Below are positions 1 to 64,000 of a DNA stretch of 64,000 nucleotides, in pieces. A program made the position numbers and the translations under genes. The stretch comes from Brachionus koreanus (lineage: Eukaryota > Rotifera > Eurotatoria > Ploima > Brachionidae). Numbering within the stretch: position 1 is the first letter of the stretch; the number at the start of each line of letters is the position of its first letter. The stretch is from NCBI GenBank assembly GCA_016987375.1, contig PJRA01000114.1:342633-406632 (forward strand), written 5' to 3'. The notes beneath the pieces were generated by a model. The model was given only the letters and a program-made list of their open reading frames with translations. It searched no databases and was not told where the DNA came from.

Positions 1-2
1 TA

Positions 3-155
3 AATAGTGTTTTTGATGATGTTGGACTTAAAGACTATAGTAATTTGTCAAGTATAATAGAATTGTTGAAAGTAAATGAACAAGAATTTGATGAAATGAG
101 TGGCAATAAGCCAGTTAGAATAGTGTCTGCCATACGAAAAATGAGAGATTTTTAA
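3..155 (+). CDS. 3' end of an unidentified gene
   Basis: An open frame enters from the left edge and closes with TAA after 50 codons. The fragment is hydrophilic and ends with a basic helix (AIRKMRDF). The pattern of a VGL-x-x-Y start, a leucine-rich middle and a closing R-I-V-x-A-I-R-K-M loosely recalls the last helices of a SAM-type domain, but the match is too short to name. Codon use is balanced compared with the AT-only sequence after it, which supports real coding. The rest of the gene lies outside the window. Confidence 0.45.
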   Translation, partial: NSVFDDVGLKDYSNLSSIIELLKVNEQEFDEMSGNKPVRIVSAIRKMRDF

Positions 156-1931
156 ATTTTTATTTATTTTTTGTACCACAATTAAAAGATTTCGAATTTT
201 TATAGATTAAAACAATTAAAAAAAAACTATTTTAATTTATTTTTTAAAATAATGAAAAAATTTTTAAAAGCTAAAAGAAAAACAAGTGCTTTTGATTCTA
301 AAATTAAAAAATTAACTTTATTTTTTAGCTTAATAATAAAAAAAAACGATGGTATGTTGAATTAAATTTTACATTTAGAGCTAAAGTACATTTCATTTAT
401 TTTAAATCTTATTTTAGAAATTTGCTAGATCTTTAAACAGATTTAAAACATTAAAATCTGAATAAAATCAAGATATCTCAACTTGTTGATTATATTTCCT
501 AGTTTGTTCCTAATCATTAAACCTTCACACTTTTTTCTTGAAAAATTTGCAAGAACTTTGCTTGTTTTATTGCTTCTCAAGTATAATGAATTTTTGAATA
601 ACTCGGTTATGCACAACTCATCTTTTAGTCCGATAATTAGTATAATATGGAAAAGGATGAGTCTTTGCGGCTGTAAAAGGTTATTAATTAATTTGTCTGA
701 TAGGTTTTCAAAATCAAATTTGAAACCTTAAGTAATATAAAATATTATTACGTAATTTCTGAATTTTAACCACATGTCGTTACATATTGGTATTCAGAAT
801 TAACAGCAGGATGTTATAAAATACAATAAAAAGATTTTTTAGCCACACGTCTTTATATATACACCAACATTTATATAATTTGTTTTTAAAAAGAAAAAAG
901 TTAAATGTTTTTTTTAGCCAGTTTTTTTTTGTGTTTTAAAAATTATTTTAATGCGAGGAGAAACAGAAAAAAGCAAAGATGTCTTGGTTCACTGACATTC
1001 AACGGGTCCTGTAAATATAGCACTACAAAGCAAAAATATACATGATCGTAATGAAAACTTAAAAGCCAACTAATTTCAAACTTTTGAGTCCAGAACTTTG
1101 AGTCTAATGACAATAATTATCCAATCTTCCTTCAATTGATTTCATCAATTTTAATCACAAACATAAATTGAAACTTTGATGTCGCAGTTCAACTGCAATC
1201 AGAAATTGGATTATTTAATATTGTAATTATTTACTAAATGAATAATAAATAGTGTGAATTTTTTGTTCTAAAATTTTGTCTATTTTTTGTATTTTTTCAT
1301 TAACTAATTAGCTTTATTTTTAGTTAAAATTAGCTTCGAAGATAATTAATAACTATTTTTCAAATGAGTATACCCATGTAAATACGATCACGTTTAAAAA
1401 AACGTAAAATTACGTTTTTAATATAAAAAATGTGAAAAAAACATTTTTTATATTAAAGTTATTTTAGTTAGATTTTGAAATTTTTTTAATGGAAAACATA
1501 TGTTTTTAAAACTCTGAACAAGTTTTTTACTAATAAGTTTAATGTCTTAAAATTTAAACACACATTTAAGTCATATAAGTTATAAGTGTAATAAAAAAGT
1601 TGATATTTTGAAAAATATTATCTATATATAGTTCTTCTATCACTAAATTTTATTGAGTATATTTGTGTTTTTTTTTAGAGAAGAGGTAGAAATTAAATCT
1701 TCTTAAAAACAAACATGTTTACAGATTTAGATTTAGAAATATTAAGGTTCTTAATATCAAATATTAAAATTTCTTTAATTTTATTTGAATTTTAGGGGCT
1801 TTTATTGAAATTTTTTAATACTAATTACTAATTGCAAAAATGTGTGATTCTGAGTGTCTTTTTTTAACAGTTAATTTTTCGTTTGTCTTTTAAATATGTA
1901 AAATTTATCATCATCTTGCCGAATATTTTAT
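156..1931. other. AT-rich intergenic stretch
   Basis: About 1.8 kb of very AT-rich DNA with many homopolymer runs. Short open frames (for example around 483-731) show no recognisable protein. No RNA gene or repeat was identified by eye. Confidence 0.6.
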
Positions 1932-2155
1932 TTAACACTAGAAGCACCAAGCATTTTTTCAGGTTTTTTTAATTCATAAATATTTTATAAAAAAACTAAA
2001 ATAACTTTATAAAGTAATATCATTTTTTAAAGAAAATTTTAAAATCTACATAATTCAAAAAAAAATATTTATTTGAAAAATCCATTCATAAGATATTAGG
2101 ATTTAAAAATTTTTCAAACGAGTCATTTTGACTCGTTTGGTGCTTCTAGTGTTAA
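1932..2155. mobile_element. piggyBac-like MITE with TTAA target sites
   Basis: The element is bounded by TTAA on both sides (1932-1935 and 2152-2155). Its terminal inverted repeats are perfect over 15 bp: CACTAGAAGCACCAA at 1936-1950 and the complement at 2137-2151. A second, subterminal palindrome built on AAACGAGTCA/TGACTCGTTT lies at 2117-2138. TTAA duplication plus CACT/CCCT-type ends is the signature of the piggyBac superfamily. The 216-bp interior has no coding capacity, so it is non-autonomous. Confidence 0.8.
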
Positions 2156-2229
2156 TAATGAAAAATAATACGATAAGTTTTGTTTTTTATTTTGAATAGA
2201 ATAAATAAATAGTTTTAAAAAATGATATT

Positions 2230-3594
2230 TCAAAAGCCTTTTACTCTGTCAATCATTGCTTTAATGGCTTTTATTTGTTTGCCTTCTTTATTGCCTTTTA
2301 ACAAAAACATTTAAGATTTTAAGCTATAATTGGCTATGTTTAAATTTACTGTAATTAGCATCGGAATAGCCCCACCAGTCGAAACAACCATTTGGATTAG
2401 AGAAAAAATTGCTTACTGCTTGTGGATACAATATAATAAAGTTGTTCAAATCAGCGACTTGATTGTATCCAGTATTGGCCGCAAAAACATTTCCGACCTT
2501 GTATTTTCCTTGCAAACAGCCATGGAGAGCTATATGCAAATCACATTCTATTATATATAAATATTAGATTAACTACATGCTTAGCCAGTTACATACCCTG
2601 TGTTTCGCAATTTCTTGGAATGTAAACATATCCAGTTGAATCCAAAGATATCGTGCTTGGTGATAAAGCAAACTCCGATTGATCGAACTCCATCAACTTG
2701 ATCAAAATATATTAATTTTCTATTTATTTTCAAAATACGAAGGCATACAGTTCCAGTGGTGGAAGCGCCTGATTGGGGTTTTTGAAGTGTTCTTTCTGGA
2801 TGCAAGTGTTGCAACAAATCATAGGCCTGATTATAATTGCAATTGTTGATGTAATTTCCACTTGAAGCACTGCATGCACTACCATAAAAATCAGTTATCT
2901 AAAAAAAAAAGTTATTTACGTTTTAATATTTATGAAGACTTTACCATGGCGTGTCCAGCAGCTAAACCGTAATTTGTCTTAATATTGTTACTATTCATAT
3001 AATTTGAAAAAAAATCTTCATTTTTCTTTACAACATCTTGAAAGGAAAAATTTTGAGAGATATTAATTTATTTAAAGAAAAAAATGTACTGCTTCGAACA
3101 ACGTAGTCTGATGATCCGCTAAAAATGTATACACGTTGATCCCTTAGATTTGAAAGATTATCAATTAATCCACTGCTGGCATATGAGTTGGCTTTCGAAA
3201 TAGCGGTGGCCACATTTGGTGAGAGAAACATATTTGTCATACAGTAAGTAGTAGCACCAATCAATGATCCACCAGCACAATAATAGGGAGCTAAAATTTT
3301 TTATTATATTTTATTTTTTGAATTTTCTTTTTTATTTACGTCCAGCTATAATCCCTGATCCAGAGATTGTTGCGGAATGAGCTACATGTAATTGATTAGC
3401 CATGGCTCCTCCGGCGGAAATACCACTTACTGTGACTTTCCCAACACTATAGCTTCCTAAAATAAAACTTATTTAAATATTTTAATGATGATATCAAATT
3501 TCTAAAAAGAATATATACCAAGACGAGCAGCATTTATCCAATCTATAAATATAGCAATGAAATATGCAATTGTTAAGAAATGTTTAAAAAACAT
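2230..3594 (-). CDS. secreted esterase, type 2 PHB-depolymerase-like (paralogue 1)
   Basis: Eight exons join in phase to give 332 residues: 3519-3594, 3340-3456, 3090-3290, 2945-3036, 2749-2898, 2696-2597, 2547-2350 and 2294-2230; introns are about 50-70 bp except two of about 100 bp. The start is the first Met before a hydrophobic stretch typical of a signal peptide (about residues 1-20), so the product is likely exported. The order of sites is lipase box GISAGG (Ser39), SGSSD (Asp126), AGHAM (His160), then LHGCLQG near the C-terminus, which would supply the oxyanion-hole Cys. This order (Ser-Asp-His, then oxyanion motif) is that of circularly permuted type 2 PHB depolymerases such as the Penicillium funiculosum enzyme, not of type 1 enzymes. 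The true substrate in an animal is unknown; a short-chain polyester or another ester is possible. A paralogue lies at 8233-9538. Confidence 0.85.
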
Positions 3595-4288
3595 TGTATA
3601 TTAGAAATTTTTTTTTCTATTAGAATTTGACTAGTTTTATTTATATTGATACGAAGGTATAGTTCTAAATTTATATTGTATTGTTATTAGCACACCCAAA
3701 GTTTTATGTCAATTGACATGTGTTTGTCAAGAAAAGCTAGATTTAAAAGAATTAATTGAGTAATCAAGTAACAAAGAATATTTTTTTCATATATCAAATA
3801 CATCAAGGTTTTAGTATATTCTAATGATAGAGAAAAAAATGTTAATAGAATGTGCTTTTATTAAGTAATCAATGATCATTAGGTTTAAATCCAAATGTTT
3901 AAATCTTTTTTTTTCTTAAACAAATATTGGTTAATTTTTGAATGAGATCATTTATCTTTCTATAAGCTCGATTTCTTGTTAAATTTTTTATTTTTATTTA
4001 TTTTGATTATGCAAAAATGTAACTGAAAACGTTTTATCAAAAATTTATATTTTTTAATTTTATAAAAATAAATTTTCTCATTAACACCTACTAAATTTGA
4101 TATAAAAATTAGGTATGTGATTTTAAGTAGAATTAAACTAGAATTTTTTTTATTTTAAAAATTATTAATTTAAAAAAGTTGAATAAATAAAATGTGATCA
4201 AGCGGCAAAATAAAAATAATTTTACATTTTCATATTTTCATATTTTAAAATTTTTTGTGCGATATTTAATTAAAAAATTTCTTAGCAA
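3595..4288. other. intergenic, AT-rich
   Basis: This stretch includes the upstream region of the minus-strand esterase. No gene or defined repeat was seen; a TATA-like sequence cannot be singled out in DNA of this composition. Confidence 0.5.
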
Positions 4289-4960
4289 TTGCTAAGAACT
4301 AGTGAAAAATATGCCAAGGACTGGAAAATTGAATTTAATGCCTCTAGATCCGCATCAATCCGTTTCGAAAAAAAAAGTAAAAGTTCTAAAACTGAATTTA
4401 AATTAAATGGTTCTACGATTCCAAAAGTACAAAGTTTGATTTATCTTGGCCTACCTATTGGAAATCAAAAATCAATAAAGAATTTCGTGAAAAATAAGAT
4501 GAAAAAATTTGAAAAAAGTTTTTACTCTATAAATAGTGTTGGATGCAAACCAAAATCAATGAACCCAGAAACTAAAGCTTTCTTATACAAACAGTTCTCT
4601 CAGTCAATCTTTAGATATCATTTAGATAATATTTTCATTAATGAAAAGAGTTTAAAGGAATTTGATATACGACAAAATATTTTAATAAAACGATTTATTG
4701 CACTCAGTAAATTTACTAAAACAAAACCTTTGAACAAAGCACTAAAATTAGAATCAATTAGACAAATTTATTAAAAGCATAAAATATTCTTTGTCAAACA
4801 AATTTTTAATAACCAATTATGTAAAAAAGTTTTTGAATACTTAAGGAAAGATTATAAGATATTTGATAGAGAGAATACTTCTTTTATTAAACAGTTATCA
4901 AAAGTAGAAGATCTGACTCACCCAGTCAATTCGAATTTGATGATGCATCAATGAAAAAAA
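4289..4960 (+). pseudogene. LINE reverse-transcriptase C-terminal fragment (family A)
   Basis: An open frame of 161 codons without a proper ATG (first codon shown is TTG) encodes the segment after the catalytic core of a non-LTR retrotransposon reverse transcriptase. It has the W-K-I-E-F-N-A-S block, the YLGLPIG motif and then a helical tail with FLYKQFSQSIFRYH. The frame stops at 4772-4774, yet related coding (KHKIFF, then an FIKQLSK-like block) continues to about 4920, so it is broken. The fragment at 16350-16830 is a second copy of the same family. It is 5'-truncated, as is usual for LINEs. Confidence 0.75.
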
Positions 4961-4969
4961 AAAAAAATC

Positions 4970-5030
4970 ATCAAGTTTTCATCGATGAGGAGTGAGCAAT
5001 TTCATAATGTTTCATCGATGAAAACTAAAA
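4970..5030. repeat. short inverted repeat around TTTTCATCGATGA
   Basis: AGTTTTCATCGATGA (from about 4974) and its complement TCATCGATGAAAACT (ending about 5026) flank about 23 bp and can form a hairpin. A run of about 14 A precedes it. The remaining sequence up to 5421 is AT-rich without a recognised feature. Confidence 0.4.
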
Positions 5031-5421
5031 ATTTCATCGTTTTTTAATTATTTTTTTTTTCAAATTAAAATAAAATTATTCATTAATTTTTTATTTACAA
5101 ATTTAAATTGTTTACAAATTTAGTATAAATATTAGCGGGAAAATACAATATATTTAAGTATAGACTACAAAAACTATGATTTTAAATATGTAAAAGTTTA
5201 AGTATAATAGCAACAAATACAAAATTAAGTTAATTAATATACAAAATAAAAATAAAAATAAGTTTAGTTTTAAAATATTTTTAAAATTAGAAATGAAATA
5301 TACATTTATATAAAAATTTAACAAAATCAGCCAAGTGTAATCATAATTTAAACATCATTAACAAAAAAAACAAAAAGGAAAAATGAGATTTATTTTCTAT
5401 AAAAGAGACTAAAATAGTAGT

Positions 5422-6512
5422 TTATTCACCATTTGAAGATAATTTTAAAGTTCTTCTTGCCTCTGCGCAAATTTGCCGAAGTGTACTCCTAACTAAACTT
5501 AAAGTTAAGTTTGGTCTCTTTTCGGAGATAAAATCTGTTGCAGCAAGAATATTATCATTGTATTCACTTAACATTTTTTCAGCGTTTCTGATAGCCCAAT
5601 CATTAATTGATGGAATAAAAAAAGACATAACTTTCCGAAAAACAGATGTTGCACTTATGTTACTATTATCTAGTAAAAACTCAATTTCTTTTTTAAACAA
5701 ACATTTTATTTTAATACTCGGATATTTTGAGCTCAAATGAGTTAGGTCACCTTCCTCACCATTAAACTGATACATAAGAAAATCAATATCATTAATGCTG
5801 CCAAAATTACTCAAAAAATTTAAAGAAAACTTTTTTAACTTATCTATTTCACAATCATTAAAATTATTTTTTAATTGATCAATTTTAAATTCCAAATTTT
5901 CTATTTCTTTTTTTTTTTATACAACATTTCATTAAGCAAAATTATCTGATTTTCAAACTCATAAATTTTTTTTTTTAAAAATTCGTTTTCGAAAATTAAA
6001 TTACTTTCTGACTCAGAATCGCTTTGTAAATCTGAAACAAATTTCCGTTTTGTGACCCTTACACTTGAGTCATACTCAGTAATAAGGTTTAGCTGCTCTA
6101 AACAATCTTCATATTTTCCAAATTTTTTAATATAGCAGTAAAAAAAACTATCATTATATTTGGCAAGTTTCTTCGAGTCCAATAACAAATTTTCATTTTC
6201 TACTATATCTGACACTGATATTACCGAAAAAGATGAATCTAGTTCCCACTGTACTAAACAAAAAACTAACAATGAACTTACTGAAATAGATGATTGATTT
6301 GACACAAAGACTTTATTAGAACTAATGGGTGAGCTGGCTAGACGTGGTATTTTGCTACGCTGAGTTTGGTTTGCATCTCTTGCTCTTAGTGTATCCCCTT
6401 TATTAGAACTAATGGGTGAGCTGGCTAGACGTGGTATTTTGCTACGCTGAGTTTGGTTTGCATCTCTTGCTCTTAGTGTATCCCCTTTATTAGAACTACA
6501 ATTTATATGCAT
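5422..6512 (-). CDS. frameshifted coiled-coil protein, possibly BEN-like C-terminus
   Basis: Two minus-strand frames, 6512-5901 (203 codons, from ATG) and 5895-5422, abut at a poly-A run (5905-5920 on the minus strand). A one-base slip there would let a predicted coiled coil (NEMLYKKKKEIENLEFKID) run through, giving about 360 residues. The order is an N-terminal tandem repeat of 29 residues (two copies), a Ser/Asp-rich linker, a coiled coil, and a helical C-terminal domain with SVFRKVMSFFIPS and LRQICAEARR. The last part loosely resembles BEN domains, which are common in transposon-linked proteins, but this is a guess. The break may be a sequencing error in the homopolymer or true decay. Confidence 0.45.
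6311..6498. repeat. 87-bp in-frame tandem duplication
   Basis: The unit beginning CTTTATTAGAACTAATGGGT at 6311 recurs at 6398, and its first 14 bases recur at 6485. The two full copies look identical, so the duplication is recent. The period of 87 bp keeps the reading frame and adds one 29-residue block to the N-terminus of the minus-strand protein. Confidence 0.9.
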
Positions 6513-6985
6513 ATAAATTGTACTGAATACGATTTAGCATTCAGTGTTCTTTTGATTGAATGGTGCCTCGAATGTAGCAACTCTGGACTAACCGACACGA
6601 TAAAATACTATTTTTATTTAATAGAATATTGTATATTGAATAATCTTAATCATTTTTTTGTATATAACAAATTGAATTTTTTACTTAATTGTAAAATGGA
6701 TATTTATCTGTCCATTATTCTTATCTCAATTTGTCCATGGGACTTAAACTTTAATAAATAAATAAATATTTAATTATCCAGTTTGAAAACCAAAATTAAC
6801 AAAATCTCAAAAAAATGCTTTAAGAATTCTTTCTCGATGTAAAATCATATTAAATGAAGACAAGTGATCTTTTGTGATCAAATGGACATTGAAATAGACA
6901 ATAAAAAAATCGGATTCGATTGAAAGTGATTCTATTGAAATTTGGTGCTATTTGAGCTACTACGCTCAATGAATTTTTATTACAA
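6513..6985. other. AT-rich spacer with unclear coding traces
   Basis: A plus-strand open frame (6507-6761) starts in the overlap with the minus-strand gene, but its product is not recognisable and is probably chance. Upstream decayed parts of the Tc1/mariner transposase may begin near 6830. Confidence 0.35.
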
Positions 6986-6989
6986 GGAA

Positions 6990-7320
6990 TTTACCAAAAA
7001 TTATGTTAAGCTCAAGGCATTTTTTCTATATTTGATGCAAGATTTAATACTCGCACATATGCTAATTTTTTAGGAAATAACTTACTTCCATCAGTGGATT
7101 TATTGAGGGAAGATGAGATCTTCATATTTCAGCAAGACAATGTCCGTTGTCATCGTCGCAAAATAGTGAAGGAATGATTTGAACAGCAAAATATTGCACT
7201 TTTATCATGGCCGGTGAAGATCTGAAAAATGAGTATACTTAAACATGTATCAAAATAATTTTTGAGAACTTAATAGATTCGGTAACAAAAGAAATTATTG
7301 ATTGTTTGAAAAAAAAAAGG
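6990..7320 (+). pseudogene. Tc1/mariner transposase remnant
   Basis: Translation gives a decayed DDE segment: FQQDNVRCHRRKIVKE, a stop, then FEQQNIALLSWP, matching the second catalytic Asp region (QQDNAPCH-type) and the following NI-x-x-L-x-WP block of Tc1-like transposases. A C-terminal trace (ENLIDSVTKEIIDCL) follows near 7266-7310 after a deletion of the SPDLNPIE region. Several stops and frame changes make it non-functional. Confidence 0.75.
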
Positions 7321-7426
7321 CGTTTTAGTATGTAATTAGATGCTTTTTTTATTCTCCTTTCTTAACGTGTTCACAATATTGTTTTAAAAAAGATTTAATT
7401 TCAGACAAAGTTATGTGTCCTATTAT

Positions 7427-7620
7427 CTGTAAACAGCACAATATTTTACAAATTTGTACTATGAATTCTGCAAAAACTGTGCAATTTATTTGATATTCTA
7501 ATCAAATTTTTTTTTTTGGGTGGTGTGCATTCTCCAGAAAAATTAAAGATATTTATAAAACTTAGAATTATTTTGTAAAATATTGTACTGTTTACAGAAT
7601 CATTTTTGCACAATTGGAAA
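7427..7620. repeat. inverted repeat, probable Tc1-like terminal region
   Basis: CTGTAAACAGCACAATATTT at about 7427 pairs with the complement of the copy ending at 7596. Just outside lies CATTTTTGCACAATTGG (about 7600-7617). A similar sequence, TACTGTTTACAAGACCATTT followed by TTGCACAACTAG, occurs at 54394-54425. Its position right after the transposase remnant suggests a Tc1-type terminal repeat, but no TA-flanked pair of ends was defined. Confidence 0.5.
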
Positions 7621-8232
7621 AAAAATTAAATCGCTTTTTCTTTTATTAGTCTTATTTTTGTAGTAAAACCTTAAACCTCAAAAATCTTAAAATGATCAAG
7701 CCTTAAATATCAACACTAAAGTATGGCAGCGAATATTGAGAATAGCCTGAATCTGACAGAAAAAGTTTTTTACATATTTTTAGTAAAAACTTATTATAGA
7801 AAGTATGAGAAAAATAAAAAAACTGGTTTATTATCTAATTTAATTACTTTATAACTTTTACAACTTTCAAACTTAGCCGTGATCTCTAATCTTTCCTTAC
7901 CTGGTAAAGATTCGAAATTGAAAAAAATAGGAATCCTCATATAAGCAATCCCTTTCAGCTTTTTTAAATAAAGCATGACAGCATACGAGTATTTTTTTAT
8001 CTTTTAATCTGATAAAAAAAGTCTTAATTTTACAAACACATTAAATTTTTATCTAACATCGTTTTAACTTTATTAGTACTTAACAAATCTTGTTAGTTTA
8101 TTGATACATTTTTCAAAAAAAGCTTTTTTTTTGTATTTTTATTTCTGATAATGCTTTTCTGTAATTCATGATTAATAAATCATATAATCAAAAATTTTAA
8201 ATAAATAATTTAAAGAAAAACTTTTAAAAAAA
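7621..8232. other. intergenic downstream of esterase 2
   Basis: AT-rich. A 60-codon minus frame at 7794-7976 has no recognisable product. Nothing else was supported. Confidence 0.5.
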
Positions 8233-9538
8233 TTAATTTCCGAATGCTACTCGATCAATTATTGCTTTGATTACTTTGATTTGCTTTCCTTGTTTAGTTG
8301 CTTTAGTAAATACATTAAAAGATGGAATTTAATTTTAGATGAGTTTCAAAAAATACCGAAATATGAGTCTGTGTAGCCCCACCAATCCCAACAGCCACTC
8401 GGGTTTCCACCATATAAGCTGCTTTTTACTTGGGGATAAATCACAATAAAACTGTTAATATCAGCTACTTGATTATAACCAGCGTTCTTGGCATAGACAT
8501 TTCCAATGACTGATTTTCCTTGCAAGCATCCATGAAATGCAATATGCAAATTACAAACTTTTAAACGAATAATTAAAAAGATAAAATTGACTTAAAATAT
8601 TTACCCTCAGTTTCACAATTCTTAGGGATATAAATGTAACCTGTTGAGTCCATCAGTACACTTGAATCAGAAAAAAATTCACTTTGATCAAATTCTGAAA
8701 ACTGACAAAATATTACTCTAGTGAAAAAAAAAACAGAATCTTATTTTACAGTTCCAGTCAATGATGCTCCAGAATTCGGAATTCTAAAGTTTTCATTCGG
8801 ATGAAGTGTTTTGAGGATATCAAAAGCCTGGTTATATGAGCAATCATTCAAGAAAAAAACGTTGGCAATCGAACATGGTCCACCATAAAAATCAGTTATC
8901 ATACCATGGGCTGCTCCAATTGAATAAACTCCTCTTATTCTTGATTGATCCATGAAATTTCTGAAAAAATCTTCATTTTTTTTTGCAACAGCTAATTGAT
9001 AATATTGAAACTTAGAAAAAATTAAATACATTTTCATTAAATCTACCTGTAGAAGTAACTAAGTCAGCTGTTCCACTAAAAATATAAACATTTTGATTTC
9101 TGAGATTTTCCAAGTTGTCAACTAGATTTTGTGTTTCGTAATTTCGAACTTTGTTAATCATGGCATTCATATCAATTCCTAAAGTCAACAAATTACTCAT
9201 ACACCATGTAGTACTTATTAAAAGACTGTCTCTCGAGCAGTAATATGGAGCTAAAAAAGATAAAATTGATTAATTTGAAAAAAATACTGGAAAAGCTTAC
9301 GGCCAGCAATGTTTCCTGAACCTGATATTATTGAAGATAAAGCTACATGAACCTGAGCAGCCATAGCACCTCCCGAAGAAATACCACTCACTGTTATATT
9401 TTTAATTTGATAATTTCCTACAATTAAAAAATAATGGTTTTTATTTTAAATATATAGAAATTTACTTAGATGCATCACATTTTCACTAATTACATTATTT
9501 AAAAATAGAATAATCAAACTCAGTTTAAGTAAAATCAT
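8233..9538 (-). CDS. secreted esterase, type 2 PHB-depolymerase-like (paralogue 2)
   Basis: Seven exons join in phase to give 329 residues: 9466-9538, 9301-9417, 9047-9250, 8750-8991, 8605-8701, 8357-8557 and 8233-8288. The start Met precedes a hydrophobic leader (KLSLIILFLNNV), so export is expected. Catalytic sites are in the same order as in paralogue 1: GISSGG lipase box, SGTAD for the Asp, AAHGM for the His, then FHGCLQG for the oxyanion Cys, and a C-terminal IKAIIDRV helix. Exon 2 is 117 bp in both genes and most intron positions are shared. The intron just after the active-site His in paralogue 1 is absent here. The residue pair before the active-site His is AA rather than AG. Both genes are on the same strand about 4.6 kb apart, so this is a local duplication. 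Confidence 0.85.
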
Positions 9539-10355
9539 TTTGGTTTCTTTTTTTTTCTAATTTTTAACAACTCTATTTATTAAAGTTTAGGGTGTGGATG
9601 AAATAGACGGTAAATTATTTTAAAAAAATAACATTGATAAAGCAAAATTGATTGAAATGATTAGATTATTTCGCCTTCATTTTACTTAATCTAATCTTAT
9701 TCAATACTTTTTTCTTTTCCTTTAAAAAAATCAAATATATTTTTTTTTATTTCTATACATCAAGAATTTAAATAAAATACTTATAAATACTTAATTATTT
9801 TTCAAAGCTGTATGAAAAACAAAGGTTAGGTTTATGACGAATTCCAAGTATTTGTTTTGATTATTTTATTTTTAGGTAAAAAAATATAGTCTTAATATTT
9901 TAGATAAAAAATAAAAATTTATTTAAAATTTTTGAATTGAAATGATATTTTGAATCGTTATTAAAGAATTCATCAGAATTTAATTAAACTTATTGAGAAT
10001 TTAAGCATAGCATATTGGGTTTAAATTATTTGATTTTAATCTTTTCATTAGAAAAACTTAAATTATTAGATAACTAGTCATATGTTTTTTTGTGATCATA
10101 GATTTAACTATAGTTATGTTATGTTTTAATTCGAAAGAAAACAGATTGCTTTAAGCTTTTATTTAATCAAAAGTAGAAATGCAAAACGGCCGTTCTGTGG
10201 CCAATGTAAATATGGAATCTAAATTGTAAAAGTTTTAAATAGATTAGTTGTAAATGTGATGTGTAAATAAAGTTGTAAATAGCCTTATATTTAATGCTTT
10301 TAATATTGTAAATGTGTGTGTTGTGTAGTAGCATGTTGAGTTGGCAAATGTTTGT
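9539..10355. other. intergenic, AT-rich
   Basis: Upstream region of esterase 2. From about 10180 the base composition rises and TGTAAAT motifs recur (10246-10295), leading into the GC-richer frame that follows. No gene was recognised. Confidence 0.45.
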
Positions 10356-10580
10356 TTATTTTTGTGGTTGCGACACCACATATTCCCGCGGCTTTTGACC
10401 TTTTGCCATGATACTTTCTGACCTTCTCGGAGCAGTGTTTATGTCGCGTTCTGTGAGATGTATGAATTGTTGTTTGGATGGGCGACCTGGTTTGCGTTTT
10501 GCTGGTGTTTTTTGAGGTGTTGATGCTGTGTCGAGTACTTGTTGAACTGTAACCGGTGGGTTGTTCGTTTGGGATTTCAT
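10356..10580 (-). CDS. GC-richer frame with AT-hook-like motif, unidentified
   Basis: The frame runs 74 codons from ATG and is rich in Pro, Gln, Lys and Thr. It contains KRKPGRPSK, an AT-hook core (GRP in a basic context), and a tail with APRRSES and KPREYVVSQ. Open coding continues a further 13 codons upstream without a stop, so the piece may be the 3' end of something longer. Base composition (near 50% GC) is quite unlike the surroundings. The basic PRRS-type tail recalls the end of some LTR-retrotransposon polyproteins; that is only a suggestion. Confidence 0.3.
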   Translation of the reverse strand: MKSQTNNPPVTVQQVLDTASTPQKTPAKRKPGRPSKQQFIHLTERDINTAPRRSESIMAKGQKPREYVVSQPQK

Positions 10581-10780
10581 AGCCTGTTGGGGCGATGAAT
10601 ATGGAGTGGGTTGAAGCTGTTGTTACGTTGGTGAGTGTTGGATTTCTTAACCTAACATATTTTGGAGTGGCTTAAAGAAACTTATTTTGGGACTTATGTT
10701 ATGAGAATTTATTTAAGATAAATGTGAGATTTTTTATAAATATAATTATCATAATTGTGCGTATTTATTTTTTTAGGCAT

Positions 10781-11074
10781 ATTGAAGTTTATGATCAAAA
10801 TTTTATGATCATGCTCAAATATAAATTTTTTACAAATTTCTAAGAAGTTTTTTAAATGAAAAATTAAATGCAGAAAAATGTTTTCATGTTTAGCATAACA
10901 NNNNNNNNNNNNNNNNNNNNNNNNNNNNNNNNNNNNNNAAAATCAAGTTAAGCATTGAATGTTTACTTTGAAAACATGCTTCTGCAATAAATTTTTTACC
11001 GAAAAATATTTTAAAATCTTTTTTCAATGATAACTCTTGAGCATGATCATTTTAATTAGATCGTAAACTTCAAT
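10781..11074. repeat. foldback element interrupted by a gap
   Basis: ATTGAAGTTTATGATC at 10781 and, further in, ATGATCATGCTCAA pair imperfectly with the reverse complement of 11037-11074. Inner arms (ATGCAGAAAAATGTTTTCAT versus AAAACATGCTTCTGCA) also pair. The centre is a run of N. The arms resemble the ends of the foldback at 59093-59268, suggesting one family. Confidence 0.6.
10901..10938. other. assembly gap (38 N)
   Basis: A run of N lies at the centre of the foldback element, where a hairpin may have hindered sequencing or assembly. Confidence 0.95.
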
Positions 11075-11743
11075 TTCCCATTTTTTAAGCATTTTACTTA
11101 TCTAAAATTAATTCTTTTTAAAAAAAAATCTATCTTTCTTTTAACATTAAAATAAATATTAATATTTTTAAATACAATCATGAATAGTTAGTTTGATGAG
11201 ACTTGAATTAGCCTGAAAGAATTCAAATTTTTGCCACAAAATTGTGAGAGCATTTTACCAGAATCTAAATAAACATTTCTACAACTGCAAACAAAAAAAA
11301 AAGACAAACTAGTTTAAAAAAAAAGGAAATTGATTGTGTTTTTTTGCTTTTCCTTTTTTAAATTTACAGTAAAATCTGATTAAAATAAAATTCAAGGCTG
11401 ATAACATATTTTATAGAGTTTCAAAATTTTAAATCAAAAATGGTTTTTTACTTTTTTTCGCTTTTAATCAATTGAAAGAATAAAAACACTAGTTTTTTAT
11501 TTATTTAAATATTTTTGCTAATCTAAAAAAAAATTGATTTAGAAAAATTATGAATAAAAATTTTTATTTTCAAATTTCATTTTTTATTGATGAGAAACGA
11601 AAAAAATTTTGTATGAAATTTTTAATTAATAAAAAAATAATATTTTAAAATTTTTAATTTTTACAACAAAAAATTAAAAAATCCAAAAAAATTTAAAATT
11701 GAAAAATTTTCGAAAAAATTTAGAAGAAATTAAGAAGCAAGGC

Positions 11744-11908
11744 AGCGAGAGCAACTCCATGACAATTCAAAAGTTTTACTTAATTGTCACCGAGTTCTCT
11801 CTGTGCTTGACTTCATTTATCGTTAGTCAGTTGCTTACACGTTTAACAAATGCGAGAGCGACTCCATGACAATTTTTATAAAACCGATTGTCTACAGAAT
11901 GCTCTCTC
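11744..11908. repeat. two tandem imperfect hairpins
   Basis: Each unit starts with GCGAGAGC(A/G)ACTCCATGAC (11745 and 11852) and ends with a partly complementary arm: CACCGAGTTCTCTC to 11801, and CTACAGAATGCTCTCTC to 11908. The left arms are nearly identical; the right arms have diverged. The segment is more GC-rich than its surroundings. It could be a short foldback transposon or a structured transcript; nothing decides. Confidence 0.5.
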
Positions 11909-14400
11909 ATTTGATTTAAACGAATATTTCTAAACAATGAAGCACCACATGGTTTTAATTTGATATTATTTTGAACGCCTCTCATTCACTTGAAAATAAA
12001 TGCTTTGAATTAAAATTTTTAATTGAAATTCTTATCTATTTTAATATTTAGGTTTGAAAATCTTGATTTTTCTAAATAGTCTGTTTATGGATAGTATGGA
12101 CACTTTGATAGATAAAGTTAAAACTAGTAGATAAGAAAACTGTTCTCTTTAATTTTTGTTGTTGTGAGATGAATTCCAAAAACACAATTTATCTTATTTG
12201 AATAGTTGAATTTTAGAATGATTTAAAACTTAAAAATGATCTTGTATTTATAGTTATTTTTCGGCTAGAGTCCTAGCAAAAACCTAAATACTAAAGAGCA
12301 GTAAACAAAAGCGTTTAAAATTGTTTAGAATTTGATATAGATAATTTTTAAACTGCTCGATTAAAATTAGAAAAAATTTATCTCATTTTGACAGTCTGTT
12401 ATAATAGATATCTAAATCTCTTTCTAATGATGTGTGTCCGAAATAAGATAAATCGCTAGAATTTCCTTGGATACATTTGTAAACATATCGTATCTAAAAT
12501 ATTCTAAAAGCATATCAAAATAAATTAAAATCAACTTAGTTTGATATATTGCCGGTCATGAAAATCAAGCGGTCATTTGCTTGCGTTCATACCTTTGCAA
12601 TCATTTACCTGTTGTAATTTAAAACTGCAGGTTTCGATTCGCTCAAGTTAAAATCAAATGCATTGAGTTTTGGAAATTCTATACTTTCTTTAATTAATAG
12701 AGATAATTTTTATTTTTTTGACTAGATGAGAAAGATCTTTGCAAAATATCACCTGCTTTTTTATTTGTTTAGCAATAAAACTTTGCTAAACTAAATTTTT
12801 CTTTATCTTATTTATTTTAACTATCCGAAACAGAAATTGCTCACCAGTTCAGCTTAAAATAATTGGTCACAATGCCCTAGCTAAATTTATTGTCTATTTG
12901 TAGAGCAATTAATTGTTAACATTCTTTATGGGCCCATATCAAAATAGAGATAAAAAAAAATTATTTTTATTTTCAAAATGGTCAAAATTTTGAAAATAAA
13001 ATTTCCTATGGTAAAAAAACGCGTCAGTTAAATTCTAAAATATGATTCTAGAGGGTAAATTTCAAGTGGTACTTCTAATTAGTTAAAATGTCGGACAGGT
13101 GCTTGTTCTATTGGCGTCAAATTTTATAGCTATTTTTTTATCTATAGGCATGGTCGACAATGAAATCAAGAGAGTCAAAAACGGTAATTATTTAGCTTTT
13201 CTATTCCAAAAATTAAATTTTGACCTAATTTAATTTCATAAATAAAAAGATACCAACATCATTTTTACAGATAAATAAAGATTTTATCAAATTTTTAATG
13301 TCAAATCTTGATAAACAAATGCGTATAAAATAATTCCTTTGAAATAAACTTCCTGATTTTTTTATTTTATTTAAAAACCTAGAAAAAAAAAGTAATTTGA
13401 AGCTTAATTAACTTAAAATTCGAGACTAAATTGATACTTAAAAAATAAATTTAATTAGCTTTTTTTCACAGTCTTCTATTCCATTTTATTACTGACAATT
13501 ATGTAAAGAAAATTTGGTGCCGGATACGGAACCGTTGATATGGTGATTAATTACGGTCTGGAAAATTTAGTTTTAACAGGCTTGAATTTTAAAATATGAA
13601 AATTAAAAAAAAAAAAAAAAAAATCAACGTTTTTAAAAGAGTACAAAAAAATTAAACGGATAGAAAAAAATTGCAATCGAAAAGAGGTTTAAAATAGAGA
13701 TGAGGACAAATGGACTTTTTCAAGCATAAATCACTGTTTCTCAAATAGATAATTCATATCTAATTCTAAAGTACAAACTCAAATAAAAGATAGCCGGATA
13801 AAACAAAGTGTTTTTCTAGAAGGATAAGAATTTTATGTGTTTAAAGAAAATTTTTTTCTTGAATTTAGATAAATAGATAGATAAATGTAAAACAAAAATA
13901 ATTCGATTCTATCATAAAAATAAAGTAAATAAAAAGATAGCTTGATAAAATCAATGCTTTGAAATTTAGAGTATCTAATGTCTCGTTTAAACGCTAAAAA
14001 AATAAATTTAGACATGAATAACGGGTAATAGGTTTTTTAAAGTCTAAAATAAATTTTTTGAATGTTTTTATTTTGATGAAAAGTTTAAAAATTGGATAGT
14101 TGATATTTTTAATACTCAAATAATTATTTTGCTTTTTTTTAAATAATAAACAAATTTGAAAAATAAAGGGAGCATTGAATGAACGAAAAAAGTCCTGTTC
14201 GACCACATTTTGAAAATGCGCTCCGTGTTTAAAGAAGGATAAAGATGCGCTGGGGAAGGTGAATAAAAAGGAGTAAACAAAATATTGGTTGTTTTGGTAG
14301 TTTGAAGACTTAAACTAGCAGCTATGTCAGAAAAGAGAAGGTGAGGTGAGGTGATCTTATACAAATGTACAAGTTCTTAAATGAATTTGATAAGCTAAAT
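11909..14400. other. gene-poor AT-rich stretch
   Basis: No supported gene. A slightly GC-richer patch at about 14166-14360 gives an 82-codon minus frame (14116-14364) with no recognisable product. The stretch 12545-12650 is also less AT-biased but gave no clear feature. Confidence 0.5.
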
Positions 14401-14407
14401 TGGTGCA

Positions 14408-14560
14408 GAGAATCATCAAAAAATAATATTGAACATAAAACTAGAGGTACTTGTTACAGACTAAGAAGATAACTAGGAAAAAACTGTCTGCCTAGGCTGA
14501 ATTCTTTCACTAATAGAACCAGAAATTTAAATTTAATAGCATATTATTTTGAAATGTTTA
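14408..14560 (+). pseudogene. LINE reverse-transcriptase tail remnant
   Basis: Translation gives a short block with HKTRGTCYRLRR, one stop, then LGKNCLPRLNSFTNRT. This fits the R-G-x-x-Y / F-x-x-R-x-x-x-x-W tail that follows the catalytic domain of CR1/Jockey-type LINE reverse transcriptases. It is a small decayed piece. Confidence 0.5.
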
Positions 14561-14957
14561 TTTTAAAAATAGGTCTAACGAGCTAAATGAGATTAAAGAT
14601 TTAAAATAATCGATTTTCACAATAATGTATCAAAAACAAACAGATAAACTCTTTCATTTAAAAAGCTTATCATAAATTAACTATAAAATATATAAACTTG
14701 AAAATATTTTTGAATTAAATGTTTAAAAATTAAAATTTTTTTATAATTTTTTAGTCGTGTTGTAAGTTTGTATACTATTTTTGCGGTAATTTTTTAAAAA
14801 TGTTTTATTAGAGTTTATTTTAATTTTTCAAAAAAGGAACAATTTTTGATTTGTTTGTATTTGAATTTCACAATACCCAATACCACAATAATTTATCCAA
14901 AAATTTGACAGGACTTAAAAAAATTTCAAGATTCGAGTTTTTTCTTATTAATATAAT

Positions 14958-15240
14958 TTAAAATAGTAGTAGTAGTAGGAGTAGCGAGTGAACACTAGCT
15001 GGCAAGGCACACTAAGACAGGTGATGTGATTGTTTATAATACAAGATAAGAGTTATTCAATGCCTGCTTTAAAGCTGTTAACATTGGGGGCTTCAACTAA
15101 TTGATTTGACAACGAATTTCAAATGCTAGCGGTTTTATTTTAGAAAAAGTTAACTCTATGTTGGAGCCTCGAAATTTCTTTCTGATATTTAAAGCACTGA
15201 CCTCTTCCTTGGTTTTTGAAATTAATTTTCCAGGTCTCAA
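14958..15240 (-). pseudogene. LINE 3' end with TAC/CTA microsatellite tail (minus)
   Basis: On the minus strand, a decayed LINE tail with VEAPNVNSFKAGIE (the usual V-x-S-F-K-x-x-I/L-D block) and a stop is followed by about 100 bp and then (TAC)n repeats, read on the plus strand as TAGTAGTAGTAGTAGGAGTAG at 14965-14985. Short tandem repeats at the 3' end are typical of CR1/Jockey-like elements. Confidence 0.6.
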
Positions 15241-16039
15241 ATTAAGGCCTAACTAAATCAAAAAAAAATTATGTCTATGAAAACGAATTATTGGTTTGAA
15301 ATAGAATAATTTAAGAATTAAAATTTTTCAACAAACTTTTATGTAACTCGTTTGTATAAAGGATAAAACTTAATTTCTAATTTTTTTTAATTAAAAATTA
15401 AATTTTGTGCTTGTAACATTTTATTTAAATTATTTTGTTTGTTAATAATCTTTTTTGATAAATAAATTTAAGTTTGAGTCTTTCACAAAATATGTGTTTT
15501 TTAATCTTGACCCCACATATAGCAGATCTTCAAGATATAAGCCATTATGCTGAAAAGTCTTTAGTTATCTATCAGCAATTTAATCTCCCTTTTACAACCA
15601 TAACAATACCAAAATTTAAAATTTTCTTACAAATTTTTCCTTAAAAAGTAGACATATTATTTTAAACAGCTTTCGATTCTGTTTATATTAACATAGACTA
15701 ACTTACATTTTGAGGATTAAAAAATTTTGATTTAACTGGAGACTTTTCCGACCTTTATAGATATACAAAAAGAGAGTGATTCAAAATAAAAACTCTATGT
15801 TTAAGTTCAATTAAAGTTCAAAAATTAATCTATTTCCGGGAATTTGTTGAAAAAAAAATTCAATTTTGATTCGTTCTTGTTGTATGCCGTTACTATCTTC
15901 AAAACAATTGAATTTTTTCACATTGATAAAAGCCTAAAAAATATTTTACAAAATTGTACTACTTTTATAAATTTGAAATACAATCTTGAAATTAAAAATT
16001 TGTTGCTCTTGAATGTGGCCTACTTTGAATTTATACTTA
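15241..16039. other. AT-rich stretch without a supported gene
   Basis: A 124-codon plus frame (15844-16218) begins here but runs straight through a MITE, so it is not counted as a gene. Confidence 0.5.
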
Positions 16040-16141
16040 CAGCGGTTCTAATAAAAACAAAATGGTCGCAGGCCGGACGGCCATTTGCCGACCATCCCGT
16101 CCGTCCAGTCTGGGACCGTTTCTTTTTTATCAGAACCGCTG
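16040..16141. mobile_element. 102-bp GC-rich MITE with TA target site
   Basis: CAGCGGTTCTAATAAAAA at 16040 and its near-complement ending at 16141 (one mismatch in the first 18 bp) are flanked by TA on both sides (16038-16039, 16142-16143). The core holds GC-rich palindromic blocks (GGCCGGACGGCC, GACGG/CCGTC). TA duplication and CAG-type ends fit a Tc1/mariner-derived MITE. GC content stands out sharply from the flanks. Confidence 0.8.
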
Positions 16142-16349
16142 TAATTGTGGTCCAAAGTGCAACACAAGAAGAGATTTTTGAAATAATTGAAATTAATAAA
16201 ATTTGTAAAATTAAATGAACTTTGTAAATGAATTCTTGATAGAAATTTGAATTTAAGATTAAAAAGATTTGATAATGTTTTTATTCTTGGAGATTCTATT
16301 TCTTTCTTTCTATGAATTATTAATTAAGTTATAATTTTGAGACATAAAA

Positions 16350-16830
16350 CATAACTGTGAATTGAAAAAAGTTTCTACTCTCTTGTGGACTAGGATGCAA
16401 AGAAAAGATGGCTAGTCCAGATTTAGTGTGTTTTTTGTACAAACAATTTTGCCAGTCTATTTTTAGATATCATCCTGACTTGTTATTAATTTTGGAAAGA
16501 ATTGGAAGAATTTGATATTAGACAGAATATGTTATTAAAAAAATGTCTTGGAATAAAGAAATTCGCTAGATTTTCACCTGTTCTAGAGGCTCTTAAGCTG
16601 GAATCAGGAAACAAAATTATTTGAAACACAAAAATTTTTTTTCTAAAACAAATAAGTCAGAGCAAGTTGTGCTCCGATTTGTTAATGTACCTTAAAAGTA
16701 TGTATGAAAAATTTGATAATGTTAATGCGTCTTTTTTTAGGCAATTGCAAACATGAGAACAAACAATTTTCATTAATACTACTGAATATGCTCCTAAAAC
16801 ATCAATAGAGTTGATTGAATTTGTGTATAA
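16350..16830 (+). pseudogene. LINE reverse-transcriptase fragment (family A, second copy)
   Basis: With several frameshifts and stops, translation follows the 4289-4960 fragment: KSFYSL, GCKEKMASPDLV, FLYKQFCQSIFRYH, then ALKLES and KHKNFF. The shared FLYKQF-x-QSIFRYH block marks the same LINE family. This copy is more decayed. Confidence 0.7.
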
Positions 16831-16839
16831 ATGTAAGAA

Positions 16840-17240
16840 TAATAATAATATAATAATAATAATAGTTAATATTCTACGGTCAAGTTTAGTTTAACTAAAC
16901 TGACAAAGCAGGAAGACTAACGTAATCCCGCTATAGTAGACTTTTCGCTTTATTTTGTTTCTACCGACATTGTCCAATCTGTTTTTGAACTGGTTGGTCA
17001 AACTTGCTGTGACAATCGAATGCGTTGGCAGCGCATTCCAATTGTTCACTACTCGGTTTGGTAGAAAGTTTCGTCTTGCTTCACAATTTAATTTTGAAGA
17101 ATAAATAATTTCAGCTTGCAGAGTTGTTTTTTTTTAAAGATCAAATTAGTTTAACTAAATTGACAAAGCAGGATAACTAATTGAATCATACTATAGTAGA
17201 CTTTTCTTTGATGTTTCTACCGACATTGCTGATTTCATTT
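16840..17240 (-). pseudogene. LINE 3' ends in tandem (family B), with (ATT)n tail
   Basis: The minus strand encodes ARRNFLPNRVVNNWNALP, then a VTASLTNQFKNRLD block: the C-terminal tail of a CR1-like LINE protein. It ends near GTTAATATTCTACGGTCAAG and an (ATT)n microsatellite at 16846-16871. The 3' region (16882-16970) is repeated at 17138-17225 with about 80-85% similarity, so two elements are nested or tandem. The same end with its microsatellite reappears at 49707-49757. Confidence 0.75.
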
Positions 17241-18108
17241 TGGCTTACATCATACTTCTTTCTTTTATGAATGATGCCATTACACAATTCATAATTATGT
17301 TTCTTTTTTTTCATTTATTATCACTTGTCTAGTTAATATGGTTAATTAACATAAAAAAAAAACACTGTTGTATATTTGAGATAAATTAATCAGGCATTCT
17401 TGAGTTAAACGTTAATCTAAAGATTTAAATCTTGTTCATTTGTTAATTGTTTTTGAATTTTTTTATTTATTTTTAATTTTTTTTTCGTTTCGTTCTCAAG
17501 ACACAACCGTTATTTAGCAGGAAAAAAGTTTCAAAAGGTAAGCTAAAGACTGTTTATTTTTTTTCATCTTTCTTTTTTATATTTCTGCCAACATATAGAA
17601 TTTTGTCTTGGTAGACTCAGTAAAATATGTGTTATCACAAATCAAGTTTGAAATATTGCACAAGTCAAATTATCACTTCTTATTTAAAATTTTAAACGAT
17701 TTATTAAAAGTGGACTTTTATACCTGATTAAAGGGGTATTTTTTGAGATAATTGAGTTTTTTTAAATTTCTATTTTGTTTTGTATTTAAATCGTATTTTT
17801 TACTCTATTTTTTTATTTTCTCTAAATTGATTATTTTTTATATTCTCTAAATTTTACTATTTTGCCTATGAGGCTTTAATTAATAATAATAAATAAATAA
17901 AATAAATGTCACAAAATCGAGAACAGACTTTATTAAAATTGAGTTAAAATTAATCTTTCCTGATTTTACATGAAAAAAATTTAATAATTTAAATATTTAG
18001 TTTATTTTTTTATTAATTGGGAAAAGATTTAAAAAAAAAACTAAACAGTATTATATACAAAAAAAAACAACGAAATTAAATATATTAAATAATCTGGATA
18101 CAAACAAT
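17241..18108. other. intergenic, 3' of the minus-strand helicase
   Basis: AT-rich with long T runs. No gene seen; it contains the presumed 3' untranslated region of the helicase gene ending at 18109. Confidence 0.5.
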
Positions 18109-21100
18109 TTATCTAAAAAATCTTTTGACTTTTGACTTTATAATCGATTGCTCATTTGAACAAGCTTTTCTTTTGTATTTCGCTTTATCTTTACTATTCA
18201 ACCATTTATCTGACTTATGGTCATTGTTTGGTTTGCTTTTTGAACTTTTTAGATTAGAACGCGCACTAAAATCAACAGTATCTTTTGAATTAACTGATGC
18301 CTTTAAATTTGAATAATGTTGAAAAATTTTTAAAAATTCATTTCCTTTATAGTTATTGAATATTGCTTCAGTATAACCTGTAATTCCCAATAAGGCTTCT
18401 TTATCAGTAGGTAATTGAGTGAGCATTTCTTGAATCATCTTTCTGGTAAAAATCAAATTTACATTATCTATTTTGTGCTCGATTCCAAGAGATTTTATCA
18501 ACCGTTTGAGTTCACTTTTGCATCTACCCAAAATTAAATTAAAATCTTTTGAATTTTTTTCTTTAACCAAAGACTCATTATTTTCTAGAATTTCTTCAAC
18601 ATCGCTGTCGTCTGAATGTTGGGATTCATAATCTAAATAGCAAGTAGAATTTTTTTTTGGCATTATTTCATCTTCAATCAGCTCAAATTCAAATTTAAAA
18701 TTTCTAGCAAAAATCTCGGATATTTTTGGACCTGGTCTAACATAACATGCAACTATCTCAGAACTTTTGATTACTTTGAGTTCTTCTTTTAGATATCCTG
18801 AGAAAACAAGCTTCCTGAGAAGCCTTTCAATATCACATTTTTTAAATTGATCCATTTTGGAATGAAATTCGAGAGTGTGATGATTTTTTTCTACTATCTT
18901 TGAATTGAAAGAGCCTTTTAGAATGTCTGCTAAATGAAGTAAAGTAATGTCCTCACGTAAACATATATGTTTGATTGAATTGCATATAAACTTCACTTTT
19001 TCGGTCATGTCTATCGATTTTGATTTTTTTGTTTCGAGTAATTTGCAGTTATCACATATGGTGTTCATTTTGGAACGAATACATTTTTCTCGATTAAATA
19101 TTTCACCAAAATACTCCAAAATTTGAGCTCTTCTACAGTCTGTTTGATTGTCACAATATTGAGCTACACGGCGAACGTTATCCACATGTGTTTCATAGGC
19201 TATTGAGTTCTTATTTTTAATCTCAGCAGAAATTATTCGAAGCCATCTTTGTCTATCTTGGTTGTTATAAAATAAAACACAAAGAGCTTTGGATCCATCT
19301 CGACCAGCCCTGCCAGATTCTTGATAATATCCCTCTAAGGATTTCGGAAGACTCAAATGAATAACATATTGAACATCGCTAGATACAAAATTTAATATTA
19401 AATAGTTCTCAAAATTTTAAAATTGTAAAAAATAATATTTATTTTAAATAGTTAATTTTTTTTTATATAAAAGACAAAAATCAAGTTTTTTTAAAAGAGA
19501 AAAAATTTTAAATTGAATTGCAATTTAAAAAACTAAAAAAAAATAACTAAACCCAAAAAAAGACTATAAAAAAATTGATTTTTCTTATTTAAATAAAAAT
19601 TTTAAAAAACTCACGGTTTATCAATACCCATGCCAAATGCTATGGTCGCACAAACAACTTTACAATCAATGTTATTCGTCCATTTGTGTTGAATTTGTTG
19701 TCGTTTTTGATCATCCATTCCAGCATGATATGGCAATGCTTTTATTTGTTTTTTCCTCAAATATTCACTCACTTGCTCGCATTCATTTCTCGAAATGCAA
19801 TAAACAATTCCACTCTTGTTTGCATACTTGCTCTTAATCAAATCGGATATTTTCTCCAAAGCAGCTGCATTGCTGGTCTTGTATTCGACTTGATACTGTA
19901 AATTTTCTCTATTAAAACTTTGCATGAAAAAAACACACTGTTGATTATTAGCTGGTAAGCTATTCATGCTTACTGACATGTAATGTCTATTGTTCAATTT
20001 TGTTTCCAATTTATTCATTTGATTGTTTTGAACATTTGTCACAAAAGCACTTTTAAAAGCTGACTTATTAACTGAAGCTGTCTCGCTCACACTCAACTTC
20101 ATTTGCATTAAAATGTCATTTCTTACTCTTGGTGTAGCAGTTGCTGTCAACAACATGCAAGGAACATTGGGCATCAAAGTAAATCTCAACTCGCCAATTT
20201 TCTTGTAGTCTGTTCGAAAGTCATGACCCCACTGAGACACGCAATGAGCTTCGTCAATTACCAAACGTGCTATCATGCCACGATTGTACAAATTCATTAC
20301 AACATTTCTCAGCTTAGAACTATTGTTCAACTTTTCTGGTGTTATATAAACAAGCTTGTATTTTGGCTCTTGTTTTACCAACTCTTTGTAAACATTATCA
20401 CATTCAGCAGACGAATCAGCATCGCTCAACATGTGACATGCACTTAGACCAAGAGCATTCAATTTTTGCACTTGATCAATAATCAAACTCTTCAACGGCG
20501 ATATCACAAATGTTACACCTTTTGATATTACTGCAGGCAATTGATAGCACAACGACTTGCCGCCTCCTGTTGGCATCAAAATAAACACATTTATACCCAA
20601 TAGAGCTGCATTCACTGCTTCAAATTGTTGTGGACGAAAATGCTTTAGACCGAATGAGTTGCGAAATATTGTCAACATTTCGTCTGTGTGTTCATATTCT
20701 GTTGATCTAAATTGATACGAACAATCTTTTATGTCATTAAAAAGCCAATTTATTTTTTCATATCGTTCTATATCTGGTATGTAAACCCCTTTGGTTTGTT
20801 GATTATTTAACATTTGATCATTTCTATTCTTTGTATCTATTGAATCAAAATCAAACTCTTCAATAACACATAAATCTTCGTCATCCTCATCTTCTCTTTG
20901 AAAATTAATCACTGTCTCTTCCAATTTTTGATCTTTTTTAGTTTTTTTTTCAACCTCTAAATCTTTTCTGTTTTGTTTATTAGTTTTTATATCTTTTTCT
21001 CTTTTTTCCAATGCTTTTTTCTCAATTTCAGCTAATTGCTCAAAATCTATTTGAATATCTTCCAATTCTTCTTCTTTTGTCTCACATTTTTTACATGGTA

Positions 21101-21648
21101 TTTTTTTTACAATGCAACTATAACATGATCCATGTCCACATTCATCAATTAGTCTGCGTTTTGCACTTTTTGAACTATACTTACATTTGCATGAAAGACA
21201 TATTTCTTTATCATCATCTTCACTCAGTCTTTGATTTACTAAACAATTAATTTCATTTTTTTCTTTCCTTAATAATTAATCTTTTATTTAATAATTTTAG
21301 TTGGTTTTAAATTTATTAAAAATACACATATGGTTTCACGGTGGCAACTGGTTTTTGAATAATGCAGTTTTCTTTTTCTAATTCATTATATTTCATGGAT
21401 ATCCAGTCATTGTCAAAATCATCACTCTTCAATTCATCTATTAAATAATTGTTTTGACTTAAAGCATTTTCCTCGATTGGTTTCAAACATTTTTCGTTTA
21501 TATTTATTTCATAGTTATTTTTTTTTTGATTATTATCAGTTTTTAAATTTTTCGCAATTTCTTGCGACCTTTGTAAATCAGACAGCGCTTGGCATTTATT
21601 TGAAACAAGTTTTGGTGTGGTTGACTTAAATTTAAATATACGATCCAT
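18109..21648 (-). CDS. BLM: BLM-type RecQ helicase A with N-terminal RING-like finger
   Basis: Three exons join in phase: 21326-21648, 19615-21267 and 18109-19378, giving 1081 residues; introns are 58 and 236 bp. Residues 131-169 hold a C3HC4 pattern: C131-x2-C134-x16-C151-x-H153-x2-C156-x2-C159-x6-C166-x2-C169. Then come an acidic linker and the RecQ core: GGGKS Walker A (Lys345), DEAH box (446-449), TATAT motif III, and FGMGIDKP split from DVQYVIH by the second intron. SLPKSLEGYYQESGRAGRDG is motif VI. The RQC zinc site is C740, C758, C767, C770; an HRDC domain lies at about 940-1016, and the end is basic. Overall order and motifs are those of BLM, which unwinds recombination intermediates in the nucleus. 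An insertion of about 45 residues follows motif III. The core exon is identical to that of the divergent neighbour; the ends are not. The first splice junction was chosen by phase and is the least certain. Confidence 0.85.
19568..20891 (-). repeat. inverted repeat arm 1: helicase-core tract
   Basis: This 1.32-kb tract is the reverse complement of 27414-28740. Every stretch compared matched, and chance antisense frames of 74, 71 and 66 codons are identical in both copies, which requires nucleotide identity. The tract starts at GATGAGGATGACGAAG in the coding direction and ends about 50 bp inside the following intron, at a T run. Confidence 0.9.
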
Positions 21649-21863
21649 TTCCTAAATTTCTACAGCTTAAATTTGACTTAATTTTCAGTTTGATGATCTT
21701 AAATGAAAAATAAATTTAAATAATTTAAAAAAATATATATTCAAAATTTTATTATTTAAAATTTAAGCAAAATTAACTTTCAAAATTCAAAAATTTAAAA
21801 TTAGAAAAAAAAATCAAATTTATTTTGAATTTTAGTCAATAAATGTAAATATTTTCCTTCTAA
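21649..21863. promoter_or_regulatory. shared divergent promoter region of the two BLM-type genes
   Basis: Only 215 bp separate the two start codons, so both genes presumably share a bidirectional promoter. The region is almost pure A/T with no recognisable element. Assignment rests on geometry only. Confidence 0.5.
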
Positions 21864-24800
21864 ATGGAAAGAAAATTTACTTTTAAAAAACCTGGGAAAT
21901 CATCGTCGGAGATTGCATCAATATCGTCTCTCACATCTTGTTCTCTAACGTCAACTAAATCAAATACCAATGTACAAAAAAGTTTTATTGGGACAAAAAA
22001 TAATGAAAACATCCTCCAATCTGTATCTACTACAGCTAATCTATTAAAACAATACTCTCCAGAGGATAATAATAAAATTTCCAAGTTAGTCAGTATTTTT
22101 TTTTTTAAAAGCAAAATTAATATTTTCATCAAATTAGAAAGTATAATTTTTAAAAATTTTAATCAACCTAAGTTTTTAATTTCAATCATAATATTAAATC
22201 TTTGAAAAGTTTTATGCATACCTAGTAGACTTTTTAATTTTAAGTAATTTGAGTAAATTTGAGTAAATTTGAGTGAGTCATTAAGTGTTCCTTACAAAAT
22301 TCATCTTCCTTTTCGAAAGGCCAAGTTTCAATGAAGATCCGGCACTGTCCTTTAAAAAATTTAGTTGTTTTTCTTAGCTTTATTGAAATTCTTCTTTTTT
22401 TTTATAACTTTTGCCTAGCTAAGATTTTTTAGATTCATAGCTTGAAATCATTGACAAATATTTTTTTTTTACCTAAATTGATGTTTAAGTTCATTTTTAA
22501 GCACAATTTAATTAAACAAGTTAATTTCATCAAGGCCCTTAACCATTTTAAACATTTTGTATTAAATTATTTCTAAGTCTTCTAATTTTAATTGTTGTAA
22601 AATTTAGTTATTACAGTATTTTTTTGTAGGATATTCTTTTGATTTCATGTACAAGTCCTGTTGTTCGTCTTTGAATGACTTCCATGGTGTTTATGCCTTT
22701 CTTCAAATAAGGTCTACAAATTTTAACTTCATACTCAAGATGATTTCTGACACAAGCTTGGTACAGTATTGATACTTAATCCTTATTGAGAAATTTAAAT
22801 TAGTCATTCCTAGAACATTATTTGCTTTTTTGATCAAAGAATTTTTGTGAGTTGTACACTTTAAGTCTTCAGATATTGTGACACCTATTTGTTTTACTTT
22901 AACAAGTCTTTAAAATTATATTTAGTAAGAATTAATAAACCATATTGGCCTTTAATGCCGCAAATAATTTAAGTTTCATGTATAGTTAAGATGAAAATCA
23001 TGATCGCAAAATCTACAAAAATCTTAAGTTTCAAATTATTTTTAATTATTTTCAATATAAAGATAATGCATATTTATCAACTAAAATATAAAATAGAAAG
23101 CTTGATATTTAAAATAAATTAAAGCTTCTAAGCTATACGGATTAACATGATGATGAGTAGAGTGTAAAAATCTTTAGATAAATCTGATTAGTATTTAAAT
23201 TAGATTTTTGAATTGGGAATTTTTAACTAATCTTTAAAAAAACTACAAAAAATCTGTAAAATTTTTTGACTGGGCATCGTTATTCCTAATTTAGTATCAT
23301 CTGCTTTTAATTCATAAAAAGTGCTTACTTTATCAGTTAATTCGTTTATATATATATGATAAAAAGTAATGGCCCTAAGACGGATTCAAGTGAAACACCA
23401 CTTGAAATTTATGTCCAAGCTGAAGCTGTGTTCCCTTGTACTTTTCTCTGTTTACGATTATTAAGATATGATTTTATTAAATTTGTAATGTATTAGGGAG
23501 TTAATAGAAAGACTAGTTATAACTATTACTTTATTAAATAAAGATAAAGAATAATGAATAAAGAATAAAGAAAAGTATATAACAATAAAGTTGAGTTGCT
23601 TAAATATGGAATACAGTACGTGACTAGATTTCCAAATAGAATAAAGAGGCAACAACAAATTGCCAAATAAGGTAAAATGAATTTTAATAAGTTATGGTAA
23701 ATAAATTATTCAAAACATCAACTATTTATTTATTTAATAAATTTGAGGTAAACCTCAGGCCACACAGAATGGAACTAAGTCCTTCTTTTCAGCCTAGCGA
23801 TTGAGAAAATGAATATAAATAAAAAAATTTGTGATTTGGCAGTCTAAAGGATCAGTTATTTAACACGTTCTTAAATTCTTCATAAAGTGAGCGAAGTTGA
23901 AAAACAATCTAGATCTTTGATTAATTGCTGATGTTCTACTCGCTTCAAGAGGAATTTATCTAAAAGTAATTTTGTTCTAGGAGCAACCATGTCAATTTTT
24001 AAATAATTGTGGATGTTTGTAATTCTCGTCTTCAGTGGGAAAAACTTGATGTGTCTCAGAATTCGGTTTTGCATTTTTTGTAGATCACCGGAAATTTTTT
24101 GAGTCGAGCTTGAAAGAGGGATAAAAGCATAGTCAAATTGTGATCGAATAAAATTTCTAAAAATGATTTTGCTTAGGAGAATTGAATTAGAGAGTTTTAG
24201 TCCTTTTATCCTCCGAATAAGGTTGATTTTAGACATGACTTTTCCGCCTAGACTTTCGATTAATTTTTTGAAGTTGAGCTTTGGATCGAAAAATTTTTAA
24301 TGCCTAAAAAATTTGGAAGTGGGTCTAATGGGACTACTTGATTTCCGATTGACAAATTTAGCTTGTATTTTGTTTCATAGTTGTGTCTGTAGCCAGCTTT
24401 AGTGAAAACCGTGTGGAAAGTTTTGTTGGTGTTTATGACAAGTCCCCATTTTTTGCAGTAATTTATAATTCGAAGAATGCTTAGGTTTAGTGTCTTTTCG
24501 GTTACTCTTAGAGATTTGTGTGAATACCAAATACATAAGTCATCAGCAAACAACGCTAAGTTTACCATTTTTGGAATGACATTAGCAATGTCGCTAAAAA
24601 ACAATGAAAAAAGAGTTGGTGATAAGCAGCTTCCCTGAGGAACTCCAGTCGAAATTTCGAATTCTTTGGAGAGTTTATTGTTTACTGAAACGAGGAATTT
24701 TCTATTAGCCAGGAATTGTTTTTTCCATTCGAACAGATACCAATTTAATCCTAATTTTCTAAGTTTGAAAAGAATTCCACTATGGGATGCTTTATCGAAA

Positions 24801-27800
24801 GCCTTTTCTAGGTCAAAAAATACTGAACTTGTGAATTCTTTTTTGCTGAAACCAATGATTATTGATTGACTTAGACGAAATATTTGATCTTGGGTGCTCA
24901 TGTTCTTTCTAAATCCAGATTGGCACGGTGGAAGTAATCCTTTGGTTTCGATCCAGTTTTGAAGCTTGCAATTAATAATTTTTTCCAGCAGTTTAGAGAT
25001 GCAGCTAATTAAGGAGATTGGCCAATATGAATTCAAATTTTCTGGAGGTTTATACATCAACTAATAATATGACAAATTTACTTTTTTTACTATCAAGACC
25101 ATATTTTTCTTATTTAAGTAAGTTTTCTAAATATAGAAAGTAACTTATTGTCTATTAGCAATCTGATTATGCTATAGTTACCACTGAAGAAATTGAAACT
25201 TCTGCTATCAAATATCGGAGTTGAGATCTGGTTGGTCATAAGCATCCAGCTTAATAAAATATGGCCTCTATTTAAACCCCCTAGAGGTAGCTTGTTGACT
25301 ATGTTTGCAACTCTGTTTTCGCAAGAGATAAAGATCAAATCTAATGTATTGTTTGTACAACAATCTAATACCCAAAAGGTATGTTCAGCAACCATCTGGC
25401 ATCTGGTCAAGGAGCAGTCAAACACGTTATCTAAAAAGAATGACATTTCTTTATCGTGTGGAAATATTTAAGGATATCCATTTTTTGATCATTTTATAGC
25501 TGGATAGTTAAAGTCCCCACAAATGACTACAGTATTAAAGCAATATGAAGTCACAGGTTTACTAGTTTCAGCTAGAAGTATATTAATGTTTCTGTTAGTA
25601 TGGTTTGAACTGTTTGCGGATCTATATACACAGCTTTAGTATATTATTTTGACCATTTTGGATTGAGCATCAAATATTTTCAATAATGTCATCTTTCAAG
25701 GCTCAAAAAAGATATTTGGAGCATGCGGTGAGACATTAAGAGAGACAGTTAGAATTAAATTTCTACCTAATCATTTAGTAAGCAAGAACCAGCCTTTCGC
25801 GTTCCACCTGCTTTGGGTCTATTTAGAAAATATTTTTTAGACAGTTTTGTTCGGATAAGATTTTTGCCTTTTTTTATTAAAATAATTAATTCTTAAAAAA
25901 TATATGTTTTTTTATATCTTACTCAAATATATGTTATCTATTATATGTTTATTAAGAATTTTTTTACATGGTACAATATAAGACAAAGGAATAAGATATT
26001 AAAGCTAATAAGGGCTTTATTTATTTTTCTTTATTTTTTTTACAAATCTTCATATTTATTTTCATATAATGGGTTAAGAGGTATAATGAAAGCTAAAGAC
26101 ATTCATACAAAGCCACTCTTTGTTGAATGAACACAATGATAAAATTCCATTGATTATTAATTAAAGTTTTTTAGTCAAAAACTAGAAATATTAATTCAAA
26201 AAATGTTGAATATGGGTTATTTAACACTCATAACCCGGTGAGGTTTTTCGACCTTTTGTGTTATCTTTTCTTTTTAATTCTTAAAAGCATCTTAATATGT
26301 GCATATTTAGCAATAAAAATAAATTCATTTTAATATTTTTTGATTTTAGATTTCTGATTTAAAAAGAAAATTTTCTAGAAATAAATTGAATTTATTTAAC
26401 TAGAAATAAGCAAAAGATGTGACATAAAGCACTGAAAAAAACCCTCCGATTTAAATTAAATTAATTTTTTTTATTGAAAATCTTAATCAATTTTATACTT
26501 AACTAGCGCAAATACTAAAATATCTGGTTCTGAGCTCATAAAAAATTTGGAAGACGAAGAAAATAAAAAATTAAGAAAAATAACTAATCAAACAATTGAT
26601 AAATCACAAACAATTCATCCGTTTTTTGGACAAAAACACAAAACAAAAGAAAATTCTCAACCAAAAAAACTTATTTTCGAAGATAACGATGAAAAGGATT
26701 TTATCAAAGAACCAAAAAAAGAACCACTCAAACAAGAAAATACCGATTTTTTTCAAAAATCAATAAAAAAATTCGAAAATGTAAATCTACCTATTCTTCA
26801 CCATACTGAAATAAAAAAAGAAAATGACACCAATTCAAATATTCAACGACCGAAAGAAGAAGTTCTGTTGGACCACAAAGAGTTTTGCCCATCATGTAAA
26901 TGTAAATATATGTCTACTGGTGCCAAGAGACGTCTAATAGATGCCTGTGATCATGGAGCATGCTTTAGCTGTGTAATGAGGCAAATAAAATGTGTAGTTT
27001 GTAAACAAATGGAAAGCGAAATTAAAGAAGAAAAAAAAACTGAAGACCAGATACTTAAAGATGCTGGATTAAGCTTGGAATTAATGGAAAGCATAATGGA
27101 ATCACCCGAAAAAAATATCAAAGCCGAAATAATACCTGATTCACCAATAGTATTATCAGCTAAAAAAAAGTCATATAAGAATGATTCAGATGAAGAATTG
27201 GCCGATTTAAAACCTTTAAAAGTTTCTTCGAGTATTAAAGAATTTGAAAAAGCAGATAGAATATCAAATCAATATAAACAAGCAGAAAAAAAGGTTATAA
27301 ATGAAATAGAAATATTTGAACTGGAAGATGATTTTAAATCATTGAACAATACATCGACACAAATAGCAACAAAAAATAATGGATTAAAAGAATATGATGT
27401 GGAAATATATGATGATGAGGATGACGAAGATTTATGTGTTATTGAAGAGTTTGATTTTGATTCAATAGATACAAAGAATAGAAATGATCAAATGTTAAAT
27501 AATCAACAAACCAAAGGGGTTTACATACCAGATATAGAACGATATGAAAAAATAAATTGGCTATTTAATGACATAAAAGATTGTTCGTATCAATTTAGAT
27601 CAACAGAATATGAACACACAGACGAAATGTTGACAATATTTCGCAACTCATTCGGTCTAAAGCATTTTCGTCCACAACAATTTGAAGCAGTGAATGCAGC
27701 TCTATTGGGTATAAATGTGTTTATTTTGATGCCAACAGGAGGCGGCAAGTCGTTGTGCTATCAATTGCCTGCAGTAATATCAAAAGGTGTAACATTTGTG

Positions 27801-30634
27801 ATATCGCCGTTGAAGAGTTTGATTATTGATCAAGTGCAAAAATTGAATGCTCTTGGTCTAAGTGCATGTCACATGTTGAGCGATGCTGATTCGTCTGCTG
27901 AATGTGATAATGTTTACAAAGAGTTGGTAAAACAAGAGCCAAAATACAAGCTTGTTTATATAACACCAGAAAAGTTGAACAATAGTTCTAAGCTGAGAAA
28001 TGTTGTAATGAATTTGTACAATCGTGGCATGATAGCACGTTTGGTAATTGACGAAGCTCATTGCGTGTCTCAGTGGGGTCATGACTTTCGAACAGACTAC
28101 AAGAAAATTGGCGAGTTGAGATTTACTTTGATGCCCAATGTTCCTTGCATGTTGTTGACAGCAACTGCTACACCAAGAGTAAGAAATGACATTTTAATGC
28201 AAATGAAGTTGAGTGTGAGCGAGACAGCTTCAGTTAATAAGTCAGCTTTTAAAAGTGCTTTTGTGACAAATGTTCAAAACAATCAAATGAATAAATTGGA
28301 AACAAAATTGAACAATAGACATTACATGTCAGTAAGCATGAATAGCTTACCAGCTAATAATCAACAGTGTGTTTTTTTCATGCAAAGTTTTAATAGAGAA
28401 AATTTACAGTATCAAGTCGAATACAAGACCAGCAATGCAGCTGCTTTGGAGAAAATATCCGATTTGATTAAGAGCAAGTATGCAAACAAGAGTGGAATTG
28501 TTTATTGCATTTCGAGAAATGAATGCGAGCAAGTGAGTGAATATTTGAGGAAAAAACAAATAAAAGCATTGCCATATCATGCTGGAATGGATGATCAAAA
28601 ACGACAACAAATTCAACACAAATGGACGAATAACATTGATTGTAAAGTTGTTTGTGCGACCATAGCATTTGGCATGGGTATTGATAAACCGTGAGTTTTT
28701 TAAAATTTTTATTTAAATAAGAAAAATCAATTTTTTTTATGTTTTTTTCTCCTGGAAATTAAATTTAAGAATTCTTTCTTTTAGACTAATTTTTTTTATT
28801 TGATTTTTATTCCTTAAAATTAATGCTACACCAACAGTATTACATTATTTTTATTACAAAAGTTATATAAACAATGATAAATGAGCATAATTAATCATTT
28901 ATATTTTTCTTTTAAATTTTAATGATAAAAATTTTTCATCAGCTGATACTTCCTTCCTAAATGGTTGAGTTTATAATTTTTTTTTAGAAAACACCCGAGG
29001 TGTCTGAAGATCAATTCTTGGTTTAATTTTTACCTTGGATTTTTAAACTAAATGTCACCTTACAAACCTATTTTTGTTATTACTAGGTTTCGATTTCTTT
29101 TTCACCTGGAGAAAATACTAATAAATATGTTGCTCTATTCTTTGAAATTTTTTTTTCTATTTTTATTTTAATAATTGACAAATTAAAATGACAAAAATTT
29201 TTATTCTATTTAAGGGATGTAAGGTATGTTGTTCATTTGGGACTTCCAAAGTCACTAGAAGGCTATTACCAAGAATCTGGCCGTGCAGGACGAGATGGTG
29301 GAGTTTCGCTGTGCTTACTATTTTACAACAACCAGGATCGTCACAAATGGCTTCGTCTTATGCAAAATGAGCAAAAAGGTGCCAGTTACAACCCTGTGGC
29401 ATACAAGACACATGTTGATAACATTTATCGCATGGCCCAGTATTGTGACAACAGGACAGACTGTCGCCGTGCTCAAATACTCGAGTATTTTGGCGAAAAG
29501 TTTGACAGAACTAAGTGCATAGAGTCTAAAATGAAGACCATCTGTGATAATTGTCAATTATTTGCAGAAAATAAGTGTTCGCTAGTTGATATTACAACAG
29601 ATGCTGCCATTATTTGCCGCGGAATTCAACAACTATCTTTTAAAGATGATATTACTTTGCTTCATTTGTCTGAAATTCTGAAAGGGTCAATGAACTGTAA
29701 GATCACGGAAAAAGGCCATCATAATTTGGAAATGCACGCCAAATTGTCTAAGTACAAAAAAAATGACATTGAAAGAATAGTTAGAAAATTAGTTTTTCTA
29801 GGATATTTAAAGGAAGATGTAAAAATTTTACAGCACTCGGAAACAGTCGCCTCTTACATTAAAGTAGGACCTAAAGCCAACCAGCTTATATCTAATTCTG
29901 CTAAAATAGAATTTGAACTTATCGATGATGGTACTAAAACGAGCAAAAAATGCAAGGTTGTTGATGATTCAGATGACGAACAAAATACAACTAAAACTAG
30001 CAAAAACAACAAATTAAGTGATTCATCTGCAATCAATAGAATTTTACTTCGCTGTCAGAGCGATATTAAACGTCTCATAAAGACCATTGGTAGCGATAAA
30101 GGTGTCAAAAATATGAGCAGTTTGTTTACACCAAAAATGTTGAGCGAAATGTTGTCCCGTCTACCAGAGACAAAGGAAGATCTATTGTGCATAACTGGAT
30201 ACACACAGTCTGTTTTTTCCAACTATAAGGGTGAAGAATTTTTGACTATTTTTAAACACTATGCGCGAATAAAGCGTGAAATTCAGCAAGAGGAAATAAA
30301 AAAAATGGAACAAAAACAAAAAGAAAAAGCCAAAGCACGAGCAATCCAATCTCAGGCTTGCTATAAAAACAACAAAACTTATGGCTTAATTGACGAAAAT
30401 CAAGTGGCAGACATAGATTTTGATTCATCCAAATGGTTGACTAGTAAGCCAAGTAGCTCTGGATACGAGGGAAAAAATTTTAAGAGAAAAAATTTTTCTA
30501 AAAGTTATCCGAATAATAAAAAAGCTAAAACTTCTTATGACACAAACGATGAAAATAGTAGTAATTATTTTAATTCGAATCAGAAAAAAAAATTCTACTT
30601 TAAAAATAAAGCCAAATTTAAAAAAAAGTATTGA
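21864..30634 (+). CDS. BLM: BLM-type RecQ helicase B with N-terminal RING-like finger
   Basis: Three exons join in phase: 21864-22084, 26507-28690 and 29215-30634, giving 1274 residues. The first intron (4422 bp) is inferred from a phase match (TCC AA|gttagt to ctag|C GCA) and from the gene's mirror layout; no Met opens the second exon. A PIP-box-like TIHPFFG lies near residue 110. A C3HC4 pattern spans 201-239: C201-x2-C204-x16-C221-x-H223-x2-C226-x2-C229-x6-C236-x2-C239, with the same spacing as copy A. Walker A Lys488, DEAH from 589, motif VI GYYQESGRAGRDG, RQC zinc site C885, C903, C912, C915, and an HRDC domain at about 1075-1150 follow. The C-terminus is very basic (runs of K/R/N), a likely nuclear signal. 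Outside the identical core the protein is only moderately similar to copy A. Confidence 0.82.
22625..23420 (-). pseudogene. LINE remnant in helicase B intron 1
   Basis: On the minus strand, decayed reverse-transcriptase motifs are visible: SLESVLGPLLFIIYINEL and ADDTKLGI (from about 23400 down), and a tail with LEYEVKICRPYLKKGIN and IQRRTTGLV (about 22750-22640), matching the LEY-x-V-x-x-W-x-P-x-L block of CR1-like elements. Stops and deletions separate the blocks. It is antisense to the helicase gene. Confidence 0.7.
23880..25830 (-). pseudogene. nearly full-length decayed LINE (endonuclease + RT) in helicase B intron 1
   Basis: Reading on the minus strand from about 25830: a GPKAGGTRKAGSC trace and VVICGDFNYP (about 25520), the GDFN motif of APE-type endonucleases; then NNTLDLIFIS and a degenerate N-R-G-H (25446-25114); then a 266-codon reverse-transcriptase frame (25060-24260) with FFDLEKAFDKA, STGVPQGSCLSPTLF and FADDLCIW; then, after a frameshift near 24250, the C-terminal helices (24236-23880). 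The frame breaks show it is inactive. Its RT motifs place it among Jockey/CR1-like non-LTR elements. Confidence 0.8.
26222..26455. repeat. degenerate piggyBac-like MITE candidate
   Basis: TTAACACTCATAACCCGGTG at 26220-26240 has the TTAA-CACT start of piggyBac-like ends, and GAAAAAAACCCTCCG followed by TTTAAATTAA near 26434-26460 could be its decayed partner. A similar single end lies at 51411. The pairing is imperfect. Confidence 0.3.
27414..28740 (+). repeat. inverted repeat arm 2: helicase-core tract
   Basis: This is the mirror copy of 19568-20891. It includes the helicase motifs from the acidic linker to FGMGIDKP and about 50 bp of the intron, where similarity ends in a T run of different length (8 here, 7 in the other arm). 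Both outer and inner flanks diverge abruptly. Confidence 0.9.
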
Positions 30635-31747
30635 TTTTGATTGTTTTTTTTTTTTTTGGTAATTAAAAAGGGCTCATAAAGCGATCTAGTTTAAAGAGAA
30701 AATAAACATTTTATAAAATTTAATAAATTAGTCAATTGTAAATATTTTTATTCCTCTTATTTTTGTTTAAATAAATAATTTTTTCTACATATTCATTAAT
30801 TGTTTTTGCATTGTGATAACTCAGTAATGCGAGAGAATTTATCATTTCTTTTAAAAATTTAATAAATAAGATAAAAATTATATAAAATGAATTTTCATAA
30901 TAAAATTTAAAAATCTAAAGTATGGTTAAAACTAGATAATGGAGCTCCTATTTAAAATAAAAAAAAAGAGACTTTTGATTTTTGGTCGTAATAGACGACC
31001 AAACATGATCCTTTAGCTGTTAAAAGCTTTCTAGTAATTTCCGTTTTACAATGGCAATTTTTTAAAAAACTTTTTGAACTTAATCAAAAAGCAACTTTTT
31101 TTTTCTTCAAATTAAAATTGTAAAAGACAACTTGGTGTGGTAATATCATCATGATTTTTTGCAAATTTTTAGTTAAAAGCTTTATTTAAAAAAAAATATA
31201 CACCAGTGGTAAAAATTATTTATAATTATATCGCTTTTTTTAAGTGTTAAATAAATTTCGATAGAAAAGATATTTAGATCTAAATTTAGATTAAACATGA
31301 CGACTGGTTAATTAATTTGTAATTAAAGGGCTTTATTAGAAAAAGTAAAATTTTTGAAAAAATTTAATTTTTCAAATTTTATCATCATAATTTTTATTGC
31401 GCTATGAAGTTCACAGATTTATAAAATGTTGTAGCATTTGAAAATTTTAATTCGCATCAAAAATTTCACATTTCCCTTTTTTTAACATTATCTTTACTTT
31501 CAATATTGGTGCTATTTTATTTTAAAAAAAAATAATCTTTAATAAAATTGAATTCATCTCTTTTATAAGAGTTTTAATCTAAATCAAACTAAAATTTCAT
31601 TGAATTTAAATTGAATATTTTGTAAAGAATAAATCTTATTTTATTAATAAAAAAAAAAGAAAATTTTAATTAAAAATTAAAAGTCAAAATATTAATTGTT
31701 AGTGATTTTTAAATGTAAAATTTAAGAATTGATTTATTTTCAGAAAA
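30635..31747. other. intergenic between helicase B and SLX1
   Basis: AT-rich, no gene recognised. The last bases before the SLX1 ATG (TTATTTTCAG|AAAA) look like a splice acceptor, so SLX1 probably has a 5' untranslated exon or a trans-splice site here. Confidence 0.5.
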
Positions 31748-32650
31748 ATGTCTCACATATTTGAGGAAGGAAGATTCTTTGGTTGCTATTTATTATGTAG
31801 CACTAATCCGAAGTACAAAGGACGTACTTATATCGGTTTTACTGTTAATCCAAATCGACGTATAAATCAGCATAATTCTGGCTACGCAAAAGGAGGTGCC
31901 AAAAGAACAAGTGGCAAAGGCCCATGGGACATGGTTCTCATAATCCATGGATTTCCCAATGAAATATCAGCTCTGCGTTTTGAATGGGCCTGGCAAAATC
32001 CTGAAAAATCTCTAAGACTAAAGCATCTAGTGCCTTCCACCAAACAGTATAATTTTGTTTCCAAATTCAATGTGGTGTGTGAAATGTTGCGCGTAGGGCC
32101 TTGGTGTAGGCTTCCACTTACCATTAGATGGCTAAGACAAGAATACAAAAAAGAATTTCCTATTAGTAAACTGCCACCACCACACATGCCTATTGAATTC
32201 GGCCTTGTTCAAATTATCCCCAAATCAAAGAATAAAAAGTTTTTAGCAATCGAAAATGAGCATATTCAGATGTCACAAGCCCAAATAATGATTGACATCT
32301 GCTTTATTTGTGAAATGAATATTTTAGAATCTAGTCAAGATATTTTAAATAAAAATTTAGCTGGACTTAAGTGTATCAATTGCATGATACCATATCATAC
32401 AATTTGTTTGTCAAAACATTTTATAAAATCAAGTAACTTTGAATTGCTACCAATCGATGGTAATTGTTTAAAATGTAGTGTTCATTTAATGTGGGGTGAT
32501 TTGATTAAATTTAGAAATAGCTTTTACAGAATGACCAATTTCGTTGATGAGGAGACAAACTTTAATGATGATGAGTATGAAGAAGAAGATAGCTTTTTCG
32601 AAAAGGATGAGGACGAGGACAAAGAAGAAACAACAAGCTATTTAGATTAA
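31748..32650 (+). CDS. SLX1: SLX1 structure-specific endonuclease, catalytic subunit
   Basis: A single coding exon of 300 codons opens with ATG four bases after an acceptor-like TTTTCAG. Residues 10-90 form a GIY-YIG nuclease domain: GCYLL (Tyr14), RTYIGFT (Tyr28), the RRINQH stretch (Arg37/38), and FEWAWQ with the catalytic Glu79. A Cys/His zinc module follows at about 195-265 (CFICEMN, CINC-x4-YH-x2-C, CLKC), then W-G-D-L-I-K, as in SLX1 proteins. The C-terminus is strongly acidic. With the scaffold SLX4 the enzyme cuts branched DNA such as Holliday junctions and flaps in the nucleus. Length is in the usual range. It lies 1.1 kb downstream of a BLM-type helicase, a partner pathway, though linkage may be chance. 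Confidence 0.93.
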   Translation: MSHIFEEGRFFGCYLLCSTNPKYKGRTYIGFTVNPNRRINQHNSGYAKGGAKRTSGKGPWDMVLIIHGFPNEISALRFEWAWQNPEKSLRLKHLVPSTKQYNFVSKFNVVCEMLRVGPWCRLPLTIRWLRQEYKKEFPISKLPPPHMPIEFGLVQIIPKSKNKKFLAIENEHIQMSQAQIMIDICFICEMNILESSQDILNKNLAGLKCINCMIPYHTICLSKHFIKSSNFELLPIDGNCLKCSVHLMWGDLIKFRNSFYRMTNFVDEETNFNDDEYEEEDSFFEKDEDEDKEETTSYLD

Positions 32651-33226
32651 AACAATTTAATTTAATAAGAAAAAATATGTAAATAATAGAAAATTTACGA
32701 AAAAAAGATAAAATATTAATTAATTTAATTAAAAGAAATGAAGTGTAAATAAATTTTTCATATTAAGAAATTTTTTTCTAGTATAAATTAATTTTTAATT
32801 AAAATTAATCTTTTCAAATAGTTCAAAGACATTTTTTAAAATGATTTTCTTTTCAATTAATTTTATTATCATTTTTATAAATTTTTTCACTTATCCTTTA
32901 TGACAATTAAATGATTAATTAGTTTAAAGCCTAAATTTTTCTTAATTCTACAATATTTATAGAACTATTTTACCAATTTTTGTTTTGGCTATGATTGCAA
33001 AATATAATTTTTGAATAATATTTTTGAGTCATTTATCAGGAATAGCTTTGCGCTTTTTTTTTTGACTCAGTCACGATATTAATAACTACATAAGAAATAA
33101 ATAAAAAGTTCATTTTATTTTATTAATTATAAAGTGTTCGTCAAAGGTTTATGGTAATTATAAAATGAATTAAAAGAGTTAAAATTAATTATTTATTTAA
33201 AATTGTATGAAAGATAGCAAAAAAAT
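32651..33226. other. spacer between convergent genes
   Basis: The 3' ends of SLX1 and of the minus-strand small palmitoyltransferase subunit face each other here. AT-rich, no further feature. Confidence 0.5.
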
Positions 33227-33451
33227 TTAAATGCAAATATCCTTGAATGCATTGTATATTCTGTCCACTTGTCTAGGCAAAAATGTAATTCCCGAATATA
33301 TGAGTAGAAGGCTAAACACAATTGTAAAAGAATGGAATATTTTTCTTTCAACAGGTTCCATAACATACAGGGTAGTCATCAGGCAATACTGTAAGTAAAG
33401 CCATGATAGCTTAGATTTTACTTTGATTAACGTGGCTGAAAATTTTTCCAT
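33227..33451 (-). CDS. SPTSSA/B-like: serine palmitoyltransferase small subunit (copy 1)
   Basis: A 74-residue single-exon protein starts at ATG. It carries the family core: a basic N-terminus, then LSWLYLQYCLMTTLYVMEP-x-E, a membrane segment (about 42-60), and FLPRQVDRIY. The W-x-Y-x-Q-Y-x-L-x-T-x-L-Y-x-x-EP block matches ssSPT proteins of the endoplasmic reticulum, which activate serine palmitoyltransferase and influence its acyl-CoA choice in the first step of sphingolipid synthesis. It is the most divergent of the three copies in this window (MTTLYVMEPVE against NTALYMLEP). Confidence 0.9.
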   Translation of the reverse strand: MEKFSATLIKVKSKLSWLYLQYCLMTTLYVMEPVERKIFHSFTIVFSLLLIYSGITFLPRQVDRIYNAFKDICI

Positions 33452-34805
33452 TCTATTTTGATATTTTGGTTTAAAAGTTATTTATGATTTTTTCTTCGAA
33501 ATCTCATTTTTCAAATTTCGTGATTATAAATAGGAAAATTTAGGTGCCCCAAAATAATTAAGTCATCATGATCTTAAAATAAAGCACAAAATTATATTTT
33601 TATAGATTGCTTTTTTAAAATAGTTTGATTAAAATGAAAAAAAATGATTATAAGAAATAATTCTGTTTGTGAAATAATGAAATAAGGAGACATTTCTTCA
33701 AAACATTTGTTGTCTTGGAAATAAGATTTTCATTGACTTTTTGAAATTTTTGATTTTATTTTGATTTAGTGTAAATTACTTGATAAAACTGAAAAATTGA
33801 GAGTTTTTACTAAGCTAAAATTTAAAATATCAAAAAAAAAAAGCTTAGAATAGAAAATTAAGCGATCTTAAAATAAAACATAAACTATATTTGATAAAAT
33901 ATAAGAATCATTTTTTTTCATAGATAATCTTAATTTAACTTGTGCTTATGATGTCGCAGATTAGTTGTAATCACAAGATCAGATTTTAATTTCATTTTTT
34001 TAAGTAAAATTACATCTTTTTATATTAATATATTTTTATACCCAAGTAACACTTTATGCAAGAAATTTTCAATAAAATAAAGATTTTTCCTTATCGATAT
34101 TAACAGGATACAATAGGTTAAATCTCTCGATAAAGTATCGGTATTGATTATAGCTAATCAATCGATTGTTTTTATCGATAATTTAACGATATAAAACATC
34201 GCTTATTTAAGGATTAAAAAAAAATAATACTAAATTAATATTACATTTTTTTTTATGACAACAAGATTAAATATTTAAATTTTTATGAAAAAATTTATTG
34301 TAAGTGGAATTTAAAATATTCTTGAACAAAAACAAAATTTTTATAAAAATTTTATAAATTAATCAATAGCTCAAATTTTTATTCAAATCAAAACCTCTTG
34401 CTGCATTCATTATTTGAGGAAATTTTTCTCGAATAACCTATCCTTTGCTTTTCGCCAATATTGTCATGTCTGGTATCAGAGAAGTTATTATTTGTTTAAA
34501 GATAGCTTTTTCGTTGAAGCGCTAAATGCGGTATTTAGCTTTAAAAATTGAGCTTTTGTTACCCTTACTTTGGGATAAGTTAAGCTTAAAACAACTTGTC
34601 CCCGACTTCTTCACATTCCAATCTTAATTCTTTTTTTTGAGACTTGGTTGCCAAATACTTAACAATCATGAAGGAAAACGATACATTTTTTTCAATGAAA
34701 TCACCATGTAAAATAATAACATCTAATTTTTTTTAATTATAAAATATGCTACCTTCAAGAACATGAGCCATTTTTAGATTATCATTTAGCATTTGATTTT
34801 CATTT
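33452..34805. other. AT-rich intergenic region
   Basis: No gene recognised. The ATCGAT-rich patch at 34095-34200 (TATCGATATT, CTCGATAAAGTATCGG, TTATCGATAA) contains several short overlapping palindromes. Confidence 0.45.
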
Positions 34806-35245
34806 TTTAACTCAAATTTTCTTTTCTTTTTTTCTTTTAGTATTTTTCTTTAGGTTTTATTTTCATTATTATCTAGGCATATTCTTATTGAGTCACTAAT
34901 TCCATTGTTCACTTTCTTAGATATTTCTTTAATTTTTTGGTTGAGTAGTGGGATTAAAACATTGAAATCCAGCTGATCACAATTTAAGAACTCAGTTATT
35001 TTCTTAAGGCTTGATTTGTTACTTAATTTATTTTTGCTCGGATCCATCTAGTTCTTTCAGTATTTTCCTTGTTTGTTTTTTTCATTATTGCTCTCAATCT
35101 TTCATCTAACATAACGCTAGGCAGCTCATCAGTTATTCCTCGAATTTGTTTACCAATTTTATGTACATTTGTTTTACACCTCACATTACATCTCCTGGAA
35201 ATACATCGCCAAATGATACCGTTTGCGCTGGTTAAATAAATTTGA
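34806..35245 (-). pseudogene. FLYWCH zinc-finger gene remnant
   Basis: The minus strand from about 35240 reads IYLTSANGIIWRCISRRC, then NVRCKTNVHKIGKQIRGITD, a FLYWCH-type finger (aromatic start, W-R-C, C, then basic residues and T-D-E), ending at a stop near 35038. A different frame continues with a 65-codon segment from an ATG (35047-34850) rich in Lys and Asn, followed by further coiled-coil-like coding. The final H-x-H of the finger is not seen. The parts in different frames indicate decay. FLYWCH fingers often accompany MULE-type transposons. Confidence 0.5.
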
Positions 35246-36482
35246 GTTTAGTTTTTATGTTATAATTGCGGTTTTTGATATTGATACAATCCTACCTGAT
35301 TATGTGGATAACATAAGCGAACTCATTTTGAGTTTTATTATTACATTTTTATTATTAATATGCACTCTTCTTTTTGCTGATGAGATTTATTATTTACTAG
35401 AAAAATAAAGATTTAGAAAGTCATATGAATAAATACTACATAAATACTATAATTTGGAAAATGAAAATTTCATCTGTAAAACCATGTTAAGTAGTCATTT
35501 CCAAATACAATATAGAACACACTGATTTTGATCTTTAATTATTTTATATATTTTTTCTTTTTTATCTTTTTTTATTTTATCTTTTTAATTTTATTCTTTT
35601 TTATTAAATTTAAACGACCATTAGTTCGGTTCAGAAAAACAAAAAAATAATACAATAAAAAAATAGATTATCATGATATTTTTGTCTAAAGTTAAAAAAA
35701 ATATTTATCTTCTATCGATAGTTTTTAATGATATAATATAAATAAAAATTTATAATAATTTTTATGAATTAAAAAAATTTCAATTTTTTAGACCGTTTTC
35801 TTTTCACAACAAATCACTTTAATTTTGCTTTTTTATTTTGCTAAATAAAGCGAAAATTTTTTTAAAATTATTTGTTTTTGTAAAAATAAGCCAAAAAACA
35901 CTATATCTTTATTCAAAATCTTATCTTATTGTTGAAAATATTCAAAAGCTATTTAAAAAAATAATTCATATAAAAATAAAAATAAATTAAAAAAAAAAAA
36001 CTATTTTTTTAATTTTTATTTATGATAAGTTAGTTAAAAATGTGATTAAAATTTTCAGATTTTAAAAATTCAACAAAACATTCAATTTGAATAATAAATA
36101 ATTAATTAATTGATTTTTTTTAAGTTGGACGGAATGAAAGCTTTCGGAATTTGTTTGTTTAGCAAAAATATATCACCTGTTCGTTTATTACTTTAATTTA
36201 AATAGTTCACTGTTAAAAATGGATTAGAAACAAAAGAAATCTAGTTTTAAAAAAAAAATGGAAACATCATGGAATTCTATAAATAAATGAACTAATCATC
36301 CTTGATGATTAAAATATTTTAAAGTCGTATCGGTACTCGGTTTGAGAACAAAAAAATAAATAAATGAAAATAAAAAATAAATAAAAAACTAAAATTTTAA
36401 AATCTCAAAAAATTTAACAAAAATCTCAATTTACACTTCCACAATAAAAAAATATAAATTTTTTTCTTCTCTGCTTTTTATT
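35246..36482. other. AT-rich region 3' of the DYRK2-like gene
   Basis: No gene supported. A 61-codon plus frame (35223-35408) is hydrophobic by composition and overlaps the FLYWCH remnant, so it was not called. Confidence 0.5.
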
Positions 36483-39400
36483 TTACGAGTTTGTTCTCAA
36501 ATTGTTTGTTGAAGCAATTTTAGGTAACTTGGTATGCTTGTTGCCAGTTTGATAATCAGAATCGTTTCTTGTGCTGATATTCACCGTTGTATTTGCTGTG
36601 TTGTTGAGTACGTTTTGACTTCCGTGGCCCAATTTGGGAGCTAAATTATTCCGATAGGCAGCTGAGGATCTGCGTGACGGAGGGGGATTCTCACTCGGAG
36701 GCTTGGGCAATCGGCGTCTAAGCCAGGGATGTCTAAGCGCTTGAGAAGGCGTCATACGAGTGGCAGGGTCCCATTCAAGGCATTTCTTTAAAAAGTCAAT
36801 AAAAAACTGATCATCGCAGCCCTTGAGTGCAACAGACCAATCTTTTGATCCAGGCACGCCTCTGGGCTTGCCACGTCTTGATCTACCCCCTTGTAGCGCA
36901 GTTGATCCGTCCGGCAAAGTAACTAAAGTGCAGTATCTCGGATAACCTTTGGAACTTATAAAATTTCGAGCGCGTTTAGATTGGTCCACAATTTTTTGTG
37001 GAGGCATGCCGACAAGTTCAATAATGCATGCCAACTGATCGGCCTCATCTTCGCCCGGAAACAGTGGATAGCCGGTCAGAAGTTCGGCGATAATGCAACC
37101 CAGACTCCACATGTCGATGGGCATGCCGTATTTGGCTCCTAGAATCACCTCTGGCGCTCGATAAAATCTTGATTGAATGTAGGTATAAATTCGTTGATGT
37201 TCATAGCAGCTTGAACCAAAATCAATGACTTTTATGCCACTTCTGCCTTGCTGCTTGAGGAGTATATTCTCTGGTTTAAGGTCACAATGGATAATTTTGT
37301 TTTTGGTCAACGCATCCAAACACTGTAAAATGGAATGTGTGAATTTGCGCACCAATTGTAACGAGAAACCAGCGAACTTATTTTTTTTAATAAGCTCGTA
37401 CAAATTCATTGACAATAGCTCAAAAGTGATGCATATATGATTTCGAAAGGTAAACGACTCGTACATGTGTATGCAATTGAACGTGTTATCCTTATCTTGT
37501 CTGCGCAAGTGTTCCAGTATGCGAATTTCTTCTTGAGCTTGCCGGTGAAAACGCTTCTCGTTACGTACTAATTTTACGGCTACATGATTACCAAGTTTGT
37601 GGTCATAGCATTTTAGTACTTGGCCAAAGCTTCCCTTGCCTTTAAATTAAATATTTTAAAAATCTAACAAAACTAAAATTTAAGATACAATTTATTTATT
37701 AATAAAATATTTATTTTAGATATGAATTTGAATTAACAAATAAGAAAAAAAAAACTAAATCAATTTTTATCTTATTGTCTTAGATTTAACTAATTACAAC
37801 TTATTTATCTATAAAACGCAATTTATCATTAAAAATATAAAAGTAAATTACTTGAATTAAAATAACTAAAATAAAAAAAAAATTAGAGCATCAAAACAGA
37901 AGCGAAAATTTCGTATTTTTTCTTATAAAATAGGAATTGATTTAAAAAAGTAAATTTAACTAAAGAATTAGTTCATTTTTTTAACAGATTTATGGGGATT
38001 TGAATTGAAAAAAAGAAGAGAATGAGTATTTAATTATTTTTCAAAAAAATTTTTAAATTAATCAAAAATTGTCAATGTTCATGCAAAATGAATCATTGAG
38101 TTTGAAGTGAATTTTACTAAAAAATCAAATTGATTTATTAGAAATTGAACTGATTTGTTTCATGATGAAATTAGATAAAAATTGCCAAAAATATTTTCTT
38201 TTTAGAAAGATTAAAATTAACGACAAAAACATGAAAATTTTTATGCACCTAAAAGACAAAAAAATAAGACATAAGTCATAATGAAAAAATTGGGAAACTT
38301 TTTTGCTCAATTTGTATTCATTTCCAAGTCAAACAATTCTGGATTATTCAAAAAATTAATTTTGAGGGAAAATTTTTAATGCTTGGTGTTATTTGTTCTT
38401 ACATATTAAAATCAATCTATTCAGATTCTAATGAATTATAAGCATATTTTTTTGCTTTAAAAATATACATAATCTTATAAACATGACAATATTTAAAAGA
38501 GACATTTAATTATTTAAAAAAAAGAACAATTTTTAAAAATTTTAATTTTCAAAAAAAAAATAGTTTCTAAAATTATAAGAATTAAGTATGCTAAACAGAT
38601 TAAAAACGATTTTCTATGTTATGCTTTAGGTCTGAAAAAGCCAAAAGCAAGAGAATAAAAATTACTTTACATAAATGCACCGGTACTTAGGATCCTAGAA
38701 CAATCCAGGTCACCAGCGCCTTTTGAAAGATGTAAAAACATTTTTTTCACTTTTTTTTCGTTTTTTTTTTACTTTTTCAAAGGCGCCTATTTTCATGTCT
38801 GTTGGATTTTTATAGAGGACACTGAACTCTTGAATTAGAGCCGTTGGTTTCTCATCTAGCATTTAAATTGGCCAAATTGCAAAGATCAGAAATCTTTGCA
38901 TTTGGCTGAAAATGACTTGCTTTTAAGTGACATAACTTAGTCAATTTTTAAGCTTTTTTCGAACTGAAAAAGTCAGGACAAACAGGCATTTTATTAAGTC
39001 AGACCACAATAGCTTTATTCTCAATTTGATTTATTGGAAAAACAATTACAGATTCGAATTATTAAAGACTTTTATCAGTATAATATCAGTATAGCGAGAT
39101 GTTTATTCTAAAAATATGCATTTATTTACTCTCAAAAATTAGACATTTAAACATTACTAAAATTCAATCAGAGGCCAACCCAACTCCAACCAAATTTCAA
39201 ATAATAATTTTTTTAAATTAAATATTTAAAATGAGTGAAAAAAATTTGACTCTTTTAATATTTCTAGATAATGTAATTGAAATCTAGTTTTTATTTAATT
39301 TGATAGAATAAAATGCATCTTTTCAATTCATCAAAAAAAATTGAAAATTTCTTAATTAAGTGAATAAGCGTGCATACTGCCTACACAGCTTTTTTAAACT

Positions 39401-42400
39401 TAATCGTTCCTAAAAAAACTGTGATGCCAGGTATCATTTTTTTACCAATCGAACTGCCGGGTATTGGAATTTACTTGATGATGCAACAAGAAAAATAACC
39501 GATACAAATACTTTTAAAAAAAGATTAGATAAATTGCTCAATTTAAACTGACAGTTAAAAAATAGTACAATTTATAAAACCGTCAAACAACAGCGCCACA
39601 GGATGTCATAGCAGAGCGTTTATTGATATTGCTGCTTAGGATACAACAATCCCTACAGCTCACTACTACTACTACTAAAGATTGAGTAAATTTTTTTTTA
39701 GATTGATAGATTTATTTTTTGTTGTTTCATGAATTATATTTTTATCAGTTTAATCAGAATGTAAACAAATATCCAATGCAGAGATATGACATATATTTTT
39801 TAATTCAAATTTAACCCATTCTAGGCAACATGAAGTTTAGTACGATTGTACTATTGGGTTAGAAATTAATTTCCAGGCTGAGTTTTTTACAGCGGATGTA
39901 CAAATTTATGTACAGAGTATACATGAAGTTTTTTTTTGGTAGAATGAAATTTTTTATTCTGATGGACCCTCATGTTTCAAATATAGGGGCTAAAATTTTT
40001 TTTCTTTTTTTTAATAAACTACTAGTACGATTGGTTATTTTGCTAAAATAGAAGTTTGTAAACAATGTACAATATTTTTTGTACAAAATTTTTGATGACC
40101 CTTGAATCGTACAAATTTTTACTATTCAAAGTAATTATAATAAAAAAATAAAAAATATTTTTTTTTTTTAAATTTTAAGAGGGTCTAAAATTTTTTTCTT
40201 AAGCTGTACTCAGGGTGGGTATATACAAAAAGTATGTGTTGAATCGTTAGCTTTTTTCATCACGAATAGTACTGGAATCGTACAGTACAATCGTACTATA
40301 CTTCATGTTGCCCCCATTCTATAATTTAATTGAAATTAACTTAGTCACAACACGTAACCTCAATCGTAAAGCTAATTTAGAATAAAAAATATTCACAGTT
40401 TTTCTAACAAAATGTAATTAAATTTGAGACATTTTACCTTTAAATAGATTTTTATACAACTTGCTTTTTATGTATTTATTAAGCAATTAAATCTGCCTTA
40501 AAGGTTTAAAAAAAAATATTCAAAAAAGCTTGCAGACTGTTTTTTTTTTTTCGAATATTTTTCTATTTATCTTTTTTTTTGAATATGAAAAAATAATAAA
40601 AGCAAATAAATACCTAAAATCTTTAGTATTTCAAATCTGTACAAAATATGGTCATGTTGTACTGGTTTGTAGCTACCATTTTCATCATCGTAGCCATTGT
40701 TGTTAGCGCCTCCAATAACTCCGTGTATTTTTTTGGCATTTTGGCCAAGAAAATAAATCTCAGGATAATTGAAAATTTCATGGTGTTCGAAAGGCGTCAA
40801 TTTTTGCATATAATTTTTCATTGCTGTTTCAGGCGTCATTGGTTGCACAGTTCGCTTCATATTTGTCGAATTGAGGTGCTGTTGGATCGAGAGAGATGAA
40901 TTGGCATTCAAATTACTGACATTGTTATTGTTGGTGTTTGTCTTGTTGATCATGGATTTATTGCTATTCAGACTGTCAACCGAAGGACTTTTGTGTCCGA
41001 TTTTTTCCTGCGTTTCTTTCAGATTCGTTGTGTTAAGGCTTTGGTTGTGATGGCTGTGAAGGTGATGCGAGTGGCTCAGGTAGCTTTTGTGAAGAGTCGA
41101 GCTATCGTACAACTGTTGGACCTGAATGCCGTTGCTCGAGCTCGAGTTTCGGCCATTTCGCACCCCCGATGTGGCAATCGTCGCATTCAAATTGGTCGAG
41201 CTGGTGTTCGCGTTTATGCCACCGGTGCTCGCGTACAGCTTGTTCGCACGTGGTTTCAACGGCGGCAATGTGGTCGAGTTCATATCAGTCAAATACAAGG
41301 TCTGGTCGCCACTTCCTTAAAAATCAAAAAACAAATATTAGTTTAGATAAAAGAAAAAAAAAGAAATTTTCTATTAATTAGTTAATTAATTTTTTTGAAA
41401 ATTATGTTCGAGTTTAAGAACGAGCATAAAAATAGTTGCCATCGAAAAAAAAAGACTCGTGTTGCTAGCGAATAATAATATTATAATTCTTTGGAAAGTA
41501 TTGTCGCTTATTCAATAGTTTTTATGGTTTGCTTGATTTTAAAAAATATTTTCTAGCTATTAAACAAATAAGTAATAAAAAATGAGATGTTGTCAAATCA
41601 TTTTCTCAAACTTTTTATAACCTGCTTCTCGAAAATAAGAAAAAAATTTAATTGAATTTGTCAACTGAATGAATGAAATTTGTTTTGAATCCATTCAGCG
41701 CTTGCTTGCTTGCTTGAAAAAAGTCTAATTAAAGAATATATACAAAACCTTGAGCATTGCTTATCGAGCTCTGTCGGGCTTAGCCTGAGGTAGTTTAAGA
41801 TGTTTGAAAAAAAAACAAATATCACTATTATATAATTAATTAAAGGCATTTGATTTTGTTCTCTATTTACACAGATGCTGGCAATGCTCTGTTTCTGTTC
41901 AGAAGCCTAACCTTTGCTTTAATTAAAAACGGATCTGAAAAAATCTAATTATTAACTCAAGCGTTTAAAATTCATTTGTTTAATGACCGCATATGTTAGT
42001 ACTAATTAAATAATTGACTAAGCCTAAATAGGTCTGTATTTTTTGAAAAAAAAACTCATTAGCTTTTTTTATAATTTTGATGATTTTTATATAAGGACCG
42101 AACAAGGGTGAAATCTTTTTTTTTTCGAACCAAAAAAGTACATTATAAAATGTGGAAAAAAACACACAAACCTGTTTTCACAATAATTAAAATATTAGTT
42201 AAGCTAAATTTAAAATTTAAATTCAAAAACCTTGGTGATTTTTTAAAGGCTTTAATTTAGTCGAAAAATAAAAATTCAACTTTATTAGACTAAATTTTAT
42301 TAGGTTTAAGAAGAAAAATTTAAAGAATAAAAATTGAATAAAATTCAAATCTTAAGAGTCCTTTATTTTTCTAAATCACGTCCTCAATTTTGCTAGAAAA

Positions 42401-45400
42401 ATATGAGACAGTAGAGGATAAAAATCAAAATAAAATCTAGACTAAAATTTAGAATAAAATATATGTTCTATGCTCATCTATGTAATTAATTTACATTGTA
42501 GATTGGATTACGAACAGCTTATTGCTTGTTGTTTTGACTGAGCTTTGACATATCAAGATTAATTTAAAACCGCTTAAAATGGCCAAAATGAACAAAACTT
42601 GGTTTAGAAAAAAAAAATAAAATATATATATATTAAATTACTTTTAAATATATCATTTAGACTCAAAAGTTTATTGTATACCTTTCTAACGCAGTAATTA
42701 ATTGCATATTTTGCTAACAAAAACCCACACGGTAAATTTTATTTTTTCCTCAAATAAAAAAAAATTAAATACCTTAGCCATGAAAGCTTTTATATTTTCT
42801 AGTCATCAGACTATTTGGCCTTATTCGAAAATAATGTCAATATTGAAATCTTGACCTTATTTTTTTCTATTTATTTACCTCGTTTTACTATCATTTGACA
42901 AAATTTATTCAAAAAATAATAACACAAGATTATTTTCTTATAAATTCTTAAGCTAACATGTTTACAATTTTTTTTTACTTTTCAAACATTTTTTTGTTAA
43001 TTAAAAACAAGAATATTTAAGATCAAGTTTCCATGGAAAAAAAGAAATTCTCATTTTGTGCTAATTCATTACCATGATCGTCTGGATTAGTAATGTAATA
43101 GACGTAGTTGTCTGGTATTTCATATGGGTCTGTTGCATAGAAAGGCACCTCTTCCTGAGCTACAGTTTTGAATGTTTGTTCCAAAGGAACGTAGTATTCT
43201 GTTTGATAGTGGATTTCATAGGTATCAGGATCCAGATTATTAGTGTCAGAGATTAATACAGGCTGGTTTTGGTAAATTATGGAGGCTCGTTTTGATGGAA
43301 CAGGTTGTTTTTTGGAACTTTCTTGGCCAATATACCTTGATATTGACTTAAGAGTTTGTCTACGATTGAGAACACTCTGGGACTTGTCAACTGATCTTCT
43401 TGGCTGTGTCGGTGGCAGTGAGCTCAGCGACTTACTCGGACTTGTTTTCAAGCCGTATGAATATTTTTCATATATCTGAGGAGCAGTAGATACCCAGTCG
43501 TACATTTTTTTTTCTTAAAAGCTCAATGTTTTATTTTTAAAAATGCATTTAACATCACAAAAAGTGGAATTTATTTTTTTATCGAAAGTTATATTTAACA
43601 AAATTATGAATGTTGGCTTATTTGATTTAGCTGTTGATTTATTTGGGTTTCGTTTAATATAATAAAACATTACCCTCAAATTTGAAAAAAATTTGGAGGA
43701 ATATTTGATTTAAAAAAGTTAACAATAAACTAAAGTATTTTTGTAACAGAATCACTAATCCATTTTTGAAATATATTTTTCTTTTTTTGCTGAGCACATT
43801 TTAAAGCTAAATAGAAATCAGAAACGATTTTTCTAAACATGCGTTTAATTAAATAAAAAAAGCCATAAATTTTAATTTATTTAAATTTTAAATTTCGAAG
43901 CTAGCCAGCTTGGTTCAACAAAATTAAAATAAATTTCTAGCGTTTGATAAAAAATTTACATTAATATATTCATGTTTTGTTTTCTTTTTTAAGAATACTC
44001 TATAGATTAAAATATGAAAAAATTTTTATTTTTTTTTTTTTTTCAAATAAAATAATCAATGACTAATTAAAATTTATGGACCAGATTTTAGAATAAGCCT
44101 ACTTAAATTTAAAACTTTTATTTCGATCAAATTGATTAAATAAGAATTTGTAAGAAAATAAAAATTATTTCTGGCAATTTTTCGAATCAAAAAATGAATT
44201 TTAATTTTAAACAAAAGTTGACCATTTCTCAATGTAACTTGGATATTTAATAATTGAAATACATAAAATTTTTTTCTAAACCCTTAATTTAAAAAATTAA
44301 AAAAAAAGCTTATTCTATGGGTATAAAAGATGCTTTAATGTCTTTTAGAGGCGAAATATTTTTTCTTAATGCTAGCGACTTGCTAGTTTTTACCTTTTAG
44401 TGAATACTTAAAGAACCAACCTGGATACTAGTTAATTCAAAATCTTAATAGGCTTCTGAATAAAAATTATTGATTCATTTAAAACTGTTGGAATCTTTTA
44501 TTTTTACAGATTCTTCACTATTATGTAATTTAGCTTCAGTTAAACTAATTAAGTCAAGCAAACAAAAAATTTTAATTTTAGGGCTTTGTCAGCTTTTCGA
44601 CTAATTTAAAAAAAAAAGATTAACTAGCTTAAAATCATTTACTACTAAAATGAATGGAATAAAAAAGGAAGTAAATACAATAAAAAAATGCAACAATTTA
44701 ATTTCTATTCTAACAAACTTAATTTTTTTTTTTTAAATTTCAAAAATATTCTATATTACTGAAAATTAACTTGATTTTTTTTGGCTTTTAGAATAATTTT
44801 CAATTAAATGTCAGAAATTTCAGCTTGCTAGCTCTCTTAAGACAAAAACACAATCTATTTAGCTATTTAAAAATATATTCCGACTATGGAAAAACTTAAT
44901 TTTTCTTTTACTCTATTTTTTTTGGCATTAGTTATTTTTTTAATTTAATAATTTAATTTAATTTTTTGCTAGATATTCGGCTAAAATGGATGAAATAATT
45001 TTTTTTTTTTAAATTAGAACAAAATAATCTGAATTGCCTCTGGATAAAATAAGGTTCATATTTTAACTAAAATTTACTCTACTCTTAATTGTGAAACTAA
45101 TTATTATTGTAATTCTTCTCGGAAAATTGCTCCAATTTTGTATAATTTTTGAAGAAACAATTCAATAATAAAAACAAAAACTAAAACTTTTAAAATTAGA
45201 GTCAAACGGAAAAAAATTTTTTTCTTTTTTTATTGAATAAAGCAATTTTATATTTGTTGAAAACCTTTGTTTCCATCAGGAAATTAAATCCTTTAAACAA
45301 GTTTATTATTCTAAATTAAAAATGGACTTAGATCTTACCATCTAGAGGTCGAAACTTTGAATTTATTTTCGCATAAAACATTTTAGTAGCTTTTGAATTG

Positions 45401-47048
45401 AAATGTTTTTTTTAGGCTTTAAATCTTAGAAAAAAATTTTCATTTAATAAAACATTAAATGTCTTTTAATTTGAAATTATTTTCTTTTCAAAAAACAAAA
45501 GAATCAATTAAATAAAATTATATAATAGAAATGTGTATTTAGGGTAGATTTGGCTTTTTTCTTAAAGAAAACAAATTTTCTTAAATTAATTATTTTGATT
45601 TTGTTGCTCAAGTACCTTTATAAAGAATAAGCGTCCAACGAATATAAAAACACAAATGCTTTGAAAAATAAAAGCTTAATAACTAGAACAAATATAAATC
45701 AATTATTGTATGATGCTTATGTGAACTAACACTCTAGTTGCCGGCGGTTACAATTAAAAAAAAAATTGAAAAAATTGTTTTCAAAATTCTATTTAAAATG
45801 CTTGAAAATAAAAAATTAAAGAAAATTTACTTGGTCCGTTCCATAAACAGAGACTATTTTTAGGATATCTGATATTGGTAGACTTACAAGCTCTTAACTT
45901 ATTGACTTAAGCTAATTGATTTTTTTTTATTTTTTAGATATAAACAATGTCTTAATAGTTTGACGAGGTTTCGTTGGATTCAAAAAGTTTCAAACAAACT
46001 ATGGAAGTCAGACCAATTTTGAGTCTTGTAATTTTTTAATGAAAAATTCTTAAAGCATGAGCTAGGCGTATTTAAAATGTCAAAAACTGATTAACTAAAT
46101 ACAAAGTTTAAAAAAAATTGATCTTAGAAGGAATAAATTGTAATTATATTACAAAGTTTAGTCGGTAGTGAGTCACTTTTAGTTAATAAAATTTATCTAA
46201 GATAAAAGTCTGTTTTTAATTTATGAATAATCAAAAAAAATTTAATCACTAAGAGTAATAAAATTCTAAATTTTATTTGAAATATATTCTTAGACCAGTG
46301 ATAATAATGTGAGTTACATTTAATGATCATAAATATTTTTAAGGAACCATTTAATTTGTGTGCTATTGTATATTAATAGAAATTATTTGGCTTGAAAATC
46401 TTCAATTCCTTGTAATTAGATATCTTTGCGACATAATTTAAACAAAAAATTTTGAATAAATCAAAAATAATAAATTGATGATTAATAATTGTTAAAATTA
46501 AACTATATTCTTGAAAATAAATGAATAAAGCCTTAAGAATATGCTCTTTAGCTAATTAGTTAAAGAACGACAGGTGATTCCGAAGCTATCAAGCCAAATA
46601 TTTCAAGCAAGAGTTAGATTGATTATGGGTAACGCGGGATCTACACTAAATTTAATACAATTTAAAAAAAAAGAGTTCATTCATACCTTTTTCATCGCCT
46701 AATAATTCTTTTTCAAACTCGACAATACTGTCGTAGTTAAGCTGAAACACTTTTGGCATTAGGAAATTGTTTAAAATTTAATAAACTCATAAATATTTTA
46801 ATGCAAAATTATCTAACATTTAAATATCTAAATTTATTATTTCAACACTAAAGATTTAAGTTAATATATGTGAAATTTGAATGATGTTATTTTGAAAGAC
46901 TAGTCGTTGACTAGGAGATCATATTTTATTTAAAAAATAGTCGCTTGAAAATTAAGATCTTACCAATATTGCCCAAACTTCCATAAGATCCAGCATTGCT
47001 GCTCTCGACCTGATGTGCTATCGAGACTTGATTGACTCTAGTTGACAT
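36483..47048 (-). CDS. DYRK2: DYRK2-class dual-specificity kinase
   Basis: Three exons join in phase: 46964-47048 (from ATG, ends ATT G|gtaag), 40614-41315 and 36483-37639, giving 647 residues. An Asn/Ser-rich N-terminus is followed by the DYRK2/4-specific NAPA/DH region ([20 protein letters not shown], then [12 protein letters not shown]). The kinase domain starts at GKGSFGQV (263-270) and shows the [15 protein letters not shown] lysine block, HCDLKPEN (from 380), DFG (402-404) and the autophosphorylated YTY activation loop (414-416). The GGRSRRGK loop and [12 protein letters not shown] end are DYRK2 hallmarks. Such kinases act in the cytosol and nucleus on cell-cycle and damage-response proteins. 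Introns of 5.6 and 3.0 kb are unusually long here. A 55-bp exon-like segment (46687-46741) may provide an alternative 5' end. Confidence 0.9.
39375..39680 (+). pseudogene. LINE 3' end with (CTA)n tail, in DYRK2 intron
   Basis: The plus strand encodes [20 protein letters not shown], then [13 protein letters not shown] and a stop, the typical C-terminus of a CR1/Jockey-like LINE protein. A 3' region of about 110 bp ends in CTACTACTACTACTA (39663-39677). It is antisense to the kinase gene. Confidence 0.7.
39824..40312. mobile_element. 489-bp MITE with 9-bp target duplication (copy 1)
   Basis: Terminal inverted repeats begin GGCAACATGAAGTTTAGTAC (39824) and end with the near-complement at 40312. 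Exact 9-bp copies CCCATTCTA flank it (39815-39823 and 40313-40321). The interior is largely non-coding, with many GTAC/GTACAAT blocks. A second copy lies at 57593-58101 in opposite orientation. A 9-bp duplication is typical of MULE/Mutator elements. It sits inside the last intron of the DYRK2-like gene. Confidence 0.9.
43023..43505 (-). CDS. unknown 160-residue protein inside a DYRK2 intron
   Basis: The frame opens with ATG just after an acceptor-like TTTTAAG|AAAAAAAAATG and ends at TGA. Composition is far less AT-driven than the intron around it, which supports real coding. The product has a Ser/Arg/Lys-rich half ([31 protein letters not shown]: possible kinase sites) and an acidic, Tyr/Pro-rich half ([26 protein letters not shown]). 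I do not recognise a family. It is on the same strand as the kinase. It could be a nested gene or an alternative 3' exon of the kinase transcript: exon 1 ends in phase 1, and the A-run gives room for either. Confidence 0.55.
   Translation of the reverse strand: MYDWVSTAPQIYEKYSYGLKTSPSKSLSSLPPTQPRRSVDKSQSVLNRRQTLKSISRYIGQESSKKQPVPSKRASIIYQNQPVLISDTNNLDPDTYEIHYQTEYYVPLEQTFKTVAQEEVPFYATDPYEIPDNYVYYITNPDDHGNELAQNENFFFSMET
46687..46741 (-). other. candidate alternative exon of the DYRK2-like gene
   Basis: A 55-bp segment bounded by TTTCAG| and |GTATGA encodes [18 protein letters not shown] and ends in phase 1, which fits the 41315 exon. Its start is phase 0, which does not fit the phase 1 end of the ATG exon at 46964. 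It therefore implies another first exon or use of an earlier donor. The acidic, non-repetitive peptide looks coding. Confidence 0.45.
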
Positions 47049-50000
47049 TTAAAATTCTTAAATTCATCTATAAAAAAACTAGAAAAAAAACATATTTCTT
47101 TAATTGAAAAAAAAAAAAGAAAATTTTTCAATCGATTTTTTCAGTTATTTTATTATTAAACTAGTTTTATTACATAAACAAGCATAAATTTTTTTCTTGT
47201 ATTGATTTCATTCCCATTTATTATTCAAGTCTTTCATATGGTCTGAATAAACTCAAACAAAAAAAAAATAAATTTAAAATCCTTATTAAGTTCCTAGAAT
47301 ATATTTTTATATTTAATCTTGGCAAAATATCCAAACTTAGTTTGATAAATTTTTTTTTTCAATATGCAATTTTTTCTTTTTTTTGCTATTATCAGAATAA
47401 CATATGATAATTGCGATCTCTATGGTAACATTAAAAAAATTCCAAGCAAAAAATTAATTCAAGTAGTTATTTTAGTTTGCTAATCTTGAACTAATCCGCT
47501 ATAAGGAAACAAGTAGCACGTAATTCAATAAATTTTGAATTACGCAATTGTTCAACTTAGTCAAATAGAAATGAATATTTTTGTTCAAAATTTATATTTG
47601 CATTTTCGCTTGATGCTTGTCGACTACTTAGCTCGAAATTTTTTATCCCATTTTAATTTAAGTTCGCCTAAAACTTCATTACTTTGGCTCCTAAGAGAAA
47701 TATTAAAATAATGAAAAATTTTCAATTTAAAATAGAAATTTTAGTTTAATTTACGTCAAAATAATAAAAAAAATTTTAGTTTCTATGAAATTTTTGAATC
47801 TGTCAGGATCTTTTTCTGACTTGATCAAATAATTTGTTTGTCACCAGTGTCTTAAGAAATTGGTTCCGGTCTGAAAATCGATTTTAATTGTTTGAATAAA
47901 CAAAATTATTTTTCAACCAGTTTTTACTTATTGTTGATGATGATGCAATTAATTTTTCTGCTTTTTTAAACCCTTATTGAGTTAATTTAGTTAATTTTGA
48001 TGCTCTTTTTTTATTTATTTGTTTAAAAATTTACAATTGATCTTAAAAAATAATTTTTTTTTAAATATCAAAACAAAGAAGTTTTCCTTTATTTCTAAGT
48101 TGTAAAGTATAAAACATTGGAAAAGTTGTCTAATTGTTTGAAATGAGTATTTAATCCTTCAAAAAAAAATACTTTACATTGCTAACTATAAAAAAAAATT
48201 TAAATTAACATTGAAAAAACTAAAAAAGAAAACTTATCATTGACAAAATATTGGAGCTACTTTAGAAATCAATAAATGCCGAAATTCAGCAAGAAATGAG
48301 ACTTTTAAAAAAAGATTAAAATAATCATAAAGCTAGTTTATTTTATAGGGTAATTAAATTTCAAAAATCTTTTTTTTAAATACTAAGCCATTTGAGTTTA
48401 TGTATTTAGCGTGGTGTAAAGAAAAAAAGAAAGCTTTTCGTTTATATATCAACAAATATTTTTTCAATTAACTTAGAAAAATAAAGAAATACCAATTAGG
48501 AAAAAACCTCAATACTAAAGGCTCACTTAAGAAAAAAGTTTAAATAAAACTCTTAATTTTTGCTAAATTTCCAAACATTAAGAAAGAATAAGTTTTTATT
48601 TTTATAAACTAATAAATATCAGCTGAAAGAAAAATACGGATTTGTGTCTCAAAAATAGGATATTTGTTATTATTTTGTGAAATTTGTTTCCTGAAGTGTT
48701 TTTTTTTTAAATTATTTGAAAAAATAAATTTAGCTCTTATCTTTTCACCTTAGTGGACTGTTCATTTAAATTCAGTCACATTTCTTGTCAAGTTTAAGAA
48801 AACAAATAACTTAAGCCTTTGTTCAAAAGTTATGTAATTTTTCTCATATTCTCTAGGATAAGTCTAGTTTGCTTTCTAGATAATTTATGCTTTTTTTTGA
48901 ACAAATGATTTTGTTATCTTAAAGAAGATGAAAAAATGTCTAAATTAAGTCTTAAATACTCTCATTAATGGACTTTAAAAATAGCTGCTAAATTGCTTTA
49001 TTTAGGTTAAGTTGCTAAGAATTTTAATGCTGTTTTTAATTTGCTATTCGTGTTTTATTTTGATGTTAAGAAAATTTGAATAAACAAACAAACATTCTAA
49101 ATAAAAATTGAAGCAATAAATACTCTAAGACTTGACTAGTTTGAATTTTTAATTAATCATTTTAGCTTAAACTACTGTTAAATTTTGTTGAATTCTTATA
49201 AAAAAAAGTAAGAAAACAATTTGTTTTAGGATTTTATTTTTATAAAAATTGAAAATTTCATTAATAAAAATCTGTTATACAAAATAAAAATACATTGTCA
49301 CTCGACTAGTCCGACAATTATTCTAAAAGTAAAATATTTTATTTAAAAAGACTAACTTTAGCAAAATTTCAAGTTGTAAAAAAAATTTTCAAATAAGCTA
49401 AAGAGTTTCAAATTAATTCAAAAAATTCAAACAAAACAATTTTAGAATTTTGAAATCTAACTTAATAGCAATTCACCCATAAATCGAGTCTAGTCTGCTA
49501 GAGAATTTTATTTATTCTACTAAGAAATTTATTGAAAAAAATAGACAAATATTGTCAAAAAAATTAACTTGAAAATTCATTAATTTTTTTGGATTTTCCA
49601 AGATTATATTCCAATTTTTAAAGATAAATCATTTATTTGTTTATTATTACAATTATGGATATTAAAATTTTTTAAAGTTTCGAAAGCCTATTTTTAGACT
49701 TTAATAATAATAATAATAATAGTTAATATTCTACGGTCAAGTTTAATTTAACTAAACGTTTAATTTAACTTTAAAACTTATTTATTTGTTAAATAAAAAT
49801 TAAAAATATTTTTTTTTTATTTGAATAGTTCAACTACTGTTAACTTTACAGTGTATTTCAAAGACTTTTATGTACATTTTTACATTGCTCCAAAGTCTAT
49901 AAAATAATCATATTTAATTTATTCTAAAATAAAGAATTTATCGTACATTTTATGGATTCATTTTATTTATTTATTTATTTAATTTTTTTTCTGACAAAAA

Positions 50001-50699
50001 TAATTAAATTTAAATTTAGATTTTAAAATGAACTAGTATTTTTTTCTGAGAATGACTTTAAATTAAAGAAGCCTCATTCATTCAAATAAATTAACTTGAT
50101 TTTAAGCAAAAATAAATCAAAAATAAAATGCTTTTAAAAATAAGCTCATGACAATTCAGTATCATTTTTTTAAAAACCGATTTTAGGCAATAAATTATGA
50201 AACAGTGATATAACTTTTGCACTTAATAAAAGAAAAGAGTTTACTACTTTTCTTAAATGCTGAGCTTAAAATATATCATAAATTAGACACGTTTTAAGAA
50301 CAGCAACACTTAACTTTTAATATCAAATCGATATTTCAAGGATTTTCTTAAATTGTTTAATTTAAGTATTATTTAGAAAACATTCAGCGTAAATTGATTA
50401 TTATTATTTTCGATTTTTCTCAAATTGAATTTTTAATTTAAAATAATCCAAAATTATTTCTAAAAATTGGTATAAATTTGGCAATTGTCAAATTTCAATT
50501 TTTAAATGTGATTAAAATGTTTCAATGCATTTTTTAAAAAATAATTAAAGTCTTCTGACCAAAAATAAAAATGAAATTTAATCAAAAATTTTACATATTA
50601 CCATTCATCAAAATATTTAATTTAAAAATTTTATATGTATGAGCATTATAGAATTAATTCAATTATTTTTCTTTATGCATGCAAGTAAAAAAATTAGAC
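47049..50699. other. long AT-rich region upstream of the DYRK2-like gene
   Basis: About 3.6 kb with no supported gene. It is unusually uniform A/T-rich sequence, similar to the long DYRK2 introns, apart from the LINE end at 49707-49757. Confidence 0.5.
49707..49757 (-). repeat. short LINE family B 3' end with (ATT)n
   Basis: (TAA)n followed by TAGTTAATATTCTACGGTCA and AGTTTAATTTAACTAAAC matches 16852-16899, the 3' terminus of the family B LINE read on the minus strand. Only the extreme end was retained, as in a strongly 5'-truncated insertion. Confidence 0.7.
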
Positions 50700-50812
50700 C
50701 CTGGTCGAAAATTTAAAATTTCAAAAAGAAGCGACTGCTATAGCTAATTAGAGCTCTGCTCGGGTATTTTTCCGAGTTGAAGTTCAACTTACTACTATTA
50801 CTACTAATATTT
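50700..50812 (+). repeat. LINE 3' end with (TAC)n-type tail
   Basis: AAGCGACTGCTATAGCTAAT, then a GC-richer stretch (CTCTGCTCGGG, TTTCCGAG), leads to TTACTACTATTACTACTAAT at 50786-50806. The layout resembles the LINE ends at 14958 and 39680. Only the untranslated end is visible. Confidence 0.45.
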
Positions 50813-50861
50813 TATTTTATTTTTAATGATAATTTTAATAATTTTAATAAATGGAAAGATC

Positions 50862-51850
50862 TCATTTTTGTTGAATTTGATTCTTAATTTTAAAATTTTT
50901 TAGAATATACAAATTTTCATAGGAAAAATGTAGTGTTAGTGGTAGCAGTAAATAGATACTGCGAGCCTTTCGGGTAAAGCTTCTTTGAAGCAATGTCAGT
51001 AAATTCGACTTTTTCCTTTGCCATTTTTTCAAGTTATTTTTGAAATTGTTTGTTGATACAAAATTAAAAATGTGCTGAGATAACTGTTCCAAAAATTAAC
51101 AACTCGGCTAGACTTTAAATTATTTTGACTAAAAATCCACAGATCTTTTTCAAGAGTTGTTTTAGTTAATTTCCTTGTGTAGTTCCTGCAATAAATGAAA
51201 TAATCAAAGGAAGGATTTTTTGTACCAATATGCTGCATTTTTTGATGTTTAAGACCAAGTAAGTGATCAGCTTAAAATAAAGTTCATATCTCTTTGGAGT
51301 GATAAATAGTCTTTTTCACTTTTAATTATAGATAAAACTTTAGTTTCATCGGCATATATCTCACATTTATTTATCAAGCTAGTTGAAAGATCATTTATAA
51401 ATATTAACACTCAAAGGCCGGAGGGGTCTTTTGAACTTTTTTGTTATTTGCTTTTTTTGTTTTTTTTTTATTCAATAAATTTAATCATTTTTTATAAATT
51501 ATTTTTTCAATCATATCTTAATTAAAAAATTTTTTAAATTATTTGATTTTTAAATCAGTTATTCAATTAGTAATCAAATCTCCAAAACCATGTGCTTTGA
51601 TTTTATATAAAAACAGTCTTTGTTATAAACTATCGAAAGCTTTCGCAAAATCAACTGTTTATAACGTCAATTCAAGAGCCTGTGTTGAGAGCTGCCGTGA
51701 TGAAATTCAATGATTCTAATAGCATGAAATCATGTTGTGCATCAGACAATAGATTGTGCTATAAAAGATAGCCTTTCATATGATCTTTAAGTAGACTCTC
51801 AAGAATCTTGCAAAAAGAACTTACAAGGAAATATTAAAAATTCTTCAAAA
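50862..51850 (-). pseudogene. decayed CR1-like LINE reverse transcriptase
   Basis: On the minus strand from about 51820: FCKILESLLKDHMKGYLL and LLSDAQHDF (RT motif 1 region), a damaged middle, YADETKVLSIIKSEKDYLS (the YADDTK box with Asp to Glu change) near 51350, MQHIGTKNPSFDYFI (51238 on), and SSRVVNFWNSYLS, then a frameshift to QHIFNFVSTNNFKNNLKK. The order is correct but several breaks show an inactive copy. A piggyBac-like end at 51411 may interrupt it. Confidence 0.75.
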
Positions 51851-51859
51851 TTTTTTTCA

Positions 51860-52998
51860 CTGGGCAGTTTTATTTTTTCATTATTTTAGAAATTAACCTA
51901 AATTAGAAGAGAAATTTAGAGAATTAAATGTGTCATTGTAAATTAGCAAATTTACATTAATATAACTTAAGATATTTTTCTTATTTAATAAAAGCGAATT
52001 TTTTTCAGTTAATAACTAAATCATTTAAATAAATTACTAAAATTTTCATATAATCATCAATCGAAAATTTTTTGTTCTTAGATGTAAAAGCATTTAAATT
52101 TTTCTGGATTAGAAATAAATATTTAAAAAGCTTTTGTTCTAAATTTTAAAAAAAGAAATTTATCATCAAATTAATTTAGTTAAAAATATAACACTTTGGT
52201 AAATTCTTTTAAAGAAAATTAAGAACGGTTTTTCATAAAAAGTCTGAATACATTCTATTAAGTGGTTTTAACACAATTTTTTTTAAATCATAGATAAATG
52301 CTATAAACAAAAATTAAAATATTTAAGTAGTTTTAAAAGTGTTTTTTGTCAAAAATAATAGTCTTAACTATTTTAAAGGCTTAAAATTTTGATTTATATT
52401 AAACAGGATGGTTTATTTAATCAAATGCGCCAAATTTAAATATCATTGCCAACTTCAAAGAAGAAATATGCTTATTAAAAAACATTGATATTAATTTTTA
52501 AAAGAAAATTTAATTTTTACAAAACTTTTTCCAAAATAATAAGATAAAAAAAAAGAATAAAAATAAAAGAAAAGAAAAAAAAGGTTGAATAAATTTGAAT
52601 AAAATATAAGAAAAATTAAATATAAATGTACTGAAATAGCTAGATGTAAGAAATGCTTAATCATTTGATAGTTCAAGAAAAAGTCTTAAAATAAAGCTTT
52701 GAAATTTTACAAAAATTCAAAAATCTACGATGAAATTTAATTGCGCATTTAAAATGTTTTGATCTTTTGAAAAATGAAATCTGATCAAAAATTTTACTTT
52801 GCCTGGTATTATCAAATAAAGAAATCAAAAAAAAATTTTTAAGTTTCTTTTGATTTATATTTTGATTTTAATAAAAAAGTTTATTATAATTTTCTGAAAA
52901 TAGGAAATGTCAGTTAAAACAAAAATTCTTCTTATTTTGATAAATTAAAATTTACTAAAATAAAATATTTTTTAAAAAAATAAAGCAAAATAGAGCAA
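51860..52998. other. AT-rich intergenic
   Basis: No gene seen. Near 52780-52800 the sequence TGAAATCTGATCAAAAATTT followed by TACTTTGCC resembles one end of the foldback at 59093-59268, suggesting a solitary relic. Confidence 0.4.
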
Positions 52999-53815
52999 CT
53001 TAGTTTCGGACGTTATTTCTTCTGCTAGTAATTTTCTTTTTCTTGCTAGCAAATTTTTATGTTAGCCAAAATAATGATAGTAATTATTTTCTTCTGCTAG
53101 CAATTTTTTTTCACCTGCTTGTAAAATTATGNNNNNNNNNNNNNNNNNNNNNNNNNNNNNNNNNNNNNNNNNNNNNNNNNNNNNNNNNNNNNNNNNNNNN
53201 NNNNNNNNNNNNNNNNNNNNNNNNNNNNNNNNNNNNNNNNNNNNNNNNNNNNNNNNNNNNNNNNNNNNNNNNNNNNNNNNNNNNNNNNNNNNNNNNNNNN
53301 NNNNNNNNNNNNNNNNNNNNNNNNNNNNNNNNNNNNNNNNNNNNNNNNNNNNNNNNNNNNNNNCGAATTTTCCAAAAGAGTAGCTTGTTGTTGATGCTGT
53401 TCTTGTTGTAACTGTTGCTTTCGAGATTCAAATGGTTGAATTTCTAATGTTTTTTTTTTCCAGGGTTACCCTTTTTCTTTTTTGACCTAATGGAACATCA
53501 TGTGCATTTGGATTCCATTCGAGTTTTTTTCTTTGCAAGATAAAGCTAATATGTGCTCACAAACATAATTTTTCCTATAAAACGGGCATGTACACGTACT
53601 TTGTCTCCAATCTGATGATATTTCAACCGTCCAAATAGATGTAGTCAAATTATAGAAAGCATATAAAAAAATTTAGCTATCAAGTGTAAAAATTTAACAA
53701 TCAAGTGTAAAAATTTAGCAATCATTAATTAATTTTTTTTACTAGCAGTTAAAAAAAAATTACTAGCAGAAGAAAAAAATTTACTAGCAGAAAGAAATAG
53801 ATCTCCTTAGTTTCG
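52999..53815. mobile_element. probable MULE-like TIR element with SWIM zinc finger
   Basis: The direct repeat CTTAGTTTCG flanks the element (52999-53008 and 53806-53815). Its ends are inverted, based on TTCTGCTAGTAA, and repeats of the CTGCTAG/CTAGCAG core occur subterminally on both sides. Minus-strand coding at 53650-53364 shows STCTCPFYRKNYVCEHILAL, a SWIM finger (C-x-C, then C-x-H), then a basic and Gln-rich tail; SWIM fingers are the usual C-terminal domain of MULE transposases. A stop (after MMFH) and a 232-base gap prevent judging integrity. Duplication of 9-10 bp agrees with MULE. Confidence 0.65.
53132..53363. other. assembly gap (232 N)
   Basis: A run of N lies inside the SWIM-bearing element, so its interior and true length are unknown. 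Confidence 0.95.
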
Positions 53816-54059
53816 TTGTACCTTTTTTACTTAAAATATTGTTTCTTATGCCAAAAAAGACAAAAAATAAAACCCCGATAAGATTTTAATTGATTATGAT
53901 ATTTGATTTTCTAAAAAAATAAGTAAAAGTTAAGTAAAAGGTAAAGGTGGTGCACTTTTTTGTAGTATTTTTTTAAAAAATATTTTATTTTAGTAAATTT
54001 TAATTTATCAAAATAGGAGGAATTTCAGTTTGGTTTTTTTGTGAATTTCATAATACCAA

Positions 54060-54310
54060 GTGTCATTGAACACGATGTTTCAATTGATATCTTCATTTTT
54101 CACTTAATAAGTCATTCTTCTAATTCATTTAGTTTTCTTATTTTGTAGGTTTACTTGTTTCTTATTGACAAAAAAGTTACTAGGTTGTCTGCAAAAAGCA
54201 AGGAATATTCATTTGTTGTTTTGTCATTGTAAAAATAAAAGAGGACTAATTACTGCTTTGAGCAACAACACCAGTTATTTGGCATTCATCGCAAATGTGG
54301 CCATCTTTAT
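54060..54310 (-). pseudogene. LINE RT core remnant
   Basis: The minus strand shows ITGVVAQ, PLLFLQ and LLFADNLVTFL across frame changes: the G-V-x-Q-G-S / F-A-D-D motifs of a reverse transcriptase with Asp to Asn at the second catalytic position. Very short and decayed. Confidence 0.5.
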
Positions 54311-54383
54311 TTACTAAAAAGAGTCAAGAAAAATTATTATTTAATTAATTAATCTAAGAGATGGATTCATTTTGATAAATTTA

Positions 54384-54430
54384 CAACATTGTACTGTTTA
54401 CAAGACCATTTTTGCACAACTAGAAAAATA
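54384..54430. repeat. single Tc1-like end
   Basis: TTGTACTGTTTACAAGACCA, then TTTTTGCACAACTAG, matches 7584-7617 with a few changes. It is a second copy of the terminal sequence found next to the Tc1 transposase remnant. Confidence 0.5.
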
Positions 54431-54837
54431 ATTATATAGTTTTTTCTTTTTGAACTGTAAATTTTGTACTAAGATTTCACATTGCCTGTTAACTCCAAAT
54501 GCCAATTAATACAATTTATTTTTTTTTAAAGTAAAATAATTATTTAGAAATAAAATTTTAAATTTCAGTTAATTTTTTTATTTATTTAAAATTTAATTGT
54601 TAATTTTAATAAATTATTAACAATTCGATTCGATTTTTTTCTCCTAAAAAAACTATGAGATTTTAAAAAATCATTATCAAGTAAATTTAAGAAAATTTAA
54701 GAAAAAATGATGGACATGATTTTTGGAAAAAAAAAGACTTCTTAACGAAATTAATAAACCAAAAGGTTCTATTCTATTTTTTTTAAATTGATTGAAATTG
54801 AATAACATGCCTTATAGGTAAAATTAAAAACAATTAT

Positions 54838-57800
54838 TTAGACTTTAGAATTGGCAATTTCATTTAGTTCAGTTGAATTGTTACGGGTGATATTCTTGCT
54901 AGGTACTTCAACAATTTTTCCCAATTTGTTCTCATATATTAACAACGCTTGATCGACATTTGATTTTTTATCATTATTGTAATACTTATTATGGTCATCT
55001 TGTTCGATATCATGGACGCTATTTACTGTATCATAAGATCCTTGATACAAACTACTGTTTGAACCGTCATCTTTCCTAATAACATTGTTTTGGTTGCCTC
55101 TTGGATCTGTGGGAACATGACCAGCATCAGAAATATGCGAGTCATTAGCCGATGAAACAGCAATAGCAACTCTTTGATTTCCTCCTTCAATCAAAATTAA
55201 ATAAATTTTTTTGATTTTATTTATAAAAAAATTACCATCAATTTGAGTATAATTGTATTTTTTTTCCTGATTTTTACGTCTCTCGCAAGCGTATTTTACC
55301 TTTCGACTTCTCAAAATTTTGCTAATCGGAGTTGGCATAGCCTCAATTTGCAAAATGCTTCTTGGTAATGGAAAGGTTTTTGTCTCAGGCAAAAAAAGAG
55401 TCATACTGCCAAAAAAAAGAGTCAATAAACAATAACTTAATTGGGCTTTTTCGGATGTATAGGCAAGCAAGTCTGGTGAAGCAATTGCACTTCCGATCAT
55501 CTTCATTGCAAAACACAAGCCAATACCTTGACACCTCAGACTAGTTGGAAACAATTCTGCAGTAATCAATAGCAAGAAAATGAATGCGAATTGAGCCGAA
55601 AATTTACAAAGATAATACAAGACATTTAAAGTAACCAATGAGTCACTATCTTGATCACCATTTAAACTGATAATTAGAAATCCTAGCAAACAAACTTCAA
55701 TGACAAGATAAGCTAAAAATATCATCCAACGTCGTCCAATTCTTTAGAGAATTTCTTTTAAAAAAATGTGATCAAATTTTAAAATCTTTTACTTGAAAAC
55801 AGCAAGAACTGCAGCTAGAATACTGGCGACCATTATGGTCAATGTTGACATTGCGTCATGAGTATAAATGTCCATTTCTGATTTATTCTTAACAACTTCA
55901 ATCGACTCAGTAATTCCATTAGTGAACCTAAAAGAATAAAATTATTGATTTATTTTTAATTGTTTTTTTCTTTTTTTTTTTATTTACCAAAGACCAAACA
56001 AAATCAGCACATAAACAAACATAGTTGGAGAATAGATGAAATCGAATGGTCTATAAATGGTATTGGTGCTTCGATAAGATTCACCTTTGAGCGAATTCAA
56101 AAATCTTCTGAATTTTGAATTGTTTAATTTTTTCTTTTGTATTTCGGCCATGTCAACTTGTGGATACTTTTTGCCCAATGCATCGAGATCTTGTAGTCTT
56201 AAAAGCGGCAAAATGTCCACTTGAGTGGCTTTGCTGTGCTTTGCATGCAAAAAATCTTTGGCCTCCTTGAATTTGCTTTCAAACAAAATGCCATTACGCT
56301 TGGCTAACTTGGTCAATACCTGAATGGCTTTGTCATACTCTTTGTGGGCCAAATACCAAAATATTGATTCGAAAGCAATCCAGTTCAATGCTGCAGTGAG
56401 TAAGATTGGAGAGGTGACAAATATCTGCAGCAATTTCCATGATTTAAAGCTTTTAGCCAACCAGGGCAAAAGAAGTTGGAAAAAACAAACGACAACGTGG
56501 AAAAAAACTCCGTAAAATGTTCGAAAACTTATGGGAAACATCTCAATGATTGCAGGCAAAAATGAAGCCTGGACACCTCCGATAAAGAGACCAATGAAAA
56601 ATTCAAAGAATACATAGGATATAAAATCGTGTCCGACTAGCTGAAATACGGACATTACACCTGTGGACCAAATGCATGCCAAAATTATCATTTTTCGTCC
56701 GCCTCTGTCTGAAGTAAATCCCAGTAAAGAACTTCCAATTATAAAGCCAAGATAGTGAGAAAATCTGGGAACTTTGGTAAAGTTTTGCAAATCACACAAA
56801 ATGTCGTATTCAGTTGCCACAGTTTCGCCATATTCTAATGAGTAATTTAGTTTAAATTCTATCGATCCATTGTCAATCAAATATTTTCCTTTTCCAGCCA
56901 AGCGCTGAATTACTGAATGGTTTTGGTATGTTGAATTTTCTGTTTTGGAGTAATTGCAACTTACATTTGATGGTTGTAGCACTAAAATATAACAAATTTA
57001 ATAAATTTTTTGAATTTTTAAATTTTATTTAAAAAAAAAATATTTAAAAAAAATAATTTTAAATTTTATTTAAAAAAAAATTTCAAATATAAAAATCTTA
57101 ATTCTACTTTTTCTATATCAAATTATTGTTAATATTTTCAAAAGATAATTTAATCCATATCTTTTAAAAATAAATTTAAATATTAACTAGTTAGAATAAA
57201 AAAAAATGCCTCCTTTTGATGTAAAATAGAATAGAAGTTTTTGATTCATGTAAAGAATATGTCCGATGATCATAAACTTTTATGACCAGATAATTTTTTT
57301 TCTAAACATACAAAATTTACTCAACAATAACTAAAATACCGTATTTTTTCGTTAGATTCGATATACTGAACCACAAGCTATGACAACCTTTTGGACCATT
57401 TGCAAGAAACTAAATTTCGCCAATGCCGTTTTTAATTTTGAATGCATGGTTTAATAGCGGTACCACAGATATAGGTCCGCATCAAACCATAGAATTTTTT
57501 ATTTTTGATTATCAAGACTTGAATTGAGAACAAAAAGTTAAATAAGAAAAAAATCAATTTTTCTAATATTTTTTTTTCTTAATATTTAATTCGGCAACAT
57601 GAAGTATAGTACGATTGTACTGTACGATTCCAGTACTATTCGTGATGAAAAAAGCTAACGATTCAACACATACTTTTTTTATATACCCACCCTGAGTACA
57701 GCTGAAGAAAAAAATTTTAGACCCTCTTAAAATTTAAAAAAAAAAAAATATTTTTAATTATTTTATTATAATTACTTTGAATAGTAAAAATTTGTACGAT

Positions 57801-59695
57801 TCAAGGGTTATCAAAAATTTTATACAAAAAATATTGTACATTGTGTACAAACTTCTATTTTAGCAAAATAACCAATCGTACTAGTAGTTTATTAAAAAAA
57901 AGAAAAAAAATTTTAGCCTCTATATTTGAAACATGAGGGTCCATCAGAATAAAAAAAATTTTATTCTACCAAAAAAAAAACTTCATGTACACTCTGTACA
58001 AAAATTTGTACATCCGCTGTAAAAAACTCAGCCTGGAAATTAATTTCTAACCCAATTGTACAATAGTACAATAATACAATCGTACTAAACTTCATGTTGC
58101 CATTTAATTCTGCACCAAATGCGTAATTCAAAAAAATTATTTTTATTTTATGTTTTAAATTCGAGTCTTGATAATGCATTAAATCAAAAATTTCATAATG
58201 TAGATGTAGTTTGGTGCATGGTCCGAAGGCATGCTTCGTTCTTTTATGTAGCTTGTGGAGAAACATAAAAAAACGAGGATACGGTATATTTAATATGTCA
58301 AGTAAATCAAAGTGTAAATTTTTTAAAATCAACAATTTATTTCAATGCTCTAGTTGATTATTTTAAGGAAAAAAATTATTTCTAGTAATGCTTGTTCTAG
58401 AACCATGATTTGGAAAGCGAGAAACATTATAATTTTGTTGATCATGTAGTTGACTATATTGAAGATCACGGAAAGAGGAAATAGCAAGCTAAAATAGTTA
58501 AAAAAAATAATTTTTATTGAAATAAAAATATTAAAAACACTTTTCTAATTGATTTAAATGATTGATTTTTATTTGAATAGAATAAGTTATTAATAAAAAA
58601 TAATTTTAACTAATTTATTTTCATATCAATTATTTATTTTATTTTATGATTAGGTAATTTTTTATATAACCCAAAATTAGAATGAAATCTTATTTATTTA
58701 TTTTTCTCATAAAAAATACGACTGAACTTAGGTAAAATTAAAAATAGAATTTTTTTCTCTGTTCTATTTAAAAAACGATTTTAAATTTAAAAAATTTTAA
58801 AAAATTTTTTATCTAAAATTTTAAAAAAATTTTTAACTAACTTTAAATTAATGATTGCTTTTAATTTTATTCAAAAATGTTTAGATATTAAATCAATAAA
58901 TTTCAGATGTTTTTTTTAGTTTAAAGAAAAATTTACATTAAAAAATGTTATGTTAATTCACAGTCAATTGTCCAAAGTTCAAATCTTTTATAACTAAATT
59001 TTTGATAAACTTAGTGCTGAGATCGAGAATATTTTTTAAGTTTTTAATTTTTAAAATAGTTTCACCTAGCTTTTACTATTTATCGAAATAATAGCAAAGT
59101 AAAATTTATGATCAAATTTCAAAATTTCAAACATGCTCAAAATTTATTACATGCGTAATTGATTGCATTGCAGGCTTCAGAATTTTTTAATCTTCAAATA
59201 CCATATTTTTAATTAATATTTTGAGCACATTTGAAATTTTGAAATTTGATCATAAATTTTACTTTGCTGAAATAATTAGAATCAATAAAGGACAAGTTAA
59301 GTAAAAACTAACATTTCTATTTCAAAGCGTATTAGTTAAAACTACGAAATCCTTTAATTTGTTTATTACATTAACTAAATAAATCTAAGAAAACGCTTTA
59401 GTTTAGAAATAAAAAAAATTTTTAGATATTAGCAATAGAGCTTAAAAACTTGGGTGCTTTGATTAGAAAGGACTTTTAATAAAAATTATTTTTTGATTTT
59501 CAACAAAAGACTAAACTAAAAAAAAATAAATAATTTACGTGTAAAATCATGAAGATTATGAATCCATCCGGCAATAATAGCATAAGCGAAGATGAGAGAG
59601 CAGTAAGTGATTAGCTGCCATTTTCCAATAAGACCATTGAATGAACCCTTCAAAGCATTGTCTGTATCAAATATTCGCTTGTTAACTACAGCCAT
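54838..59695 (-). CDS. SLC22-like: SLC22-family organic ion transporter
   Basis: Four main exons join in phase: 59539-59695 (ATG), 55988-56981, 55793-55927 and 54838-55741, 729 residues if read straight through. The last exon contains a 51-bp segment (GTAATTTTTT to TTGATTGAAG) that looks like an intron whose length is a multiple of three, so the usual product may be 712 residues. An N-terminal membrane helix precedes a long extracellular loop with several N-x-S/T sites and Cys residues. SDRGGRK (MFS motif between helices 2 and 3), and later FPTSLRCQGIG and LPETK, identify the SLC22 major-facilitator group of plasma-membrane organic cation/anion carriers. The C-terminal tail of about 150 residues is long, polar and Asn/Asp-rich. 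Substrate cannot be told. The first intron (2.6 kb) holds a 509-bp MITE. Confidence 0.88.
57593..58101. mobile_element. 509-bp MITE with 9-bp target duplication (copy 2)
   Basis: It begins GGCAACATGAAGTATAGTAC and ends with the near-complement at 58101, flanked by exact ATTTAATTC copies (57584-57592 and 58102-58110). The interior matches copy 1 at 39824-40312 in reverse complement, with small indels. It lies in the first intron of the SLC22-like gene. Confidence 0.9.
59093..59268. mobile_element. 176-bp foldback MITE with 8-bp target duplication
   Basis: AGCAAAGTAAAATTTATGAT at 59093 continues into arms of about 50 bp that are almost perfectly complementary to the end at 59268. GAAATAAT is duplicated exactly on both sides (59085-59092, 59269-59276). 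Eight-base duplication fits hAT, P or Merlin types; the ends do not decide. It is intronic in the SLC22-like gene. Related arms occur at 10781-11074 and near 52780. Confidence 0.85.
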
Positions 59696-61107
59696 TTAAA
59701 TTATAAGCAAAAATTGTTCGATTAGTTTTATTGTTTTAATAAAACACACGGGTATCAGAGAACGAATTTATCTAAGCAAAATCTATTTATCTAGACTTGA
59801 GAATAAAAAAAAAATAAGCATAAATTGGAAGGCAGTCGGAAAATGAATTATTCAGCATAATTCTTTTTTTCTGGAATTTATTTAACTTTCTTATTAAAAC
59901 AGAGACTGTAAAATTTAAATGTGATTTCAATTTTTTTCAAAGCTTTAGCAATGAGTTTAGACTAAAATTAAACGAATCTTTCACTTTATTAATGAATGCT
60001 AAAAGCATGATACCAGCAACTAAATATTGAATTTTTTTTTCTTCTAATTTAATCTAATATGATCAATAAGAATAAACACTCTTCCTTGTCTTTAATAAAA
60101 TGTTGATTTAATTCTCAATTAGCGCATTTGAAATTTCGATATAATTTTGTTTATGAAAAAATATTATTAAAAAGAATTAAAAATCCATGCATACAAGTAT
60201 ATAAGTATGGCCTTTATATAAAACATAAAGCCAGCATAAATTTTTTTCTAAACTGTGTTTACGTTTATGCAGTGATTATAATTAAAATTAAAAAAAAAAT
60301 TATAGTTTTAAATTTTTCTCAAGCGTTAAATTGACTACAGTGGAGCAGTGTGTTTTTTTTTCTCATGTAAAATTGCGAAATACTGACTCAAGAGCTAGTC
60401 ACACCTGATGTTCAATATTCATGCCAAACAATACTTAATTTAATCATAATTTTAAAAATTTATTTAAAATCTTTTATAATTTTCTCAACAGAATCAATCT
60501 CAACTATCAAAAAGCAATTTAGTTTTTTTGGTAATTAAAATACAATCGTTAAATAAGATCAATAAATTTTGATTGATTTGATGTCAGAAATTAAAAAATA
60601 AAGCTTTAATTTAGCTATATTAAATTTTTTTTAAATTTTAAATCTTTATATTTTGAATTAGAAATAATTTTTGAAAATTTTTTCAATTATTAGCAAAAAA
60701 AATTCCAAAAATTAACATCATATAATTTTCTTAAAAAAATTTTTCCTTTAACATAAAACTAACTTGATTTTAAGACATAAACAATATACCTTCATAAAAT
60801 GATTTTATTTTTGAGTATTATTTTATTATAGAAGTTAATTTTAGACCAAATACTCGTATTGTTATTGCTAAAATATTTTTTTTTCTACATAAAAAATGTT
60901 CATGCTAATATATATTTTATGCTAACAAAAAAAACAAATTCAGTTTTGATATTAATTAAATCTTTAAAATGGAAGAAAAATCGTATGATTAATTTCCGAA
61001 ATGCTTTCAAGTTTTAAAATTTAAATCTTTTGCAACTAAAAGCATTTGATTTTTGCAGTCAAAATCAATTGAAAACTCTTCTTTTTTTGATTTAGAAATA
61101 AAAGACA
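59696..61107. other. divergent intergenic region
   Basis: About 1.4 kb between the SLC22-like gene (minus) and a small palmitoyltransferase subunit (plus). AT-rich, no gene; a 68-codon frame at 60128-60334 looks accidental. Confidence 0.5.
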
Positions 61108-61338
61108 ATGATTTCATTATCAAATAACAAATTTGTTAATTATCTGAAATGGCTCTACATGCAGTATTTGTTGAATACAGCATTATACATGCTTGAGCCA
61201 TTCGAAGTCAAAATGTTCAACTTCACGCTGATAGCCATTTTAATCACATGGACCGTGTCGGCCTATGTCTTCTTACCATCCCAATTGATGAGAATTTTCC
61301 AATCCTTTACCAATGAGAATGTTACTGTTTTTATTTAG
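61108..61338 (+). CDS. SPTSSA/B-like: serine palmitoyltransferase small subunit (copy 2)
   Basis: A single-exon protein of 76 residues from ATG. The diagnostic block WLYMQYLLNTALYMLEP is followed by an acidic residue, a hydrophobic membrane segment (about 38-56) and FLPSQLMRIF. It is closer to known animal ssSPTA/B proteins (QYLLVTALYMLEP) than copy 1. It is expected to sit in the endoplasmic reticulum bound to the catalytic serine palmitoyltransferase dimer. The paralogue at 62221 is on the same strand 0.9 kb away. Confidence 0.93.
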   Translation: MISLSNNKFVNYLKWLYMQYLLNTALYMLEPFEVKMFNFTLIAILITWTVSAYVFLPSQLMRIFQSFTNENVTVFI

Positions 61339-61929
61339 AAAAAGAGATATTTTGCATAATTTGACTTTTTTATTTTTTTTTTTTAATCTAAATAATTAAA
61401 TTTTTGTAATTTTGACTTGGAATAAATCTTTTTAAAAATTTAATCAAGTTTTTTCAAAATAAATATTTTCAACTAATTCAATATAAGAATTGTGTAGTTA
61501 AAGTTTATGAATATTAGCAATTAAAAAAAAATTTAAATTACCATCAACATATTTTTAAAATGAGGTTTCATTTTTTCTAATTGAAATGCAGTCATAACCT
61601 ATTTATTTAAATTTTTTAAGCAAAATTAGTGGCAAATGAATTTTTAATTTGAAATGATTTTGGCTATAAGACCAAAAAATGCAAATTATTATTGTAGTTT
61701 ATAAAGCGAGAGATTTCAAAATTTCTATAATGCTCTTATTTAGTTTTGAATTATATTTTATGTTGAGGTAACTAATAAACGACGAATTTTCTAAAAACCA
61801 AGCACGCATATACATATTTGATTGTTTTGTTAATGAAAAAAAAAATTTAAATTAAAATTACTAAAAATTCTAATCTTTCGAATTTTTTTTTTCTCTTTAA
61901 TAAAATAGTTTATTGAGATTTTGATTTAA
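61339..61929. other. AT-rich spacer before small unknown gene
   Basis: Contains poly-T and an AATAAA-type signal soon after copy 2 (GGAATAAATC near 61420). A first exon of the next gene should lie here or upstream but was not identified. Confidence 0.4.
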
Positions 61930-62130
61930 GTGAGTGATAATGAGAAAATCGCACAAGAGAATAATCAGACTGAGTCAGATCCAGTTGAGGACATGCTAAG
62001 GCAACTGCATGGTCAGATTAAGTCAAGCGACTGGCTGAAAGAAAATAGTGCTCAAAAACTTGAGAATGAAAATCCAGAACTAATAAAAGCCTGGAAAGAA
62101 GCAATAGACTCGGAAAATTCACAAAAATAG
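61930..62130 (+). CDS. small acidic/helical unknown protein, 3' exon
   Basis: A 66-codon frame follows TTGATTTAAG. No ATG opens it, but TG|AGT GAT AAT right after the AG fits a start codon split by an intron (A|TG), which would give MSDNEKIAQENNQ as the N-terminus. The product is acidic and helical, with DPVEDMLRQLHGQI and a W-L-K-E-N / W-K-E-A pattern. I do not recognise it. Low AT bias compared with the flanks supports real coding. It ends 90 bp before the next palmitoyltransferase subunit, close enough for a polycistronic arrangement. Confidence 0.6.
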   Translation: MSDNEKIAQENNQTESDPVEDMLRQLHGQIKSSDWLKENSAQKLENENPELIKAWKEAIDSENSQK

Positions 62131-62220
62131 TTAAATTTTTTTTATTTTAGATTGACTTATTTTGGGTCTAACCCAATTTTTTTAAAAGTTCTTAATTATT
62201 TGTTATTATTTTTAAAATAA

Positions 62221-62451
62221 ATGATGTTATCGGCAATTAAACGATTTATTAATTATATACGATGGCTGTATATGCAATACCTTCTTAATACGGCTCTCTA
62301 TATGCTTGAGCCGCCAGAAATAAAACTTTTTAATTTCATTATTTTGGTTGTATTTGTGACCGCAGCTTACTCAACTTATGTTTTTTTGCCAAGTCAAATG
62401 ATCCGCTTGTTTGAGTGGATAACTCAAAGTGATACATCAATCGAACTTTGA
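62221..62451 (+). CDS. SPTSSA/B-like: serine palmitoyltransferase small subunit (copy 3)
   Basis: A single-exon protein of 76 residues from ATG with WLYMQYLLNTALYMLEPPE, identical to copy 2 through the LEP motif, then a membrane segment and FLPSQMIRLFEW. The rest has diverged, so this is an older tandem duplicate. Role as for copy 2; differences in the membrane segment, which in mammalian ssSPTs affects acyl-CoA choice, could give a different sphingoid-base preference. That last point is inference. Confidence 0.92.
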   Translation: MMLSAIKRFINYIRWLYMQYLLNTALYMLEPPEIKLFNFIILVVFVTAAYSTYVFLPSQMIRLFEWITQSDTSIEL

Positions 62452-62749
62452 TAATTTTGTTTTACAATAATTTTTATATAAAATTTTTTTTTAAAAATTA
62501 ATAATGAGCTTTTTTAAAACGCAACTGAGCGATTTTTCTAAGTGATCAATTTTCTACCAGAAATTTTAGACAAATAAATCTTTTAAAAATAAATTTTACT
62601 TTAAAATCTAATTCTAAGCTAATTTTTTCTAATTTATAGTTTTCATTTCTAATTTCAAGTTCGACCTAAACCATCTTAAATTTTTTTGTGAACATTTAAT
62701 GAGTTTAGGCATCCAAGGTATATGTGCATCAAAAAAAGATTCTACACAA
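62452..62749. other. AT-rich spacer
   Basis: No feature seen between the last small subunit and the TIR element. Confidence 0.5.
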
Positions 62750-62757
62750 AAATAATT

Positions 62758-63735
62758 GGGTCTAGGTAATTATGTGACCGGCCGTTCACAACTTTCGTGA
62801 TCTAAATCTTTTCTCGTATTATGTGACCCGAGCTGTTCACAACTTTCGTGACCTGAAATTATGTGATCAAAAAATAAAGAATAAAAAATTTTATCAAATA
62901 ATGTGGTCCAAAATGAAAAAATGTGACCCAGAAAAAAATTTTGAAGAAAAGCTTAATAAAAATTAAAAAAAAAGTTTAATGAATTTTTTTATTTTTTATG
63001 AATGTTTAAATAAGTCATTTAAGTGCTCAATATCCTAATGTTTTTTTGTTTGATGAGCCTTTAGACCACGTTGCCCTTCAAAATAACTTCAAAATTTTAG
63101 ATTTATTTATTCAAAATGAAACGTTAAATATGATTATATTTTTTTTAGGCTAATTCCAAACAATCAGCTCATACCGAGATGAACTTATAAAATTCCCACT
63201 TGGCAAAACAGAAAGCTGAAACACATCAGATTTTTGTTATTGTGAAGTAAATTTAACTGTTCCGTCATATGGATTCCAAACTCTGATGGTTTGGTCCCAA
63301 GAGCCACTCAATAAATCACCATTAGCTAATATATGTAGACAGTCATTATTACAAATAGCACTAGCATGTCCTTTTAAATACCTTATATATTGATTTGTTT
63401 CTAAATTCCAAACATTAATAATACCATTTTTGAGACCACTCCCCAAATAACCATTGCTTAAAAGTGCAATCGAATAGACAGGATTTGAATGTGTAATTGA
63501 TTTAATTACAGCACATTCAGTGATCTTAACATATTTTACTTTACATAATCATGTGATCAAAAAAAAAATTTTGTGATCAAGAAAAGAATAATGTGAACCA
63601 GAAAAAATTTTTGTGACCATTAAATGAATTATGTGATCAATTTAAAAAAAAATGAGATCACTTTTAAAATTTTTTGATCACATAATTTCAGGTCACGAAA
63701 GTTGTGAACGGCCGGTCACATAATTACCTAGACCC
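62758..63735. mobile_element. 978-bp TIR element carrying a WD40 gene fragment
   Basis: The left end GGGTCTAGGTAATTATGTGA continues through CCGGCCGTTCACAACTTTCG; the right end at 63735 is the complement of more than 40 bp of it. AAATAATT is duplicated outside (62750-62757 and 63736-63743); counting the next G makes it 9 bp. Subterminal repeats of the type ATGTGATCAAAA / ATGTGACC occur on both sides (62813-62935 and 63548-63680). The interior codes for WD40 repeats, not a transposase. It looks like a non-autonomous element with captured host sequence. Confidence 0.85.
63150..63538 (-). pseudogene. WD40-repeat gene fragment inside the TIR element
   Basis: On the minus strand three partial WD40 blades can be read in one frame: an SNPVYSIALLSNGYL blade with IINVWNLETNQYI, a GHASAICN blade with GDLLSGSWDQTIRVWNPYDG, and, after an in-frame TAA (63237-63239), FQLSVLPSGNFISSS ending in LIVWN. 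No start codon or splice sites were evident at the ends and both ends run into the element's repeats. The WD-type positions (GH, S-G-S, D, V-W) are well kept, so capture may be recent or the fragment may be under some constraint. Confidence 0.75.
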
Positions 63736-63743
63736 AAATAATT

Positions 63744-64000
63744 GTATCATAACTATTTAACAAATAAAGAACAACATAATGCAGAAATGATAATTCAATA
63801 AAAGCAGTATTTTTCTTTAAAAGCATACTTTTAGCTCTTAAACAAGTATTAGCTCGTATTAGAGTTAAAAACTCCTAAGACTAAATAAAATTAAATCAAA
63901 GCAGTTATTTATTTATTCATTTCAGTTAACGCCTTTAAGGCGATGTAAAAAAAAAATTTTTGAAATAAGAAAAATAGAAAAAATAAAAAAAAAGAATGTA
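63744..64000. other. right edge, no feature
   Basis: AT-rich. The short palindrome CGCCTTTAAGGCG at 63931-63943 is the only notable structure. Confidence 0.5.

Follow-up and report, generated by a model that had tools for sequence, protein, structure and literature searches.

Introduction

The mammalian gene pairs DDX19A/B, TUBG1/2 and BMP8A/B show mosaic concerted evolution by gene conversion (PMC2720389). According to the accessible part of that source, these are old pairs in which some exons together with introns have been homogenised in several lineages while others diverge, and BMP8A/B is an inverted pair. The locus presented here, an inverted pair of BLM-type RecQ helicase genes (gene A and gene B) in the rotifer Brachionus koreanus, resembles them in these points, with conversion in more than one lineage being a possibility here. 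However, the converted parts of the mammalian pairs have no clear relation to functional domains, whereas the tract shared by A and B takes up most of the helicase domain. The same part of the source also does not describe the unconverted parts of those pairs as being as diverged as the flanks found here, which are saturated or nearly so. Another rotifer, the bdelloid Adineta vaga, is known to have several diverged BLM copies that carry a RING/U-box domain at the N-terminus (PMC6264785), and a RING-like finger is also present in A and B. The A. vaga copies are allele pairs and ohnologues, though, and the accessible part of that paper does not describe an identical core between diverged copies. 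We found no published report of the B. koreanus pair in a search of paper-library titles and abstract openings, a search outside of which most subscription papers lie. The underlying process, mosaic concerted evolution, is already known, and the A/B case is an unusually clear instance of it.

Results

Structure of the two genes

We refer to the whole 64-kb stretch of DNA that was analysed, C22:342633-406632 of the assembly, as the window. Gene A lies on the reverse strand (18109..21648; exons 21648-21326, 21267-19615 and 19378-18109) and encodes 1081 aa. Gene B lies on the forward strand (26507..30634; exons 26507-28690 and 29215-30634) and encodes 1200 aa without its first exon, which we looked for and did not find. 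The translated model of gene A is identical over all residues to the deposited Brachionus koreanus Bloom protein P0002. For gene B there was no full-length match among the 120 best of 7879 protein matches; the best of these was the record of gene A itself, with a coverage of 65% at 79% identity.

Both proteins contain DEAD, Helicase_C, RecQ_Zn_bind and RQC domains above the Pfam cut-offs. The HRDC domain reached 21.0 bits in the protein of gene A, below the Pfam cut-off of 23.8. In that of gene B it gave no Pfam match at E 0.001; the alignment to the BLM structure 4cgz spans the HRDC region. The named best matches in the protein search (among the 120 best of 7879) were BLM proteins, and of the 133 PDB sequences matched by gene B the top five were BLM entries. 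Judged by these similarities, A and B belong to the BLM-type RecQ helicases, with a putative helicase activity and a putative role in the dissolution of joint molecules. Within the assembly RecQ_Zn_bind was detected at three places, namely gene A, gene B and one place on contig C13. A search with the C-terminal exon of gene B yielded 13 candidates and, among these, five places; apart from A and B themselves, they were three weak matches of short length.

Ahead of the helicase both genes encode a RING-like Cys/His finger (gene A residues 128-170; the N-terminal part of gene B, region 26,880-27,000), and Pfam reported no such finger in either protein. By eye the same finger can be recognised in P0003, P0004, P0005, P0245 and the Seison protein P0009. 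The interval between the two arms, as delimited by the comparison of the window with itself, runs from 20895 to 27410 and holds the two diverged N-terminal parts and the intergenic stretch. In the latter we found a reverse transcriptase ORF (24260-25060, reverse strand; RVT_1, E 1.7e-30), and some of the sequence within 21700-26400 recurs elsewhere in the assembly (at least 48 matches, with 40 of 475 candidates scored).

Downstream of gene B, at a distance of 1.1 kb, there is a complete ORF for an SLX1-type structure-specific nuclease (31748-32650, forward strand; GIY-YIG and SLX1_C), so annotated from its domains. Gene B and this ORF are neighbouring genes, both for the processing of joint DNA molecules. 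Elsewhere in the window we noted a second inverted pair (39840-40312 and 57593-58069; 477 bp at 96.4%), probably a transposable element, a protein kinase ORF (36483-37508, reverse strand) and sugar-transporter-like ORFs (54838-56982, reverse strand).

The shared tract

At the BLM genes the BLASTN comparison of the window with itself gave one inverted pair, 19555-20894 and 27411-28748, with a length of 1340 bp and 99.6% identity. An ungapped alignment of A (20891 down to 19568) with B (27414 up to 28737) covers 1324 bp and contains a single mismatch, T at 20742 in A against A at 27563 in B, which is silent in a Leu codon. Thus 1323 of the 1324 bases agree between the tract in gene A (19568..20891, reverse strand), the probable recipient, and the tract in gene B (27414..28737, forward strand), the probable donor. 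The sequence-only reading of this DNA had placed an identical tract at 19568-20891 and 27414-28740, which matches our coordinates to within 3 bases. It had also described about 50 bp of identical intron and abrupt ends on both sides, and the base-by-base alignment bears this out.

The tract takes in the helicase exon and roughly 50 bases of the following intron, and the identity is gone within a few bases beyond either end. The 5' edge in gene A (20892..20903, reverse strand), defined by the loss of identity, adjoins a GA-rich stretch of acidic codons. The 3' edge in gene A (19550..19567, reverse strand) lies about 50 bases beyond the end of the exon, where the intron is rich in T and has a T-run. 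In terms of the protein the identical part extends from an acidic linker to the residues ..FGMGIDKP, which we take to be part of motif V, and continues for 50 bp into the intron. The residues QESGRAGRDG, presumably motif VI, belong to the next exon and lie outside the tract. The earlier suggestion that only the ATPase core was homogenised is thus slightly too broad, as the shared sequence spans most of the helicase domain and leaves out motif VI. Throughout the 83.3-Mb assembly (92 contigs) the tract occurs at two places only (2 of 2 candidates), and there is no third copy of the core.

Divergence inside and outside the tract

We compared the divergence of A and B inside and outside the tract with the Nei-Gojobori method. 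The N-terminal parts share 31.3% of their amino acids over 211 aligned codons (pS 0.633, dS 1.39) and the C-terminal parts 51.9% over 414 codons, with a saturated pS of 0.774. In contrast, the core is 100% identical at the protein level over 426 codons with a pS of 0.008. The latter value stems from two silent differences: the mismatch of the tract and, outside the tract, the third base of a Pro codon that the intron interrupts. As the sequence-only reading had stated, the two ends of the proteins clearly differ, and the comparison of synonymous divergence that it had called for separates the core sharply from both.

As silent sites and intron sites are identical as well, neither chance nor selection at the protein level can explain the tract. 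The presence of about 1.3 kb of common genomic DNA in otherwise old paralogues implies that one was recently copied from the other. The earlier proposal of a recent ectopic conversion between inverted paralogues is thus supported by the contrast at silent sites, by the inclusion of intron sequence and by the presence of just two copies in the assembly. Conversion from a cDNA template is disfavoured because the tract includes intron bases.

Relatives and a possible older conversion

Relatives were collected by three protein searches with the 120 best matches each, from which we used the rotifer-like pieces. Their N-termini are of two types. P0245 (B. plicatilis, partial, 446 aa) is A-type, with 107/215 residues identical to A and 58/198 to B, and P0003 (762 aa) is B-type, with 154/285 identical to B and 65/213 to A. 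Across the types the N-termini agree in 65/204 residues for A and B and in 58/203 for P0245 and P0003. In a 20-row tree of the C-terminal parts P0130 is the partner of A (100/100), and B clusters with P0125, P0126 (B. plicatilis), P0127 and P0128 (98/97); the three outgroup rows of this tree are long, the branch leading to the clade of A is long as well (0.82) and the branching near P0129 and P0134 is unsettled. Since the flanks at both ends group by paralogue, the duplication appears, from these protein comparisons, to predate the species compared.

The core behaves differently from the flanks. Over core residues 31-209 P0245 and P0003 are identical at 169/178 positions (94.9%), and each of them agrees with the window genes at 166/178. 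We estimated the core identity to be expected without exchange from 66 pairs of 12 BLM proteins chosen for having both parts; the pairs are not independent. An identity of the C-terminal parts as between A and B (190/339) predicts 65% for residues 31-209 and 68% for residues 31-424, and one as between P0130 and B (169/339) predicts 60% and 63%, respectively. The residuals of the prediction have a standard deviation of 4.8 and 3.5 points for the two ranges, and the largest are 12.6 and 9.7. The core identity of P0245 and P0003 is far above the ∼60-65% expected without exchange, which suggests that an older conversion took place. If so, the same part of the core would have been converted earlier too, in the B. 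plicatilis lineage or in a common ancestor, and there would have been at least two conversions; P0245 is partial and ends inside the core. What would be new here is this partial A-type protein from B. plicatilis whose half-core is almost that of a B-type relative.

The comparison with related species proposed earlier thus gave a mixed result: the proteins of the relatives point to an earlier conversion in this region too, but the core tree does not separate P0003, P0245 and the window genes. They form a group of four (90/93) with an unsettled order inside it. Across the first 31 core residues P0003 and B agree at 23/31, P0245 and P0003 at 21/31 and P0245 and B at 19/31. These counts do not establish a different 5' edge for the B. 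plicatilis lineage, and we rejected such an edge as evidence for separate conversions, as the linker is weakly conserved anyway. Both partial B. plicatilis records are interrupted at this part of the gene, with P0245 ending inside the core and P0126 starting at the next exon. A near-identical repeat at which an assembly came to a halt would give such a pattern, which is suggestive only.

Alternative explanations

There are several other ways in which two such cores could have come to be alike. One is an assembly artefact, in which one true core was entered at both loci or the consensus of one gene replaced that of the other. The assembly does have gaps, two of them inside the window, and to judge the background we inspected a 200-kb sample from one region of contig C1 (C1:1000001-1200000), where 30,975 bases are N. 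With thresholds of 1 kb and 98% identity this sample contains three pairs in direct orientation, which are 1.0 to 2.7 kb long and separated by 4.8 to 6.8 kb. For two of them the ends coincide exactly with N runs, and one of the two encloses ORFs of retrotransposon type; errors of joining or truncated repeats may account for some local duplicates in the assembly. Near-identical local duplicates of similar length and spacing therefore exist and call for caution, though they have another shape, being direct. Inverted pairs reaching 1 kb were absent from the sample. Furthermore the nearest N is more than 8 kb away from the arms, and both cores sit in frame between diverged, open paralogous exons, whereas a false duplicate would bring its flanks too. 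Gene A also equals a complete deposited protein, a record that may rest on the same data. The worry about an artefact raised by the sequence-only reading is lowered by the gap-free locus and by the diverged open exons that bound the identity, and it still remains; on this sequence evidence we regard an assembly error behind the tract as unlikely.

Slightly less probable still is a reciprocal exchange, in which crossing over between the inverted cores turned the 6.5-kb interval around. The present genes would then be swaps of N- and C-terminal parts, and the identity would stem from the crossover or from an earlier conversion. Inverted arms of 1.3 kb at 99.9% identity, 6.5 kb apart, would be suitable substrates for such an event. 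However, nothing calls for a crossover, and the deposited protein pairs its ends as gene A does, although it may come from the same assembly. Among the 120 best matches of each protein search, no relative covered an A-type gene at both of its ends. Purifying selection alone could be thought to keep both cores alike, as nearly every pair of the 12 BLM proteins is more similar in the core than at the ends. Yet the 66 pairs predict an amino acid identity of 65-68% where 100% was observed, and the silent sites and 50 intron bases are identical as well. The silent sites refute this explanation for B. koreanus, and it has practically no chance of being right.

Probable direction and proposed model of the conversion

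We thus favour ectopic gene conversion and consider it probable, at roughly 0.8, that A and B are old head-to-head duplicates which exchange sequence in this way, with a recent event of about 1.3 kb, most probably from B to A, and a probable earlier one on the B. plicatilis branch or in a shared ancestor. The direction is indicated by the 5' edge. B and P0003 are alike across this edge, and A has the acidic run of B where the A-type protein P0245 has other residues, which favours gene B as the donor; by this comparison gene B is most probably the donor and gene A the recipient. Codon usage was also considered as a sign of the donor and was discarded: B came out ahead by 7.3 log units and in 324 of 500 bootstraps, and the N-terminus of B itself was assigned to the wrong gene.

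A break in gene A would have been repaired by copying the nearby inverted gene B, and the copying would have halted where the similarity gave out. Mismatch repair together with BLM/Sgs1-type helicases rejects pairing between diverged sequences. The likely cause of the restriction would be that only this exon was similar enough to pair, the flanks being too diverged. Each conversion would renew the similarity of the core and keep it open to further exchange, while the flanks diverge too far for it. Carriers may be favoured by selection for a working helicase.

BLM-type helicases are themselves a brake on exchange between diverged sequences, which gives the case its interest and would at most hint at a feedback. 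One could go further and regard the pair as self-correcting: decay of BLM could raise conversion between its own two genes and so restore a working core from the better copy. We put this forward as a speculation that is very improbable. If it were true, the core would be a shared renewable module, with the N- and C-terminal parts left to specialise.

Ectopic conversion between A and B would present an unusually clean natural case, with a near-perfect tract of 1.3 kb, flanks that are saturated or nearly so, a gene product that governs such exchanges, and hints from relatives that the event has recurred. The pair makes two questions testable, namely the limit of divergence up to which paralogues can convert, and whether selection or similarity alone lies behind the restriction to the catalytic module. 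Trees built from the helicase domain of Brachionus BLM proteins would miss the old duplication.
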